A DNA stretch of 46,413 bases, taken from assembly GCA_017453465.1 (NCBI GenBank), contig JAFTEV010000048.1:1-46413 (forward strand). The letters are read 5' to 3'. Made by a program: the position numbers and the translations under genes. How positions within the stretch are numbered: position 1 is the stretch's first letter; every line of letters begins with the position of its first letter. The DNA is from Bacteroidaceae bacterium (lineage in GTDB: Bacteria; Bacteroidota; Bacteroidia; Bacteroidales; Bacteroidaceae). Shown here one piece after another: positions 1-46,413 of the stretch. Below the pieces are notes generated by a model. It was not told the origin of the DNA. It was given only the letters and a program-made list of their open reading frames with translations, and did no database searches.

Positions 1-9
1 GAAATTCAT
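1..9 (-). CDS. 5' end of a leftward gene, cut by the window edge
   Basis: An ATG reads leftward at 9-7 and encodes Met-Asn-Phe before the window ends. It lies four bases downstream of a TACCTTTG -7 box at 21-14, so the transcript would be almost or fully leaderless if this is the start; the true start may instead lie outside the window. Nothing can be said about the product. Confidence 0.3.
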
Positions 10-13
10 GCCG

Positions 14-21
14 CAAAGGTA
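14..21 (-). promoter_or_regulatory. Leftward promoter -7 box TACCTTTG
   Basis: On the minus strand TACCTTTG followed by C matches the Bacteroidota sigma-ABfr -7 consensus TAnnTTTG. No TTTG is found at the expected distance upstream, so the -33 part is weak. It would serve the gene leaving the window on the left. Confidence 0.5.
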
Positions 22-118
22 AGCATAATTATTTTTACCGCTGTGTTCTACAATGGGGTTTTGAACTCTTTTCGTTGCTAACTGACTGTAAATCAAATGT
101 AACTTTTTTGAAAAAATA

Positions 119-214
119 TCAAAGCGTTAAAGTTGGGTTAATTACTTGTGCCTGGGCCGTTGTGGTCAGCACGATGGCTGCAAGGAGCAGCAGAAAGCGT
201 CGAAAAGGTTTCAT
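119..214 (-). CDS. 31-residue signal-peptide-only ORF
   Basis: The ATG at 214-212 opens a 31-residue frame ending with TGA at 121-119. The product is a basic start (MKPFRR), a hydrophobic core (FLLLLAAIVL) and a TTTAQA cleavage-like site, followed by only nine residues, QVINPTLTL. It has a very good promoter 30 bases upstream, with both -33 and -7 elements at consensus spacing. It is either the stump of a secreted protein cut off by a stop or deletion, or a real tiny secreted peptide. No homologous downstream frame is visible between 118 and 22, which favours a deletion remnant or a true mini-gene over a simple point nonsense mutation. Confidence 0.45.
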   Translation of the reverse strand: MKPFRRFLLLLAAIVLTTTAQAQVINPTLTL

Positions 215-245
215 AATCGTATCGATTTATGGTACTAAATTGCTG

Positions 246-277
246 CAAAGGTATATCACAGGAACGGAAAAAGCAAA
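246..277 (-). promoter_or_regulatory. Consensus promoter for the signal-peptide ORF
   Basis: Minus strand: TTTG at 277-274, a 20-base spacer, then TACCTTTG at 253-246. This is a full match to the Bacteroidota TTTG-N19-21-TAnnTTTG promoter. Expected transcription start is near 240, leaving a leader of about 26 bases before the ATG at 214. Confidence 0.7.
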
Positions 278-430
278 TTTATTGGAGAGAAAAAGGAGGG
301 CAAATATAATATATATAGGAAACACACCCTATTTAGAAATAAAATAGTGCATATCACCTTTGATCACCTCTTTTCAGGGTATTTTATTTAATTTTTTATC
401 TTAATAGGCTTGTAATTCGAAAATTATATC

Positions 431-438
431 TAATTTTG
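431..438 (+). promoter_or_regulatory. Promoter -7 box TAATTTTG for the DUF488 cassette
   Basis: TAATTTTG followed by C matches TAnnTTTG and lies 20 bases before the ATG at 459. The -33 region has no clear TTTG. It is the only good promoter seen before the three genes 459-2860, which fits one transcript. Confidence 0.55.
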
Positions 439-458
439 CAAACAAAAAAAGTAATAAT

Positions 459-1091
459 ATGAATAACTATAGACTATATAGTGTAGGACATTCCAATCAA
501 TCACAGGAAGATTTTTTACAATTACTATTTGCACATGGTGTAAATTGCATTGTAGATGTCCGTAGTGTACCCGCTAGCAAATACACACCACAATTTAATT
601 TGGAACCATTGAAATGGTTTTTAAAAAGTCACAACATTCAATATTTACATTTTGGTGATGAATTTGGGGCAAGACGTATGGACTGTCTGGATTCTAACGA
701 ACAGGTAAATTTCGAGATGGCTGTGGAAACACCTAACTTTAAACATGGTGTGAAAAGACTAATGAAAGGTTTGGAGAAAGGATATTGTATTTCTCTTATG
801 TGTTCAGAGGCAAATCCGCTGGAATGTCATCGATTCTCGCTTGTCTCCCGCTATTTCTACGACAACGGCCTGGATGTGCAGCATATCTTGAAAGGCGCGG
901 AACTGGCACCGCACAAGACTCTGGAGGATGAGATGATTCAAGAGTATCTTCATGCCAAGAAGCATCGTCTGCCAGAGGTTGACCTGTTGTTTGGCACATA
1001 CACGAAAAACGACCAGCGACGGGATGCCTATCGGCTGAAGAACAAGGAGATTGGATATAAGCCTCAGTTGGAATTAGAAGAAATATATTGA
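459..1091 (+). CDS. DUF488 domain protein, first copy (210 aa)
   Basis: DUF488 family by its pattern: an N-terminal YSVGHSNQS (about residues 7-15), a strand ending in VDVRSVPAS (32-40), and the signature Cys115...Cys123-His-Arg in MCSEANPLECHR. The family is small and uncharacterised; the conserved Cys and CHR residues look like a catalytic or metal/nucleotide-binding site, but no reaction is established. It is followed at once by a second DUF488 gene, whose ATG lies two bases after this stop, and then by a large companion protein. The coding sequence is odd: the first 350 or so bases are AT-rich like the region to the left, while from about position 815 it turns GC-rich like the housekeeping genes. 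The start ATG fits the promoter at 431-438. Confidence 0.85.
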   Translation: MNNYRLYSVGHSNQSQEDFLQLLFAHGVNCIVDVRSVPASKYTPQFNLEPLKWFLKSHNIQYLHFGDEFGARRMDCLDSNEQVNFEMAVETPNFKHGVKRLMKGLEKGYCISLMCSEANPLECHRFSLVSRYFYDNGLDVQHILKGAELAPHKTLEDEMIQEYLHAKKHRLPEVDLLFGTYTKNDQRRDAYRLKNKEIGYKPQLELEEIY

Positions 1092-1093
1092 CT

Positions 1094-1537
1094 ATGATAA
1101 CGCTTTATACGATTGGATTTACGAAGAAGAGTGCCGCACAGTTCTTCAATCTGCTGCGCGACAACCATATAAAACAGCTGGTCGATGTCCGCATCAGCAA
1201 TAGCAGCCAGTTGGCCGGCTTTGCCAAAGGAAAGGATTTGGAGTTCTTCGTGAAGGAGATTTGCCATATCCCCTACAAGCACATCACCGACTTTGCCCCC
1301 ACCAAGGACTTGCTCGACAAGTGGCACAAGGAGGAAGTGACGTGGCTGGAGTATGAGGACATTTATACAACCATGTTGAAAGAACGAAACATTCTGCGAA
1401 AATATGGGGTGAAACAGTTTGACGGCGCATGTTTCCTATGCAGTGAAGAGATGCCAGAGAATTGTCACCGTCGGCTGTTGGCCGAATACATGAAGAAACA
1501 TTCTACGGAAAATATTCGGATTGTTCATTTACTGTAA
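1094..1537 (+). CDS. DUF488 domain protein, second copy (147 aa)
   Basis: A shorter DUF488 protein with the same landmarks as its neighbour: YTIGFTKKS (residues 5-13), LVDVRISNSSQLAGF (29-43) and CSEEMPENCHRR with Cys116, Cys124-His125-Arg126. The ATG at 1094 is preferred over a TTG two codons earlier that would overlap the upstream stop. The two copies are clearly diverged paralogues, not a recent tandem duplication. The tight spacing suggests translational coupling and possibly a hetero-oligomer, which is inference. The sequence is richer in GC than the genes on either side. Confidence 0.85.
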   Translation: MITLYTIGFTKKSAAQFFNLLRDNHIKQLVDVRISNSSQLAGFAKGKDLEFFVKEICHIPYKHITDFAPTKDLLDKWHKEEVTWLEYEDIYTTMLKERNILRKYGVKQFDGACFLCSEEMPENCHRRLLAEYMKKHSTENIRIVHLL

Positions 1538-1561
1538 CAAACAATCAACAAAAGAGTTCTA

Positions 1562-2860
1562 ATGGACAAAATAATCGAAATTGATGACAATTGGGAGGAA
1601 CTTCTTTCTTTAAATATTATAAAGAAAGGGGATAGTCTCGAAGGCATAACTTTTGTAACCGATGGAGAAAAGTGGGGGGCGATGTGTTTAGACAATCCAA
1701 TAATTCCCATTAAGTATGACAGTATATGTTTTTTGTCTAAAATGAATACTGATGAAGATCTTCATATCGTATGTGAGATAAATAATAAATATGACATTTT
1801 TGATTACTATGGGAATCCAGAATATGTAGGTTTAGCCAATTATGACGGAAGAGACTTCCGTTGCCATGAAAAACGCTTTTTTATTTGTTTAGCAAATTCG
1901 TATAAACGAGGAGGGAGATGTATTGCCGGAGTTGAAATAGATTCTAACAATTCAATTTTGTTTAACAATAATGGAAATCCAAAGTGGATTCGTCCTATTG
2001 AAACATATACACAATATGGAGAAATCCCTAATAACATTGCCTGTAACATCAAATTACTATCTTCTGTAACCCTAAAACATGTTGTGGGTTATCCTCAAAC
2101 TGTACATCGTGAGAACGTGTCGTATGTAGAGATAGAGGCAAACCCATTACCCTTTCATGCAGATTCATCATTTTTAAACCAGTTTGTCGACAAAGTTCAC
2201 CAGTCTATTTTTGGTAATCGAGGAAAAGCTGTTTCTGTTGACATGGCATCTAGGCTTGATTATTCACTTATGTTTATACATGTTCAGAATGCGAGTGCTT
2301 ATATTGACGAGGACAGAGAAAGGTCGAAGAACCGAATGAAATTTATCTATTATGGAACAGAATATGAATTCCCTATTACAGACCCAATGTTTTTAGACAG
2401 CTTTAAAAGAGAACCTGAACGTTTTGCAAATATCCCAGACGTTTATCTAACAATCTCCCTTGGATTAGAGTTTGAAGGTTGGCATCATAAGTTGATAGCA
2501 GGAGTGATAATCCCGACAGATTCATTAGAGAACGAAAATAACGAAAATAGAACATCCCAACCCAAAGCATCAGATTGGTTCAATGAATATGAACAAGAGT
2601 TAGAACGACTCCTTGACCAAAAGGCAGACATAGAAGAACAAATAAATGAATTGCGACAAAAACTATTAAAACAAATGGAGAGTTATGGAGTAGAAAAAAT
2701 ACAGTCACATCAGTTTTCTATTAGCTATACTCCAACAAAAACCGTCATGCAATTTGATAGAAAAGCATTCAAAACAGAGAATGAAGATCTCTATTTCTGT
2801 TATTGCAAACCTAAGCAAAGAGAAGCTTCTATCATTGTAAAAAGAATCAAAAAAGAATAA
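1562..2860 (+). CDS. WG-repeat / dual-OB-like / coiled-coil fusion protein (432 aa)
   Basis: Third gene of the DUF488 cassette. The N-terminal part (about 25-90) resembles WG beta-repeats (GEKWGAM...IIPIKYDSI). The centre (about 105-318) carries ICLANSYKRGGRCIAGVEI (108-126), then WIRPI (142-146) and a second block ending HHKLIAGVI (308-316); this is how I recall the 'dual OB' (DuOB) domain proteins that accompany DUF488 genes. Residues 338-375 are a charged coiled coil. The tail (about 376-432), with QFSISYTPTKTVMQFDRKAF, resembles the C-terminal part of phage Gp157-like proteins. OB folds usually bind nucleic acid, so a role in nucleic-acid recognition or defence is plausible but not shown. 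The gene is strongly AT-rich relative to the core genes, a sign of transfer. There are 24 bases between the previous stop and this ATG. Confidence 0.65.
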   Translation: MDKIIEIDDNWEELLSLNIIKKGDSLEGITFVTDGEKWGAMCLDNPIIPIKYDSICFLSKMNTDEDLHIVCEINNKYDIFDYYGNPEYVGLANYDGRDFRCHEKRFFICLANSYKRGGRCIAGVEIDSNNSILFNNNGNPKWIRPIETYTQYGEIPNNIACNIKLLSSVTLKHVVGYPQTVHRENVSYVEIEANPLPFHADSSFLNQFVDKVHQSIFGNRGKAVSVDMASRLDYSLMFIHVQNASAYIDEDRERSKNRMKFIYYGTEYEFPITDPMFLDSFKREPERFANIPDVYLTISLGLEFEGWHHKLIAGVIIPTDSLENENNENRTSQPKASDWFNEYEQELERLLDQKADIEEQINELRQKLLKQMESYGVEKIQSHQFSISYTPTKTVMQFDRKAFKTENEDLYFCYCKPKQREASIIVKRIKKE

Positions 2861-2930
2861 CAACATCAAGAATCCAACAATCTACACATAATGTCCAACA
2901 TCGTCAAAAAGGTTTGGGTTAATAGACATA

Positions 2931-2974
2931 AAAAAGCACTGCTTTAGTACATTGGTGGCTACGCAGTGCTTTTT
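2931..2974. terminator. Bidirectional terminator between DUF488 cassette and mscL
   Basis: A perfect 12-bp inverted repeat: AAAAAGCACTGC at 2931-2942 and GCAGTGCTTTTT at 2963-2974, with a 20-base loop. A/T runs at both ends let it act for both converging transcripts. Confidence 0.8.
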
Positions 2975-2994
2975 CATGTAAGTTCGAAGTCCGA

Positions 2995-3456
2995 TTACTT
3001 CTTCTTCAGAATATCGCGAATCTCGGTGAGCAGCACTTCCTCCTTGGTTGGTTCTGGTGCAGGCTCTGGCTCGACGGGCTTCTCGGCCTCCTTCTTCTTG
3101 GCCAGCTCGGTGAGGCGTGTGATGCCCTTAATCATGAAGAAGATGGCGAGGGCTACGATGAGGAAGTCGATGATGTTCTGGATGAACATGCCGTAGTTCA
3201 GGGTAACAGCCTCGGTAGCTGCAGCCACTTCGTTGCCCAGCTCGTCCACCTGTACGGGGACAGCATCCTTCAGCACCAGCTTCAGGTCCTTGAAGTCCAC
3301 GCCGCCGGTGAGCACGCCGATGGGGGGCATGATAACGTCGCTGACGAGCGAGCTTACAATCTTGCCAAATGCGCCGCCGATGATGACACCGACTGCCATG
3401 TCAACTACATTGCCCTTGAGAGCAAATGCCTTGAAGTCTTCAATAAATTTACCCAT
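2995..3456 (-). CDS. mscL: Large-conductance mechanosensitive channel MscL
   Basis: MscL forms a homopentameric inner-membrane pore that opens under membrane tension and releases solutes during osmotic downshock. Visible hallmarks are the N-terminal amphipathic segment ([18 protein letters not shown]), the glycine-rich first membrane helix ([26 protein letters not shown], about 22-47) and the second helix ([19 protein letters not shown], about 91-109). The cytoplasmic end has a proline/glutamate spacer (EPEPAPEP) and a terminal helix [11 protein letters not shown]. At 153 residues it is slightly longer than usual because of the periplasmic loop and this linker. It is divergent from gapA and shares the promoter region with it; it ends against the bidirectional terminator at 2931-2974. 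Confidence 0.97.
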
Positions 3457-3580
3457 AGTCGAAAATTTTGTTTTAGGTTATAAAATGATAAATGAGTTTT
3501 ACGTTTTAGCCTGTATGCCCGCCCAAAAGGTGAAAAATAACTTTAAGAGTGAGCCTTTTAAATAAAAAATTGTCAAATCG

Positions 3581-3613
3581 TTTGCAAAGTTAAAATATTT
3601 CTTCGTAACTTTG
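3581..3613 (+). promoter_or_regulatory. Consensus promoter ahead of the mini-lipoprotein ORF and gapA
   Basis: TTTG at 3581-3584, a 21-base spacer and TAACTTTG at 3606-3613: a full Bacteroidota promoter. Transcription would start near 3619. No other -7 box is seen between 3620 and gapA at 3801, so this is the likely gapA promoter, with a leader of about 180 bases. Confidence 0.75.
3585..3592 (-). promoter_or_regulatory. Probable mscL promoter -7 box TAACTTTG
   Basis: On the minus strand TAACTTTG at 3592-3585 matches TAnnTTTG. It abuts the -33 TTTG of the opposite promoter, the two together forming TTTGCAAAGTTA, so the divergent promoters cannot both be occupied at once. The mscL leader would be about 120 bases. 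Confidence 0.5.
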
Positions 3614-3636
3614 TCGATGAAAAAGAAAAAAAATTC

Positions 3637-3729
3637 ATGTACTACCGCATTTTCCTATATTTAATAATGTTTACGGCAGCAATATTGATGGCCGCATGTC
3701 ACACGGCGCACTACTGTAACTGCGGATAG
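3637..3729 (+). CDS. 30-residue lipoprotein-like ORF in the gapA leader
   Basis: Starts at the ATG 3637, about 18 bases after the predicted start of transcription, and stops at TAG 3727-3729. The product has a hydrophobic segment and a lipobox (LMAAC, Cys at residue 21), then only HTAHYCNCG. It would therefore be a lipid-anchored decapeptide with three cysteines, or a leader peptide controlling gapA, whose ATG is 71 bases further on. A strong promoter and a sensible lipobox make chance unlikely, but no homologue can be checked here. Confidence 0.5.
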   Translation: MYYRIFLYLIMFTAAILMAACHTAHYCNCG

Positions 3730-3779
3730 GCGGCGGGACAGAAAGAAATTTATAAAGTGTTTAATAACATAATTTTTAA

Positions 3780-4829
<1,050 letters not shown>

Positions 4830-4846
4830 TCACCGCTGACACACAC

Positions 4847-4922
4847 GCACCCCCTCCCCCAAAGAGGGGGTGCCAGAAATACAGTGAACCCCGAAAGTTT
4901 TTGTACAACTTTCGGGGTTCAC
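4847..4922. terminator. Two hairpins after gapA
   Basis: First hairpin: GCACCCCCTC at 4847-4856 paired with GAGGGGGTGC at 4864-4873. Second: a perfect 16-bp stem, 4884-4899 with 4907-4922, around a 7-base loop. Neither has a clean T-run, but they sit between two converging genes (gapA and the one ending at 4975) and probably stop both transcripts. Confidence 0.65.
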
Positions 4923-4974
4923 GCTGTCATAATAGTTCCGTTTCCTTTGTCCGCCCCATTCCCGTGCGCCGCCG

Positions 4975-5508
4975 CTATGTGGTCTTCTGCGACAGGCGCA
5001 ACCGCTCGTTCAGCATATCGCACAAATCTTTGGCATTCATGGATGTGCCCGACATGGAAAGGGACTCCTGTGTGCCGCTCACTGCAAGATTGAACTTGCG
5101 AAAAAGACGACCCACACCGTTGGCACCAGCCAGCTTCTTCCGCTCCACACCCTTCTTGTAGTGGATTCCAATAAACTTATTTTGCCTTCCACCGAGCAGC
5201 ACGAAAGACTCCACATCGGCAAAACGAATGTCAAACTGTTTCCACACGCTGTCGTAAACGATGCCTTCGTCAGAAATAGTCAGGTATGGCTGTCCTGTCA
5301 GCCGTTCTTTCAGCAGCCAATAAAGTAAAAGGAGAGAGCCCAAACCAAAGAACAGAATGCAAATCCATGTAAAAACCAGATGGAACAGGCTTAAGCTTCC
5401 ACTACTTACCTTTGAAACTATGGAAATACCAGCCCCCACAAAAAGCATACACACCAAGACTATAAGGAGCATACGCCAAACGGAATGATAGATTTTGATT
5501 TCTTCCAT
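4975..5508 (-). CDS. Two-TM membrane protein with PH-like domain (STM3941-like)
   Basis: 177 residues. Two hydrophobic segments near the N-terminus (about 12-31 and 42-66) are followed by a cytosolic domain beginning LTISDEGIVYDSVWKQFDIRFADVESF, the strand pattern of bacterial PH-like domains. It resembles proteins NCBI names the STM3941 family, whose function is unknown. It is the last gene of the leftward run 7655-4975, 21 bases after the DUF2442 gene, and ends at the hairpins shared with gapA. Assignment rests on pattern memory, so the family name is tentative; the two-TM layout is clear. Confidence 0.6.
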   Translation of the reverse strand: MEEIKIYHSVWRMLLIVLVCMLFVGAGISIVSKVSSGSLSLFHLVFTWICILFFGLGSLLLLYWLLKERLTGQPYLTISDEGIVYDSVWKQFDIRFADVESFVLLGGRQNKFIGIHYKKGVERKKLAGANGVGRLFRKFNLAVSGTQESLSMSGTSMNAKDLCDMLNERLRLSQKTT

Positions 5509-5529
5509 AGTCCTTTTGTGTTTAAGTAT

Positions 5530-5781
5530 TCATAACAACGTCCCTGCGTGGAGTTGCTCTACAGGGAAAATCAAGTCCCAGTTCTTACCCCAGACGATGT
5601 TGCCGTTCTCGATGGCAAAGCGGCTGAACTTGCGGGAGTCGAGATATTTGTTATACTGCGGGTGGGGATGGCGACGGATGAATTCGCCGATGTCCACCGT
5701 CTGCACGGTGTTGTCGCTAAACGTCAGGCTAACAGTCAGGTTGCCCTTGTTCTCGGCCTTGACGATGAAAAGTCTCTCCAT
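5530..5781 (-). CDS. DUF2442 domain protein (83 aa)
   Basis: Small beta-rich protein starting MERLFIVKAENKG and containing LTVSLTFSDNTVQTVDIGEF and WGKNWDLIFPVEQL, the DUF2442 pattern (often found beside toxin-antitoxin or HTH genes elsewhere). The ATG at 5781 gives the family's usual length; a much longer open frame extends upstream but overlaps smpB and is not coding. It sits 62 bases after smpB and 21 bases before the next gene in the same leftward run. No function is known. Confidence 0.75.
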   Translation of the reverse strand: MERLFIVKAENKGNLTVSLTFSDNTVQTVDIGEFIRRHPHPQYNKYLDSRKFSRFAIENGNIVWGKNWDLIFPVEQLHAGTLL

Positions 5782-5843
5782 ATTGCGTTTCCTCCTTATA
5801 GTTTCGTATGGGCAATGCTTCTTCTCCGTCCTGCAGGCGTGTG

Positions 5844-6317
5844 TTAGTGCTTCATCGCACGGTCCATTTCGCGGCGGTCTTCCTTGGCCTTGAGGGTCTG
5901 ACGCTTGTCGTACTCCTTCTTGCCTTTGGCCAGAGCGATGTCGAGCTTGGCACGCCCGTTCTCGTCGATGTAGAGCTGGACGGGTACGATGGTGAAGCCC
6001 GGTGCCTTTGTGTCGGCATCCAGTTTGCGCAGCTCCTTGCGGTTGAGCAGCAGCTTGCGCTCCCGCCGCTCCACGTGGTTGTTGTAGGAGCCAGCCATAT
6101 ACTGCGCCACGTACATGTTCTTCACCCACAGCTCGCCATTGATGAAGTAGCAATAGGTGTCCACCAGTCCGGCCTTGCCCGCACGAATGCTCTTGATTTC
6201 CGTGCCCGTGAGCACTATGCCCGCCGTGTAGGTGTCAATAAATTCGTAGTCGAAGGCTGCGCGCTTGTTTTTGATGAGCACTGCCCCTGGTTTCAGTTCC
6301 TTCTTCTTGTTTGCCAT
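5844..6317 (-). CDS. smpB: SsrA-binding protein SmpB
   Basis: SmpB binds tmRNA and delivers it to stalled ribosomes, starting trans-translation and tagging the unfinished peptide for proteolysis. Family landmarks: [31 protein letters not shown] near the N-terminus, [16 protein letters not shown], then [26 protein letters not shown] with the basic C-terminal tail that enters the decoding site. The start is ATG 6317 (MANKKKE); a TTG two codons upstream is possible but unlikely. It lies 6 bases after the DUF4375 stop, so is probably co-translated with it. Confidence 0.97.
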
Positions 6318-6323
6318 TGCCAA

Positions 6324-6827
6324 TTATTCTCCTATGGTGAATCGTTCTGCATGAGTGGTCACATAGCTGGCCACCTGCGGCGTAGCCTCTTCCTGATGGT
6401 CGTCGAGGAAGTCGTCGCCCAGTTCGTTCAGCGTCTCCAGCTGTTCGTACAGAGCCATAAACTCCTCGTCCGTCATATCGCGCTCCAGTTCCTCACGGTG
6501 GCGGTGGTATTCCGACTTCACGCTGTAGAGCAGCTTGCTGAGTTCGCGCATCCCCCACTCTTTCTTCAGCACGTAGGGGAAAGGTCCCTCCAGCACGTAG
6601 CCAGCAAAGCCGTTCTGGATGAGCTGTATGAATCCGCCCTCCATCACTTCGTCGAGCAGGTAGCGGTAGGCCAGCAGTGTATGCTGGTCGGTGGTGAGCT
6701 GCCCCATGTTCTCTGGGGTCAGCCCGCCACCGAGGTGCGCCAAATACTGGTCTGTAATGTATGTGATGAAGTCTGCCGCTGGCAGTTCATCATACTTCTG
6801 CCGTATTTCTGTCTGGGTCAATGTCAC
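6324..6827 (-). CDS. DUF4375 (DMP19-like) protein
   Basis: 167 residues with the DUF4375 pattern: a helix with LTTDQHTLLAYRYLLDEVM, then GGFIQLIQNGFAGYV, and later MRELSKLLYSVKSEYHRHREE. The C-terminal third is very acidic. The family is widespread and of unknown biochemical function, sometimes described as DNA-mimic-like (DMP19). It lies 18 bases after the polysaccharide-export lipoprotein gene and 6 bases before smpB, all on the minus strand, so one transcript is likely. Confidence 0.7.
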   Translation of the reverse strand: MTLTQTEIRQKYDELPAADFITYITDQYLAHLGGGLTPENMGQLTTDQHTLLAYRYLLDEVMEGGFIQLIQNGFAGYVLEGPFPYVLKKEWGMRELSKLLYSVKSEYHRHREELERDMTDEEFMALYEQLETLNELGDDFLDDHQEEATPQVASYVTTHAERFTIGE

Positions 6828-6845
6828 TGGGCAAGCAAAGATGCG

Positions 6846-7655
6846 TTACTTCAAGATGTTGTAGAGCAGAGATGCCAGTGACACCAGGATGCTGGTCGAG
6901 GTGAACCACAGCGAAGTCTCAGAGCCTACGCCAGAGTTCTTGGCCTTCGTCTTGTTCGGTGTCACATAGACAATATCGTTCTGCTGCAACTGGTAATAAG
7001 GCGAATTGATGATGTTGGCATCATTCAGGTTCAGTTCCACAATCTGCTTTTCGCCCTTAGCACTCTCGCGGATGACCTTCACGCAGTCGCGGCGACCCCA
7101 GATGGTCATGTCGCGTGCCATGGCCAGAGCTTCGAAGATGTTCACCTTGCCGTTTGAGATGGTGTACTGGCCAGAGCTGTTCACTTCGCCCACCACCGAA
7201 ATCTTGAAGTTGGTGTAGTTCACGACCACCATCGGACGCTCCTTCACGTACTTGGGATAAATCTGGTCGGCAATGTAGTCCTCCAGCTGGAACTTTGTCA
7301 AGCCCGCAGCCTTGATTTTGCCCAAGATGGGGAAGTTGATGTAGCCTTCGTTGTCCACCGTATAGACGATGAGAGCCGACTGCGTAGTCAGGTAGTTGGA
7401 ATTAACAGAAGTCGCGCTCTCGCGGCTCGACTGCACAACGAGGTTGAACATACGCACACCGTCGGCATTGAGCGGGTCGTTCACAGTGATGGTGAACTGG
7501 TCTTTCGGCATAATCTTAGCGTCATACAGTCCCGTAGCAGCCGAGAGGTCCACCTCCCTGCTGTTCTGGATATAGGGCACGTTCTTGTACGACATACAGC
7601 CCGTCAGGGTCAGGGTAGCAGCAAGTGCTATGGCCGATAATACTTTTTTCATCAT
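6846..7655 (-). CDS. Polysaccharide export (Wza-like) outer-membrane lipoprotein
   Basis: Contains a signal peptide with lipobox LTGC (Cys20), then the polysaccharide-export domain (KIMPKDQFTITVND, about 48-61) and SLBB-type blocks: EGYINFPILGKIKAAGLT, followed by ISVVGEVNSSGQYTISNGKVNIFEALAMA. A C-terminal hydrophobic helix (SLWFTSTSILVSLASLLYNIL) would span the outer membrane, as in Wza. Such proteins form the exit channel for capsule or exopolysaccharide. At 269 residues it is the short Bacteroidota version. No other capsule gene is nearby, so it is probably an orphan component working with a distant cluster. It is the first gene of the leftward run and has its own promoter at 7779-7772. 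Confidence 0.9.
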   Translation of the reverse strand: MMKKVLSAIALAATLTLTGCMSYKNVPYIQNSREVDLSAATGLYDAKIMPKDQFTITVNDPLNADGVRMFNLVVQSSRESATSVNSNYLTTQSALIVYTVDNEGYINFPILGKIKAAGLTKFQLEDYIADQIYPKYVKERPMVVVNYTNFKISVVGEVNSSGQYTISNGKVNIFEALAMARDMTIWGRRDCVKVIRESAKGEKQIVELNLNDANIINSPYYQLQQNDIVYVTPNKTKAKNSGVGSETSLWFTSTSILVSLASLLYNILK

Positions 7656-7771
7656 GATAAAAACTTTTGATTTAATGAATGAATATTTATTTCTTTATAA
7701 TATAATAATGTATTCGCAAGAAAACGGGAATGCAGTGCGCGACAGAAATCAACACATTACATTTGCGGCTG

Positions 7772-7779
7772 CAAAGGTA
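7772..7779 (-). promoter_or_regulatory. Promoter -7 box TACCTTTG for the 7655-4975 gene run
   Basis: Minus-strand TACCTTTG at 7779-7772 followed by CAG. A TTTG lies 17 bases upstream (7800-7797), a little closer than the usual 19-21. The predicted leader is about 110 bases. Confidence 0.65.
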
Positions 7780-7961
7780 CAAAAAAAGCTTGTAATCAAA
7801 AAACGATTTTTCGAGAAATAACGTAATTCTGCCTAAAATATAGGCAATCAGTGGAAAATTACAAGTAACCGACAGAATGGCACAGTGTGTCAGCATCGGT
7901 GTGGGGCTGGCACATCTTTTGGTAACGAAGAATGGGAAAAATCAATACACATATATTTATT

Positions 7962-8555
7962 ATGACACAAGACATTAACAATAATGAGGAGGAACTGCTG
8001 AACGAGGCAGCCCAGGAGAGTGAAGAAACGCAGAACGAGGAACCACAGACGGAGGAGACTGCCAAGGAATCGCCGGAAGAGGCTCCGAAGGAAAAGACTG
8101 TGGAAGAAAAACTTGCTGAGGCTGAAGAACAAATTGCAGAACTGAAGAAGCAAATGCTCTACAAGGCTGCAGAGTTTGACAACTATCGCAAGCGCGTGAT
8201 GCAGGAAAAGGCCGAACTCATCAAGAATGGCGGCTCAAAGGTCATCACAACCATCTTGCCCATCATTGACGACTTTGAGCGTGCCGAGCAGAACATGGAG
8301 AAACTGGAAGACGTGGCAGCCTGCAAGGAGGGTGTCACACTGATTATAGATAAGTTCATGAAACTCCTGAAGCAGGAGGGACTGGCCAAAATTGACGCTG
8401 TGGGCAAGGATTTCGACACCGACTACCACGAAGCTGTGGCTATGGTGCCAGGAATGCCTGAAGACAAGAAGAACAAGGTCATCGACTGCATCATGGACGG
8501 CTACATGCTCAACGACAAGGTGATACGCCATGCAAAGGTGGCGGTTGCCGAATAA
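7962..8555 (+). CDS. grpE: Nucleotide exchange factor GrpE
   Basis: Releases ADP from DnaK in the Hsp70 chaperone cycle. The N-terminal 60 residues are acidic and low in complexity; then comes a long coiled coil (VEEKLAEAEEQIAELKKQM) and the GrpE core with YKAAEFDNYRKRVMQEKAEL, ILPIIDDFERA and GKDFDTDYHEAVAMVPG. The C-terminal strand DKVIRHAKVAVAE is typical. An in-frame ATG at 7932 would add ten residues (MGKINTHIFI) that are not GrpE-like; the ATG at 7962 is preferred. dnaJ follows after 15 bases. Confidence 0.96.
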   Translation: MTQDINNNEEELLNEAAQESEETQNEEPQTEETAKESPEEAPKEKTVEEKLAEAEEQIAELKKQMLYKAAEFDNYRKRVMQEKAELIKNGGSKVITTILPIIDDFERAEQNMEKLEDVAACKEGVTLIIDKFMKLLKQEGLAKIDAVGKDFDTDYHEAVAMVPGMPEDKKNKVIDCIMDGYMLNDKVIRHAKVAVAE

Positions 8556-8570
8556 ACTTTTCAAACGGAT

Positions 8571-9752
8571 ATGGCAAACAAGAGAGATTACTACGAAGTC
8601 CTGGGCGTACAGAAGGGCGCAACGGACGATGAAATAAAGAAAGCCTACAAGAAACTGGCCATCAAGTATCACCCAGACCGTAATCCGGGTGACAAGACTG
8701 CTGAGGAGAAATTCAAGGAGGCGGCAGAGGCTTACGAAGTGCTGCACGACCCGAAGAAACGTCAGCAGTATGACCAGTTTGGCTTTGAGGGTCTGGGCGA
8801 TGCCGGTGGTTTCGGTGGCGGACAAGGCATGGACATGAACGACATCTTCAGCCACTTTGGTGACATCTTCGAGGAGATGGGCTTCGGTGGTGGCCGTGGA
8901 TTTGGCGGATTCGGTGGATTTGGCGGCAGTGGTCGTCGGCAGCAGAAGCCTGTCTTCAAGGGCCGTGACCAGCGACTGCGCGTTGAACTCACTCTGGAGG
9001 AGATTGTCAACGGCTGCACGAAGAAGTTCAAAATCAAGAACGACGTGACTTGTGACCACTGCCACGGTACGGGCTCGGCAGACGGCAAAATTGACCAGTG
9101 CCCCACGTGCCACGGTTCGGGCTATGTCATCCGCAGCCAGCAGAGCATCTTCGGCATGATGCAGAGCCAGAGTGTCTGCCCCGACTGTCACGGCGAAGGC
9201 ACAGTCATCAAAAACAGATGTAGCCATTGTCATGGTGAAGGCATTATGCCAGGCGAGACACTGGTGGAGGTGAACTTCCCTGCCGGTCTGCAAGAGGGCA
9301 TGGTGCTCACCCTGGACGGCAAGGGCGGAGCCGGACGACACAACGGTGTGAACGGCGACCTGCAAATCATCATCAAGGAGAAGCCCAACGCAGAATTGCT
9401 GCGCGACGGAAACGACCTCATCTACAACCTACTGCTGAGCATTCCACAGGCTGTACTGGGTTGCACCGTGGAGGTTCCCACGGTGGATGGCAAGGCACGA
9501 CTCACCATTCCGGCTGGCACACAGCCTGGCACCGTGATGCGACTGCGAGGCAAGGGTGTGCCACAGGTGCAGGGCTACAACCGTGGTCAGCGTGGTGACG
9601 AACTGGTCAACATCAGTGTCTATATGCCACAGACCTTGAGCCGAGATGAGAAGCAGGCCCTTGAGAAGATGCAGCACAGCGACAACTTCACACCACAGGA
9701 GAGCGTGAAGCAGAGCATCTTCAATCGATTCAAGAGCTATTTCAGCAAATAG
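8571..9752 (+). CDS. dnaJ: Chaperone DnaJ
   Basis: Full-length type I Hsp40 (393 aa). J domain 1-70 with HPD at 34-36, which stimulates DnaK's ATPase; Gly/Phe-rich linker about 75-120; four zinc-binding CxxCxGxG repeats starting at Cys161, Cys177, Cys203 and Cys217; then two substrate-binding beta domains. It delivers unfolded clients to DnaK. Directly downstream of grpE, consistent with co-expression; dnaK itself is not in the window. Confidence 0.98.
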
Positions 9753-9771
9753 GCAATCGCAGCAGAGTACG

Positions 9772-11091
9772 ATGAACTACAAAGAAACGATAGAGTACCT
9801 GTACAACAGTGCTCCACTTTTCCAGAATGTTGGCAAGGCCGCATACAAAGAGGGTCTTGCCAATACTTTTGCCCTCGACGAACACTTTGGGCATCCGCAC
9901 CGCCGCTACAAGACCATTCATGTGGCGGGCACCAACGGCAAAGGTTCTACGAGCCACACACTGGCAGCCATCCTGCAAAGTGCCGGATACAAGGTAGGAC
10001 TTTACACCTCGCCCCATCTGGTTGACTTCCGCGAGCGCATCCGTGTGAATGGAGAAATGGTCAGCGAACAGTTTGTTGTTGACTTCGTAGCAGAGAACCG
10101 AAACTTTTTCGAGCCGCTCTACCCTTCCTTCTTTGAACTCACCACGGCCATGGCCTTCCTGTACTTTGCAGAGATGCAAGTGGACGTAGCCGTTGTAGAG
10201 GTTGGGCTGGGCGGAAGGCTGGACTGCACGAACATCATCAAGCCAGAGCTGTCTGTCATCACCAACATTTCGTTTGACCACGTGCAGTTCCTGGGCAATA
10301 CATTGGCTCAGATTGCAGGCGAAAAGGCTGGCATCATCAAGCCAGATGTGCCGGTTGTCATTGGTGAGGCAGTAGAGGAAACTCGACCTGTGTTTGAAGC
10401 AAAAGCCCATGAAGTGAACACACAGATTAGCTTTGCCGAGGATGCACCTGAAGTTTTAGACTATAGCTTTAACAAGGAAAAAGAAATTTATTATCTAACA
10501 AAATCATACGGAGAACTGTTTGGAGAACTCTGTGGTGCCTGTCAAGCCAAAAACACCAATACAATTTTGACCGCAGTCAACATTCTCAAAGAGAGTTCTG
10601 CTTTCCAAATAAACATTGAAAATATAAGGCAGGGATTTGCTCATGTCTGTGAACTGACTGGCTTGATGGGCCGCTGGCAAGCCATTCAAACATCGCCCAT
10701 GACGGTGTGCGACACGGGACACAACACAGGCGGATTCCAATATATTGCCCAGCAGCTTGCGCAGCAGCCGTGCCAGCAAATGCGCATCGTCATGGGCATG
10801 GTGAATGACAAGGACATCAACGGCGTGCTCGCCATGCTCCCAACCCAGGCTGTGTACTATTTCACTCAGGCCAGCGTGAAACGTGCGCTGCCCGCAGAAG
10901 AAGTTGAACGGCTTGCCTCGGCACATGGACTTCAGGGTAAATGTTACCCCACTGTGGCTAAAGCATACCAAGCTGCCAACCATGATGCAGGGAAGGATGA
11001 TTTCATCTACATCGGTGGCAGCAGTTATGTTGTTGCCGACCTGTTGACATTTCTGCAAACTTCGTCACAAAATCAAGAGGCATCCTCATAA
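9772..11091 (+). CDS. folC: Folylpolyglutamate / dihydrofolate synthase
   Basis: Adds glutamate to (dihydro)folate using ATP; Mur-ligase-like enzyme. The P-loop HVAGTNGKGSTSH is at about 50-62, followed by YTSPHLVDFRERIRVNG (folate-binding loop), ELTTAMAF, and VEVGLGGRLDCTN. The middle ISFDHVQFLGNTLAQIAGEKAGI and the C-terminal CDTGHNTGGF are also typical. The 439-residue length is normal. It starts 19 bases after dnaJ on the same strand, so may be on the same transcript. A hairpin plus T-run overlaps its stop codon. Confidence 0.95.
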   Translation: MNYKETIEYLYNSAPLFQNVGKAAYKEGLANTFALDEHFGHPHRRYKTIHVAGTNGKGSTSHTLAAILQSAGYKVGLYTSPHLVDFRERIRVNGEMVSEQFVVDFVAENRNFFEPLYPSFFELTTAMAFLYFAEMQVDVAVVEVGLGGRLDCTNIIKPELSVITNISFDHVQFLGNTLAQIAGEKAGIIKPDVPVVIGEAVEETRPVFEAKAHEVNTQISFAEDAPEVLDYSFNKEKEIYYLTKSYGELFGELCGACQAKNTNTILTAVNILKESSAFQINIENIRQGFAHVCELTGLMGRWQAIQTSPMTVCDTGHNTGGFQYIAQQLAQQPCQQMRIVMGMVNDKDINGVLAMLPTQAVYYFTQASVKRALPAEEVERLASAHGLQGKCYPTVAKAYQAANHDAGKDDFIYIGGSSYVVADLLTFLQTSSQNQEASS

Positions 11092-11108
11092 CACAGGAGG
11101 CCTTTTTT
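11079..11108 (+). terminator. Terminator at the folC stop codon
   Basis: GGC(A)TCCT at 11079-11086 pairs with AGGA(G)GCC at 11095-11102, followed by a run of six T. The left arm is inside the last folC codons. Confidence 0.6.
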
Positions 11109-11218
11109 ATGCTATTTGAAGTTCCGTTTTTATCCTTTTAAAGACCATAAAAGAGGCATTTTGGCTCAACAACGGGCGATTTAAGTTTTTTTATAAAAAT
11201 AATAGCCCAATTATTTAG

Positions 11219-11246
11219 TTTGTCCGAAAAAAAAACGTTTAATTTG
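11219..11246 (+). promoter_or_regulatory. Probable promoter of the galactose unit
   Basis: TTTG at 11219-11222 and TTAATTTG at 11239-11246 resemble the -33 and -7 elements, though the spacer is only 16 bases and the -7 box has TT instead of TA. It is the best candidate in 11109-11322, the AT-rich gap before galM; the rest of the gap shows nothing else. Confidence 0.3.
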
Positions 11247-11322
11247 CAAAAGCGAAACGAAAAACCATTCGCAAAACAGAGAACAATTTAATCTAATACT
11301 TAATACTAAACTATCTTTTAAT

Positions 11323-12405
11323 ATGAGCAAAGTACAGCCAAAACTCAGCGGCCTCAAGGCTGAGGATTTCCAGAAAGAAATTAATGGCAAGAAGACAGAC
11401 CTTTTCACCCTGGTGAACAAGGATGGTTATGAAGTTTCCATCACCAACTACGGCGGTGCAATTGTGGCCATCATGGTGCCAGACAGGGATGGCAAGGTGG
11501 CAAACGTGATTCAGGGACACGACAACATCGATGCCGTTGTCAATTCGCCCGAACCTTACCTCTCTACACTGATTGGTCGCTACGGCAACCGTATTTGCAA
11601 GGGTAAGTTCCAGCTTGGTGGCAAGGAGTACAGCCTGGCCATCAACAACGGGCCCAACGCCCTGCACGGCGGCCCCACAGGTCTGCACGCACAGGTGTGG
11701 GATGCCTACCAGACGGGCGACCAGAACCTGACGCTGAACATCATCCTGCCTTATGGACACGAAGGCTTCTCTGGTGAAGTAAAGATTTCAGTAGAGTTTA
11801 CTTGGACTGATGACAATGAATTGGTTATTGAATACTTGGCTACCACCAACAAGCAGACCATCATCAACCTGACCCACCACGCATTCTTCTCACTGCAAGG
11901 CATTGCCAACCCAACACCTGGCATAGAAGACCAGATGCTCTACATGAACTGCGACTTCTACATCCCCATCGACGACACCAGCATTCCGACAGGCGAAATC
12001 CGCAGCGTGAAGGGCACTCCATTTGACTTTACCACACCGAAGCCCGTTGGCCAGGACATCGATGCCGACGATATACAGATTAAGAATGGTGCCGGCTACG
12101 ACCACTGCTTTGTCTGCAACAAGAAGGAGTTTGGTGAACTCTCGCTGGCAGCCCGCCTTGTGGAGCCTAAATCGGGCCGCGTGCTGGAAACCTACACCAC
12201 GGAACCAGGCGTACAGATTTATACTGACAACTGGGCTACTGGCTACCCCATCCAGCAGGGCTGCACGGCACCACGCCGCTCAAGCATCTGCTTCGAGGCA
12301 CAGCACTTCCCCGACAGTCCGAACCGCCCATACTTCCCACCCGTTGTGCTGAAGCCAGGCGAGAAATACACGCAGAAGACTATCTACAAGTTTGACGTAG
12401 AATAA
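11323..12405 (+). CDS. galM: Aldose 1-epimerase (galactose mutarotase)
   Basis: Interconverts the alpha and beta anomers of galactose (and glucose), supplying alpha-galactose to GalK. Motifs: NYGGAIVAIMVPDRDGK near the start, LIGRYGNRI, NGPNALHGG with the first active-site His, NLTHHAFFSL with the second, DHCF, and PGVQIYT. The 360-residue length is normal and there is no signal peptide, so it is cytoplasmic. First gene of galM-MFS-galK; a hairpin follows at 12420-12458. Confidence 0.95.
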   Translation: MSKVQPKLSGLKAEDFQKEINGKKTDLFTLVNKDGYEVSITNYGGAIVAIMVPDRDGKVANVIQGHDNIDAVVNSPEPYLSTLIGRYGNRICKGKFQLGGKEYSLAINNGPNALHGGPTGLHAQVWDAYQTGDQNLTLNIILPYGHEGFSGEVKISVEFTWTDDNELVIEYLATTNKQTIINLTHHAFFSLQGIANPTPGIEDQMLYMNCDFYIPIDDTSIPTGEIRSVKGTPFDFTTPKPVGQDIDADDIQIKNGAGYDHCFVCNKKEFGELSLAARLVEPKSGRVLETYTTEPGVQIYTDNWATGYPIQQGCTAPRRSSICFEAQHFPDSPNRPYFPPVVLKPGEKYTQKTIYKFDVE

Positions 12406-12419
12406 ACGCCCCCATACTA

Positions 12420-12458
12420 CCCTCACCCACGACCCTGCAAAGGTTCTGTGGGCGAGGG
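12420..12458 (+). terminator. Hairpin between galM and the sugar transporter
   Basis: CCCTC-A-CCCAC at 12420-12430 pairs with GTGGG-C-GAGGG at 12448-12458 (10 bp with one mismatch), followed by a T-rich stretch TTTCTTGCTTTT. It could be a partial terminator that sets galM above the downstream genes. Confidence 0.55.
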
Positions 12459-12520
12459 TTTCTTGCTTTTGATATATAAACTAAAACATTATTTATAATC
12501 ATCAATCACAAAAAAACATT

Positions 12521-13750
12521 ATGTCACAAAACAAACCGAACTATTTGTTTCCGCTGATCATTGTGTTCATCGTGTGCTTCCTTATCGGATTCATCACGAC
12601 CATGAACAACTCCATGATTGAGTTCTGCAAGGAAGCATTCAAGCTGACCGACACACAGGGCCAGCTGGTGAACACCTTCTTCTATGGTGCTTACTTCTTC
12701 TCCATCCCATTCGCCATGATGATGAGCAAGATTGGCTACAAGGCCACACTTGTTCTGGGTCTGACCGTCGTAGGTCTGGGCTTCATTGCCAACAACTTGG
12801 GCGTGACAGCCGCACTGGGCACGGAGAGTGTTTATACCGTATTCCTCTGCTGCATGAGCCTCGTTGCGCTGGGCGTTGTGATGCTTCAGCTTGTAGCCAA
12901 TCCTTATGTGATGGTGCTGGGTGCCCCCGAAAGCGGTGCATTCCGCATGACGCTGTCTCAGGCACTGAACTCTGTGGCAACCACTGTTGCTCCAATCTTT
13001 ATCACTTACGTCATCATCGCCGGTAAGCCAAAACTGCCAGAGAACGTGCCTGGCCCATTCCTCATGCTGGGTATCTTTGCGCTGGTGATTGCAGCCATCC
13101 TGTTCTTCATCAAGTTGCCAGACCCAGATATGGTCAAGTCGGCAGACGATGCCGTAGAAGCAACAGACATGAAGCAGTACAAGAGCAGCGTGTTCCAGTA
13201 CCCACACGTGTGGTTCGGCGCATTGGCTATTGCCATGTACATGGGCTTGGAGATTGGTATTCCCTCCATGCTTCCTGCTTACTGGAAGGCTGACCCCAGT
13301 CTGCCAGGCAGTGCCACAGACTATCTGCCCTACTACTGGGGCGGCATGATGGTAGGTCGTTTCGTCGGTTCAGCCATCTTGGCCAAGTTCCAGGCACGCA
13401 CCTTGTTGTCTTGCTGCTTGATTCTTGGTGCAGCCTGTGTGGGCATTTCATTCGTTCTGCCAGGCATGTACGCCGTTTATGCCATGTTGGCAGCCGGTCT
13501 GTTCCACTCAGTGATGTGGCCACTCATCTTCAATCTGGGTCTGCAGGAACTGGGACCTCACACCAAGAACGCATCGGGCCTCATCAACATGGGCGTGCTC
13601 GGCGGTGCCACACTACCATTGCTCATGGGTGCCGTGGTTGACAATCCAAGCCTCGGCGTTGGCGTTGCCATCATGATGATGTTCGTTTACTATGCTTACG
13701 TCTTCTGGTTCTGCAACTTCGGAAGCAAAATCGGTATCAGCGGAAAATAA
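12521..13750 (+). CDS. MFS sugar transporter (glucose/galactose, FucP-like)
   Basis: 409 residues with about twelve hydrophobic segments and the fucose/glucose-galactose permease pattern: a first helix followed by TTMNNSMIEFCKEAF, then FFYGAYFFSIPFAMMM, MLQLVANPYV and LGAPESGAFRMTLSQALNSV. The family are proton-coupled (FucP) or sodium-coupled sugar importers of the inner membrane. The position between galM and galK points to galactose (possibly also glucose) as substrate, which is inference. Followed by an 11-bp hairpin at 13759-13798. Confidence 0.92.
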   Translation: MSQNKPNYLFPLIIVFIVCFLIGFITTMNNSMIEFCKEAFKLTDTQGQLVNTFFYGAYFFSIPFAMMMSKIGYKATLVLGLTVVGLGFIANNLGVTAALGTESVYTVFLCCMSLVALGVVMLQLVANPYVMVLGAPESGAFRMTLSQALNSVATTVAPIFITYVIIAGKPKLPENVPGPFLMLGIFALVIAAILFFIKLPDPDMVKSADDAVEATDMKQYKSSVFQYPHVWFGALAIAMYMGLEIGIPSMLPAYWKADPSLPGSATDYLPYYWGGMMVGRFVGSAILAKFQARTLLSCCLILGAACVGISFVLPGMYAVYAMLAAGLFHSVMWPLIFNLGLQELGPHTKNASGLINMGVLGGATLPLLMGAVVDNPSLGVGVAIMMMFVYYAYVFWFCNFGSKIGISGK

Positions 13751-13758
13751 TACAGAAG

Positions 13759-13798
13759 GGAGAGCTATAGGTTACAATGACGAAGCTTATAGCTCTCC
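13759..13798 (+). terminator. Hairpin between transporter and galK
   Basis: GGAGAGCTATA at 13759-13769 pairs perfectly with TATAGCTCTCC at 13788-13798. There is no T-run, so it is more likely an attenuator or mRNA-stabilising element than a full terminator. No promoter was seen between it and galK. Confidence 0.5.
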
Positions 13799-13862
13799 GT
13801 CATAAAAACATTTGAATAAACAACCCATTATTTATTAACTATTAAAATAAAACTAAATCGTT

Positions 13863-15029
13863 ATGAAATTAAAGATTGACGACGTCCGCAGTCGTTTCAT
13901 CAAGCACCTTGGCGGCGAGCCAGGCTCAGTTTACGCATCACCAGGCCGTATCAACCTCATTGGTGAGCACACAGACTACAACGGTGGATTTGTATTCCCC
14001 GGCGCTGTAGAGCAGGGCATGATTGCCGAGATTCGTCCTAACGGCACACGCACCATCCGTGCCTATTCCATCGACCTGAAGGACTATGCAGAATTCAGCA
14101 TCGACGACGAAAAGGGCCCAAAGGCCAGCCACTTCCGCTACATCTTTGGTGTAGTTCGCGAAATGATGGCTCTAGGTGTACCCGTAGAGGGCTTCGATAC
14201 AGCCTTTGCAGGTGATGTTCCAAACGGTGCAGGCATGTCTTCTTCTGCTGCACTCGAAAGCTGCTATGCCTTTGCCATCAACGACTTGTTCGGCGGCAAC
14301 AAGATTGACAAGATGACTTTGGCCAAGGTGGGTCAGGCTACAGAGCACAAGTACATCGGTGTGAACTGCGGCATCATGGACCAGTTTGCCAGCGTATTCG
14401 GCAAGAAGGGACACCTCATGCGCCTCGACTGCCGCAGCGGGGAGTTTGAATACTATCCTTGGAATCCGAAGGGCTACAAGCTCGTCCTCATCAACTCCTG
14501 CGTAAAGCATGAACTCGTGGGTTCTCCATACAACGACCGCCGTCGTTCCTGCGAAAACTGTGTGAAGGCCATCAAGGAGCTCCACCCAGAGAAGGAAATC
14601 ACAACCCTGCGTGAGGCCACTTGGGAAGAGCTGAAGGAAATCGAAGGCAAGGTTTCGGCTGAAGACATCAAGCGTGCCACCTTCGTGCTGGGCGAGAAAG
14701 ACCGCGTGCTGGCTGTGTGTGACGCATTGGAGAAAGGCGACTACGAAACTGTGGGCCAGAAGATGTACGAAACTCACTACGGCCTGTCGAAGGACTACGA
14801 AGTGAGCTGCGAAGAACTTGACTTCCTCAACGACATTGCCAAGGAGTGCTCCGTAACAGGTTCGCGCATCATGGGCGGTGGCTTCGGCGGCTGCACCATC
14901 AACCTTGTGGCTGAAGAACTGTACGACAATTTTGTAAAGACAGCTGTTGACAAGTTCCAGCAGAAATACGGCAAGAAGCCAATCGTCATCGACGTAGTCA
15001 TTGGCGACGGTTCACGAAAGCTCTGCTAA
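13863..15029 (+). CDS. galK: Galactokinase
   Basis: Phosphorylates alpha-galactose at C1 with ATP, the first step of the Leloir pathway. GHMP-kinase motifs: PGRINLIGEHTDYNGG at 27-42 (sugar-binding signature), VPNGAGMSSSAALE at 119-132 (ATP-binding loop), and SRIMGGGFGGCTINLV near the C-terminus. 388 residues, full length. It completes a galM-transporter-galK unit; galT and galE are not in the window, so later Leloir steps must be encoded elsewhere. Confidence 0.97.
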   Translation: MKLKIDDVRSRFIKHLGGEPGSVYASPGRINLIGEHTDYNGGFVFPGAVEQGMIAEIRPNGTRTIRAYSIDLKDYAEFSIDDEKGPKASHFRYIFGVVREMMALGVPVEGFDTAFAGDVPNGAGMSSSAALESCYAFAINDLFGGNKIDKMTLAKVGQATEHKYIGVNCGIMDQFASVFGKKGHLMRLDCRSGEFEYYPWNPKGYKLVLINSCVKHELVGSPYNDRRRSCENCVKAIKELHPEKEITTLREATWEELKEIEGKVSAEDIKRATFVLGEKDRVLAVCDALEKGDYETVGQKMYETHYGLSKDYEVSCEELDFLNDIAKECSVTGSRIMGGGFGGCTINLVAEELYDNFVKTAVDKFQQKYGKKPIVIDVVIGDGSRKLC

Positions 15030-15045
15030 CATCAAAGACTACCAA

Positions 15046-15090
15046 CAAGCAAAGCGAGGGTTTCTTTTTCTGAAATCCTCGCTTTGCTTG
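15046..15090 (+). terminator. Terminator after galK
   Basis: CAAGCAAAGCGAGG at 15046-15059 pairs perfectly with CCTCGCTTTGCTTG at 15077-15090 (14 bp), followed by TCTTTG. It lies between converging genes. Confidence 0.75.
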
Positions 15091-15106
15091 TCTTTGCCCC
15101 ATTCAC

Positions 15107-15460
15107 TCAAAAGTCCAAATCAATATTTATGCTTGTTTCCTGATATGGAACGTCCTCTGCACTGTTGCCATGAGACTGCGACTCTTCTATCGCCACGTCT
15201 TCCACAGCCTCTCCCTTAGCCACACTGATTGTCTTCAGTAGTGCTGAAACAAATTTCTCATAGTCCTCTTTATAAAGGAAAATCTTATGCTTCTGAAAAG
15301 TAAACTGAGGATTCACTATGTCACCTTCCACTATCTTCTTGCTCTCAGTAATCGTCAAAAACTTCTCGCCATAACGAGTCTCCTTCACGTCAAAATAATA
15401 AATGCGTTTACCTGCTTTTACAGATTCAGAAAACACAATGTCGCGCTCATTATCTGCCAT
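15107..15460 (-). CDS. DUF3276 Pur-alpha-like nucleic-acid-binding protein
   Basis: 117 residues. ESVKAGKRIYYFDVKETRYGEKFLTITESKK and FQKHKIFLYKEDYEKFVSALLKTI are the PUR-repeat pattern of the Bacteroidota DUF3276 family, which has a Pur-alpha (whirly-like) fold and binds single-stranded nucleic acid. The C-terminal 30 residues are acidic and disordered. It stands alone, convergent with galK and divergent from nusB. Its promoter is not clear in the AT-rich gap 15461-15750; a CAATTTTG at 15577-15570 is a one-base variant of the -7 box. Confidence 0.88.
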   Translation of the reverse strand: MADNERDIVFSESVKAGKRIYYFDVKETRYGEKFLTITESKKIVEGDIVNPQFTFQKHKIFLYKEDYEKFVSALLKTISVAKGEAVEDVAIEESQSHGNSAEDVPYQETSINIDLDF

Positions 15461-15670
15461 AATTCTTAATTCTACAGTTATTAGTAAATAATGTGATAAA
15501 AGTTGTTTAATTGTTAGCCAACCTCTGCGTTCTTGCAGAATTTTTGTTCATATTTTCAAATTGAGCTGCAAAATTGTTTATATTTTTTGTTTTTAGCAAG
15601 AAAAAAGAGTTTTTTTTTCATTTTTACGCAATGATTTAAAAAAAATGAGGCTCAAATGAAGTTTTTTTGC

Positions 15671-15678
15671 TACATTTG
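15671..15678 (+). promoter_or_regulatory. Promoter -7 box TACATTTG for the nusB operon
   Basis: TACATTTG followed by CAGC matches TAnnTTTG; no -33 TTTG at standard spacing. Transcription would start near 15684, about 70 bases before the nusB ATG. The gap 15461-15670 is very AT-rich and shows no other feature. Confidence 0.6.
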
Positions 15679-15753
15679 CAGCGTTTTTCCCGCCTTCTTT
15701 CATCTTTTTGCAAAAAAGGAGATAGAGGCATCAAATAAAAGTTGTTTTTTGAT

Positions 15754-16701
15754 ATGATTAATAGAACGCTGATTAGACTTAAGATTGTACAACTTGTGTA
15801 TGCCTTTTATCAGAACGATGGCAAAACTGTGGAAACTGCGGAGAAGGAATTGCTGTTCAGCCTCTCGAAAGCCTACGACCTTTACAATATGTTGCTGTTG
15901 CTAATGGTGACGGTTACACGCTACGCACGCAAACAGGTGGAAGAGAAAGAAAAGCTCAATCAGGCAGCCCACATCGACGAATCCGTCAGTCACCGATTTG
16001 TGGACAATCGTTTTGCAGTCCAGCTGGAAGACAATCTGCAATTGCGTCAATACGTTCAGAACCAGAAAAGAACATGGGACGGAGAAATCGTCTATATCAA
16101 GAGTCTTTATGAAAAAATCGTTTCTTCCGACATCTACAATGAATACATGAAGAAGGAAGGCGAAACCACCTACGCTGAAGACAGGGAACTGTGGCGTTCA
16201 CTCTACAAGAATGTCATCATGAAAGACGATTCGCTCGACGAGGTCATTGAAGACCAAAGCCTCTACTGGAACGATGACCGTGAAATTGTAGATACCTTCA
16301 TTCTGAAAACCATCAAGCGTTTCAACGAAGAGAATGGAAAGGACCAGGAACTCATGCCTGAATACAAGGACGAAGAAGACAGGGCCTTCGCCGTAAGACT
16401 CTTCCACCGCACACTTGCAAACGACGAATACTATCGTGGACTCATCATCCAAAGCATCAGGAACTGGGAGTTCGACCGCCTGGCCTACATGGACATCTGC
16501 ATCATGCAGACTGCCATTGCCGAGATGCTTAGCTTTGCAGAAATCCCCGTATCGGTCACCATCAACGAATACGTGGAAATAGCCAAATGGTACAGCACAC
16601 CAAAGTCGGCAGGCTACGTGAACGGCATCATCGACGCTGTGGCCAGAAGGCTCAAATCGGAATTGAAACTGATGAAACAAACAAACAATAACAACAACTG
16701 A
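15754..16701 (+). CDS. nusB: Transcription antitermination factor NusB
   Basis: 315 residues, more than twice the E. coli length, which is normal for Bacteroidota: an N-terminal extension precedes a C-terminal NusB domain (about 195-310) with FAVRLFHRTLANDEYYRGLI, DRLAYMDICIMQTAIAEML, IPVSVTINEYVEIAKWYSTPKSAGYVNGIID. NusB with NusE binds boxA in rRNA leaders and supports antitermination. The ATG at 15754 (MINRTLIRLK) is chosen; a TTG four codons upstream also opens the frame. First gene of nusB-yajC-ybbR-coaE-DUF5606. Confidence 0.93.
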   Translation: MINRTLIRLKIVQLVYAFYQNDGKTVETAEKELLFSLSKAYDLYNMLLLLMVTVTRYARKQVEEKEKLNQAAHIDESVSHRFVDNRFAVQLEDNLQLRQYVQNQKRTWDGEIVYIKSLYEKIVSSDIYNEYMKKEGETTYAEDRELWRSLYKNVIMKDDSLDEVIEDQSLYWNDDREIVDTFILKTIKRFNEENGKDQELMPEYKDEEDRAFAVRLFHRTLANDEYYRGLIIQSIRNWEFDRLAYMDICIMQTAIAEMLSFAEIPVSVTINEYVEIAKWYSTPKSAGYVNGIIDAVARRLKSELKLMKQTNNNNN

Positions 16702-16767
16702 CACTTCCCCACCCCCATTCGATGACCGATGGGAAGCGGAGAAGACACACTAAAAAACTCATCCAAT

Positions 16768-17085
16768 ATGGTTACATTACTTCAGGCACAAGCCCCAGCT
16801 GGTGGCGGAATGCAAATGATCTTGATGATTGTCATCATGTTTGCCATCGTCTATTTCTTCATGATCCGTCCACAGCGGAAACGCCAGAAAGAGATAGAAG
16901 CATTTCGCAACGCCCTTGCCATTGGCGACAAAGTCATTACAGCCAGCGGCGTTTACGGTACCATCAAGTCGCTCAATGCCGGAGAACAATATCTCACCAT
17001 TGAGATAGCCAAGGGAGTGGAAATCAAGGTGGACCGCAATTACGTGTTTGCCGATGCCACACAGCAGCAGACACAGGCTCGCTAA
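16768..17085 (+). CDS. yajC: Preprotein translocase subunit YajC
   Basis: Single-pass inner-membrane protein associated with SecDF-YidC. One hydrophobic helix (MQMILMIVIMFAIVYFFMI) is followed by RPQRKRQKE, the usual positive cluster, and the small beta domain IGDKVITASGVYGTIKSLN...VEIKVDRNYVF. The ATG at 16768 gives 105 residues, the normal size; an in-frame ATG at 16729 would add 13 non-conserved residues. Lies between nusB and ybbR as in other Bacteroidota. Confidence 0.95.
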   Translation: MVTLLQAQAPAGGGMQMILMIVIMFAIVYFFMIRPQRKRQKEIEAFRNALAIGDKVITASGVYGTIKSLNAGEQYLTIEIAKGVEIKVDRNYVFADATQQQTQAR

Positions 17086-17142
17086 ACCCGCACACACGGC
17101 CCACTTTCCAGCGCCGGTTCACGTTCTCCACACGAATATGAC

Positions 17143-18144
17143 ATGACAAGCAAGGAATACCTAAGAAAAATCACTGGCTCATGCCATGTATTAGCCAGAA
17201 GATTGCGGTTGGTACGTATCAATCGCAATTTTCTTGTATTCCTCATCTTCCTTGCCATTGCCATCGCCTTCTGGTTCATGCAGACGCTGAAGGAATCTTC
17301 CTCCACACAGTTCGTCTATGACATCCGCCTGACCAATGTCCCTAAGGAAGTCATCTTCACATCAGACATTCCCAAGAGCATCGCCATCAGCGTGACGGGA
17401 CGCGGATGGGCATTGCTGCAATACATGTCAAGGAAGGAGTCGAAAGAACTCATCGTCGATTTCAAGGACATAGAAAAATCGCGCAGCAAACTAACGCTCG
17501 ACAACAACCTCTGGCGCAGGCTGCTCATGCACAGGTTTGGCAGCACCATCAAGTTTGTAACAGCCATCCCCAGCACACAAGAGGTGTACTACTCCAACGG
17601 AACCGTAAAGCGGGTGCCCATTGTGTTCGACGGAAAAATCACAACCGAACTGCAACACCTCCTCTGCGGTGTGCATCTCTACCCCGACTCCACCGACATC
17701 ATCGCCCCCACCTATATGCTCGACAGCATCACGGAAGTGCACACCAGATATCAGGAATTCAAGAACCTGGACGACACGCTCACGACTGTCATCCCGCTCC
17801 ATACGGCCACAGGCATCAAGGTCATCCCCGACTCGGTGAAGATAGACATCTGCGTTGACCTCTTCACCGAAAAGACCGTGGAAGTCCCCATCTACTGCGA
17901 AAACATACCCAGCAACAAGCTCATGCGCACATTCCCGTCGAAGGCCAAAGTCACGTTCCACGTCAGTGCAACCCTCTTCAACAAAATAACCCCCGAAGAC
18001 TTCATTGTCGTCGTTGACTACAACGAAGCCAAAACAGGCCAGAGCAAATGCACCCTGCAACTCCGTTCCAAACCCGAAGGCATCAGCCATGCCCGCATCA
18101 CACCGCAGGCCATAGAATACGTGATTGAGTCAACCGACAACTGA
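17143..18144 (+). CDS. YbbR-like domain membrane protein
   Basis: 333 residues. A basic N-terminus is followed by one transmembrane helix (NFLVFLIFLAIAIAFWFMQ, about 29-47), then extracytoplasmic YbbR-type beta repeats (VYDIRLTNVPKEVIFTSDIPKSIAISVTGRG). YbbR proteins in Firmicutes bind and activate the diadenylate cyclase CdaA; in Bacteroidota a similar partnership is plausible but no cyclase gene is adjacent here. Fits between yajC and coaE in a common Bacteroidota gene order. Confidence 0.85.
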   Translation: MTSKEYLRKITGSCHVLARRLRLVRINRNFLVFLIFLAIAIAFWFMQTLKESSSTQFVYDIRLTNVPKEVIFTSDIPKSIAISVTGRGWALLQYMSRKESKELIVDFKDIEKSRSKLTLDNNLWRRLLMHRFGSTIKFVTAIPSTQEVYYSNGTVKRVPIVFDGKITTELQHLLCGVHLYPDSTDIIAPTYMLDSITEVHTRYQEFKNLDDTLTTVIPLHTATGIKVIPDSVKIDICVDLFTEKTVEVPIYCENIPSNKLMRTFPSKAKVTFHVSATLFNKITPEDFIVVVDYNEAKTGQSKCTLQLRSKPEGISHARITPQAIEYVIESTDN

Positions 18145-18179
18145 TAAACAATAGTGAAACAACCCCAAAAGCGCAACCC

Positions 18180-18770
18180 ATGAAAATAGGCATCACAGGC
18201 GGAATAGGCAGCGGAAAAACATACATCAGCCAACAGCTTGCAGCAGCAGGATACCCTATCTACAACTGCGACGACGAAGCCAAACGGCTCATGCACTCCA
18301 GTCCGCATATACGCCACCAACTGACAAGCCTCATCGGTCCCCACGCCTACACTGCCAACGGCCAACTCAACAGAGCCGCCATTGCAGAATACCTCTTTAG
18401 CAATGAAGAACATGCAGCACACATCAACGCGATTGTGCACCCTGCCGTAAAAGCCGACTTCCGGGCATGGGCCACACGCCAGACAGCCCCCCACTGCTTC
18501 ATGGAGAGTGCCATCCTGTTCGAGTCGGGCTTCAATGACACCGTGGACAAAGTAGTCCTCGTCTATGCCGACGAACAGACACGCCTCCACCGAGCCATCC
18601 AGCGAGACCACGCCACCGAGCAGCAGATTCGGGCACGAATGGCCCAGCAAATACCCACGGCTGAGGCAGTACGGCGGGCAGACTACGTCCTCAACAACAC
18701 CCAGACAGCAAACACAGCAGCCGAAATGCAGAAACTGCTACATTGGATAGAAACAAACAACCATCAATAA
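18180..18770 (+). CDS. coaE: Dephospho-CoA kinase
   Basis: Last step of coenzyme A synthesis: phosphorylates the 3'-OH of dephospho-CoA. P-loop GGIGSGKT at 7-14, YNCDDEAKRLM (substrate-binding Asp region), HPAVKADF, ESAILFESGF, and VYADEQTRLHRAIQRD with QIRARMAQQ (lid). 196 residues, normal. It starts 36 bases after ybbR. Confidence 0.96.
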   Translation: MKIGITGGIGSGKTYISQQLAAAGYPIYNCDDEAKRLMHSSPHIRHQLTSLIGPHAYTANGQLNRAAIAEYLFSNEEHAAHINAIVHPAVKADFRAWATRQTAPHCFMESAILFESGFNDTVDKVVLVYADEQTRLHRAIQRDHATEQQIRARMAQQIPTAEAVRRADYVLNNTQTANTAAEMQKLLHWIETNNHQ

Positions 18771-18800
18771 TAAACAATTCTTTAATTAATAAAACCCATT

Positions 18801-19376
18801 ATGCTCAAAACAATTCTTGCCATTGCTGGCAAACCAGGACTCTACAAGCTCGTCTCACGCGGCAACAAGAACCTCATCGTTGAAACCGTTGACGCACAGA
18901 AAAAACGTATGCCCGCATTCGGAGCAGACAAAGTAGTATCGCTCGGCGACATTTCCATCTACACGGACGATGACAAAGAAGTTCCGCTCGCCCAAGTACT
19001 CGAAAACATCAAAACCGAATACGCAGAAAAGGTCGTCCCCCTTTCGCCCAAAAAAGCAGCCCAGGAGGAAATCATTGCCTTCTTTGAAAAGGCACTCCCC
19101 AACTACGACCGCGACCGCGTCCGTGTCAGCGACATGCGCAAAGTGCTCTCGTGGTACAACCTGCTCGTAGAATACGGCATCACCACCTTTGCCCCTGCCC
19201 AGACCGAAACACCCGACGAAAACAAGACTGCCGAGACTCCTGCTGCCGCCGAAACCAAAACCAAGAGCAGCTCGAAAGCCCCTGTCCAGAAGAACACAGC
19301 CAAGCGAGCCACCGCTCCCAAGACTGCAACAGCCAAGAAGAGCACCGTCAAGAAGACAGGCAACTCCTCTAAATAA
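18801..19376 (+). CDS. DUF5606 domain protein with lysine-rich tail
   Basis: 191 residues. The first 135 match the DUF5606 pattern of Bacteroidota: KTILAIAGKPGLYKLVSRG, then MPAFGADKVVSLGDISIYT and VRVSDMRKVLSWYNLLVEYGI. The rest is a disordered Ala/Lys/Thr tail (TAKKSTVKKTGNSSK) like histone H1, which could bind nucleic acid or ribosomes. The function is unknown. The gene ends the nusB run, 30 bases after coaE. Confidence 0.75.
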   Translation: MLKTILAIAGKPGLYKLVSRGNKNLIVETVDAQKKRMPAFGADKVVSLGDISIYTDDDKEVPLAQVLENIKTEYAEKVVPLSPKKAAQEEIIAFFEKALPNYDRDRVRVSDMRKVLSWYNLLVEYGITTFAPAQTETPDENKTAETPAAAETKTKSSSKAPVQKNTAKRATAPKTATAKKSTVKKTGNSSK

Positions 19377-19391
19377 CACATCGGAACACTC

Positions 19392-19567
19392 TCCCACTCC
19401 GGCGAGACAGTTCTCCAGCAGCAGCCGCACTGCATGGCCACGACAACGGGACCGCAGTGCGGCTGCCGTCGTACCCCTATGCCACAACCGCAGCACAACT
19501 GTGCCACCGCAGCGACAGTGCTTTGCCACCGCAGCAGAACAACTGTGCCACCGCTACAAGAGGGCTT
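19392..19567. repeat. Degenerate 22-nt periodic array, locus A
   Basis: Eight consecutive 22-base units, starting at 19392, 19414, 19436, 19458, 19480, 19502, 19524 and 19546. The last four all start TGCCAC; the earlier ones start TCCCAC, TCCAGC, GGCCAC and TGCGGC. Bases inside the units diverge, but the period does not drift. The array lies between the DUF5606 gene and the promoter of the surface operon (-33 element at 19603). Part of it (19421-19433 with 19454-19466) also forms a perfect 13-bp hairpin that may end the upstream transcript. Confidence 0.65.
19421..19466 (+). terminator. 13-bp hairpin after the DUF5606 gene
   Basis: GCAGCCGCACTGC at 19421-19433 pairs perfectly with GCAGTGCGGCTGC at 19454-19466. 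No T-run follows. It is embedded in the 22-nt array. Confidence 0.45.
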
Positions 19568-19602
19568 TTTGTGAATATCAAGACACACTTTTGGCAATTT
19601 TG

Positions 19603-19634
19603 TTTGTAGATTTTCCAAAAAAACTTTACCTTTG
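19603..19634 (+). promoter_or_regulatory. Consensus promoter of the surface operon
   Basis: TTTG at 19603-19606, a 20-base spacer, TACCTTTG at 19627-19634: a full Bacteroidota promoter. The ATG of the first gene is only 20 bases after the -7 box, so the leader is about 14 bases. Confidence 0.8.
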
Positions 19635-19653
19635 CAAAAATTTTACCACTGCT

Positions 19654-20922
19654 ATGAGAATAGGCAAAGCAAGAGGCAAAGCCCTGCTCACAGCCAGCAT
19701 CGCTTGCATAGGAGCGACCGTTGGGTCTTGTGTAAAAGAGCAGGCAGCAAACAGGGAATGCGACATTCGAAGGGCTGAGATACATTTGCCTCAGCCCGAA
19801 AACTATTTCTTCTTGCTGAATGACACCGTGGCACCGATGCTGGACGATTTAGGATCGAGCAGCATCATTTTTAAGGGCGTAAAGCCCACAGCCGACCTGT
19901 CGAGCATCACACCTACGTTTACCATCTCAAAAGGAGCCACGCTGTTTCCGCCACAAGGTACACTGCGCGATTTTTCGGACGGGAAAATTCAGACCTACTT
20001 CGTCATTGCCGAAGACGAAGCCGAACTGGTGGAACGCCCCACTACCCCAGAAGCTACCATAGAATATATGTTGCGCCTGGCAGAATACGCCAAGGCCGGC
20101 AGACACGTGCGCCCCTACCAGGTGAGCTTCAGTGCCAACCTGATTGACATGAGCGATGTCATCAGCTACGACTTCAGCAACTACTACCTTGAGACGCAGT
20201 CGCGGAAATTCTACGAATGGAGCGACCCCTTTGAGGGACAGCCCCGCACCGTGCCCAACTGGGCTACGGCCAACAAGGGCTTCAGCACCGCTCGCGGCAG
20301 TGCGCTGCCAGAAGAGTACCCCACCGTGCCCATCGCTACAGGCGGTGTGGACGGCGGACCATACGTGAAGCTCACCACAAGCAGCACGGGCGAGTTTGGC
20401 GAACTGTTCAAGATGCCGCTGGCTGCCGGAAACCTCTACTTGGGCACATTCGACTTCAGTGTGGCCCTGACCAACACGCTGCAGGCCACACGCTTCGGCG
20501 AAAACAGCATCTTGGGCCGAAAGCCTGTCTGCTTTTCGGGCTACTACCAGTATGCCCCCGGCGAACAGATGACCAACCAGTATGGCGAAAACATACTGGG
20601 CACAGACCAGCCCGCCATCTACTGTGTGGTTTACCGGAACCGTGACGAAAAGGGCAACCCCGTAGTGCTACACGGCGACGACGTGGAGACCAGCCCGCTG
20701 GCTGTGGCCAGGGCTGAGGTGACAAACTGGCAGACTGGACTGAACGGATGGGTGCAGTTCGAGCAGCCCTTCGTGTGGAAGGAACAACTCGACCCCGCTG
20801 TGCTGGAAGCGCACGGATACAATTTTGCCATTGTCTGCTCGTCGAGCAAGGACGGTGCCACCTATAGCGGAGCACTGGGCAGTGTGTTGCTGGTTGATAA
20901 CTTAAAGCTGACTTTTGAATGA
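19654..20922 (+). CDS. PCMD-domain surface lipoprotein
   Basis: 422 residues from ATG 19654 (MRIGKARGK). Lipobox GATVGSC gives a lipid-anchored Cys near residue 26. An N-terminal Ig-like part (about 35-130) is followed by the PCMD (putative carbohydrate metabolism domain) pattern: SNYYLETQSRKFYEWSDPF, VPNWATANKGF, then YVKLTTSS and GKPVC-like GRKPVCFSGYYQYAPGE, ending DGATYSGALGSVLLVDNLKL. The domain is a predicted jelly-roll found on Bacteroidota surfaces; substrate unknown. The open frame runs far upstream without a stop, but that part covers the 22-nt array and is not protein-like. First gene of a four-gene operon; its stop overlaps the next start. Confidence 0.85.
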   Translation: MRIGKARGKALLTASIACIGATVGSCVKEQAANRECDIRRAEIHLPQPENYFFLLNDTVAPMLDDLGSSSIIFKGVKPTADLSSITPTFTISKGATLFPPQGTLRDFSDGKIQTYFVIAEDEAELVERPTTPEATIEYMLRLAEYAKAGRHVRPYQVSFSANLIDMSDVISYDFSNYYLETQSRKFYEWSDPFEGQPRTVPNWATANKGFSTARGSALPEEYPTVPIATGGVDGGPYVKLTTSSTGEFGELFKMPLAAGNLYLGTFDFSVALTNTLQATRFGENSILGRKPVCFSGYYQYAPGEQMTNQYGENILGTDQPAIYCVVYRNRDEKGNPVVLHGDDVETSPLAVARAEVTNWQTGLNGWVQFEQPFVWKEQLDPAVLEAHGYNFAIVCSSSKDGATYSGALGSVLLVDNLKLTFE

Positions 20923-21698
20923 AAACAAGAATACTTTCCCTGATTTTCCTGGCCACAGCCATGAGCGGCATGGCGCAAACTTTCGACATAGTAGCTCGCG
21001 CAGGATACAGCGTTGGCGGCACCATGCCAATGGGCTTCCCCAAAGAAATGCGCGGAATGAACTCATACGCACCGAAGTTCAACTTCCGTGTGGGTGCAGA
21101 CGCAACCTACATGTGGAACAAGCACTGGGGCATACTGTCGGGCCTGCGCTTCGAGCAGAAAGGCTTCAAGACCGACATAAGCCTGCGGCAGTTCGACGTG
21201 ATTCTGCGTCAGGGTGTAGAGGAAATTACAGGCCCCTACACGGGCAACGTGGTTGTCAACATTCGGCAGATAGGCTTCACCCTGCCCCTGCAGGCCGTGT
21301 GGCAGCCCAACGAAGTCCTGCGCTTGAAGGCCGGCCCCTACATTTCGGTGCTGACAGGACGCTCGTTCCACGGCTACGCCTATGGTCACACAGGCAGCGA
21401 CGGCAAATCGACAGCCTACCTGAGAAGGGGCGAAGTGCGGGGCGACTTGGTGTATGTGGGCAACGACGAGACAACACGTGGCTACTTCAACGGCGACAGC
21501 TTCGACAACTACCTGCGCCGCTTCCAGTGGGGGCTCGACGTGGGTGTGGACTGGACTTTCGCCCGCAAATGGGGAGCCTTTGCCGACCTCAGCTATGGAC
21601 TGAACAGCGCATTCAACAGCAGCGAGGGCAACCCCGTGACCATGGGGCTGTACCCGCTCTACGGAACATTCGGACTGGTGTATAAGCTCAAACATTAG
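20919..21698 (+). CDS. Outer-membrane beta-barrel protein (PorT-like)
   Basis: 259 residues with a signal peptide (MKTRILSLIFLATAMSGMAQ) followed by alternating amphipathic strands: GYSVGGTMPMGF, KFNFRVGADATYMW, ILSGLRFEQKGFKT, IGFTLPLQAVW, LKAGPYISVL, WGLDVGVDWTFARKW, and a last strand YGTFGLVYKLKH. This is the eight-to-ten strand OmpA/PorT-like barrel plan. It overlaps the PCMD gene by four bases (ATGA), a sign of translational coupling, so the barrel may anchor or export the neighbouring lipoproteins (inference). Confidence 0.85.
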   Translation: MKTRILSLIFLATAMSGMAQTFDIVARAGYSVGGTMPMGFPKEMRGMNSYAPKFNFRVGADATYMWNKHWGILSGLRFEQKGFKTDISLRQFDVILRQGVEEITGPYTGNVVVNIRQIGFTLPLQAVWQPNEVLRLKAGPYISVLTGRSFHGYAYGHTGSDGKSTAYLRRGEVRGDLVYVGNDETTRGYFNGDSFDNYLRRFQWGLDVGVDWTFARKWGAFADLSYGLNSAFNSSEGNPVTMGLYPLYGTFGLVYKLKH

Positions 21699-21707
21699 AA
21701 AAGAAAT

Positions 21708-22331
21708 ATGAAAAAGAAATGCTTCATTCCCCATGCTTCATTCCTCTTCCTCCTGCTCCTGGGGCTGATAGCCTGCGGAGACGACTACGAGGAACTGGGC
21801 TACGTGCCCACAGCCATTGGCGACAACAGCCACACAGCCACACAGCCAAAGACGGAAGATGACGGCAACGGACAGGGAGGCACAGGCGGCGAATCGGCAG
21901 GTTCGCTGGCCGACATCCTGAACAGCTCATACACGGGACTGCTTCAGGTGACAGTGGATGGGGAGTCGAATACTCCTACGGAACAGACCATTGAGATTGA
22001 GAAAGTAGATGACAATCACATCAACTTCATGCTGAAGAACTTCATGCTGGCCAGCGGCGAAGACCGCATCCCCGTGGGAACCATCAATCTGGCAGGCATA
22101 GAACTGAAGCAAGACGGCAACAACGTCACCTTCTACATCCTGCAAGACATCTACATCCAGAACGGAGACGAAAGTCTCAGCAGCGAATGGCTGGGTCCCA
22201 TGCTCGGCCCTGTGCCCGTAGAACTTTCGGGCATTGGCAACAAAGAGCAACTGGACATTGACATCGACATCAACATGGTCAGCCTTGGCCAGATTATTCA
22301 TGTAGATTTTCAAACAACAAACAATCAATAA
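21708..22331 (+). CDS. Calycin-like domain lipoprotein
   Basis: 207 residues. Signal peptide with lipobox LIACG (Cys23), a disordered Gly/Thr/Asp linker (about 40-65), then SYTGLLQVTVDGES...IEIEKVDDNHINFMLKNF and later LDIDIDINMVSLGQIIHVDF, the Bacteroidota calycin-like (lipocalin-type) beta-barrel pattern. Likely tethered to the outer membrane and binding a small or polymeric ligand, which is inference. Third gene of the surface operon, 9 bases after the barrel gene. Confidence 0.7.
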   Translation: MKKKCFIPHASFLFLLLLGLIACGDDYEELGYVPTAIGDNSHTATQPKTEDDGNGQGGTGGESAGSLADILNSSYTGLLQVTVDGESNTPTEQTIEIEKVDDNHINFMLKNFMLASGEDRIPVGTINLAGIELKQDGNNVTFYILQDIYIQNGDESLSSEWLGPMLGPVPVELSGIGNKEQLDIDIDINMVSLGQIIHVDFQTTNNQ

Positions 22332-22354
22332 CCAATAAATCAACTATTTTTATT

Positions 22355-23809
22355 ATGGTAAAAAACTACCTCACACTTGTGGCATTCGCAGCCGTATGCG
22401 GCCTGAATGCCAACGCACAGCAATTAGAGAACGCTACTTTTGATGCAGACTGGGTTAATTGTTATCCCTGGGAGAAAGGCGACATGGTAACAACCGCCTA
22501 CGGCACACAGCCCAAAGGCTGGTGCGTGTCGAATGTTCCAAACTCTCTGATGCCAACTGTTGCAGCAGAAGAAGTAGGTGCCGATGGCACGGGCAAGGCA
22601 GTGAAGCTCTCGAATGTAGGCGTTATGGGACAAACAGCCCCTGGCTATATCACGCTGGGAACTACCTGGGCTACAGCTGAAACCCAAGCGACCAATGTAC
22701 GAAATGCTGACGGTGGCGTATTTGGCGGAGTTCCTTTCACTTACCATCCCGATGCTGTTCAGCTGCAATATAAGCACGACATCAGCAATGGAGAGGAAAG
22801 CATGTCGGTCATTGCATACCTGTGGAAAGGCACATGGAAACAAAAGGATGTCCCCTCCAACACTGCCGTAGGCATTTTTAGCTATGGTACAGCTACAAAA
22901 GTTGATATAATCGACCGTGGCAACAATGTGCTGGGCAAGGAATGTCTGCAGGGTGGCGAGATAACCTCAACCGAAGATGCTGCCCTCATTGCCAGTGTTG
23001 AAAAGTACATCCCCGAAGCAGCAGAAGACTGGACTACACTCACAGCCGAACTGAACTATGGCGACTTTGCCGGCCAGCCTGTAGATGTAGAGAAACTCAA
23101 CATCGTCGTTTCTGTTTCAGAGTTTTTCGGCGACCGTAAAAACATTATCGAAGGTAACTCCGTCTGCATCGACAACGTGAAGTTGCTCTACTACCATGGC
23201 CTGAGCGCACTGTCCTACGAAGGCGAAACCATTGAGTTTGCTGAAGACACCTACAGCTACGACCTCTCCAACGTCGTTTTTGATGCAGAGAAACTGAACT
23301 TCACCGTAAAGGGACAGGCTGCCAAAGCCAGCACCACATTTGACGAAGAGACCCATCTGCTCACCATCCGCGTAGAAGGTGAAGACATCGAGAGCAACCC
23401 AGAGTCTTTCACTGAATACACCATCCAGTTCGGCTTCGAGAAAGAGCCCGTAGTGTATGACCACACGCTGAACTCACTGTCCTACGAGGGCGAAACTATT
23501 GAATTTGCAGAAGACACCTACAGCTACGACCTCTCCAACGTCGTTTACGACCCAGAGAAACTCAGTTTCACCGTAAACGGAGAGGGAGCCACAGTCAATA
23601 CAACATTTGACGAAGAGACTCACCTGCTCACCATCCGCGTAGAAGGTGCTGACATCGAGAGCAACCCAGAGTCTTTCACTGAATACACCATCCAGTTCGG
23701 CTTCGAGAAAGAGCCAGAGCCAGTCCTTGGTGACCTTGACGGCGACGGCCATGTCACTGTAAGCGACATCACGCTGCTCATTGAAATTTACTTGGGAGCA
23801 GGCGAATAA
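22355..23809 (+). CDS. Secreted PCMD-like protein with two tandem repeats and dockerin-like tail
   Basis: 484 residues. Signal peptide (about 1-21, ending NANAQQ); a PCMD-like jelly-roll region (about 22-280) with ENATFDADWVNCYPWEKGD and PDAVQLQYKHD; two nearly identical 89-residue repeats beginning at residues 283 and 372 (LSYEGETIEFAEDTYSYDLS in both); and a single dockerin type I-like calcium loop at the end, GDLDGDGHVTVSDITLLIEI. The repeats look like small Ig/cadherin-like spacers. The dockerin-like tail is shared with the protein ending at 36937. Last gene of the surface operon; terminated at 23837-23869. Confidence 0.75.
   Translation: MVKNYLTLVAFAAVCGLNANAQQLENATFDADWVNCYPWEKGDMVTTAYGTQPKGWCVSNVPNSLMPTVAAEEVGADGTGKAVKLSNVGVMGQTAPGYITLGTTWATAETQATNVRNADGGVFGGVPFTYHPDAVQLQYKHDISNGEESMSVIAYLWKGTWKQKDVPSNTAVGIFSYGTATKVDIIDRGNNVLGKECLQGGEITSTEDAALIASVEKYIPEAAEDWTTLTAELNYGDFAGQPVDVEKLNIVVSVSEFFGDRKNIIEGNSVCIDNVKLLYYHGLSALSYEGETIEFAEDTYSYDLSNVVFDAEKLNFTVKGQAAKASTTFDEETHLLTIRVEGEDIESNPESFTEYTIQFGFEKEPVVYDHTLNSLSYEGETIEFAEDTYSYDLSNVVYDPEKLSFTVNGEGATVNTTFDEETHLLTIRVEGADIESNPESFTEYTIQFGFEKEPEPVLGDLDGDGHVTVSDITLLIEIYLGAGE
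23201..23716 (+). repeat. Tandem 267-bp intragenic duplication
   Basis: Copy 1 runs 23201-23467 and copy 2 starts at 23468 (267-base period, 89 codons). Long stretches are identical at nucleotide level, e.g. ACCTACAGCTACGACCTCTC in both, so the duplication is recent or kept uniform by recombination. Confidence 0.85.
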
Positions 23810-23836
23810 ACACAGGAAATAAAGACATAGGATTCT

Positions 23837-23869
23837 AAAAAGGGAACATGGAGCACCATGTTCCCTTTT
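23837..23869. terminator. Bidirectional terminator between surface operon and topB
   Basis: AAAAAGGGAACATGG at 23837-23851 pairs with CCATGTTCCCTTTT at 23856-23869, a 14-bp stem with a 4-base loop, A-rich on one side and T-rich on the other. It serves both converging transcripts. Confidence 0.85.
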
Positions 23870-23872
23870 ATA

Positions 23873-26104
23873 TTAAAGTTGCGCAAAAGGCCGACGGTAA
23901 GTACAGCCTTCACGCCAGCGAGAACAGCCATAAGCCGTCCGCCCCTTGATGATGACACCCTCATGGCAAAGGGGACAAGGCATACCCACCCACTGGTCTG
24001 CATCGAAGGGAGCGTGCTGGCTGCGCGGCTGAAAACCAGCTGGCCCAGCAGAACCAGCCGAGCTAACAGGGCTAGAAATACTGGAAGGGCTAGAAATACT
24101 AGTCGGACTAGAGGGGGTAGAAAGGCCAGCCTGACTAGACGATTGATTAGCCCCCCCTCCCCTTTTCTTCTTTTTCTTCAAATCTTCTTCACTGGTAAAA
24201 GCAACACGGCGGTTGCTCTGGTCATTGCGAACAGCCACAACAATATCAGTGACCATCTGCTTAAGCTCGTCAATGAACTGGCGGGCAGGATATTGGTGAT
24301 GCTCGATGTCGCGCAGTTTCTTCTCCCAGCGGCCAGTAAGCTCAGCACTCTTGAGGAGTTCTTCGCGGATGAGGCCAATGAGTTCCACGCCTGTGGGAGT
24401 AGCGACCAGCGTCTTGCGCTCTTTGCGGATGTAACGCCGCTTGAAAAGAGTCTCGATGATGGCCGCACGTGTGGAAGGCCGGCCAATGCCGTTCTCCTTC
24501 ATGGCATCGCGCAGTTCATCGTCGTCCACAAATTTGCCCGCAGTTTCCATCGCACGCAGAAGGGTGGCTTCAGTGTAGGGCTTGGGGGGCTGTGTCCATT
24601 TCTCCACCAGCGAGGGGGAATGAAGTCCCGTTTCGCCCTTGGTGAAGAGAGGCAGTTTTTTCGTTGAGAGATTTTCCTGGCTATCCTGTGTCTCCTGCGC
24701 CTCCAAGTCATCCTTCTTATAAACCACCTTCCAGCCTTCATCAAGAATAATGCGCCCGGAGGTGCGGAAGAGAATTGACTCAGCCTTTCCACTGAGTGGC
24801 ACCGTTCCGAAAACAGTCGTTGTTTCAAACTTGCAATCGGGATAAAAGACAGCGATGAAGGCACGGGCAACAAGGTCATAGACGTTGCGCTCCATGTCGG
24901 TCAAGCCTTGGGCTGGCTGTCCCGTAGGGATGATGGCATGGTGGTCGGTAACTTTTGATGAATCAAAAACTTTCTTCGACTTTGTTAGAGTTTTGCCTTC
25001 AAGCGGTTGCGTAAAGGTTTCGTAGCCTCGGATACCCTTCAAGATGGAGGGGCACTTGGGGTAAATGTCGTCAGAGAGAAAGGTGGTATCGACACGCGGA
25101 TAGGTGGTCAGCTTCTTCTCGTAGAGCGACTGGATGAGTTGAAGCGTTTGGTCGGCAGAGTAGCTGAACTTCTTGTTGCAATCCACTTGCAGCGAAGTGA
25201 GGTCGTAGAGACGTGGCGGTGCCTCGGTTCCCTTCTTCTTCTGTATATTGGTAATGGTAAATGGCTGCCCGGTAATGGCTTGAAGTACGTCGCGGCCTTC
25301 GGCTTCGGTGGTGTATTCCAGTTGGCGGTAAGTAGGGGCAGACTTTTTGGACGGAGCCGACGGAGTATTCTGGGCAGACTGCGCTTCGGCCTCTGCCTCC
25401 TCATCAATGGTGATGGCCGTGAACTTAGTGTCGCGGTAGAGGGTCTGAAGCCCCCACGACTGGCGGGGCACAAAGTCCTCAATCTCCTTTTGTCGGTTGA
25501 CGATGAGGGCAAGCGTGGGTGTCTGCACACGCCCGATGGACAGCACCTGTCCGCGTTGTTCTTGATATTTCAGTGTGTAGAGGCGTGTGGCATTCATGCC
25601 AAGGGTCCAGTCGCCGATGGCACGACTGAGTCCCGCTTCGTAGAGACTTTGGTATTCGCTCTGGTCTTTAAGTTTTTGGAAGCCTTCGCGAATGGCTTCC
25701 TCCGTCAGAGAACTGATCCAAAGCCGCTTGACTGGACATTTCACGCCCGCCTTCTGCATGACCCACCGCTGAATGAGTTCTCCCTCCTGCCCAGCATCGC
25801 CGCAGTTGACAATCATGTCGGCTTGGGAAAAAAGTTTCTCAATGATGGCAAACTGCCGCTTGATGCCTTCGTCTTCCTTCAGACGGATGCCAAAACGCTG
25901 CGGCAGCATGGGGAGGTCCCACAGGTCCCAGCGTTGCCAGCGCTCAGCGTATTCATGCGGCTCCTTCAGTTCACAGAGGTGACCGAAAGTCCAAGTCACC
26001 TGATAGCCGTTGCCCTCAATGTAGCCCTGCTGAGTCTGGGTGGCTCCGAGGACATTGGCAATGTCGCGTGCTACAGAGGGTTTTTCTGCGATGCAAACTA
26101 TCAT
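23873..26104 (-). CDS. topB: DNA topoisomerase III
   Basis: Type IA topoisomerase that decatenates DNA and unlinks recombination intermediates. 743 residues from the ATG at 26104 (MIVCIAEKPSVARDIANVLG); a longer open frame upstream lies in mlaF. The toprim domain has CGDAGQEGELIQRW (101-114), the catalytic Tyr335 is in TTYPRVDT, and SIGRVQTPTLALIV is typical. One C-terminal zinc-ribbon-like motif remains (CPLC...C near the end). The linker before it is a Ser/Pro/Gly run produced by a 9-nt periodic DNA array (24031-24138). A second Ala/Ser-rich insert lies at 236-258. The start overlaps the mlaF stop by four bases. Confidence 0.95.
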   Translation of the reverse strand: MIVCIAEKPSVARDIANVLGATQTQQGYIEGNGYQVTWTFGHLCELKEPHEYAERWQRWDLWDLPMLPQRFGIRLKEDEGIKRQFAIIEKLFSQADMIVNCGDAGQEGELIQRWVMQKAGVKCPVKRLWISSLTEEAIREGFQKLKDQSEYQSLYEAGLSRAIGDWTLGMNATRLYTLKYQEQRGQVLSIGRVQTPTLALIVNRQKEIEDFVPRQSWGLQTLYRDTKFTAITIDEEAEAEAQSAQNTPSAPSKKSAPTYRQLEYTTEAEGRDVLQAITGQPFTITNIQKKKGTEAPPRLYDLTSLQVDCNKKFSYSADQTLQLIQSLYEKKLTTYPRVDTTFLSDDIYPKCPSILKGIRGYETFTQPLEGKTLTKSKKVFDSSKVTDHHAIIPTGQPAQGLTDMERNVYDLVARAFIAVFYPDCKFETTTVFGTVPLSGKAESILFRTSGRIILDEGWKVVYKKDDLEAQETQDSQENLSTKKLPLFTKGETGLHSPSLVEKWTQPPKPYTEATLLRAMETAGKFVDDDELRDAMKENGIGRPSTRAAIIETLFKRRYIRKERKTLVATPTGVELIGLIREELLKSAELTGRWEKKLRDIEHHQYPARQFIDELKQMVTDIVVAVRNDQSNRRVAFTSEEDLKKKKKRGGGANQSSSQAGLSTPSSPTSISSPSSISSPVSSAGSAGPAGFQPRSQHAPFDADQWVGMPCPLCHEGVIIKGRTAYGCSRWREGCTYRRPFAQL
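24031..24138. repeat. 9-nt periodic array inside topB
   Basis: Twelve consecutive 9-base units (plus strand NNNNNC[TC][AG]G), e.g. AAATACTAG, TCGGACTAG, AAAGGCCAG, CCTGACTAG. It stays in frame and encodes a low-complexity 36-residue linker with a three-residue rhythm. The period is exact though the units differ. The same unit type forms the array at 26901-26963. Confidence 0.7.
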
Positions 26105-26871
26105 ATTCTTTTTTTCTCGTCGTGCAGCTGCTTGGCTTGGCGAAGGATGTCGCTGGCGAAGATAAAGTCCATGAGCCGCTGGTTGGTGGAGTCCATGATT
26201 TCCTTGTTGGAGCCTCGCCACTCGGCCCTGCCTTCGCAAATGAAGGTGATGTGTTCGCCAATGCCCATGACAGAGTTCATGTCGTGGGTATTGACAATGG
26301 TAGTGATGTGGTCTTCGTGGGTGATGCTCGAAATAAGTTCGTCAATGACGATGCTGGTCTTGGGATCAAGGCCAGAGTTGGGTTCGTCGCAGAAAAGGTA
26401 GCGTGGTTGCAGAACGATGGCACGTGCAATGGCTACGCGCTTCTGCATTCCGCCTGAAATTTCGCCGGGAAATTTGTTTTCCGCTCCGCTAAGGTTGACG
26501 CGGGAGAGACAGTTGCGGGCACGGCGGACACGGTCTTCGTAGGGCATGTCGCTAAACATATCGAGGGGAAACATCACGTTGTCGAGCACGCTCATGGAGT
26601 CGAACAGAGCGGCAGATTGGAAAATCATGCCCATTTCGCGACGAAGCATGACTTGCTCGCGTTTCGGCATCTGAACGAAGTCACGGTCATCGTACATGAT
26701 GCTGCCACTGGTGGGTTCGAGCAGACCGACGATGTTCTTCATCAGCACAGTCTTGCCAGAGCCAGACTGACCAATGATGAGATTGACCTTTCCATTCTCG
26801 AAGGTGGCGTTGATGTCGTGAAGGACTTCCTTGTCATCAAAGGATTTGTATAGATGGTTGAGTTGTATCAT
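26101..26871 (-). CDS. mlaF: MlaF-type ABC transporter ATP-binding protein
   Basis: 256 residues; ATPase of an Mla-type phospholipid/lipid transporter that keeps the outer membrane asymmetric. Walker A GQSGSGKT at 34-41, signature SGGMQKRVAIARAI, Walker B LFCDEPNSGLDP, and the H-loop NTHDMNS. Asn in DEPNSGLDP is typical of MlaF. Downstream of the permease with a 94-base gap filled by a 9-nt array; overlaps topB by 4 bases. The MlaD/MCE gene usually next to it is absent here. Confidence 0.93.
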   Translation of the reverse strand: MIQLNHLYKSFDDKEVLHDINATFENGKVNLIIGQSGSGKTVLMKNIVGLLEPTSGSIMYDDRDFVQMPKREQVMLRREMGMIFQSAALFDSMSVLDNVMFPLDMFSDMPYEDRVRRARNCLSRVNLSGAENKFPGEISGGMQKRVAIARAIVLQPRYLFCDEPNSGLDPKTSIVIDELISSITHEDHITTIVNTHDMNSVMGIGEHITFICEGRAEWRGSNKEIMDSTNQRLMDFIFASDILRQAKQLHDEKKRI

Positions 26872-26900
26872 TGTCTTTAAGGGAGTTTTTTGCGGGGGGG

Positions 26901-26963
26901 ATAGGCCGGAAAGATCGGACTATCTGGAAAGTCCGGAAAATCCGGATTTCCCGGATAATCCGG
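26901..26963. repeat. 9-nt periodic array between mlaE and mlaF
   Basis: Seven consecutive 9-base units on the plus strand: ATAGGCCGG, AAAGATCGG, ACTATCTGG, AAAGTCCGG, AAAATCCGG, ATTTCCCGG, ATAATCCGG. All end GG, and most have a CCGG core. It fills the gap between two co-oriented, co-transcribed genes, where it can fold into several overlapping small hairpins in the mRNA. Confidence 0.75.
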
Positions 26964-26965
26964 CC

Positions 26966-27712
26966 TCATGTCAACAGCGTAGTGAGGAAAATATCGCTGA
27001 AAAGAATAAGAATACTGCTGCTAACCACTGCATCAGTGGAGTTCTTGCCCACTTCGACTGAGCCGCCTTCCACCATGTAGCCCTGATAGGCGGAAACCGA
27101 GGTGATGATGAAGGCATAGACCACGGCCTTAATCATGCCGCACCAGAAGTACCACTGGTTGAAAGCATAGCGGAAACCCTCGTTCAGTTCGTCAATGGTC
27201 GTAGTGCCCATGAGACTTGTGGCGTATGCGCCGCCTATGCCAGCCGCCACACTGAACGTGACCAGGATGGGCATGATAGTCATTAGCCCAATAATTTTGG
27301 GCAGAATGAGGTAATTGGCTGAATTTACGCCCATGATGTCGAGCGCATCAATCTGCTGTGTGATGCGCATGGTGCCAATCTCGGAGGCTATGTTCGAGCC
27401 GACCTTTCCTGCCAGGATGAGACACATGATGGAGGAAGAAAACTCCAGCAGCATGATTTCACGTGTGGTGTAGCCCGTGACCATCTTTGGCATCCAGGGA
27501 CTCTGGATATTCAGCTTGATTTGGAGACAAATGACTGCCCCAATAAAAAAACTAATGATGAGCACAATGGCAATGGAATTGTAGCCCAACTGAAACATTT
27601 CGTTAACATAGGACTTCAGGAACATCCTCATGCGGTCAGGACGAGAAAGCACGCGGTTCATCAACATGACGTAGCGCCCTATGTGTGTAAGAGCAGATTT
27701 TAGCGTTAGCAC
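26966..27712 (-). CDS. mlaE: MlaE-type ABC transporter permease
   Basis: 248 residues, MlaE/permease family with five or so membrane helices: YNSIAIVLIISFFIGAVICLQ, then TREIMLLEFSSSIMCLILAGKVGSNIASEIGTMRITQQIDALDIMGVN (the conserved EIGTMR...EIDAL-type loop), YLILPKIIGLMTIMPILVTF and a final WCGMIKAVVYAFIITSVSAYQGY. It forms the inner-membrane channel for lipid transport with mlaF. First gene of mlaE-mlaF-topB on the minus strand. Confidence 0.93.
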   Translation of the reverse strand: MLTLKSALTHIGRYVMLMNRVLSRPDRMRMFLKSYVNEMFQLGYNSIAIVLIISFFIGAVICLQIKLNIQSPWMPKMVTGYTTREIMLLEFSSSIMCLILAGKVGSNIASEIGTMRITQQIDALDIMGVNSANYLILPKIIGLMTIMPILVTFSVAAGIGGAYATSLMGTTTIDELNEGFRYAFNQWYFWCGMIKAVVYAFIITSVSAYQGYMVEGGSVEVGKNSTDAVVSSSILILFSDIFLTTLLT

Positions 27713-27750
27713 AACCTCGTTTTTTTTAAGTGAATACTCGTTTTGAGGTG

Positions 27751-27758
27751 CAAAATTA
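27751..27758 (-). promoter_or_regulatory. mlaE promoter -7 box TAATTTTG
   Basis: Minus-strand TAATTTTG at 27758-27751, matching TAnnTTTG, 38 bases before the mlaE ATG. No clear -33 element. Confidence 0.5.
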
Positions 27759-27832
27759 GGAAAATATTACGAAATGCACCGCATTTAACATAGTTTTTCA
27801 CCAAAATAAACGAGCAATCAGTAAAGTTTTCG

Positions 27833-27840
27833 TAATTTTG
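27833..27840 (+). promoter_or_regulatory. lptB promoter -7 box TAATTTTG
   Basis: TAATTTTG 23 bases before the lptB ATG at 27864; divergent from the mlaE promoter 75 bases away. The -33 element is not evident. Confidence 0.55.
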
Positions 27841-27863
27841 TCCGCTAAAAGCGGTATTTGCAG

Positions 27864-28727
27864 ATGACAGAATTCAACTTTTCCACAACGGCGACCACCA
27901 ATGCCAGCGATGCCGAGGCTCCCGAATACTCGGAGGAACGACAGGCTCTCTACACACGCCACCTGGTGAAGACCTACGGCAAACGCACCGTGGTCAGCGA
28001 CGTGTCGTTCAATGTGCGTCAAGGCGAAATCGTGGGATTGCTGGGGCCTAACGGTGCCGGAAAGACCACGAGCTTCTACATGACCACGGGATTGGTAGTG
28101 CCCAACGGCGGTAAAGTGTTCATCAACGACACGGAAATCACCAACGACCCCGTCTCGACACGCGCCCAAAAGGGTGTGGGCTATCTGGCACAGGAGGCCA
28201 GCGTGTTTCGCACCATGAGCGTGGAGGACAACCTGATGACGGTACTGGAGATGAAGTACAAGTCGATTGAGGAACAACACGAGCGACTGGAGAGTCTGTT
28301 GGCAGAATTTCGCTTGCAGAAGGTGCGCAAGAACCGTGGCAACCAGCTGTCGGGCGGTGAGCGCCGCCGCTGCGAAATAGCCCGTTGCCTGGCCATCGAC
28401 CCGAAGTTCATCATGCTCGACGAACCTTTTGCCGGTGTTGACCCCATCGCCGTGGAGGACATCCAGTACATTGTGTGGAAACTGAAAGACCGCAACATCG
28501 GCATTCTCATCACCGACCACAACGTGCAGGAGACACTCTGCATCACCGACCGCGCCTACCTGCTCTTCGAGGGGCGCATCCTCTTCAAGGGCACACCGCC
28601 TGAACTGGCTCAGAACACCATCGTAAAGGAGAAATACCTCGGCTCAAACTTCGTGCTGCGCCCCAAAGACTTCCAGCTCATCGACGAGAAGAGGAGACAG
28701 GCCGAAATAATGGAAGAAAGCAATTGA
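27864..28727 (+). CDS. lptB: LPS export ABC transporter ATP-binding protein LptB
   Basis: Powers extraction of lipopolysaccharide from the inner membrane for delivery through the Lpt bridge. Walker A GPNGAGKT at 61-68, Q-loop YLAQEASVFRTMSVEDNL, signature LSGGERRRCEIARCLA, Walker B FIMLDEPFAGVDPIAV, H-loop TDHNVQET. About 27 extra N-terminal residues precede the usual first strand (YTRHLVKTYGK), a normal Bacteroidota extension. ATG 27864 is chosen over a TTG two codons earlier. Starts the lptB-rsfS-ftsH-cdsA run. Confidence 0.95.
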   Translation: MTEFNFSTTATTNASDAEAPEYSEERQALYTRHLVKTYGKRTVVSDVSFNVRQGEIVGLLGPNGAGKTTSFYMTTGLVVPNGGKVFINDTEITNDPVSTRAQKGVGYLAQEASVFRTMSVEDNLMTVLEMKYKSIEEQHERLESLLAEFRLQKVRKNRGNQLSGGERRRCEIARCLAIDPKFIMLDEPFAGVDPIAVEDIQYIVWKLKDRNIGILITDHNVQETLCITDRAYLLFEGRILFKGTPPELAQNTIVKEKYLGSNFVLRPKDFQLIDEKRRQAEIMEESN

Positions 28728-28768
28728 CAATTAATAGAGTAAACAACGACACAATTTAACAACGAACA

Positions 28769-29128
28769 GTGAACAATACAGAAAAACTCGTAAAGGCCAT
28801 CGTAAAAGGCATACAAGAAAAGAAAGGACACAACATCACCATCATTGACCTGAGGAACATCGACGACACCATCACACAGTTCTTGGTCATCTGCGAGGGC
28901 AATTCACCCACGCAGGTTTCGGCCATCACCGACGAAGTGCGCGAATACGTAAGAATCCATGCGGGCCAGAAGCCCGTATCGACCGACGGCACACGCAACT
29001 GCCTTTGGGTGGCCATGGACTACGTGGACGTGGTGGCGCACATTTTCTTGCCAGAAACTCGCGAATTTTACGACATCGACAACCTGTGGGAAGATGCCAA
29101 GCGCAAGACCCTGCCCGACATCGACTAA
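28769..29128 (+). CDS. rsfS: Ribosome silencing factor RsfS
   Basis: Binds ribosomal protein L14 and blocks joining of the 30S and 50S subunits in slow growth. 119 residues with NIDDTITQFLVICEGNSPTQVSAITDEV, GTRNCLWVAMDYVDVVAHIFLPETREFYDIDNLW, the RsfS/DUF143 core. Begins with GTG at 28769 (VNNTEKLVKAI), the only start that keeps the N-terminal helix. 41 bases after lptB and 51 before ftsH. Confidence 0.95.
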   Translation: MNNTEKLVKAIVKGIQEKKGHNITIIDLRNIDDTITQFLVICEGNSPTQVSAITDEVREYVRIHAGQKPVSTDGTRNCLWVAMDYVDVVAHIFLPETREFYDIDNLWEDAKRKTLPDID

Positions 29129-29179
29129 GACGGCTTCCCACACACATTATATATATTATACACACATAGAATAGAGACC

Positions 29180-31369
29180 GTGAAGCAAGACAAGATGAAC
29201 CAGGAGATGCAAGACCTGCAGAGCGAAACCGAGCAGGCTGATTCTCCGCAAAACAATAAAAACAAGAACCGCACGCCGCAGCCACGCTTCAACTTCAGCT
29301 GGCTCTACATCATGCTCATCGGCGGACTTATCTACATGTACCTTTTCCACAACGAAACATCTGTGGAGAAACGCATCGACTACACCACCTTCAAGCAGTA
29401 TGTGGAGCAGGGCTACGCCAGCGACATCGTCATCGAAAAGAACGACTACACGCTGAAGATGTACGTGAAGCGCGAATACGACCGCAAAGTCTTTGGCAAC
29501 GGCAACAAGAACAAAGGAAACCGCGCCGTGGCCGTGGAGTTCGGCTCCATCGAGAAGGTAGAGGAATTTCTCGACAAAGCCAAGGAAGAAGGCAAGTTCA
29601 ATGGCAACCTGGGCTATGAGCAATCATCCAACTTCATTCTCAACCTGATAGGCCAGTTCCTGCCCATTCTCTTCTTTGTCGGCATCTGGCTCCTGTTCAT
29701 GCGGCGCATGGGCGGAGGCGGCATGATGGGCGGAGCAGGCAGCATCTTCAACGTAGGTCGCTCGAAGGCACAACTCATCGAAGGCGGCGGCGACAAGGAA
29801 GGCAAAGTCACCTTCAAGGACGTGGCTGGACAGGCTGGTGCCAAGCAGGAAGTGCAGGAAATCGTGGAATTCCTGAAGAATCCACAGAAATACACCGAAC
29901 TGGGCGGCAAGATTCCCAAGGGCGCACTGCTCGTAGGCCCTCCGGGAACAGGTAAGACCTTGCTGGCCAAGGCTGTAGCAGGTGAGGCCGATGTGCCATT
30001 CTTCTCGCTCTCAGGTTCAGAATTTGTAGAAATGTTCGTGGGTGTAGGAGCCAGCCGCGTGCGAGACCTCTTCAATCAGGCCAAGGCCAAAGCCCCGTGC
30101 ATCATCTTCATTGACGAAATCGACGCCATAGGCCGTGCCCGTGCCAACAACGTGGCGATGGGTTCCAACGATGAGCGCGAAAGCACACTGAACCAGCTGC
30201 TTACCGAAATGGACGGCTTCGGCACCAACAGCGGTATCATCATTCTGGCTGCCACCAACCGTGCCGACATTCTGGACAAAGCCCTGCTCCGTGCCGGACG
30301 CTTCGACCGACAGATTCACGTAGATTTGCCCGACCTCTCAGAGCGCAAAGAGATATTCAACGTACACCTGCGCCCCATCAAGATAGACGAGACAGTGGAT
30401 GTAGATACGCTGGCACGCCAGACCCCAGGCTTCTCTGGAGCCGACATTGCCAACGTGTGCAACGAAGCAGCCCTCATCGCCGCCCGCCACAACAAGAAAT
30501 GGGTCGATAAGCAGTGCTTCCTCGATGCCGTTGACCGCATCATCGGCGGACTGGAAAAGAAGACCAAGCTGCTCACACAGGCTGAGAAGAAAACCATTGC
30601 CCTGCACGAGGCCGGACACGCCACCATCAGCTGGTTCCTGCAATACGCCAACCCGCTGGTAAAGGTGACCATCGTGCCACGCGGACAGGCACTGGGTGCA
30701 GCCTGGTACATGCCCGAAGAGCGGCAAATCACAACAAAAGAAGAACTGCTCGACGAAATCTGTGCCACACTGGGCGGACGTGCCGCTGAAGAACTCTGCA
30801 TAGGCCGCATCAGCACTGGAGCCATGAACGACCTGGAGACAGTGACCAAGCGTGCATACGGCATGATTGCCTATGCCGGCATGGGCGACAACCTGCCCAA
30901 CCTTTGCTACTACAACAATCAGGAATATCAATTCCAGAAGCCCTACTCCGACAAGACGGCAGAACTCATCGACGAAGACGTGAAAGCCCTCATTGCACAG
31001 GAATATGAGCGTGCAAAGCAAGTGCTGCAAGCACACCGCGAGGGACACGCACAGCTGGCACAAATCCTGATGGACCGCGAAGTAATCTTTGCCGAGGACG
31101 TAGAGCGCATCTTCGGCAAACGTCCCTGGACATCGCGCACAGAGGAAATCCTCGAAGCCAACGCCCAGTTGCAGTCCAGCCAGGACACAGACAATGCCAC
31201 GGTACACAACGAGGAGAACGCCGAAATCATCCGTCAGAAAGTCATTCAGGCCGTGCTGGAAAAAGCCAAGGAAGCAGAGGAAGGAGATGCAGCCAACACA
31301 TCCACCACAGCAGGAGTAACTGATAACGACACTAACCATTACGAAAGAAATGAGAAATCTAATCATTAG
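29180..31369 (+). CDS. ftsH: ATP-dependent zinc metalloprotease FtsH
   Basis: Membrane-bound AAA+ protease degrading misfolded membrane proteins and short-lived regulators. Two transmembrane helices (about 41-56 and 155-175) flank a periplasmic domain; Walker A GPPGTGKT at 253-260, Walker B IIFIDEID at 308-315, second region of homology [20 protein letters not shown], zinc site HEAGH at 476-480. 729 residues with a long Q/E/N-rich tail. The GTG at 29180 is taken; ATG 29195 five codons later is also possible. Its end overlaps cdsA by 20 bases. Confidence 0.97.
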
Positions 31370-32231
31370 AGCAGCCTCAGGCTTCCTGTTCGTAGTCCTG
31401 CTGGTGGGGTGCATCGTCTCCCACCCCTACGCCTACGCCCTGCTTTTTGCTGTCATCACAGGTCTAACCACGTGGGAATTCTGCTCTATCGTCAATAAGA
31501 ACGCCAGGCTGCAGGTCAACCGCTTCATCTCGACCGCCTCAGCCGTTTACTTCTTCTGTGCCATGCTGACCTACAACGTGGGGATGATGGGGTCGGACGT
31601 GTTCATCCCCTACCTCATCAGCATCATGTACCTGCTCATCAGCGAACTGTACTTCGACCGCAAAGAGAACATCAGCAACTGGGCCTTTGCCCTGATGTCG
31701 CAGCTCTACGTAGCTCTGCCCTTCTCGCTGCTCAACACGTTGTCGTTCATTGCAGTGCCCGACAATTCAGGCTTCGGCGTGCCACAAATCATCTACAATT
31801 ACTGGTATCCCCTCTCGCTGTTCATCTTCCTCTGGTCAAGCGACACAGGAGCCTATTGCTTCGGCAGTCTGCTGGGCAAGCACAGGCTCTTTCCGCGCAT
31901 TTCGCCCAAGAAGTCGTGGGAAGGCAGCATTGGCGGAGCCGTCGTAGCCCTCGCAGCCTCGCAGATTATCGCCACCTACATACCCTTCACCCCTGGGCTG
32001 AGCGAACAGCTGTCGCGGCTGGCCTGGTGCGGACTGGCCCTCTGCACCGTGGTGTTCGGCACCTGGGGCGACCTCGTGGAGTCATTGCTCAAGCGCAGAC
32101 TGGGCATTAAGGATTCGGGCAACATCATCCCCGGCCACGGCGGAATGCTCGACCGCTTCGACTCCTCCCTCATGGCCATCCCCATGGCCGTGGTCTATCT
32201 CTACACCATCATGCGAATCCTGCAAAACTAA
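31350..32231 (+). CDS. cdsA: Phosphatidate cytidylyltransferase
   Basis: Makes CDP-diacylglycerol from CTP and phosphatidic acid, the branch point of phospholipid synthesis. 293 residues with about eight membrane helices; the signature SLLGKHRLFPRISPKKSWEGSIGG and, near the end, GDLVESLLKRRLGIKDSGNIIPGHGGMLDRFDSSL. The catalytic Asp residues of the signature are present. Begins inside the end of ftsH (20-base overlap), so is translationally coupled with it. Confidence 0.96.
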   Translation: MRNLIIRAASGFLFVVLLVGCIVSHPYAYALLFAVITGLTTWEFCSIVNKNARLQVNRFISTASAVYFFCAMLTYNVGMMGSDVFIPYLISIMYLLISELYFDRKENISNWAFALMSQLYVALPFSLLNTLSFIAVPDNSGFGVPQIIYNYWYPLSLFIFLWSSDTGAYCFGSLLGKHRLFPRISPKKSWEGSIGGAVVALAASQIIATYIPFTPGLSEQLSRLAWCGLALCTVVFGTWGDLVESLLKRRLGIKDSGNIIPGHGGMLDRFDSSLMAIPMAVVYLYTIMRILQN

Positions 32232-32244
32232 TGTGATACTCATG

Positions 32245-32269
32245 CAGCCCGCCCACAAGGACTGGGCTG
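32245..32269 (+). terminator. Weak hairpin after cdsA
   Basis: CAGCCC at 32245-32250 pairs with GGGCTG at 32264-32269; short stem and no T-run. It may only slow transcription into the DUF349 gene. Confidence 0.3.
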
Positions 32270-32323
32270 ACCACCTTTGTTTATATACACACTATTTTTT
32301 AACCTCTTAAACATTCTACATCT

Positions 32324-34240
32324 ATGAGTGAAATTCAGAACCCCACTGAGGAACCTGCTGCTCAGCCAGTAGCCGCAGAACCCGTAGCCGAAACCACCGC
32401 AACAGCAGAAGCCGCACCCAGTGCCGCCCCAAGTGCTGAAGAAGAACAGGAAGCTACCGCCGAACCAGCAGCCGAAGCAGACTGCACAGAAGAAGAACCT
32501 CAGGCAGAAATCTCGACTGCATCCCCACTCTTCCAGAGCAAGGCAGAAGTCCTTGCACGCCTGAAGCAGATTGCCGAGACAGGCGAAGAATCATCGCGCC
32601 AGGAACTCGACAGCCTGAAGAGCCTGTTCTACCGTCTGCACAAGCAAGAGATTGAGGAAGCCTACAAATCGTTCATCGATGGTGGAGGAACACCCGAAGA
32701 GTACCAGCCTGCCGAAAACAACGACGAGGCAGAGTTCAAGGCTCAGATGGCCATCATCCGTGAAAACCGCGCCCAAATTGCCCAGCAGCAAGAAGCTGAA
32801 CGTGAGGCAAACTACCAGAAGAAACTCGAAATCATCGAGAAAATCAAGGCGTACATCGAGAACCCAGACGAGGTGAACCGCGTCTATAACGATTTCAAAC
32901 AGCTTCAGCAGGATTGGAACGAGATTAAGAACGTGCCAGCAGAAAAGGCCACCGAACTCTGGAAGACCTACCAGCAGGTGGTGGAACAGTATTACGACAC
33001 CCTGAAGCTGAACAACGAACTGCGCGCCTACGACTTCAAGAAAAACCTGGAACGCAAGACAGCCCTCTGCGAAGCTGCCGAAAAGCTCACCGAGGAGGAG
33101 GACATCATCGCCGCCTTCCGCAAGCTCCAGCAGCTGCACGCCGAGTTCCGCGAGATTGGCCCCGTGCAGAACGACCTGCGCGAGGAGATATGGAACCGAT
33201 TCAAGGCTGCCAGCACCATCATCAATAAACGCCACTACGAACACTTCGAGGCACGCAAGCAGCAGGAGGAAGAAAACTTGCAGAAGAAGACCGAAATCTG
33301 CGAAACCATCGAGAGCTACGACCTCGACAGCCTCAAGACCTTTGCAGAGTGGAACCAGCTGAGCGAGAAAATCACCGAGCTGCAAGCCCAGTGGAAGACC
33401 ATTGGCTATGCGCCGCAGAAGATGAACGTCAAGATTTTTGAACGCTTCCGCGCCGCCTGCGACAGGTTCTTCACCCGCAAGGCAGAGTACTTCCAGACCG
33501 TCCGCAGCAGCCTCAACGAGAACTACGAAGCCAAGCTCGCACTGGTCGAGAAGGCCGAGGAACTGAAGGACAGCACCGACTGGAAGGCTACCACCGACAT
33601 CCTCATCGAACTGCAAAAGAAGTGGAAGGAAATCGGCACCGTGCCCAAGAAGTACAGCGACCAAATCTGGCAACGCTTCAACGCCGCCTGTGACGCATTC
33701 TTTGCAGCCAAGAAAGAGGCAGGAGCCGACTCGCGCAGCGAACAGCAGGAGAACTTGCAGAAGAAGCAGAGCATCATCGAGCGTCTGGCCGCCATCGACC
33801 CCGCCGACATGGAGAGCGAACTGCGCGACATGCTCCGCAAGGCCCAGCAGGAGTGGAACGAGATTGGCCACGTGCCCTTCAAGGAGAAAGACAAGCTCTA
33901 CAAACTCTTCCGCGAACAGATGGACCGCCTCTACGGAGCTGCCAGTGCCAACGCCACTCGCCGCCGCGTGAACAACTTCAAGAATGCTATCAAGGAAGGC
34001 GGAGCCGACCGTCTGCGCGACCGACTGCTGCGCCAGCTCGACATTCTGCGCAACGAAATCAAGACCTACGAGAATAACCTCGGTTTCCTCAACCCCAGCA
34101 GCAAGTCGAAGCAGGGCAACGCCCTCGTTGAAGAGCTGAACCGCAAGGTGGACAAGCTCCGCAGCGACCTTGAAGAGGTGAAAGCCAAGCTGTCCTCGCT
34201 GGACGAAAAAGAGAAAGAAGGAGACGAAAAAACAGAATAA
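32324..34240 (+). CDS. DUF349 repeat protein
   Basis: 638 residues. An acidic, alanine-rich N-terminus (1-70) is followed by about five helical DUF349 repeats of roughly 70-80 residues, recognisable by LQQDWNEIKNVP, LHAEFREIGPV, LQAQWKTIGYAP, LQKKWKEIGTVP and AQQEWNEIGHVP, and a final coiled coil. Highly charged and almost entirely helical. The biochemical role is unknown; such proteins may act as scaffolds. It is cytosolic by its lack of a signal or membrane segment. The DUF975 gene starts five bases after its stop. Confidence 0.85.
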   Translation: MSEIQNPTEEPAAQPVAAEPVAETTATAEAAPSAAPSAEEEQEATAEPAAEADCTEEEPQAEISTASPLFQSKAEVLARLKQIAETGEESSRQELDSLKSLFYRLHKQEIEEAYKSFIDGGGTPEEYQPAENNDEAEFKAQMAIIRENRAQIAQQQEAEREANYQKKLEIIEKIKAYIENPDEVNRVYNDFKQLQQDWNEIKNVPAEKATELWKTYQQVVEQYYDTLKLNNELRAYDFKKNLERKTALCEAAEKLTEEEDIIAAFRKLQQLHAEFREIGPVQNDLREEIWNRFKAASTIINKRHYEHFEARKQQEEENLQKKTEICETIESYDLDSLKTFAEWNQLSEKITELQAQWKTIGYAPQKMNVKIFERFRAACDRFFTRKAEYFQTVRSSLNENYEAKLALVEKAEELKDSTDWKATTDILIELQKKWKEIGTVPKKYSDQIWQRFNAACDAFFAAKKEAGADSRSEQQENLQKKQSIIERLAAIDPADMESELRDMLRKAQQEWNEIGHVPFKEKDKLYKLFREQMDRLYGAASANATRRRVNNFKNAIKEGGADRLRDRLLRQLDILRNEIKTYENNLGFLNPSSKSKQGNALVEELNRKVDKLRSDLEEVKAKLSSLDEKEKEGDEKTE

Positions 34241-34245
34241 GCCCT

Positions 34246-34836
34246 ATGAGCACTACAACATTCAAGAACCAAGCCCTTGAATCCCTGAAAGGGAAATGGG
34301 GCAACGCCGTCATCGCAGCCCTGATTTACTTCTTCATTGCAGGATGCATTTCTGGTACATCGTCATTCACCTTTGGCATCCCGACCATCCTGATTTCCAT
34401 CCCGATGGGATGGGGATTCAGCATCTATTTCCTGCGCATCGCACGCAAGGAAGACGTGGATGTCAGCAGCCTGTTCGACGGATTCAAGGACTACGGTCGC
34501 ATCCTGCTCACAGGAATGCTGATGGCCCTCTACGGACTGCTCTGGACCCTGCTGCTCATCATCCCAGGCATCATCAAGAGCTACTCCTACGCCCAGACCT
34601 ACTTCATCCTGAAAGACAATCCAGAACTGCGCTACAACGGTGCCATCGAGCGGAGCATGAAGATGATGGACGGCCACAAGATGGACCTGTTCCTGCTCGA
34701 CCTCAGCTTCATTGGCTGGTATCTGCTCTGCGTACTCACGCTGGGACTGGGCCTCTTGCTGGTGATTCCCTATCACTACACAGCAAAGGCACACTTTTAC
34801 GAAATGTTAAAACAGGCAGAACCGGCAGCTGAATAA
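34246..34836 (+). CDS. DUF975 family integral membrane protein
   Basis: 196 residues with about five hydrophobic segments (AVIAALIYFFIAGCISG, TILISIPMGWGFSIYFLRIA, LLTGMLMALYGLLWTLLLIIPGIIKSYSYA, LFLLDLSFIGWYLLCVLTLGLGLLLVIPYHYTA). The loop SYAQTYFILKDNPELRYNGAIERSMKMMDGHK is the DUF975 signature. Function unknown. Translationally close to the DUF349 gene (5 bases). Confidence 0.85.
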   Translation: MSTTTFKNQALESLKGKWGNAVIAALIYFFIAGCISGTSSFTFGIPTILISIPMGWGFSIYFLRIARKEDVDVSSLFDGFKDYGRILLTGMLMALYGLLWTLLLIIPGIIKSYSYAQTYFILKDNPELRYNGAIERSMKMMDGHKMDLFLLDLSFIGWYLLCVLTLGLGLLLVIPYHYTAKAHFYEMLKQAEPAAE

Positions 34837-34868
34837 GCCCCGATTTTTGCACACTGAAAACACGCCTC

Positions 34869-34917
34869 GGCTTCCAAGTGCTTAGAGACAATAATCTCAA
34901 GCACTTGGAAGCCTTTT
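34869..34917 (+). terminator. Terminator after the DUF975 gene
   Basis: GGCTTCCAAGTGCTT at 34869-34883 pairs with AAGCACTTGGAAGCC at 34899-34913, extended by GAGA/TCTC around a 6-base loop, followed by TTTT. A very stable hairpin. Confidence 0.8.
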
Positions 34918-34919
34918 CT

Positions 34920-35029
34920 GTAGCAATGCTTCACTACCGCATAGGCAATGCGTCGCGCTCACGTAGGCAATGAACCCCGCCGCATTGCCTACACGGGAGC
35001 GACGCATTGCCTACGCGACTGGTAACACT
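34920..35029. repeat. 22-nt periodic array with inverted half, locus B
   Basis: Five 22-base units beginning at 34920, 34942, 34964, 34986 and 35008. Units 2 and 3 start TAGGCAATG; units 4 and 5 start TGCCTAC, the reverse complement of GTAGGCA. The two halves therefore form a long imperfect hairpin of about 30 bp per arm (34941-34972 with 34982-35014), while the 22-base phase is kept across the centre. Lies between two converging genes. Confidence 0.6.
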
Positions 35030-35086
35030 TCGTAACAAAAGCCAGCCGCAACCAACCCGAAGCCACTGCCAAAAGGAACAAAACAG

Positions 35087-35128
35087 CTGTGCCCCCAAAA
35101 GCCTCTTGCGAAACTTTTGGGGGCACAG
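35087..35128 (-). terminator. Terminator for the YfcE-like gene
   Basis: CTGTGCCCCCAAAAG at 35087-35101 pairs perfectly with CTTTTGGGGGCACAG at 35114-35128, a 15-bp stem, 24 bases beyond the end of the leftward gene. No T-run. Confidence 0.6.
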
Positions 35129-35151
35129 TCAAACGAGCCTTTCCTCTCCTG

Positions 35152-35679
35152 CTATGGTCGCAGCTGAGCCATTGCCACGCCCTGCACCTTGTCACCCAGT
35201 TCGATGACCTCCAGGTCCTTGATTTCCGCTCCGTCGATGGTGAACCGAACCAGCGTGCGCACCTGGTGGAAGCCCGACTGCCCTGCCGCACCGGGGTTGA
35301 TGTGCAGACAGCCAATCGTCTTGTCGTACATGACCTTCAGCAGATGGGAATGTCCCGAAATGAAGAGCCGGGGCGGACGGGTGTACATCGTGCCGCGAAT
35401 GGAGGGGTCGTACTTCCCCGGATAGCCGCCGATGTGCTTGATGAGCACATCCACTTCCTCACACTTGAAGCGGTACTTCTCGCTGAAACGGTAGCGCAAG
35501 TCGCCACCGTCGATATTTCCATAGACAGCCCGCAGGGGGGCAATGGCAGCCAACTGGTCGGCCACGTCCATCGTGCCGATGTCGCCCGCGTGCCAAATCT
35601 CGTCACACTCGGCAAAGTACTTCCTGTACTTCTCGTCCCAATAACCGTGGGTGTCGGATAAAAGTCCTATCCTTTTCAT
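35152..35679 (-). CDS. YfcE/MJ0936-like metallophosphodiesterase
   Basis: 175 residues from ATG 35679 (MKRIGLLSDTHG). Calcineurin-like phosphoesterase motifs: SDTHGYWD (metal Asp/His), HAGDIG, GNID, and SGHSH; short form as in YfcE, which hydrolyses phosphodiesters. Natural substrate unknown. Not the longer upstream frame, which runs through the promoter. The promoter's -7 box ends nine bases before the ATG, so the transcript is nearly leaderless. Confidence 0.88.
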   Translation of the reverse strand: MKRIGLLSDTHGYWDEKYRKYFAECDEIWHAGDIGTMDVADQLAAIAPLRAVYGNIDGGDLRYRFSEKYRFKCEEVDVLIKHIGGYPGKYDPSIRGTMYTRPPRLFISGHSHLLKVMYDKTIGCLHINPGAAGQSGFHQVRTLVRFTIDGAEIKDLEVIELGDKVQGVAMAQLRP

Positions 35680-35688
35680 AATTCTGCA

Positions 35689-35696
35689 CAAAGGTA
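35689..35696 (-). promoter_or_regulatory. Promoter -7 box TACCTTTG of the YfcE-like gene
   Basis: Minus-strand TACCTTTG at 35696-35689, with the ATG at 35679. Predicted leader only about 4 bases. No TTTG at standard spacing. Confidence 0.6.
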
Positions 35697-35741
35697 CAAC
35701 TTTTCCCGATAAACAATCATAGGCAAACCACGAGTTAAGAC

Positions 35742-35767
35742 AAAAAGGCAACAAATTGTGCCTTTTT
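35742..35767. terminator. Short A/T-flanked hairpin between divergent genes
   Basis: AAAAAGGC at 35742-35749 pairs with GCCTTTTT at 35760-35767 around a 10-base loop. It looks like a bidirectional terminator yet lies upstream of both divergent genes, so it may insulate their promoters or be incidental. Confidence 0.35.
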
Positions 35768-35796
35768 CTCATCAAAAACACCGTTCAAGTGCAAAA

Positions 35797-35823
35797 TGGA
35801 CTAATTTGGACTAATTTGGACTT
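35797..35823. repeat. Short 10-bp tandem repeat
   Basis: TGGACTAATT repeated twice plus a partial third copy ending TGGACTT, about 45 bases upstream of the promoter at 35843-35875. Period of about one helical turn; could be an operator. Confidence 0.5.
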
Positions 35824-35842
35824 CAAAATGAGTTGAAATGAA

Positions 35843-35875
35843 CTTGGAGAAAAAGATAAGGAATGGCTACCTTTG
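35843..35875 (+). promoter_or_regulatory. Promoter of the cohesin-like protein gene
   Basis: CTTG at 35843-35846 (one base off TTTG), a 21-base spacer and TACCTTTG at 35868-35875. The leader to the ATG at 35984 is about 100 bases. Confidence 0.65.
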
Positions 35876-35983
35876 CAAAGAAATTGTCTGTTTGCCTATA
35901 GGAATGGCAATGGTAGTGCGCAGACACTATATTTACTTTTAATTATCCCCAAAACAACATTTATAATTAAAATTTCAAAAATC

Positions 35984-36937
35984 ATGGAAAAGCTTTACCT
36001 TTCATTAGTGATGATGCTGCTGCCCTTGCTGGCAATGGCCGACAATGTGTTGAAGACAGAAAACATCAGTGTGCAACCAGGCAGACAAGTTGTGCTGCCC
36101 ATTAACCTGGAGAACAGCGACGAAATCCGCGCAATGGGCTTTGACCTGGTACTGCCGGAAGGAGTCAGTGTGGCCGCAGCCAGCATGACAAACCGTGCTA
36201 CCAAACATCAGGTTACATTCAAAGAATTTGATGATAACAACAACGCATACAAGTTTGCTGTCTTCAGCATGAGCAACAATAACTTCACAAACAAAAGTGG
36301 CACCATCGTCAATGTGACATTGAACATAGACAAGGACATGGCACAGGGCAACTACGACATTCAGCTGAAAGAGGTGGAATTTTCGGTCCCCAGCACAGGA
36401 CTTAACACTGGTGCCGACTACACTTCACAAATGACGATTGACGTAAGCAACCGCATGAAGATGCCCGACATTGTGGGCGGAGTAGGTTTCACAACAACAC
36501 TGCCCATCAGCCTTGACAATGTGGACAACGTCCGTGCTGTCGGCTTTGTTCTGCATTTGCCCGAAGGCGTCAGCATCATAGAGGACGGAGCAGAACTCTC
36601 AAGCCGTGCCAGCCGTTCACATCAGGTTAGCTACAACTTAGTACAAGAAGGGGAATACAGATTTGCCATCCTCAGTATGGGCAACAAGAACATCAGGAAC
36701 AACGAAGGCATCTTGCTGACAGTCACCCTGAAGATTGCTGATGACGTAGTGCCGCAGGACTACAACATCACACTGAGCAACATCGAACTGTCAGCCACTG
36801 GCGAAGGTCTGAAACAGGCCGACGACTATACAGCCAAGATGACCATCCAGACTGTGGGCGACATCGACGGCGACGGCCAGTTCACGCTGAACGACATCAC
36901 TGCCCTGATTGAACTCTATTTGAGCCGAGGACTCTAA
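35984..36937 (+). CDS. Secreted protein with two cohesin-like domains and a dockerin-like tail
   Basis: 317 residues from ATG 35984. Signal peptide MEKLYLSLVMMLLPLLAMA (1-19). Two related beta-sandwich domains, about 21-155 and 160-290, share VLPINLENSDEIRAMGFDLVLPEGVSV and LPISLDNVDNVRAVGFVLHLPEGVSI and resemble cohesin modules. The end, VGDIDGDGQFTLNDITALIE, is a single dockerin type I-like calcium loop, as in the protein ending at 23809. It could therefore both capture and be captured by dockerin-bearing partners (inference). The frame extends 37 codons upstream without signal-peptide logic, so the ATG at 35984 is preferred. Confidence 0.8.
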   Translation: MEKLYLSLVMMLLPLLAMADNVLKTENISVQPGRQVVLPINLENSDEIRAMGFDLVLPEGVSVAAASMTNRATKHQVTFKEFDDNNNAYKFAVFSMSNNNFTNKSGTIVNVTLNIDKDMAQGNYDIQLKEVEFSVPSTGLNTGADYTSQMTIDVSNRMKMPDIVGGVGFTTTLPISLDNVDNVRAVGFVLHLPEGVSIIEDGAELSSRASRSHQVSYNLVQEGEYRFAILSMGNKNIRNNEGILLTVTLKIADDVVPQDYNITLSNIELSATGEGLKQADDYTAKMTIQTVGDIDGDGQFTLNDITALIELYLSRGL

Positions 36938-36951
36938 ACATAGCACCCGTG

Positions 36952-37149
36952 TGCCGCACCGATGGCAATGCTGTGCCACTCATCCCGCACAGTTCTGCCA
37001 CTCACGCAGCACTGCAGTGCCACCCGCAAGACACAGTTGTGCCGTCCCAATAGCAATGAAGTGCTACTGGGGCGGCACTGCTTTTCGCCCAAGGCGGGAA
37101 GCCTGTGCCATCCGCACAGCAAAAAAATCTGCCAGGAGAGCGCAATTTT
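36952..37149. repeat. 22-nt periodic array, locus C
   Basis: Nine consecutive 22-base units beginning at 36952, 36974, 36996, 37018, 37040, 37062, 37084, 37106 and 37128. Units 1-5 and 8 start TGCC; most have GCA at positions 14-16, so each junction contains GCA-N6-TGC, including the perfect palindrome GCACTGCAGTGC at 37009-37020. The last units are more diverged. It lies between the cohesin-like gene and a promoter at 37186-37193. Confidence 0.7.
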
Positions 37150-37185
37150 GTCCCCCACCATGATTCCTTGTTCAACAAAATTCCA

Positions 37186-37193
37186 TACCTTTG
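37186..37193 (+). promoter_or_regulatory. Promoter -7 box TACCTTTG before the small basic protein
   Basis: TACCTTTG followed by CAGAAATTTTT, almost identical to the surface-operon promoter after array A (TACCTTTGCAAAAATTTT). The ATG at 37217 is 23 bases downstream. No good -33 TTTG at 20 bases. Confidence 0.6.
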
Positions 37194-37216
37194 CAGAAAT
37201 TTTTCAATCCAAATCC

Positions 37217-37957
37217 ATGGACGTACAGGAAAACAACAACGAAAACAGACGGACGGTTGGTTCGCTGTTGTTGGAACTAGGGCGGCTGTTGCTGTTGCTG
37301 CTTTTGGCTATCTTGAAACGAATCATCAGGATAGTCTATAAGTCGGTGCGCATCTCCGTGGCGTTTGCCAAACTGTGCGCACGGTCGGCCATCGAGTGGT
37401 GGCAGGACAAGAGCACACAGGAGAAAGTGCGATTCATCCGCCTGAAACTGAGGCTCTGGAGCAGACTGGCTTGGAAACACACATTGCAGGGATGCCGCAA
37501 GCTGTGGCAATGGACAGTGCTGGGCTGCAAGGCAATGGTGAAGTATTCGGCCATTGCCGTGCGTCTGCTGTGGAAAGGGCTGGTGTGGCTTTGCACCAAC
37601 CTGGTCCAACTCATCCTCCACATGAAACCTACGCTCATCCGCATGGGACGGGCGATGAAAAGGGGCTGGAAACGGATGCGCCGTGGCATGAAGCTGCGCC
37701 GCATCAGACGCAAGCGCGGCTACGAGGCGTTCAAGCGCAACGGAGGCATGAAGCATGTGCTGGAGCAGGCCAGCAAGTCGCTGAAGTCGTCCATTCAGTC
37801 CTACATGGAAGAGGAACAGGACGATGTTGACCCGAATGCTATCACGGAAGACGACATCATCGAGGAACGATTTGAAGAACTGGAGCAGGGCAACAAGGCT
37901 CATGCCATCAGCAAGAAGATTTTCTCTTCGGTGAAGAACATCGTGGACACGGAGTGA
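37217..37957 (+). CDS. Unidentified basic membrane-associated protein (246 aa)
   Basis: I do not recognise a family. Residues 15-35 (LLLELGRLLLLLLLAILKRII) are a strong hydrophobic segment, and 85-115 contain two further weaker ones (LGCKAMVKYSAIAVRLLWKGLVWLCTNLVQLIL). The stretch 118-160 is very basic (RMGRAMKRGWKRMRRGMKLR), while the last 60 residues are acidic (MEEEQDDVDPNAITEDDIIEE). The start at 37217 fits the promoter; the much longer open frame upstream crosses the 22-nt array. It lies 27 bases before the MscS gene, so a linked membrane function is possible. Confidence 0.65.
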   Translation: MDVQENNNENRRTVGSLLLELGRLLLLLLLAILKRIIRIVYKSVRISVAFAKLCARSAIEWWQDKSTQEKVRFIRLKLRLWSRLAWKHTLQGCRKLWQWTVLGCKAMVKYSAIAVRLLWKGLVWLCTNLVQLILHMKPTLIRMGRAMKRGWKRMRRGMKLRRIRRKRGYEAFKRNGGMKHVLEQASKSLKSSIQSYMEEEQDDVDPNAITEDDIIEERFEELEQGNKAHAISKKIFSSVKNIVDTE

Positions 37958-37984
37958 TAATGAATAATTCATAATAAATGATCA

Positions 37985-40531
37985 ATGCAGAGATTTGTTT
38001 TTATCTTGACTGTCATGCTCTTTTCGGCACTGCCCTCTTCGGCTGTGCTGAAGGAGAAATCGTTGGCTCGCACACTGGGGGTACTCAGGCTTGAGCTGTA
38101 CAACAACTGGAAGAAGCAGAAGACGTTCATGGCTCGCTATGAGGCGCAGGAAAAGCAGCAGCACGCTAAGCTGGTGGAGTATATGCAGCGCAGCGAGCAG
38201 ATTGGCCTGATGCTCTATTCGCAGAAGTCGGACTACACGTTTGACATTGCTTATTCGTGCCAACAGGCCATCCTGCTGTATGATGAGCTGACCCACACCA
38301 ATGTGCCATACGACTTGATTCGCAGCCGAATGCGAAACGAGATAGCCCGATACGACAGCCTTATTTATGCGCTGGAGCAGCTGCCGCCCGCCCTCAACCG
38401 AGCCAGCAAAGCTCCGTCGGCCATCGACTCGCTCCTCACGCTGGTGGCCGACTCTATGCTGAATGCCGATGCGGAAGCAAAATTCGACACGCTCAGCAAG
38501 GAGCCGTTCTTCTTGAACGAAGAGGAGATTGTTGACCGCGAACAGTGTCTGATTTACGCCAAAGCACTCAGGAACAACATCGTGCGTATGTACAACAGCA
38601 TCAACATCGACAAGCAGTACTATGACGATGTGACCGACAAGGTGGAGAGACTGAACCACTACGCCGAGAAGAAATACCAGGAACTACAGGAAAGCATCTT
38701 CTCCAGCGGCGGGAAAAACTACTTCAGCATTCTGAGTTCATTGCCTATGCAGTGGAAGATGATGGGCATGGACTTCCAGGAGAAGTATATGCCCCTCAAG
38801 ACCGGCGACGTGCAGTATTCCGAGTGGCGCGGCCCCGCAATCCTGTTCACGTCCGTCTTCATGGTCTTCTATATTATAATAGGTGCACTGCTCAGCAACA
38901 TCATCCTGCGCTGGATTGTGCCGAAGCGATTCCGCACCGAAAGCTATCAGCACAAACGCCCTGCCCTCATCATGGCACTGGGCATCCTGATTTTCATCAT
39001 AGCCATCATGATTATTCGCAACTCCTTCGACCGCAACGTCATCAGGATGTCCACGGGTCTCATGGTCAACATAGCCTGGCTGATGGAGGTGGTGCTCATG
39101 TCGCTGCTGTTCAGGCTGAAGGGCGGACAAATCAAGGCTGGTGTGAGGATGTACACGCCGTTTATCGTCATGGCGTTCATCGTGATTATCTTCCGCATCA
39201 TCCTGGCTCCCAACACGCTCATCAACATCATCTTCCCGCCCATCTTGCTGATTTGCACCATTTGGCAAATCCGCACGGGGAAGAAGTACCGCAAGCAGCT
39301 GCCACTGAGCGACAAGTTCTACTGCGGCATTTCGCTGGCTGTCATCCTGTTCTCCACACTCATTGCATGGTTTGGCTACACGCTGTTCAGCGTGCAGGTC
39401 ACCATCTGGTGGACATTCCAGCTGGCTGCCATACAGAGCATTACCTGCATCTACGACCTGATGGAATGGTATGAGAAGAAGTATCAGCTCAAGCGTGTGA
39501 AGAAGGCCATGGGCAAGCACATGTCGGACAAAGAACTGCTGGAACATGCCAAGAGGGGAGAATTTATCTCGCACACCTGGTTCTACGACCTGTTCAACAT
39601 TGCCGTGGTGCCCGTGGTGGCTGTCCTTTCCGTGCTGGTGTGCATCATGGCCGCAGCTGCGGTGTTCGAGATGACCAGCTTCTGCAAAACCTTCTTCTTC
39701 AGCAACTTCATCGACGAAAGCGGACTCATACAGATTTCGCTCTTCAAGATGTGTCTCGTCATTGGCTGCTACTTCATCTTCAAATACTTCAATTACGCTG
39801 CTCGCGCCTTCTACTTCGCCTACAAGAAGTCGGTGGACAATGGCACGCAGGACTTCAACAAGACACTGGCCCGCAACATCATCCAGATTGTGGTGTGGGG
39901 CACCTACTTCATTGCCGCCCTCGTCTTGCTGAAAGTGCCTCGCAGCGGCATAGAAATCATCAGTGCAGGTCTGGCCACTGGTATGGGTTTCGCATCGAAA
40001 GACCTACTGGAGAACTTCTTCTACGGCATTTCGCTGATGAGCGGTCGCGTGCGCGTGGGCGATTATATAGAATGTGACGGCATCACGGGCAAGGTGGAAA
40101 GCATCACCTACCAGAACACACAAATCACCACACTCGACGGCTCGGTCATTGCCTTCCTGAACACTGCCCTGTTCAACAAGAACTTCAAGAACCTTACGCG
40201 CAACCACCAGTACGAACTGAACAAGATTCCCGTGGGTGTGGCCTACGGCTCAGATGTGAAACATGTGCGCGAACTCTTGCTCGAAGCCTTGCAGCCCCTG
40301 TGCACAAAGACAGCAGACGGCAGGGACATTGTCAGCCCCGAACACCCGCTGGCTGTGGCATTCTCCAATTTCGGAGACAGCAGCGTTGACCTCTTTGTCA
40401 ACTGCTGGTTGCTGGTTGACCAGAAGATTGTTTGGCTGGCAAAAGCAAAGGAAGCCATCTACAATGTTTTGAACGAAAACAACATTGAGATTCCATTCCC
40501 GCAAAGAGACCTCCATATCCGAAAAGACTAA
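37985..40531 (+). CDS. Large MscS-family mechanosensitive channel
   Basis: 848 residues: signal peptide (MQRFVFILTVMLFSALPSSA), a long periplasmic helical domain (about 25-270), roughly eight membrane helices, then the MscS pore and beta domain (about 620-840). The pore helix region has AGLATGMGFASKDLLENFFYGI and the beta domain VRVGDYIECDGITGKVESITYQNTQITTLDGSVIAFLN. It resembles the E. coli MscK/YbdG class with extra helices, and would open under membrane tension. Preceded by an unidentified membrane protein gene. Confidence 0.93.
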   Translation: MQRFVFILTVMLFSALPSSAVLKEKSLARTLGVLRLELYNNWKKQKTFMARYEAQEKQQHAKLVEYMQRSEQIGLMLYSQKSDYTFDIAYSCQQAILLYDELTHTNVPYDLIRSRMRNEIARYDSLIYALEQLPPALNRASKAPSAIDSLLTLVADSMLNADAEAKFDTLSKEPFFLNEEEIVDREQCLIYAKALRNNIVRMYNSINIDKQYYDDVTDKVERLNHYAEKKYQELQESIFSSGGKNYFSILSSLPMQWKMMGMDFQEKYMPLKTGDVQYSEWRGPAILFTSVFMVFYIIIGALLSNIILRWIVPKRFRTESYQHKRPALIMALGILIFIIAIMIIRNSFDRNVIRMSTGLMVNIAWLMEVVLMSLLFRLKGGQIKAGVRMYTPFIVMAFIVIIFRIILAPNTLINIIFPPILLICTIWQIRTGKKYRKQLPLSDKFYCGISLAVILFSTLIAWFGYTLFSVQVTIWWTFQLAAIQSITCIYDLMEWYEKKYQLKRVKKAMGKHMSDKELLEHAKRGEFISHTWFYDLFNIAVVPVVAVLSVLVCIMAAAAVFEMTSFCKTFFFSNFIDESGLIQISLFKMCLVIGCYFIFKYFNYAARAFYFAYKKSVDNGTQDFNKTLARNIIQIVVWGTYFIAALVLLKVPRSGIEIISAGLATGMGFASKDLLENFFYGISLMSGRVRVGDYIECDGITGKVESITYQNTQITTLDGSVIAFLNTALFNKNFKNLTRNHQYELNKIPVGVAYGSDVKHVRELLLEALQPLCTKTADGRDIVSPEHPLAVAFSNFGDSSVDLFVNCWLLVDQKIVWLAKAKEAIYNVLNENNIEIPFPQRDLHIRKD

Positions 40532-40625
40532 GCAAAATGACTAAAAAACGCCCCGTTTTCTAAAAAAAACACAATAAAAGTGCAAAAAAAGGGCGCAATG
40601 TTGTGATGGTAAACAAAAAAAGTAT

Positions 40626-40633
40626 TACTTTTG
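40626..40633 (+). promoter_or_regulatory. tonB promoter -7 box TACTTTTG
   Basis: TACTTTTG at 40626-40633 followed by CG; a GTTG lies 22 bases upstream. Leader about 35 bases to the ATG at 40673. Confidence 0.6.
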
Positions 40634-40672
40634 CGTCAAATAGCGTGAACTAACTAAAAAATAACAATACTT

Positions 40673-41389
40673 ATGGAAGTAAAAAAGTCAAAAAGAGCCG
40701 ACCTTGAAGGTCAGAAAAGCACTGGTCTCCTCGTAGGCTACATCATTGCCCTGGCAACGATGTTCGCAGCCTTTGAGTACACTACTCGCGACTATGTGGA
40801 GACCGACGTGGTTTATTCCACCTCTTCCTTCGTTTCAGAAGAAGAAGTAGTACCTATCACCCAACCCATCTTCACCGCAGCTCCCCCACCACCAGCCGAT
40901 GCGCCACAGGTGGCTGAAATTCTCGACATCGTGGACAACGAGACTGAAATCGTTGAAGAAGAAATCGAGACTTCAGAGTCAACCACCGAAGCAATCTCTG
41001 GCCCAGTGGCTCACGTGAGCGGTCCCGTCATGGCAGGTCCTCCAGCAGCTACACAGGAAGAGGGCGACGAAGGCGAAGTGTTCGAGATTGTAGAGCAGAA
41101 CCCATCGTTCCCCGGCGGTATGGATGCCCTGACCAAGTGGCTCAGCAAGAACCTGAAATATCCTGCTTCTGCACAGGAGAACAACATCCAGGGACGTGTA
41201 CTCGTACAGTTCGTGGTAAACAAGGACGGTTCCATCGTTGACCCGAAAGTCATCCGCTCGGTTGACCCAGCACTCGACAAGGAAGCCCTGCGCGTAGTAT
41301 CGGCCATGCCGAAATGGCAGCCAGGTAAGCAGCGCGGTAAGACAGTGCGTGTGCGCTTCACACTCCCTGTAACATTCCGACTCATGTAA
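40673..41389 (+). CDS. Energy transducer TonB
   Basis: 238 residues. A short basic cytoplasmic start, one membrane helix (LLVGYIIALATMFAAFEYT, about 19-37), a Pro/Glu-rich periplasmic linker and a TonB C-terminal domain (about 150-238: WLSKNLKYPASAQENNIQGRVLVQFVVNKDGSIVDPKVIRSVDPALDKEALRVVSAMPKWQPGKQRGKTVRVRFTLPV in part). TonB carries proton-motive energy from ExbBD to outer-membrane receptors; exbB-exbD lie about 3 kb downstream in this window. Followed by a terminator at about 41423-41462. Confidence 0.93.
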   Translation: MEVKKSKRADLEGQKSTGLLVGYIIALATMFAAFEYTTRDYVETDVVYSTSSFVSEEEVVPITQPIFTAAPPPPADAPQVAEILDIVDNETEIVEEEIETSESTTEAISGPVAHVSGPVMAGPPAATQEEGDEGEVFEIVEQNPSFPGGMDALTKWLSKNLKYPASAQENNIQGRVLVQFVVNKDGSIVDPKVIRSVDPALDKEALRVVSAMPKWQPGKQRGKTVRVRFTLPVTFRLM

Positions 41390-41420
41390 TCACAATACAT
41401 TTTTATTATAAAAGAGAGGG

Positions 41421-41461
41421 GATATCCAGTAAAGATACACTCCTCTTTTCTTTTTCTACAC
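41421..41461 (+). terminator. Terminator after tonB
   Basis: An AAAAGAG arm pairs with CTCTTTT further on, followed by CTTTTTC. The stem is short (about 7 bp plus weak extension), so this is a moderate call; end points are approximate. Confidence 0.5.
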
Positions 41462-41481
41462 ATTATATATAAATAAACAAC

Positions 41482-42447
41482 GTGGAATCGCAATACACCA
41501 TAGAACAACTGACAAAGGCTGTCAACACAGCCATCGAGCAACTCCAGTTTCCAGCTGCCCCCCACAACATCTACGACCCCATCCGCTATGTGCTGGCCGG
41601 GGGTGGCAAGCGCATCCGCCCTGTGCTGATGCTCCTGGCCTACAACCTCTACAAAGACCAGCCACTGGACATCATGCCACAGGCCATCGCACTGGAAACC
41701 TACCACAACTTCACACTGCTCCACGACGACCTCATCGACAAGAGCGACCTGCGCCGTGGCAAACCCACCGTGCACAAGAAATGGAACGAAAACACAGCCA
41801 TCCTGTCAGGCGACACCATGCTGATGCAAGCCTACCGTCTGTTCGGCAACAATGCAGCCCTGAGCGACTTCATCGATGCTACACAGGGTGTGCTGGAGGG
41901 CGAACAGCTCGACATCGACTTTGAAGAACGCTCCGACGTGACCGAGGCTGAATACATGGAAATGATTCGGCTGAAGACCGCCTACCTTCTGGCTTACGCC
42001 CTGAAAATCGGTGCAAAGCTGGCTGGTGCAGCCGAAGAAGACCAGCAGCACTTGTATGACTTTGGCATCCAGATGGGACTGGCCTTTCAGGTACAGGACG
42101 ACCTGCTCGACGTATATGCTGACACAGCCGTATTCCAGAAGAAACTGGGTGGCGACATCGTGGAGAACAAAAAGACCTACCTCCTCATACAGGCTCTCAA
42201 CATGGCCAATGCCGAACAGAAAGCTGAACTCGACCGCTGGATTGACCAGACAGATGGCGACAAAGAAGAGAAAATAGCAGCCGTTACACATATATATAAT
42301 AATATAGGCATTCCGGCCATCACACAGCAATGCATCGAGACACTGTTTGAAGCCTCACACAAGAGCTTCGACAAAGTGAAGGTTTCCGAAGAGCGAAAGA
42401 CCCAACTCCGCACATTTGCCCACAAACTGCTGGGCAGAAAATACTAA
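41482..42447 (+). CDS. Polyprenyl (trans-isoprenyl) diphosphate synthase
   Basis: Condenses isopentenyl diphosphate with allylic diphosphates. Motifs: LAGGGKRIRPVLMLLAYN, the first Asp-rich motif LLHDDLIDKSDLRRGKPTVHKKW (Asp82-Asp83...Asp86), and the second QVQDDLLDVYAD. The chain length of the product cannot be told from this reading (geranylgeranyl or a longer quinone side chain are both possible). Begins with GTG at 41482; 321 residues is the expected size. The stop is 12 bases before tatD. Confidence 0.92.
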   Translation: MESQYTIEQLTKAVNTAIEQLQFPAAPHNIYDPIRYVLAGGGKRIRPVLMLLAYNLYKDQPLDIMPQAIALETYHNFTLLHDDLIDKSDLRRGKPTVHKKWNENTAILSGDTMLMQAYRLFGNNAALSDFIDATQGVLEGEQLDIDFEERSDVTEAEYMEMIRLKTAYLLAYALKIGAKLAGAAEEDQQHLYDFGIQMGLAFQVQDDLLDVYADTAVFQKKLGGDIVENKKTYLLIQALNMANAEQKAELDRWIDQTDGDKEEKIAAVTHIYNNIGIPAITQQCIETLFEASHKSFDKVKVSEERKTQLRTFAHKLLGRKY

Positions 42448-42459
42448 TCCACACACGGC

Positions 42460-43272
42460 ATGATTGACACCCACTCACATCTTGACGGCCCAGAATTTCA
42501 GGAAGACCTCGGCGAAGTGATTCAGCGCGCCAAAGAAGCAGGAGTCGAAAAAATCTTCGTCCCAGCCATCTGCCGCAAAGACCTTTCCTACATGGTGCAG
42601 ACCTGCAATGCCTATCCCGACTACCTTTACCCCATGATAGGCTTGCACCCCGAAAACATCATGGACGAAGACTACCACGTGGCACTGGACCTGCTGGAAG
42701 AACGGCTGCAAGAATCGCTCAACCCCACCCCATCGCCAGGCACGCCTACATTCATCGCCATCGGTGAAGTGGGTCTGGATTTCTACTGGGATACCACTCA
42801 CAAGGCCGAACAGAAGGAGGTGTTCGAGCGACAAATACAGTGGGCCGTCAAATACCAGCTTCCACTGATGATTCACTCCCGAAATGCCCACCCGGAACTC
42901 ATGGCACTCATGGAAAAATATCGCGGCGAACAGCTGTCGGGAGTGTTCCACTGCTTCACGGGCACAGCGGAAGAAGCACGCGACCTGCTTAGTTTCCCAA
43001 ACTTTTGCCTCGGCATTGGAGGCGTACTCACCTTCAAAAAGTCTGCCTTGCCCGCAGTCGTCAGTCAGGCAGTACCGTTGGAACGCATCGTTCTGGAGAC
43101 AGATTCCCCCTACATGGCACCAACACCTCACCGAGGAAAAAGGAACGAAAGTGCATACATCATTGAGGTAGAAAAAAAGCTCGCCGAACTCTTCAACACC
43201 ACAACCGAAGACATCGACAAGAAAACAACTCAAAATGCACTAAAAATCTTCAGAAAAGTGCAAAAAGAATAA
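42460..43272 (+). CDS. tatD: TatD family DNase/hydrolase
   Basis: 270 residues; TIM-barrel metal-dependent hydrolase with 3'-5' exonuclease/DNase activity in studied members. Metal ligands visible: MIDTHSHLDG (HxH at the start), IGEVGLDFYW, MIHSRNAH, GVFHCFTG, and LETDSPYMAP. Full length. Twelve bases after the polyprenyl synthase gene, so co-transcribed with it. Confidence 0.95.
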   Translation: MIDTHSHLDGPEFQEDLGEVIQRAKEAGVEKIFVPAICRKDLSYMVQTCNAYPDYLYPMIGLHPENIMDEDYHVALDLLEERLQESLNPTPSPGTPTFIAIGEVGLDFYWDTTHKAEQKEVFERQIQWAVKYQLPLMIHSRNAHPELMALMEKYRGEQLSGVFHCFTGTAEEARDLLSFPNFCLGIGGVLTFKKSALPAVVSQAVPLERIVLETDSPYMAPTPHRGKRNESAYIIEVEKKLAELFNTTTEDIDKKTTQNALKIFRKVQKE

Positions 43273-43343
43273 AAAAAACTTATTTTTTACGCCAAAAATG
43301 AATTTTTCTTGCAAAAGACAATCGTTGCTAACTAAAAAATAGT

Positions 43344-43351
43344 TATTTTTG
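43344..43351 (+). promoter_or_regulatory. Promoter -7 box TATTTTTG ahead of tRNA-Ser
   Basis: TATTTTTG at 43344-43351, with a GTTG 16 bases further up. It would start transcription near 43357, reading through tRNA-Ser (43424) and possibly into exbB. No other promoter is obvious before exbB at 43657. Confidence 0.45.
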
Positions 43352-43423
43352 TGCTGTTTTATCAAAACAAAGCCGCCGCCACACACTTTTGCGAAGCTTT
43401 TACAGTGATAAAACACCCTAATT

Positions 43424-43511
43424 GGAGAGATGCTCGAGTGGCTGAAGAGGCACGCCTGGAAAGCGTGTAAACGTCAAAAGCGTTTCCGGGGTTCGAATCC
43501 CCGTCTCTCCG
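43424..43511 (+). tRNA. tRNA-Ser (GGA anticodon)
   Basis: 88 bases. Acceptor GGAGAGA pairs with TCTCTCC, D arm has TGGCTGAAGAGGCA, the anticodon stem CACGC/GCGTG closes loop CTGGAAA with anticodon GGA (reads UCC/UCU), a long class II variable arm ACGTCAAAAGCGT follows, then the T arm GGGGTTCGAATCCCC. CCA is not encoded. It lies between tatD and exbB. Confidence 0.97.
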
Positions 43512-43576
43512 CAAGGAAATAGATACGGGGATGAGAACCCAAGGGGGTTCGTTATCGCGTAGCGCTTTCAAAGAAA

Positions 43577-43597
43577 GAATCCCTGTCTCTCCGCAAG
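43577..43597 (+). repeat. Duplicated 3' end of tRNA-Ser
   Basis: GAATCCCTGTCTCTCCGCAA with G matches 43495-43515 (the tRNA 3' end plus CAAG) in 20 of 21 positions, 82 bases downstream. No second acceptor 5' strand or anticodon arm is present, so it is not a full tRNA. It resembles an integrase attachment scar or a partial tRNA duplication. Confidence 0.75.
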
Positions 43598-43656
43598 AAC
43601 TGAAAAACAAAAACAATAAAACTAAACAAATTATTAATCTTAAAATTTTCAACACA

Positions 43657-44475
43657 ATGAAAAAAATTTTTGCAATCATTGCATTGATGGGTGTGTTTAC
43701 TTTTGGTATGACACAGTCTGTTTCAGCTCAGGAAGAAGAAGTAGATACTGCTTCTGTTGAGCAAGTAGATTCAGCAGCTGTTGACACAGCAGCAGCCGCA
43801 GCCGTAGAAGAGGCTCCAGTAGAATCTGAGCCACAGGAAGCCGGCATGTACAAGAACCTGAAGACAAAGTTCATCGAAGGTAGTGCAGGCTTCATGGCAC
43901 TCGTAGCCATCGCCCTTGTTATCGGTCTTGCATTCTGCATCGAGCGTATCATCTACCTCTCTCTCTCTGACGTTAACGTAAAGAAGATGATTGAAGGCGT
44001 TGAAGCAAAGGTTAAGGCTGGCGACATCGAAGGTGCCAAGTCTATTGCTCGCGACACTCGCGGTCCTATCGCATCCATCTACTACCAAGGTCTGATGCGT
44101 ATTGACGAAGGCATCGACTCTGTAGAAAAGTCGGCTGTTGCCTACGGTGCAGTTCAGGCATCCAACCTCGAAAAGGGTTGCTCATGGATTACCCTCTTCA
44201 TTGGTATGGCTCCATCACTCGGATTCTTGGGTACTGTGATTGGTATGGTACAGGCATTCGACGACATCCAGGCTGCAGGTGACATTTCTCCAACAGTTGT
44301 TGCAGGTGGTATGAAGGTGGCCCTTTTGACTACTATCTTCGGTATCGTTGTTGCCCTCATCCTTCAGGTATTCTACAACTACATCCTTGCCAAGATTGAA
44401 AGTCTCACAGCACAGATGGAAGACTCTACAATCTCTCTGCTCGACATCGTTACAAAGTACGCTGCCAAGAAGTAA
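43657..44475 (+). CDS. exbB: ExbB/TolQ-type proton channel with signal peptide
   Basis: 272 residues from ATG 43657 (MKKIFAIIALMG); the open frame 42 codons upstream covers the tRNA scar. Signal peptide to about residue 24 (SVSAQ), then an acidic periplasmic region (25-68, DTAAAAAVEEAPVESEPQ), then three membrane helices of the MotA/TolQ/ExbB family: FMALVAIALVIGLAFCIERIIYL, FIGMAPSLGFLGTVIGMVQAF and VALLTTIFGIVVALILQVFYNYIL. ExbB with ExbD uses the proton gradient to energise TonB. Codon use is strongly biased for high expression (TCT, GCT, GTA). Confidence 0.9.
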   Translation: MKKIFAIIALMGVFTFGMTQSVSAQEEEVDTASVEQVDSAAVDTAAAAAVEEAPVESEPQEAGMYKNLKTKFIEGSAGFMALVAIALVIGLAFCIERIIYLSLSDVNVKKMIEGVEAKVKAGDIEGAKSIARDTRGPIASIYYQGLMRIDEGIDSVEKSAVAYGAVQASNLEKGCSWITLFIGMAPSLGFLGTVIGMVQAFDDIQAAGDISPTVVAGGMKVALLTTIFGIVVALILQVFYNYILAKIESLTAQMEDSTISLLDIVTKYAAKK

Positions 44476-44562
44476 TGCGACTTCGCCTGACGACAGAGCA
44501 AAAGGCATTGAATCTTTTGTAGAACAAAAATTACTAACCCACTAAATCAGAGACAAGATACA

Positions 44563-45042
44563 ATGAATATAGATAAATTATCAAAATGGACTCTTTGGGT
44601 GCTGATGGGCATCACGATAGTCAGCTTTGTACTCTTCATGCTCGTTGGTTACGACACACCATACGAAGAGAACCCAAAGCAGAATGCCCCACTCCTCACA
44701 GACTTAATCCTTGTACTCTGCTTTGCCTTCACATTCATTGCTGCCGCTCTCACCGTATGGAGCGCAGTGATGCAGTTCACCAAGGGAGGCTCAACAAGCA
44801 AAGACGAGGGCATCGCTGGCAAGACTGGCCTGTTTTCAACCATCGCACTCGTTGCATCACTGGTTATCGGTGCAGCCGTCGGCTTTTCTAACTCAAGCGA
44901 GCGTCTGCTCATCAATGGTAAAGACTGGAACAACCCGACGGACATCATCATGACCGACACTTCCATCATCTCCATTGCCATCCTGATGGTTCTCACTATC
45001 GTAGCCGTTGTTTACAGCATGGTTGTAAGAACAAAGAAGTAA
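44563..45042 (+). CDS. Four-helix membrane protein of the exb locus
   Basis: 159 residues. Hydrophobic segments at about 10-28 (LWVLMGITIVSFVLFMLVG), 44-66 (LTDLILVLCFAFTFIAAALTVWSAV), 88-106 (GLFSTIALVASLVIGAAVGF) and 134-153 (ISIAILMVLTIVAVVYSMVV), with a short loop KGGSTSKDEGIAGKTG. I do not recognise a named family. It lies between exbB and the first exbD with small gaps, the expected position for a Bacteroidota-specific subunit of this motor (inference). Confidence 0.7.
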   Translation: MNIDKLSKWTLWVLMGITIVSFVLFMLVGYDTPYEENPKQNAPLLTDLILVLCFAFTFIAAALTVWSAVMQFTKGGSTSKDEGIAGKTGLFSTIALVASLVIGAAVGFSNSSERLLINGKDWNNPTDIIMTDTSIISIAILMVLTIVAVVYSMVVRTKK

Positions 45043-45064
45043 CCCTTAAAACTGAGTAGCAAAT

Positions 45065-45655
45065 ATGGGAAAGAAAAGAAAAATGCCAGGACTGAACACC
45101 AGTTCAACAGCCGACATCTCATTCATGTTGCTCATCTTCTTCCTTGTAACAACATCAATGGACACCGACCAGGGATTGGGACGTACACTCCCAAAGCCAC
45201 CTGAAGAGGACCAGCTTAACAACGAAATCAAGGTTAAGGAACGCAACATCCTCAACATCCGTATCAACAAAGACAACTACGTGATGATTGGCGAGGACTA
45301 CGCCTCACTTGACGACGTGAAGGAGAGAGCTAAAGAGTTTATCAAGAACCCAGAAAACAAACCCAACCTTCCAGAGCTCAAGCCCAAGAAGATAAAAGGC
45401 TTTGGCGGCAAGACAATGATGGTGACCGAAAACCACGTTATCTCCGTACAGACCGACCGTGGCACCGACTACGGTGTTTACTTCCAGGTGCAGGACGCGC
45501 TGGTGGCAGCCTACAACGAACTTCGTGACGAACTGGCAAAGGAGGAATTTGGCTACAAGTATGAATTCCTCACCAAGGACGAGCAGAAAGCTGTCCGCGA
45601 AGTCTATCCGCAGAAGATTTCCGAGGCTGAACCTAAGAAATATGGAGGACAGTAA
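45065..45655 (+). CDS. exbD: ExbD/TolR family protein, first copy
   Basis: 196 residues. LNTSSTADISFMLLIFFLVTTSMDTD is the ExbD transmembrane region with the conserved Asp18 (proton path) and the following LGRTLP motif. A long periplasmic domain (about 45-196) with IRINKDNYVMIGEDY and a charged C-terminal extension is larger than in E. coli ExbD (141 aa). Three bases before the second copy. Confidence 0.92.
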   Translation: MGKKRKMPGLNTSSTADISFMLLIFFLVTTSMDTDQGLGRTLPKPPEEDQLNNEIKVKERNILNIRINKDNYVMIGEDYASLDDVKERAKEFIKNPENKPNLPELKPKKIKGFGGKTMMVTENHVISVQTDRGTDYGVYFQVQDALVAAYNELRDELAKEEFGYKYEFLTKDEQKAVREVYPQKISEAEPKKYGGQ

Positions 45656-45658
45656 ATT

Positions 45659-46126
45659 ATGAGTCGATTCAATAAAAACGGAGGCAGAGAAATGCCTGAG
45701 ATGAACACCTCATCTCTTCCAGACTTGATCTTCACAATCCTGTTCTTCTTCATGATGGTAACCACCATGCGTGAGGTGACACTGAAGGTGAAATTCGACA
45801 AGCCTGTGGGTACACAGCTCGAAAAGCTTGCACGCAAGTCTTGTACATCATTCATCTACATTGGTCAACCAACAGACAACCTGAAGGCACAGTTTGGTTC
45901 AGGACACCGAATCCAGCTGAACGACAAGTTCGCTGAACCCAACGAAGTTTACGACTACGTAGTATCAGAGCGCGGTGAACTCGCCGAGGTAGATAAACCA
46001 TTCTACACGGTTTCCATCAAGTCGGACCACCACACTCCGATGGGCATCATCACCGACACGAAGCAAGTGCTCCGTAAGGCATACGCCCTCAAGATTATGT
46101 ACTCAGCAAACCGTCCACGCGAATAA
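45659..46126 (+). CDS. ExbD/TolR family protein, second copy
   Basis: 155 residues. MNTSSLPDLIFTILFFFMMV gives the ExbD helix with Asp22 in the conserved position; then VTLKVKFDKP and periplasmic FIYIGQPTDNL, typical ExbD core. Diverged from the first copy, so the two probably form a heteromer on ExbB, as in other Bacteroidota. Starts 3 bases after the first exbD; ends at a strong terminator. Confidence 0.92.
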   Translation: MSRFNKNGGREMPEMNTSSLPDLIFTILFFFMMVTTMREVTLKVKFDKPVGTQLEKLARKSCTSFIYIGQPTDNLKAQFGSGHRIQLNDKFAEPNEVYDYVVSERGELAEVDKPFYTVSIKSDHHTPMGIITDTKQVLRKAYALKIMYSANRPRE

Positions 46127-46160
46127 CTCTCACACTAAAAGAGTTTCAATACACAAGAAA

Positions 46161-46198
46161 CCGACCTGCAAGGCTCAACGCTTGCAGGTCGGCTTTTT
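46161..46198 (+). terminator. Terminator of the exb operon
   Basis: CCGACCTGCAAG at 46161-46172 pairs perfectly with CTTGCAGGTCGG at 46181-46192, an 8-base loop, followed by CTTTTTT. A textbook intrinsic terminator. Confidence 0.92.
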
Positions 46199-46238
46199 TA
46201 TTGGTACACAGACCTGACCTCAGTGGTGCATGGGTAAG

Positions 46239-46287
46239 CGGTCATTTTAGACCGTATTGCGTACCTTATATATAATGATTATCTTTG
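46239..46287 (+). promoter_or_regulatory. Promoter and dyad before the last gene
   Basis: ATTG at 46256-46259, a 20-base spacer and TATCTTTG at 46280-46287 followed by CGG. A dyad CGGTC-N6-GACCG (46239-46243 with 46250-46254) abuts the -33 element and could be an operator. Confidence 0.55.
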
Positions 46288-46314
46288 CGGCGTATATCCA
46301 AAACGCAACAAAGA

Positions 46315-46413
46315 ATGATCAACAAGAAAAAAGAAGGAGGCTTCTACGCCTCAAAAGTGAGACTGTTTCTCAATGAGTACGATGGGATACCCCTGGAGGA
46401 GTTCTGCAAGGCA
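46315..46413 (+). CDS. Unidentified gene, 5' part (33 codons in window)
   Basis: An uninterrupted frame from ATG 46315 to the window end, beginning MINKKKEGGFYASKVRLFL and continuing NEYDGIPLEEFCKA. It has a good promoter and codon use like its neighbours. The segment around PLEEFCKA is compatible with a helix-turn-helix as in small IS66-type or regulatory proteins, but too little is visible to name a family. Confidence 0.5.
   Translation, partial: MINKKKEGGFYASKVRLFLNEYDGIPLEEFCKA

What the first reader, a model, noticed from the sequence alone, without database searches (positions are those of the whole stretch)
459..2860. DUF488-DUF488-(WG/dual-OB/coiled-coil) cassette of unknown function
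Three tightly spaced, co-oriented genes behind one promoter. Two diverged DUF488 copies both keep the Cys...CHR signature; the third is a fusion of WG-like repeats, a GRCIAG-type dual-OB-like region and a coiled coil with a phage Gp157-like tail. The cassette is AT-rich and flanked by housekeeping genes, as expected for a mobile accessory or defence module. DUF488 has no settled reaction, and an OB-fold partner with a phage-like tail suggests nucleic-acid recognition. The domain calls come from memory of the motifs.
Basis: partly seen in the sequence, partly recalled or inferred. Interest (0 to 1): 0.75.

Follow-up and report, generated by a model that had tools for sequence, protein, structure and literature searches.

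The report
Uncharacterised DUF488–DuOB DNA-defence gene trio
Three neighbouring genes in a gut-type Bacteroidales genome form a mobile module, found in many bacteria and some archaea, that probably senses and processes unusual or damaged DNA, most likely as a defence against viruses; the module was already listed as a defence candidate, but what its enzymes do is unknown.

Summary
Two diverged DUF488 genes (459-1091, 1094-1537) and a dual-OB (DuOB) gene (1562-2860) form one tight operon. The trio is not new: PADLOC already lists these three parts as candidate PDC-M45 A/B/C. It looks like an accessory insert: relative G447 has both flanks 117 bp apart without it.

With the second DUF488 as query, 97 loci were examined (80 of at least 578 genome matches, plus 17 viral contigs). 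DuOB lies within 2.5 kb in 93 of 97; a second DUF488 or a DUF4326 gene in 95 of 97. The catalytic loop C-x-E-x5-C-H-R is kept in 177 of 178 DUF488 ORFs.

Contexts found: DuOB fused to RecQ (two loci, opposite domain order) and PIF1-like helicases; the trio inside a BREX operon, beside Gabija and inside a prophage; relatives of the second DUF488 beside UvrA/UvrB in formaldehyde-response islands.

Best reading: a DNA-end- or lesion-processing defence module. Not supported: 'WG-like repeats', and housekeeping genes on the left, which is the contig end. The OB fold was not tested, because the structure jobs never returned. No biochemical or phage evidence exists here.

The parts
431..438 (+). TAATTTTG, a Bacteroidetes-type -7 box candidate (TAnnTTTG; consensus recalled)
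   Evidence: read from the sequence; no sigma-70-type hit upstream of 459 on + in the scan of 300-3000; not tested further
459..1091 (+). DUFa: DUF488 protein 1, 210 aa, PDC-M45B-like; C115-x-E117-x5-C123-H-R125 loop
   Evidence: Pfam DUF488 1.8e-19, PADLOC PDC-M45B 5.3e-50
1094..1537 (+). DUFb: DUF488 protein 2, 147 aa, PDC-M45C-like; C116-x-E118-x5-C124-H-R126 loop
   Evidence: Pfam DUF488 1e-19, DUF488-N3a 32.8 bits (cut-off 27), PADLOC PDC-M45C 1.9e-56
1562..2860 (+). DuOB gene, 432 aa: N-terminal extension without match (1-106), dual-OB domain (107-315), Gp157-like tail (about 342-400)
   Evidence: Pfam DuOB 5.3e-32, Sipho_Gp157 1e-6, PADLOC PDC-M45A 2e-26; extension: 0 families
1880..2506 (+). 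DuOB domain
   Evidence: the genome search PF22557 match G000:C31:1880-2506, 113.8 bits
2926..2979 (.). inverted repeat (17-nt arms) between DuOB and the convergent mscL gene, probably a two-way terminator
   Evidence: the repeat finder I1; not among the terminator-like hits; function inferred
296..2976 (.). stretch absent from relative G447 (accessory insert or replacement holding just the three genes)
   Evidence: flanks 126-295 and 2977 onward align to L161 9548-9709 and 9827 onward, 117 bp apart; the left-flank sequence has a second copy elsewhere in L161 (6574-6732)

Best explanation
An accessory, horizontally moving conflict (most likely anti-phage) module that acts on DNA. The DuOB protein, through its two OB-like domains and an exchangeable C-terminal module (Gp157-like, Myb/HTH_40-like, or a whole RecQ or PIF1-type helicase), binds an unusual DNA state such as single-stranded, recombining or modified/damaged DNA or an end. 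It brings a pair of specialised Cys-dependent DUF488 enzymes of the rhodanese-phosphatase type, which probably work as a hetero-pair and process phosphoryl groups at DNA ends or adducts. Replication or protection of invading DNA is thereby blocked. Shown by sequence: the trio, its conservation, two well-separated DUF488 clades, a natural DUF488-DUF488 fusion, kept active-site residues, helicase fusions, presence/absence between relatives, and placement inside BREX and a prophage and beside Gabija. Inferred: DNA binding, pairing, the reaction, and the anti-phage outcome.
For: Conservation of the trio: 93 of 97 DUFb loci have DuOB within 2.5 kb (92 of the 93 on the same strand), and 95 of 97 have a second DUF488 or DUF4326; 176 of 191 gaps between same-strand cassette genes are 30 bp or less, overlaps included. 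DuOB-first check: of 10 other genomes, 8 have both DUF488 genes beside DuOB (DUFb broken in one), 1 has one, 1 has none. The two DUF488 kinds form separate clades, 25 and 25 rows, support 100/100. DUF488-DUF488 in one ORF, L130. Catalytic loop kept in 177 of 178 ORFs. Helicase fusions: PIF1 in four DuOB proteins tested by Pfam (L041, L057, L061, L064), RecQ-DuOB in L106 and DuOB-RecQ in L108. Defence placement: BrxC, [trio], PglZ, BrxL in L127 and PglX, [trio], BrxL in L128 by PADLOC, with PglX in L127 and PglZ in L128 by tblastn; GajA and GajB next to the trio in L109; type III CRISPR neighbours in L023. Mobility: 4.2-kb plasmid, prophage head operon, empty site, patchy occurrence in 5 of 201 and 7 of 247 genomes, own genome included in both. 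DuOB differs under near-constant enzymes: window/L034 DUFa 90%, DUFb 91%, DuOB 37%; L050/L056 82, 91, 39%.
Against: No phage assay or biochemistry for it was found in the searches made. The isolated-phage collection (50,697 records) gave no match for DuOB (window and L127 proteins) or for a DUFb relative (L116), which neither supports nor excludes defence. Among 150 flanking genes scanned with Pfam no family recurs in more than 3 (25 of 127 families shown). The PADLOC comparison (152 against 43 families matched, 150 proteins each) counts models, not genes, and does not prove enrichment. BREX and Gabija were found in 3 of 117 loci compared by tblastn, and L127 and L128 look like near relatives. 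DUFb relatives beside UvrA/UvrB in formaldehyde islands point to repair rather than phage defence. Module exchange is not general: over 18 Bacteroidales loci DUFb and DuOB identities still correlate (Spearman 0.63), DuOB simply being less conserved (median 40% against 74%), and most of the outlying pairs involve L034.
Confidence: 0.5

Rival explanations
1. A genotoxic-stress DNA repair module: DuOB and its helicases expose adducts, crosslinks or blocked ends and the DUF488 pair removes or trims them; mobility reflects accessory repair, not phage defence.
For: Stand-alone relatives of DUFb lie next to UvrA or UvrB in formaldehyde-response islands in 6 of 8 DuOB-less plasmid contexts opened (against 96, 97). 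In the tree five of these six (L192 not included) lie inside cassette DUFb in two places; well-supported branches force at least 2 label changes. UvrB is 78% but DUF488 51-52% identical between the two kinds of island. RecQ and PIF1 fusions. MGMT-like gene in 9 of 97 loci and a gene of recalled glycosylase type in 5 of 97, against 0 of 20 control regions; in L064 both lie just upstream of the trio on the same strand. PMC9674854 (passages seen) reports a DUF488 protein beside RadC and a UvrD-like helicase on archaeal plasmids.
Against: The repair seeds were picked because they recurred, the loci holding them belong to few lineages, and 0 of 20 is within chance of 9 of 97. UvrA and UvrB seeds hit 0 of the 97 cassette loci, and the AddA/UvrD seed hit 1 of 97 against 2 of 20 controls. 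The glycosylase-like ORF matches no Pfam family at 1e-5. Prophage cargo, BREX embedding and Gabija adjacency are more usual for defence.
Confidence: 0.28
2. A nucleotide or ADP-ribose signalling/processing system: the DUF488/DUF4326 enzymes act on phosphates of NAD- or ADPr-derived molecules or of ADP-ribosylated nucleic acid, and DuOB is a regulator.
For: One DUF488 is replaced by a DUF4326 protein in 15 of 97 loci; the one tested by Pfam is mSLOG-DUF4326 (L015). PMC9503650 (passages seen) places DUF4326 in the rhodanese-phosphatase superfamily and predicts action on ADPr phosphates; PMC7824862 (passage seen) links it to NAD signalling and DNA modification.
Against: The enzyme fusions of DuOB found are to DNA helicases; no Macro, NADAR or ART domain is among the 25 families shown of 127 matched by the 150 neighbours scanned.
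Confidence: 0.12
3. A selfish stabilisation or toxin-antitoxin-like cassette of mobile elements.
For: Carried as main cargo by a 4167-bp plasmid.
Against: Three-gene make-up, two enzymes with kept active sites and helicase fusions; L026 keeps only DUFa with DuOB and L033 only DuOB.
Confidence: 0.05

Closest known systems
PADLOC candidate system PDC-M45 (A, B, C)
   Same: All three proteins match its three component models, in one operon.
   Different: This copy has a 103-residue N-terminal extension before DuOB and a Gp157-like tail; the library output gives the candidate no description.
Pfam DuOB (PF22557) and DUF488 (PF04343), DUF488-N3a (PF22751)
   Same: DuOB and both DUF488 matches exceed the curated cut-offs; DUFb also exceeds DUF488-N3a.
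   Different: DUFa is below the DUF488-N3a cut-off (18.2 against 27).
Rhodanese-phosphatase superfamily, RapZ-C/DUF488/DUF4326 clade (Burroughs and Aravind 2023, NAR Genom Bioinform 5:lqad029; seen only as a reference-list entry, content recalled)
   Same: Conserved Cys and Arg in one loop; predicted DNA-end processing in conflict systems (recalled).
   Different: Fold and reaction not tested here. I do not know whether that paper describes the helicase fusions, the BREX embedding or the UvrA/UvrB association.
PADLOC candidate PDC-M19A
   Same: Its models match both DUF488 proteins, best at 5e-14 and 1e-15.
   Different: Far weaker than PDC-M45; no M19A partner was sought.

Membership tests
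PDC-M45 (PADLOC candidate) | components A, B and C present and adjacent | tested here: met
   2e-26, 5e-50 and 2e-56; gaps 2 and 24 bp
PDC-M45 (PADLOC candidate) | protects against phage | not testable with these tools
   no assay; no paper in the library holds 'PDC-M45'
DUF488 (PF04343) | score above the curated cut-off | tested here: met
   71.0 and 71.8 bits against 22.2
DUF488-N3a (PF22751) | score above the curated cut-off | tested here: inconclusive
   DUFb met (32.8 against 27), DUFa not (18.2)
Rhodanese-phosphatase superfamily | catalytic Cys and Arg of the active-site loop kept (feature recalled) | tested here: met
   C-x-E-x5-C-H-R in 177 of 178 DUF488 ORFs of 97 loci, the exception being a 91-aa fragment in L113
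Rhodanese-phosphatase superfamily | Rossmann-like rhodanese/phosphatase fold | not tested
DuOB (PF22557) | score above the curated cut-off over the whole profile | tested here: met
   112 bits against 27, profile 3-210 of 210
DuOB (PF22557) | two OB folds | not tested
Siphovirus Gp157 tail | score above the curated cut-off | tested here: met
   29.3 bits whole protein, 32.6 tail alone, cut-off 28.6: marginal
WG repeats | any WG-repeat model in residues 1-106 | tested here: not met
   0 Pfam families at E up to 1
Mobile accessory module | presence/absence at one site among relatives | tested here: met
   empty site in G447, one genome; no trio gene among ORFs of 80 aa or more in 29 relatives' mscL loci of up to 1.5 kb flank, several cut by contig ends; 0 of 12 same-genus genomes listed have DuOB

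The most novel reading that the evidence does not exclude
The DUF488 pair is a new kind of Cys-dependent DNA lesion/end-processing enzyme that serves two ends. With DuOB and RecQ/PIF1-type helicases it attacks or unprotects invading DNA inside defence operons. On its own its second subunit was recruited, probably twice, to nucleotide excision repair (UvrA/UvrB) in formaldehyde-response islands, so one chemistry on DNA adducts or ends underlies both immunity and aldehyde-damage repair.
Probability: 0.3. Interest if true: 0.8.

Novelty: new member of a known kind. Interest (0 to 1): 0.55.

Why it matters
DUF488 is widespread and, as far as the searches here show, has no settled reaction; it was also found in 6 of 14 control genomes, E. 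coli among them. The contexts collected here narrow the likely substrate to DNA states handled by RecQ, PIF1 and UvrA/UvrB. They give a concrete test set: formaldehyde-type adducts, blocked ends, phage DNA modifications. If right, a catalogue entry with no function becomes a testable enzyme that links phage defence with DNA-adduct repair.

Tried and rejected
Rejected or weakened: WG repeats. Housekeeping genes on both sides: the left side is the contig end. A sigma-70 promoter. Transposon carriage of this copy: only short, chance-like repeats in 200-3000 and no transposase ORF seen there. PADLOC enrichment near the cassettes is not proven: the tool counts models; the case batch took genes of 100-700 aa from loci L034-L097 only, and 17 loci (14 in that range) were left out as near-duplicates or short contigs, so the BREX and Gabija loci came from separate calls; the control batch came from 19 of 20 regions of cassette-bearing genomes. 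The repair-gene contrast is post hoc, and the PIF1 and RecQ seeds share HRDC/HTH_40 domains, so their hits overlap. Led nowhere: DuOB protein scan of genome contigs, DuOB alignment scan of viral contigs, E. coli genomes with the 4.2-kb plasmid cassette, solved structures by sequence, an alignment of the natural DUF488-DUF488 fusion in which, by its invariant columns, both kinds of DUF488 row fell on the second half. Literature: searches. 25 papers hold 'DUF488'; no listed title or abstract start gives it a defence role, though one is about a CRISPR system and one about a phage, and only two of the 25 were opened, for passages.
Full report
WHAT IS THERE. The window (G000:C31:1-46413; a Prevotella-like Bacteroidales genome, judging by the nearest matches) opens at a contig end. 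It carries three + strand ORFs: DUFa 459-1091, DUFb 1094-1537 (taken from the ATG; the ORF list starts it at a TTG at 1088) and a 432-aa DuOB gene 1562-2860. Pfam confirms DUF488 twice, DuOB once and, marginally, a Gp157-like tail. The first 106 residues of the third protein match nothing. Of the other 13 DuOB proteins in the first alignment only L030 has an evident, shorter N-terminal extension; L072, cut by its contig end, has a long unrelated-looking one. PADLOC names the three as PDC-M45B, C and A. The candidate system is therefore already catalogued; no paper in the library holds its name.

ACCESSORY INSERT. Relative G447 carries the left flank (window 126-295) and the right flank (2977 onward, mscL and gapA) 117 bp apart, so the stretch 296-2976 with just the three genes is an insert or a replacement. 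Two cautions: this rests on one genome, and the left-flank sequence occurs twice in L161, the copy away from mscL being slightly more similar (91% against 88% over 137-295), because it is the start of a repeated gene. No DUF488 or DuOB gene was seen within up to 1.5 kb of mscL in 29 relatives' loci, several of them cut by contig ends, and none of the 12 same-genus genomes listed has DuOB. DuOB occurs in 5 of 201 genomes of the family and 7 of 247 of the phylum (6 of the 7 over the cut-off), own genome included in both. The G+C content is mosaic. Against rumen locus L034, DNA identity is 44-47 of 60 positions for 459-818, 53-60 of 60 for 819-1358, then 42-50 of about 60; this looks like a gene-conversion tract over the DUFa active site and most of DUFb. 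DuOB is only 37% identical there while DUFa and DUFb are 90 and 91%; L050/L056 show the same pattern. Against a general rule of exchange, DUFb and DuOB identities over 18 Bacteroidales loci still correlate (Spearman 0.63; DUFa and DuOB 0.38). A DuOB that differs under near-constant enzymes is what an exchanged recognition part would give (inference).

CONSERVATION. The first collection scan, with the DuOB protein, found nothing. Among these 97: DuOB plus second DUF488 in 76, DuOB plus DUF4326 in 15, second DUF488 without DuOB in 4 (L059, L060, L076, L113; L076 ends 249 bases after the match, and in L113 the second DUF488 is in pieces), DuOB alone in 2 (L098, 172 bases from the contig edge; L130, where the two DUF488 domains are one ORF). 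Bacteroidota, Bacillota, Pseudomonadota, Cyanobacteriota, Chloroflexota, Actinomycetota and archaea are represented. Starting instead from DuOB, 8 of 10 other genomes have both DUF488 genes beside it (one DUFb broken, L028), L026 has one and L033, whose DuOB is below the cut-off, none. DUFa and DUFb form two clades with full support in a tree of 25 loci, so the two copies look old and distinct. The DUF4326 partner on the 4.2-kb plasmid is an mSLOG-DUF4326 protein.

WHAT IT IS LINKED TO. (i) Helicases. Of the 11 DuOB ORFs over 600 aa, 7 were scanned by Pfam: four are fused to PIF1-like helicases (L041, L057, L061, L064), two to RecQ (L106 with DuOB last, L108 with DuOB first), one to DUF1351 (L080). 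Shorter ones carry Gp157-like, HTH_40 or weak Myb-like tails. (ii) Defence. In viral-contig locus L127 the order is BrxC, [trio], PglZ, BrxL, with DUFb overlapping pglZ by 4 bp; in L128 the trio follows PglX (two pieces) and precedes BrxL; PglX in L127 and PglZ in L128 are seen by tblastn. In Mycobacterium gordonae L109 GajA and GajB follow the trio. L023 lies among type III CRISPR genes. By tblastn with these seeds, BREX genes occur in L127 and L128 and Gabija in L109 out of 117 loci, and in 0 of 20 control regions. (iii) Mobile elements. A 4167-bp plasmid has the DUF4326 variant as its main cargo; L116 places that variant between neck and head-protease genes of a prophage-type head operon (PHROGs; I would call it Mu-like from recall). 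In 50,697 isolated-phage records DuOB (two queries) and a DUFb relative have no match, and a DUFa relative one distant match. (iv) Repair. Seventeen plasmid contexts were opened. Eight show no DuOB (three by ORF scan; five by annotation only): six have UvrA or UvrB next to the DUF488 gene in islands with formaldehyde-response or aldehyde-detoxification genes (L019, L020, L022, L191, L192, L193), two do not (L187, L188). In the tree, five of the six (L192 not included) lie inside cassette DUFb in two places and well-supported branches force at least two label changes; UvrB is more conserved (78%) than DUF488 (51-52%) between the two kinds of island, and the Acinetobacter island DUF488 is 71-72% identical to that of an Acinetobacter cassette. 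Two recruitments, or one and a later replacement, are the simplest readings. Against a general repair link, UvrA and UvrB seeds hit none of the 97 cassette loci. MGMT-like genes (9 of 97) and genes of recalled glycosylase type without a Pfam match (5 of 97) recur near Bacteroidales cassettes and are in 0 of 20 controls, but that contrast is post hoc and within chance.

HOW IT PROBABLY WORKS. Shown: the catalytic loop C-x-E-x5-C-H-R is kept in 177 of 178 DUF488 ORFs, which suggests that both enzymes are kept active. Inferred: the loop is that of a Cys phosphotransfer enzyme (superfamily placement of DUF488 recalled; for DUF4326 it is stated in PMC9503650, passages seen). The helicase fusions make DNA the most likely target. 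The UvrA/UvrB association points to adducts or damaged ends; the BREX and Gabija placements and the variable DuOB point to use against invaders. Related passages: PMC9674854 has a DUF488 protein beside RadC and a UvrD-like helicase on archaeal plasmids; PMC12704722 has a DUF488-HTH fusion to a CTP-binding ParB-type fold. I therefore commit to a DNA-end/lesion-processing defence module at 0.5, with a pure repair role as the main rival at 0.28.

WHAT IS MISSING. The key prior paper (lqad029) is not held; I saw only its citation. The PADLOC case/control contrast is weak.

Noticed in passing
L019, L020, L022, L191, L192, L193 (plasmids): Stand-alone DUF488 of the cassette DUFb clade (five of six placed in the tree) next to UvrA or UvrB in islands with formaldehyde-response or glutathione-dependent aldehyde-detoxification genes.
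   Followed up: partly
L064 7514-12881; also L057, L058, L061, L062: MGMT-like genes and genes of recalled glycosylase type (no Pfam match for the L035 copy) near DUF488-DUF488-DuOB-PIF1 cassettes, in L064 directly upstream on the same strand.
   Followed up: partly
L106 6443-9349 and L108 1179-4142: Two DuOB-RecQ fusions in opposite domain order in different phyla.
   Followed up: partly
L127 6557-13056, L128: Trio embedded in a BREX operon before pglZ and brxL.
   Followed up: partly
L024, L050, L053, L054: Cassettes with a DuOB gene on both sides of the DUF488 pair; in each an uncharacterised gene of about 447 aa lies upstream; the copy in L050 matches no Pfam family at 1e-5.
   Followed up: no
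L016 (NC_010259.1, 8197 bp): In this relative of the 4.2-kb plasmid an ISEcp1-blaCMY-31 segment lies between the DuOB ORF and the DUF488 gene; described only.
   Followed up: no
G000:C104:14767-15090: A third, weaker DUF488 gene in the window's own genome (35.7 bits), away from the cassette.
   Followed up: no
window 459-1537 against L034: Identity and G+C jumps inside DUFa (about 810) and DUFb (about 1350), a likely gene-conversion tract.
   Followed up: partly
window 137-295 and L161 6574-6732, 9560-9709: The left flank is the start of a gene present more than once in relative G447, which makes the left edge of the empty site less certain.
   Followed up: partly
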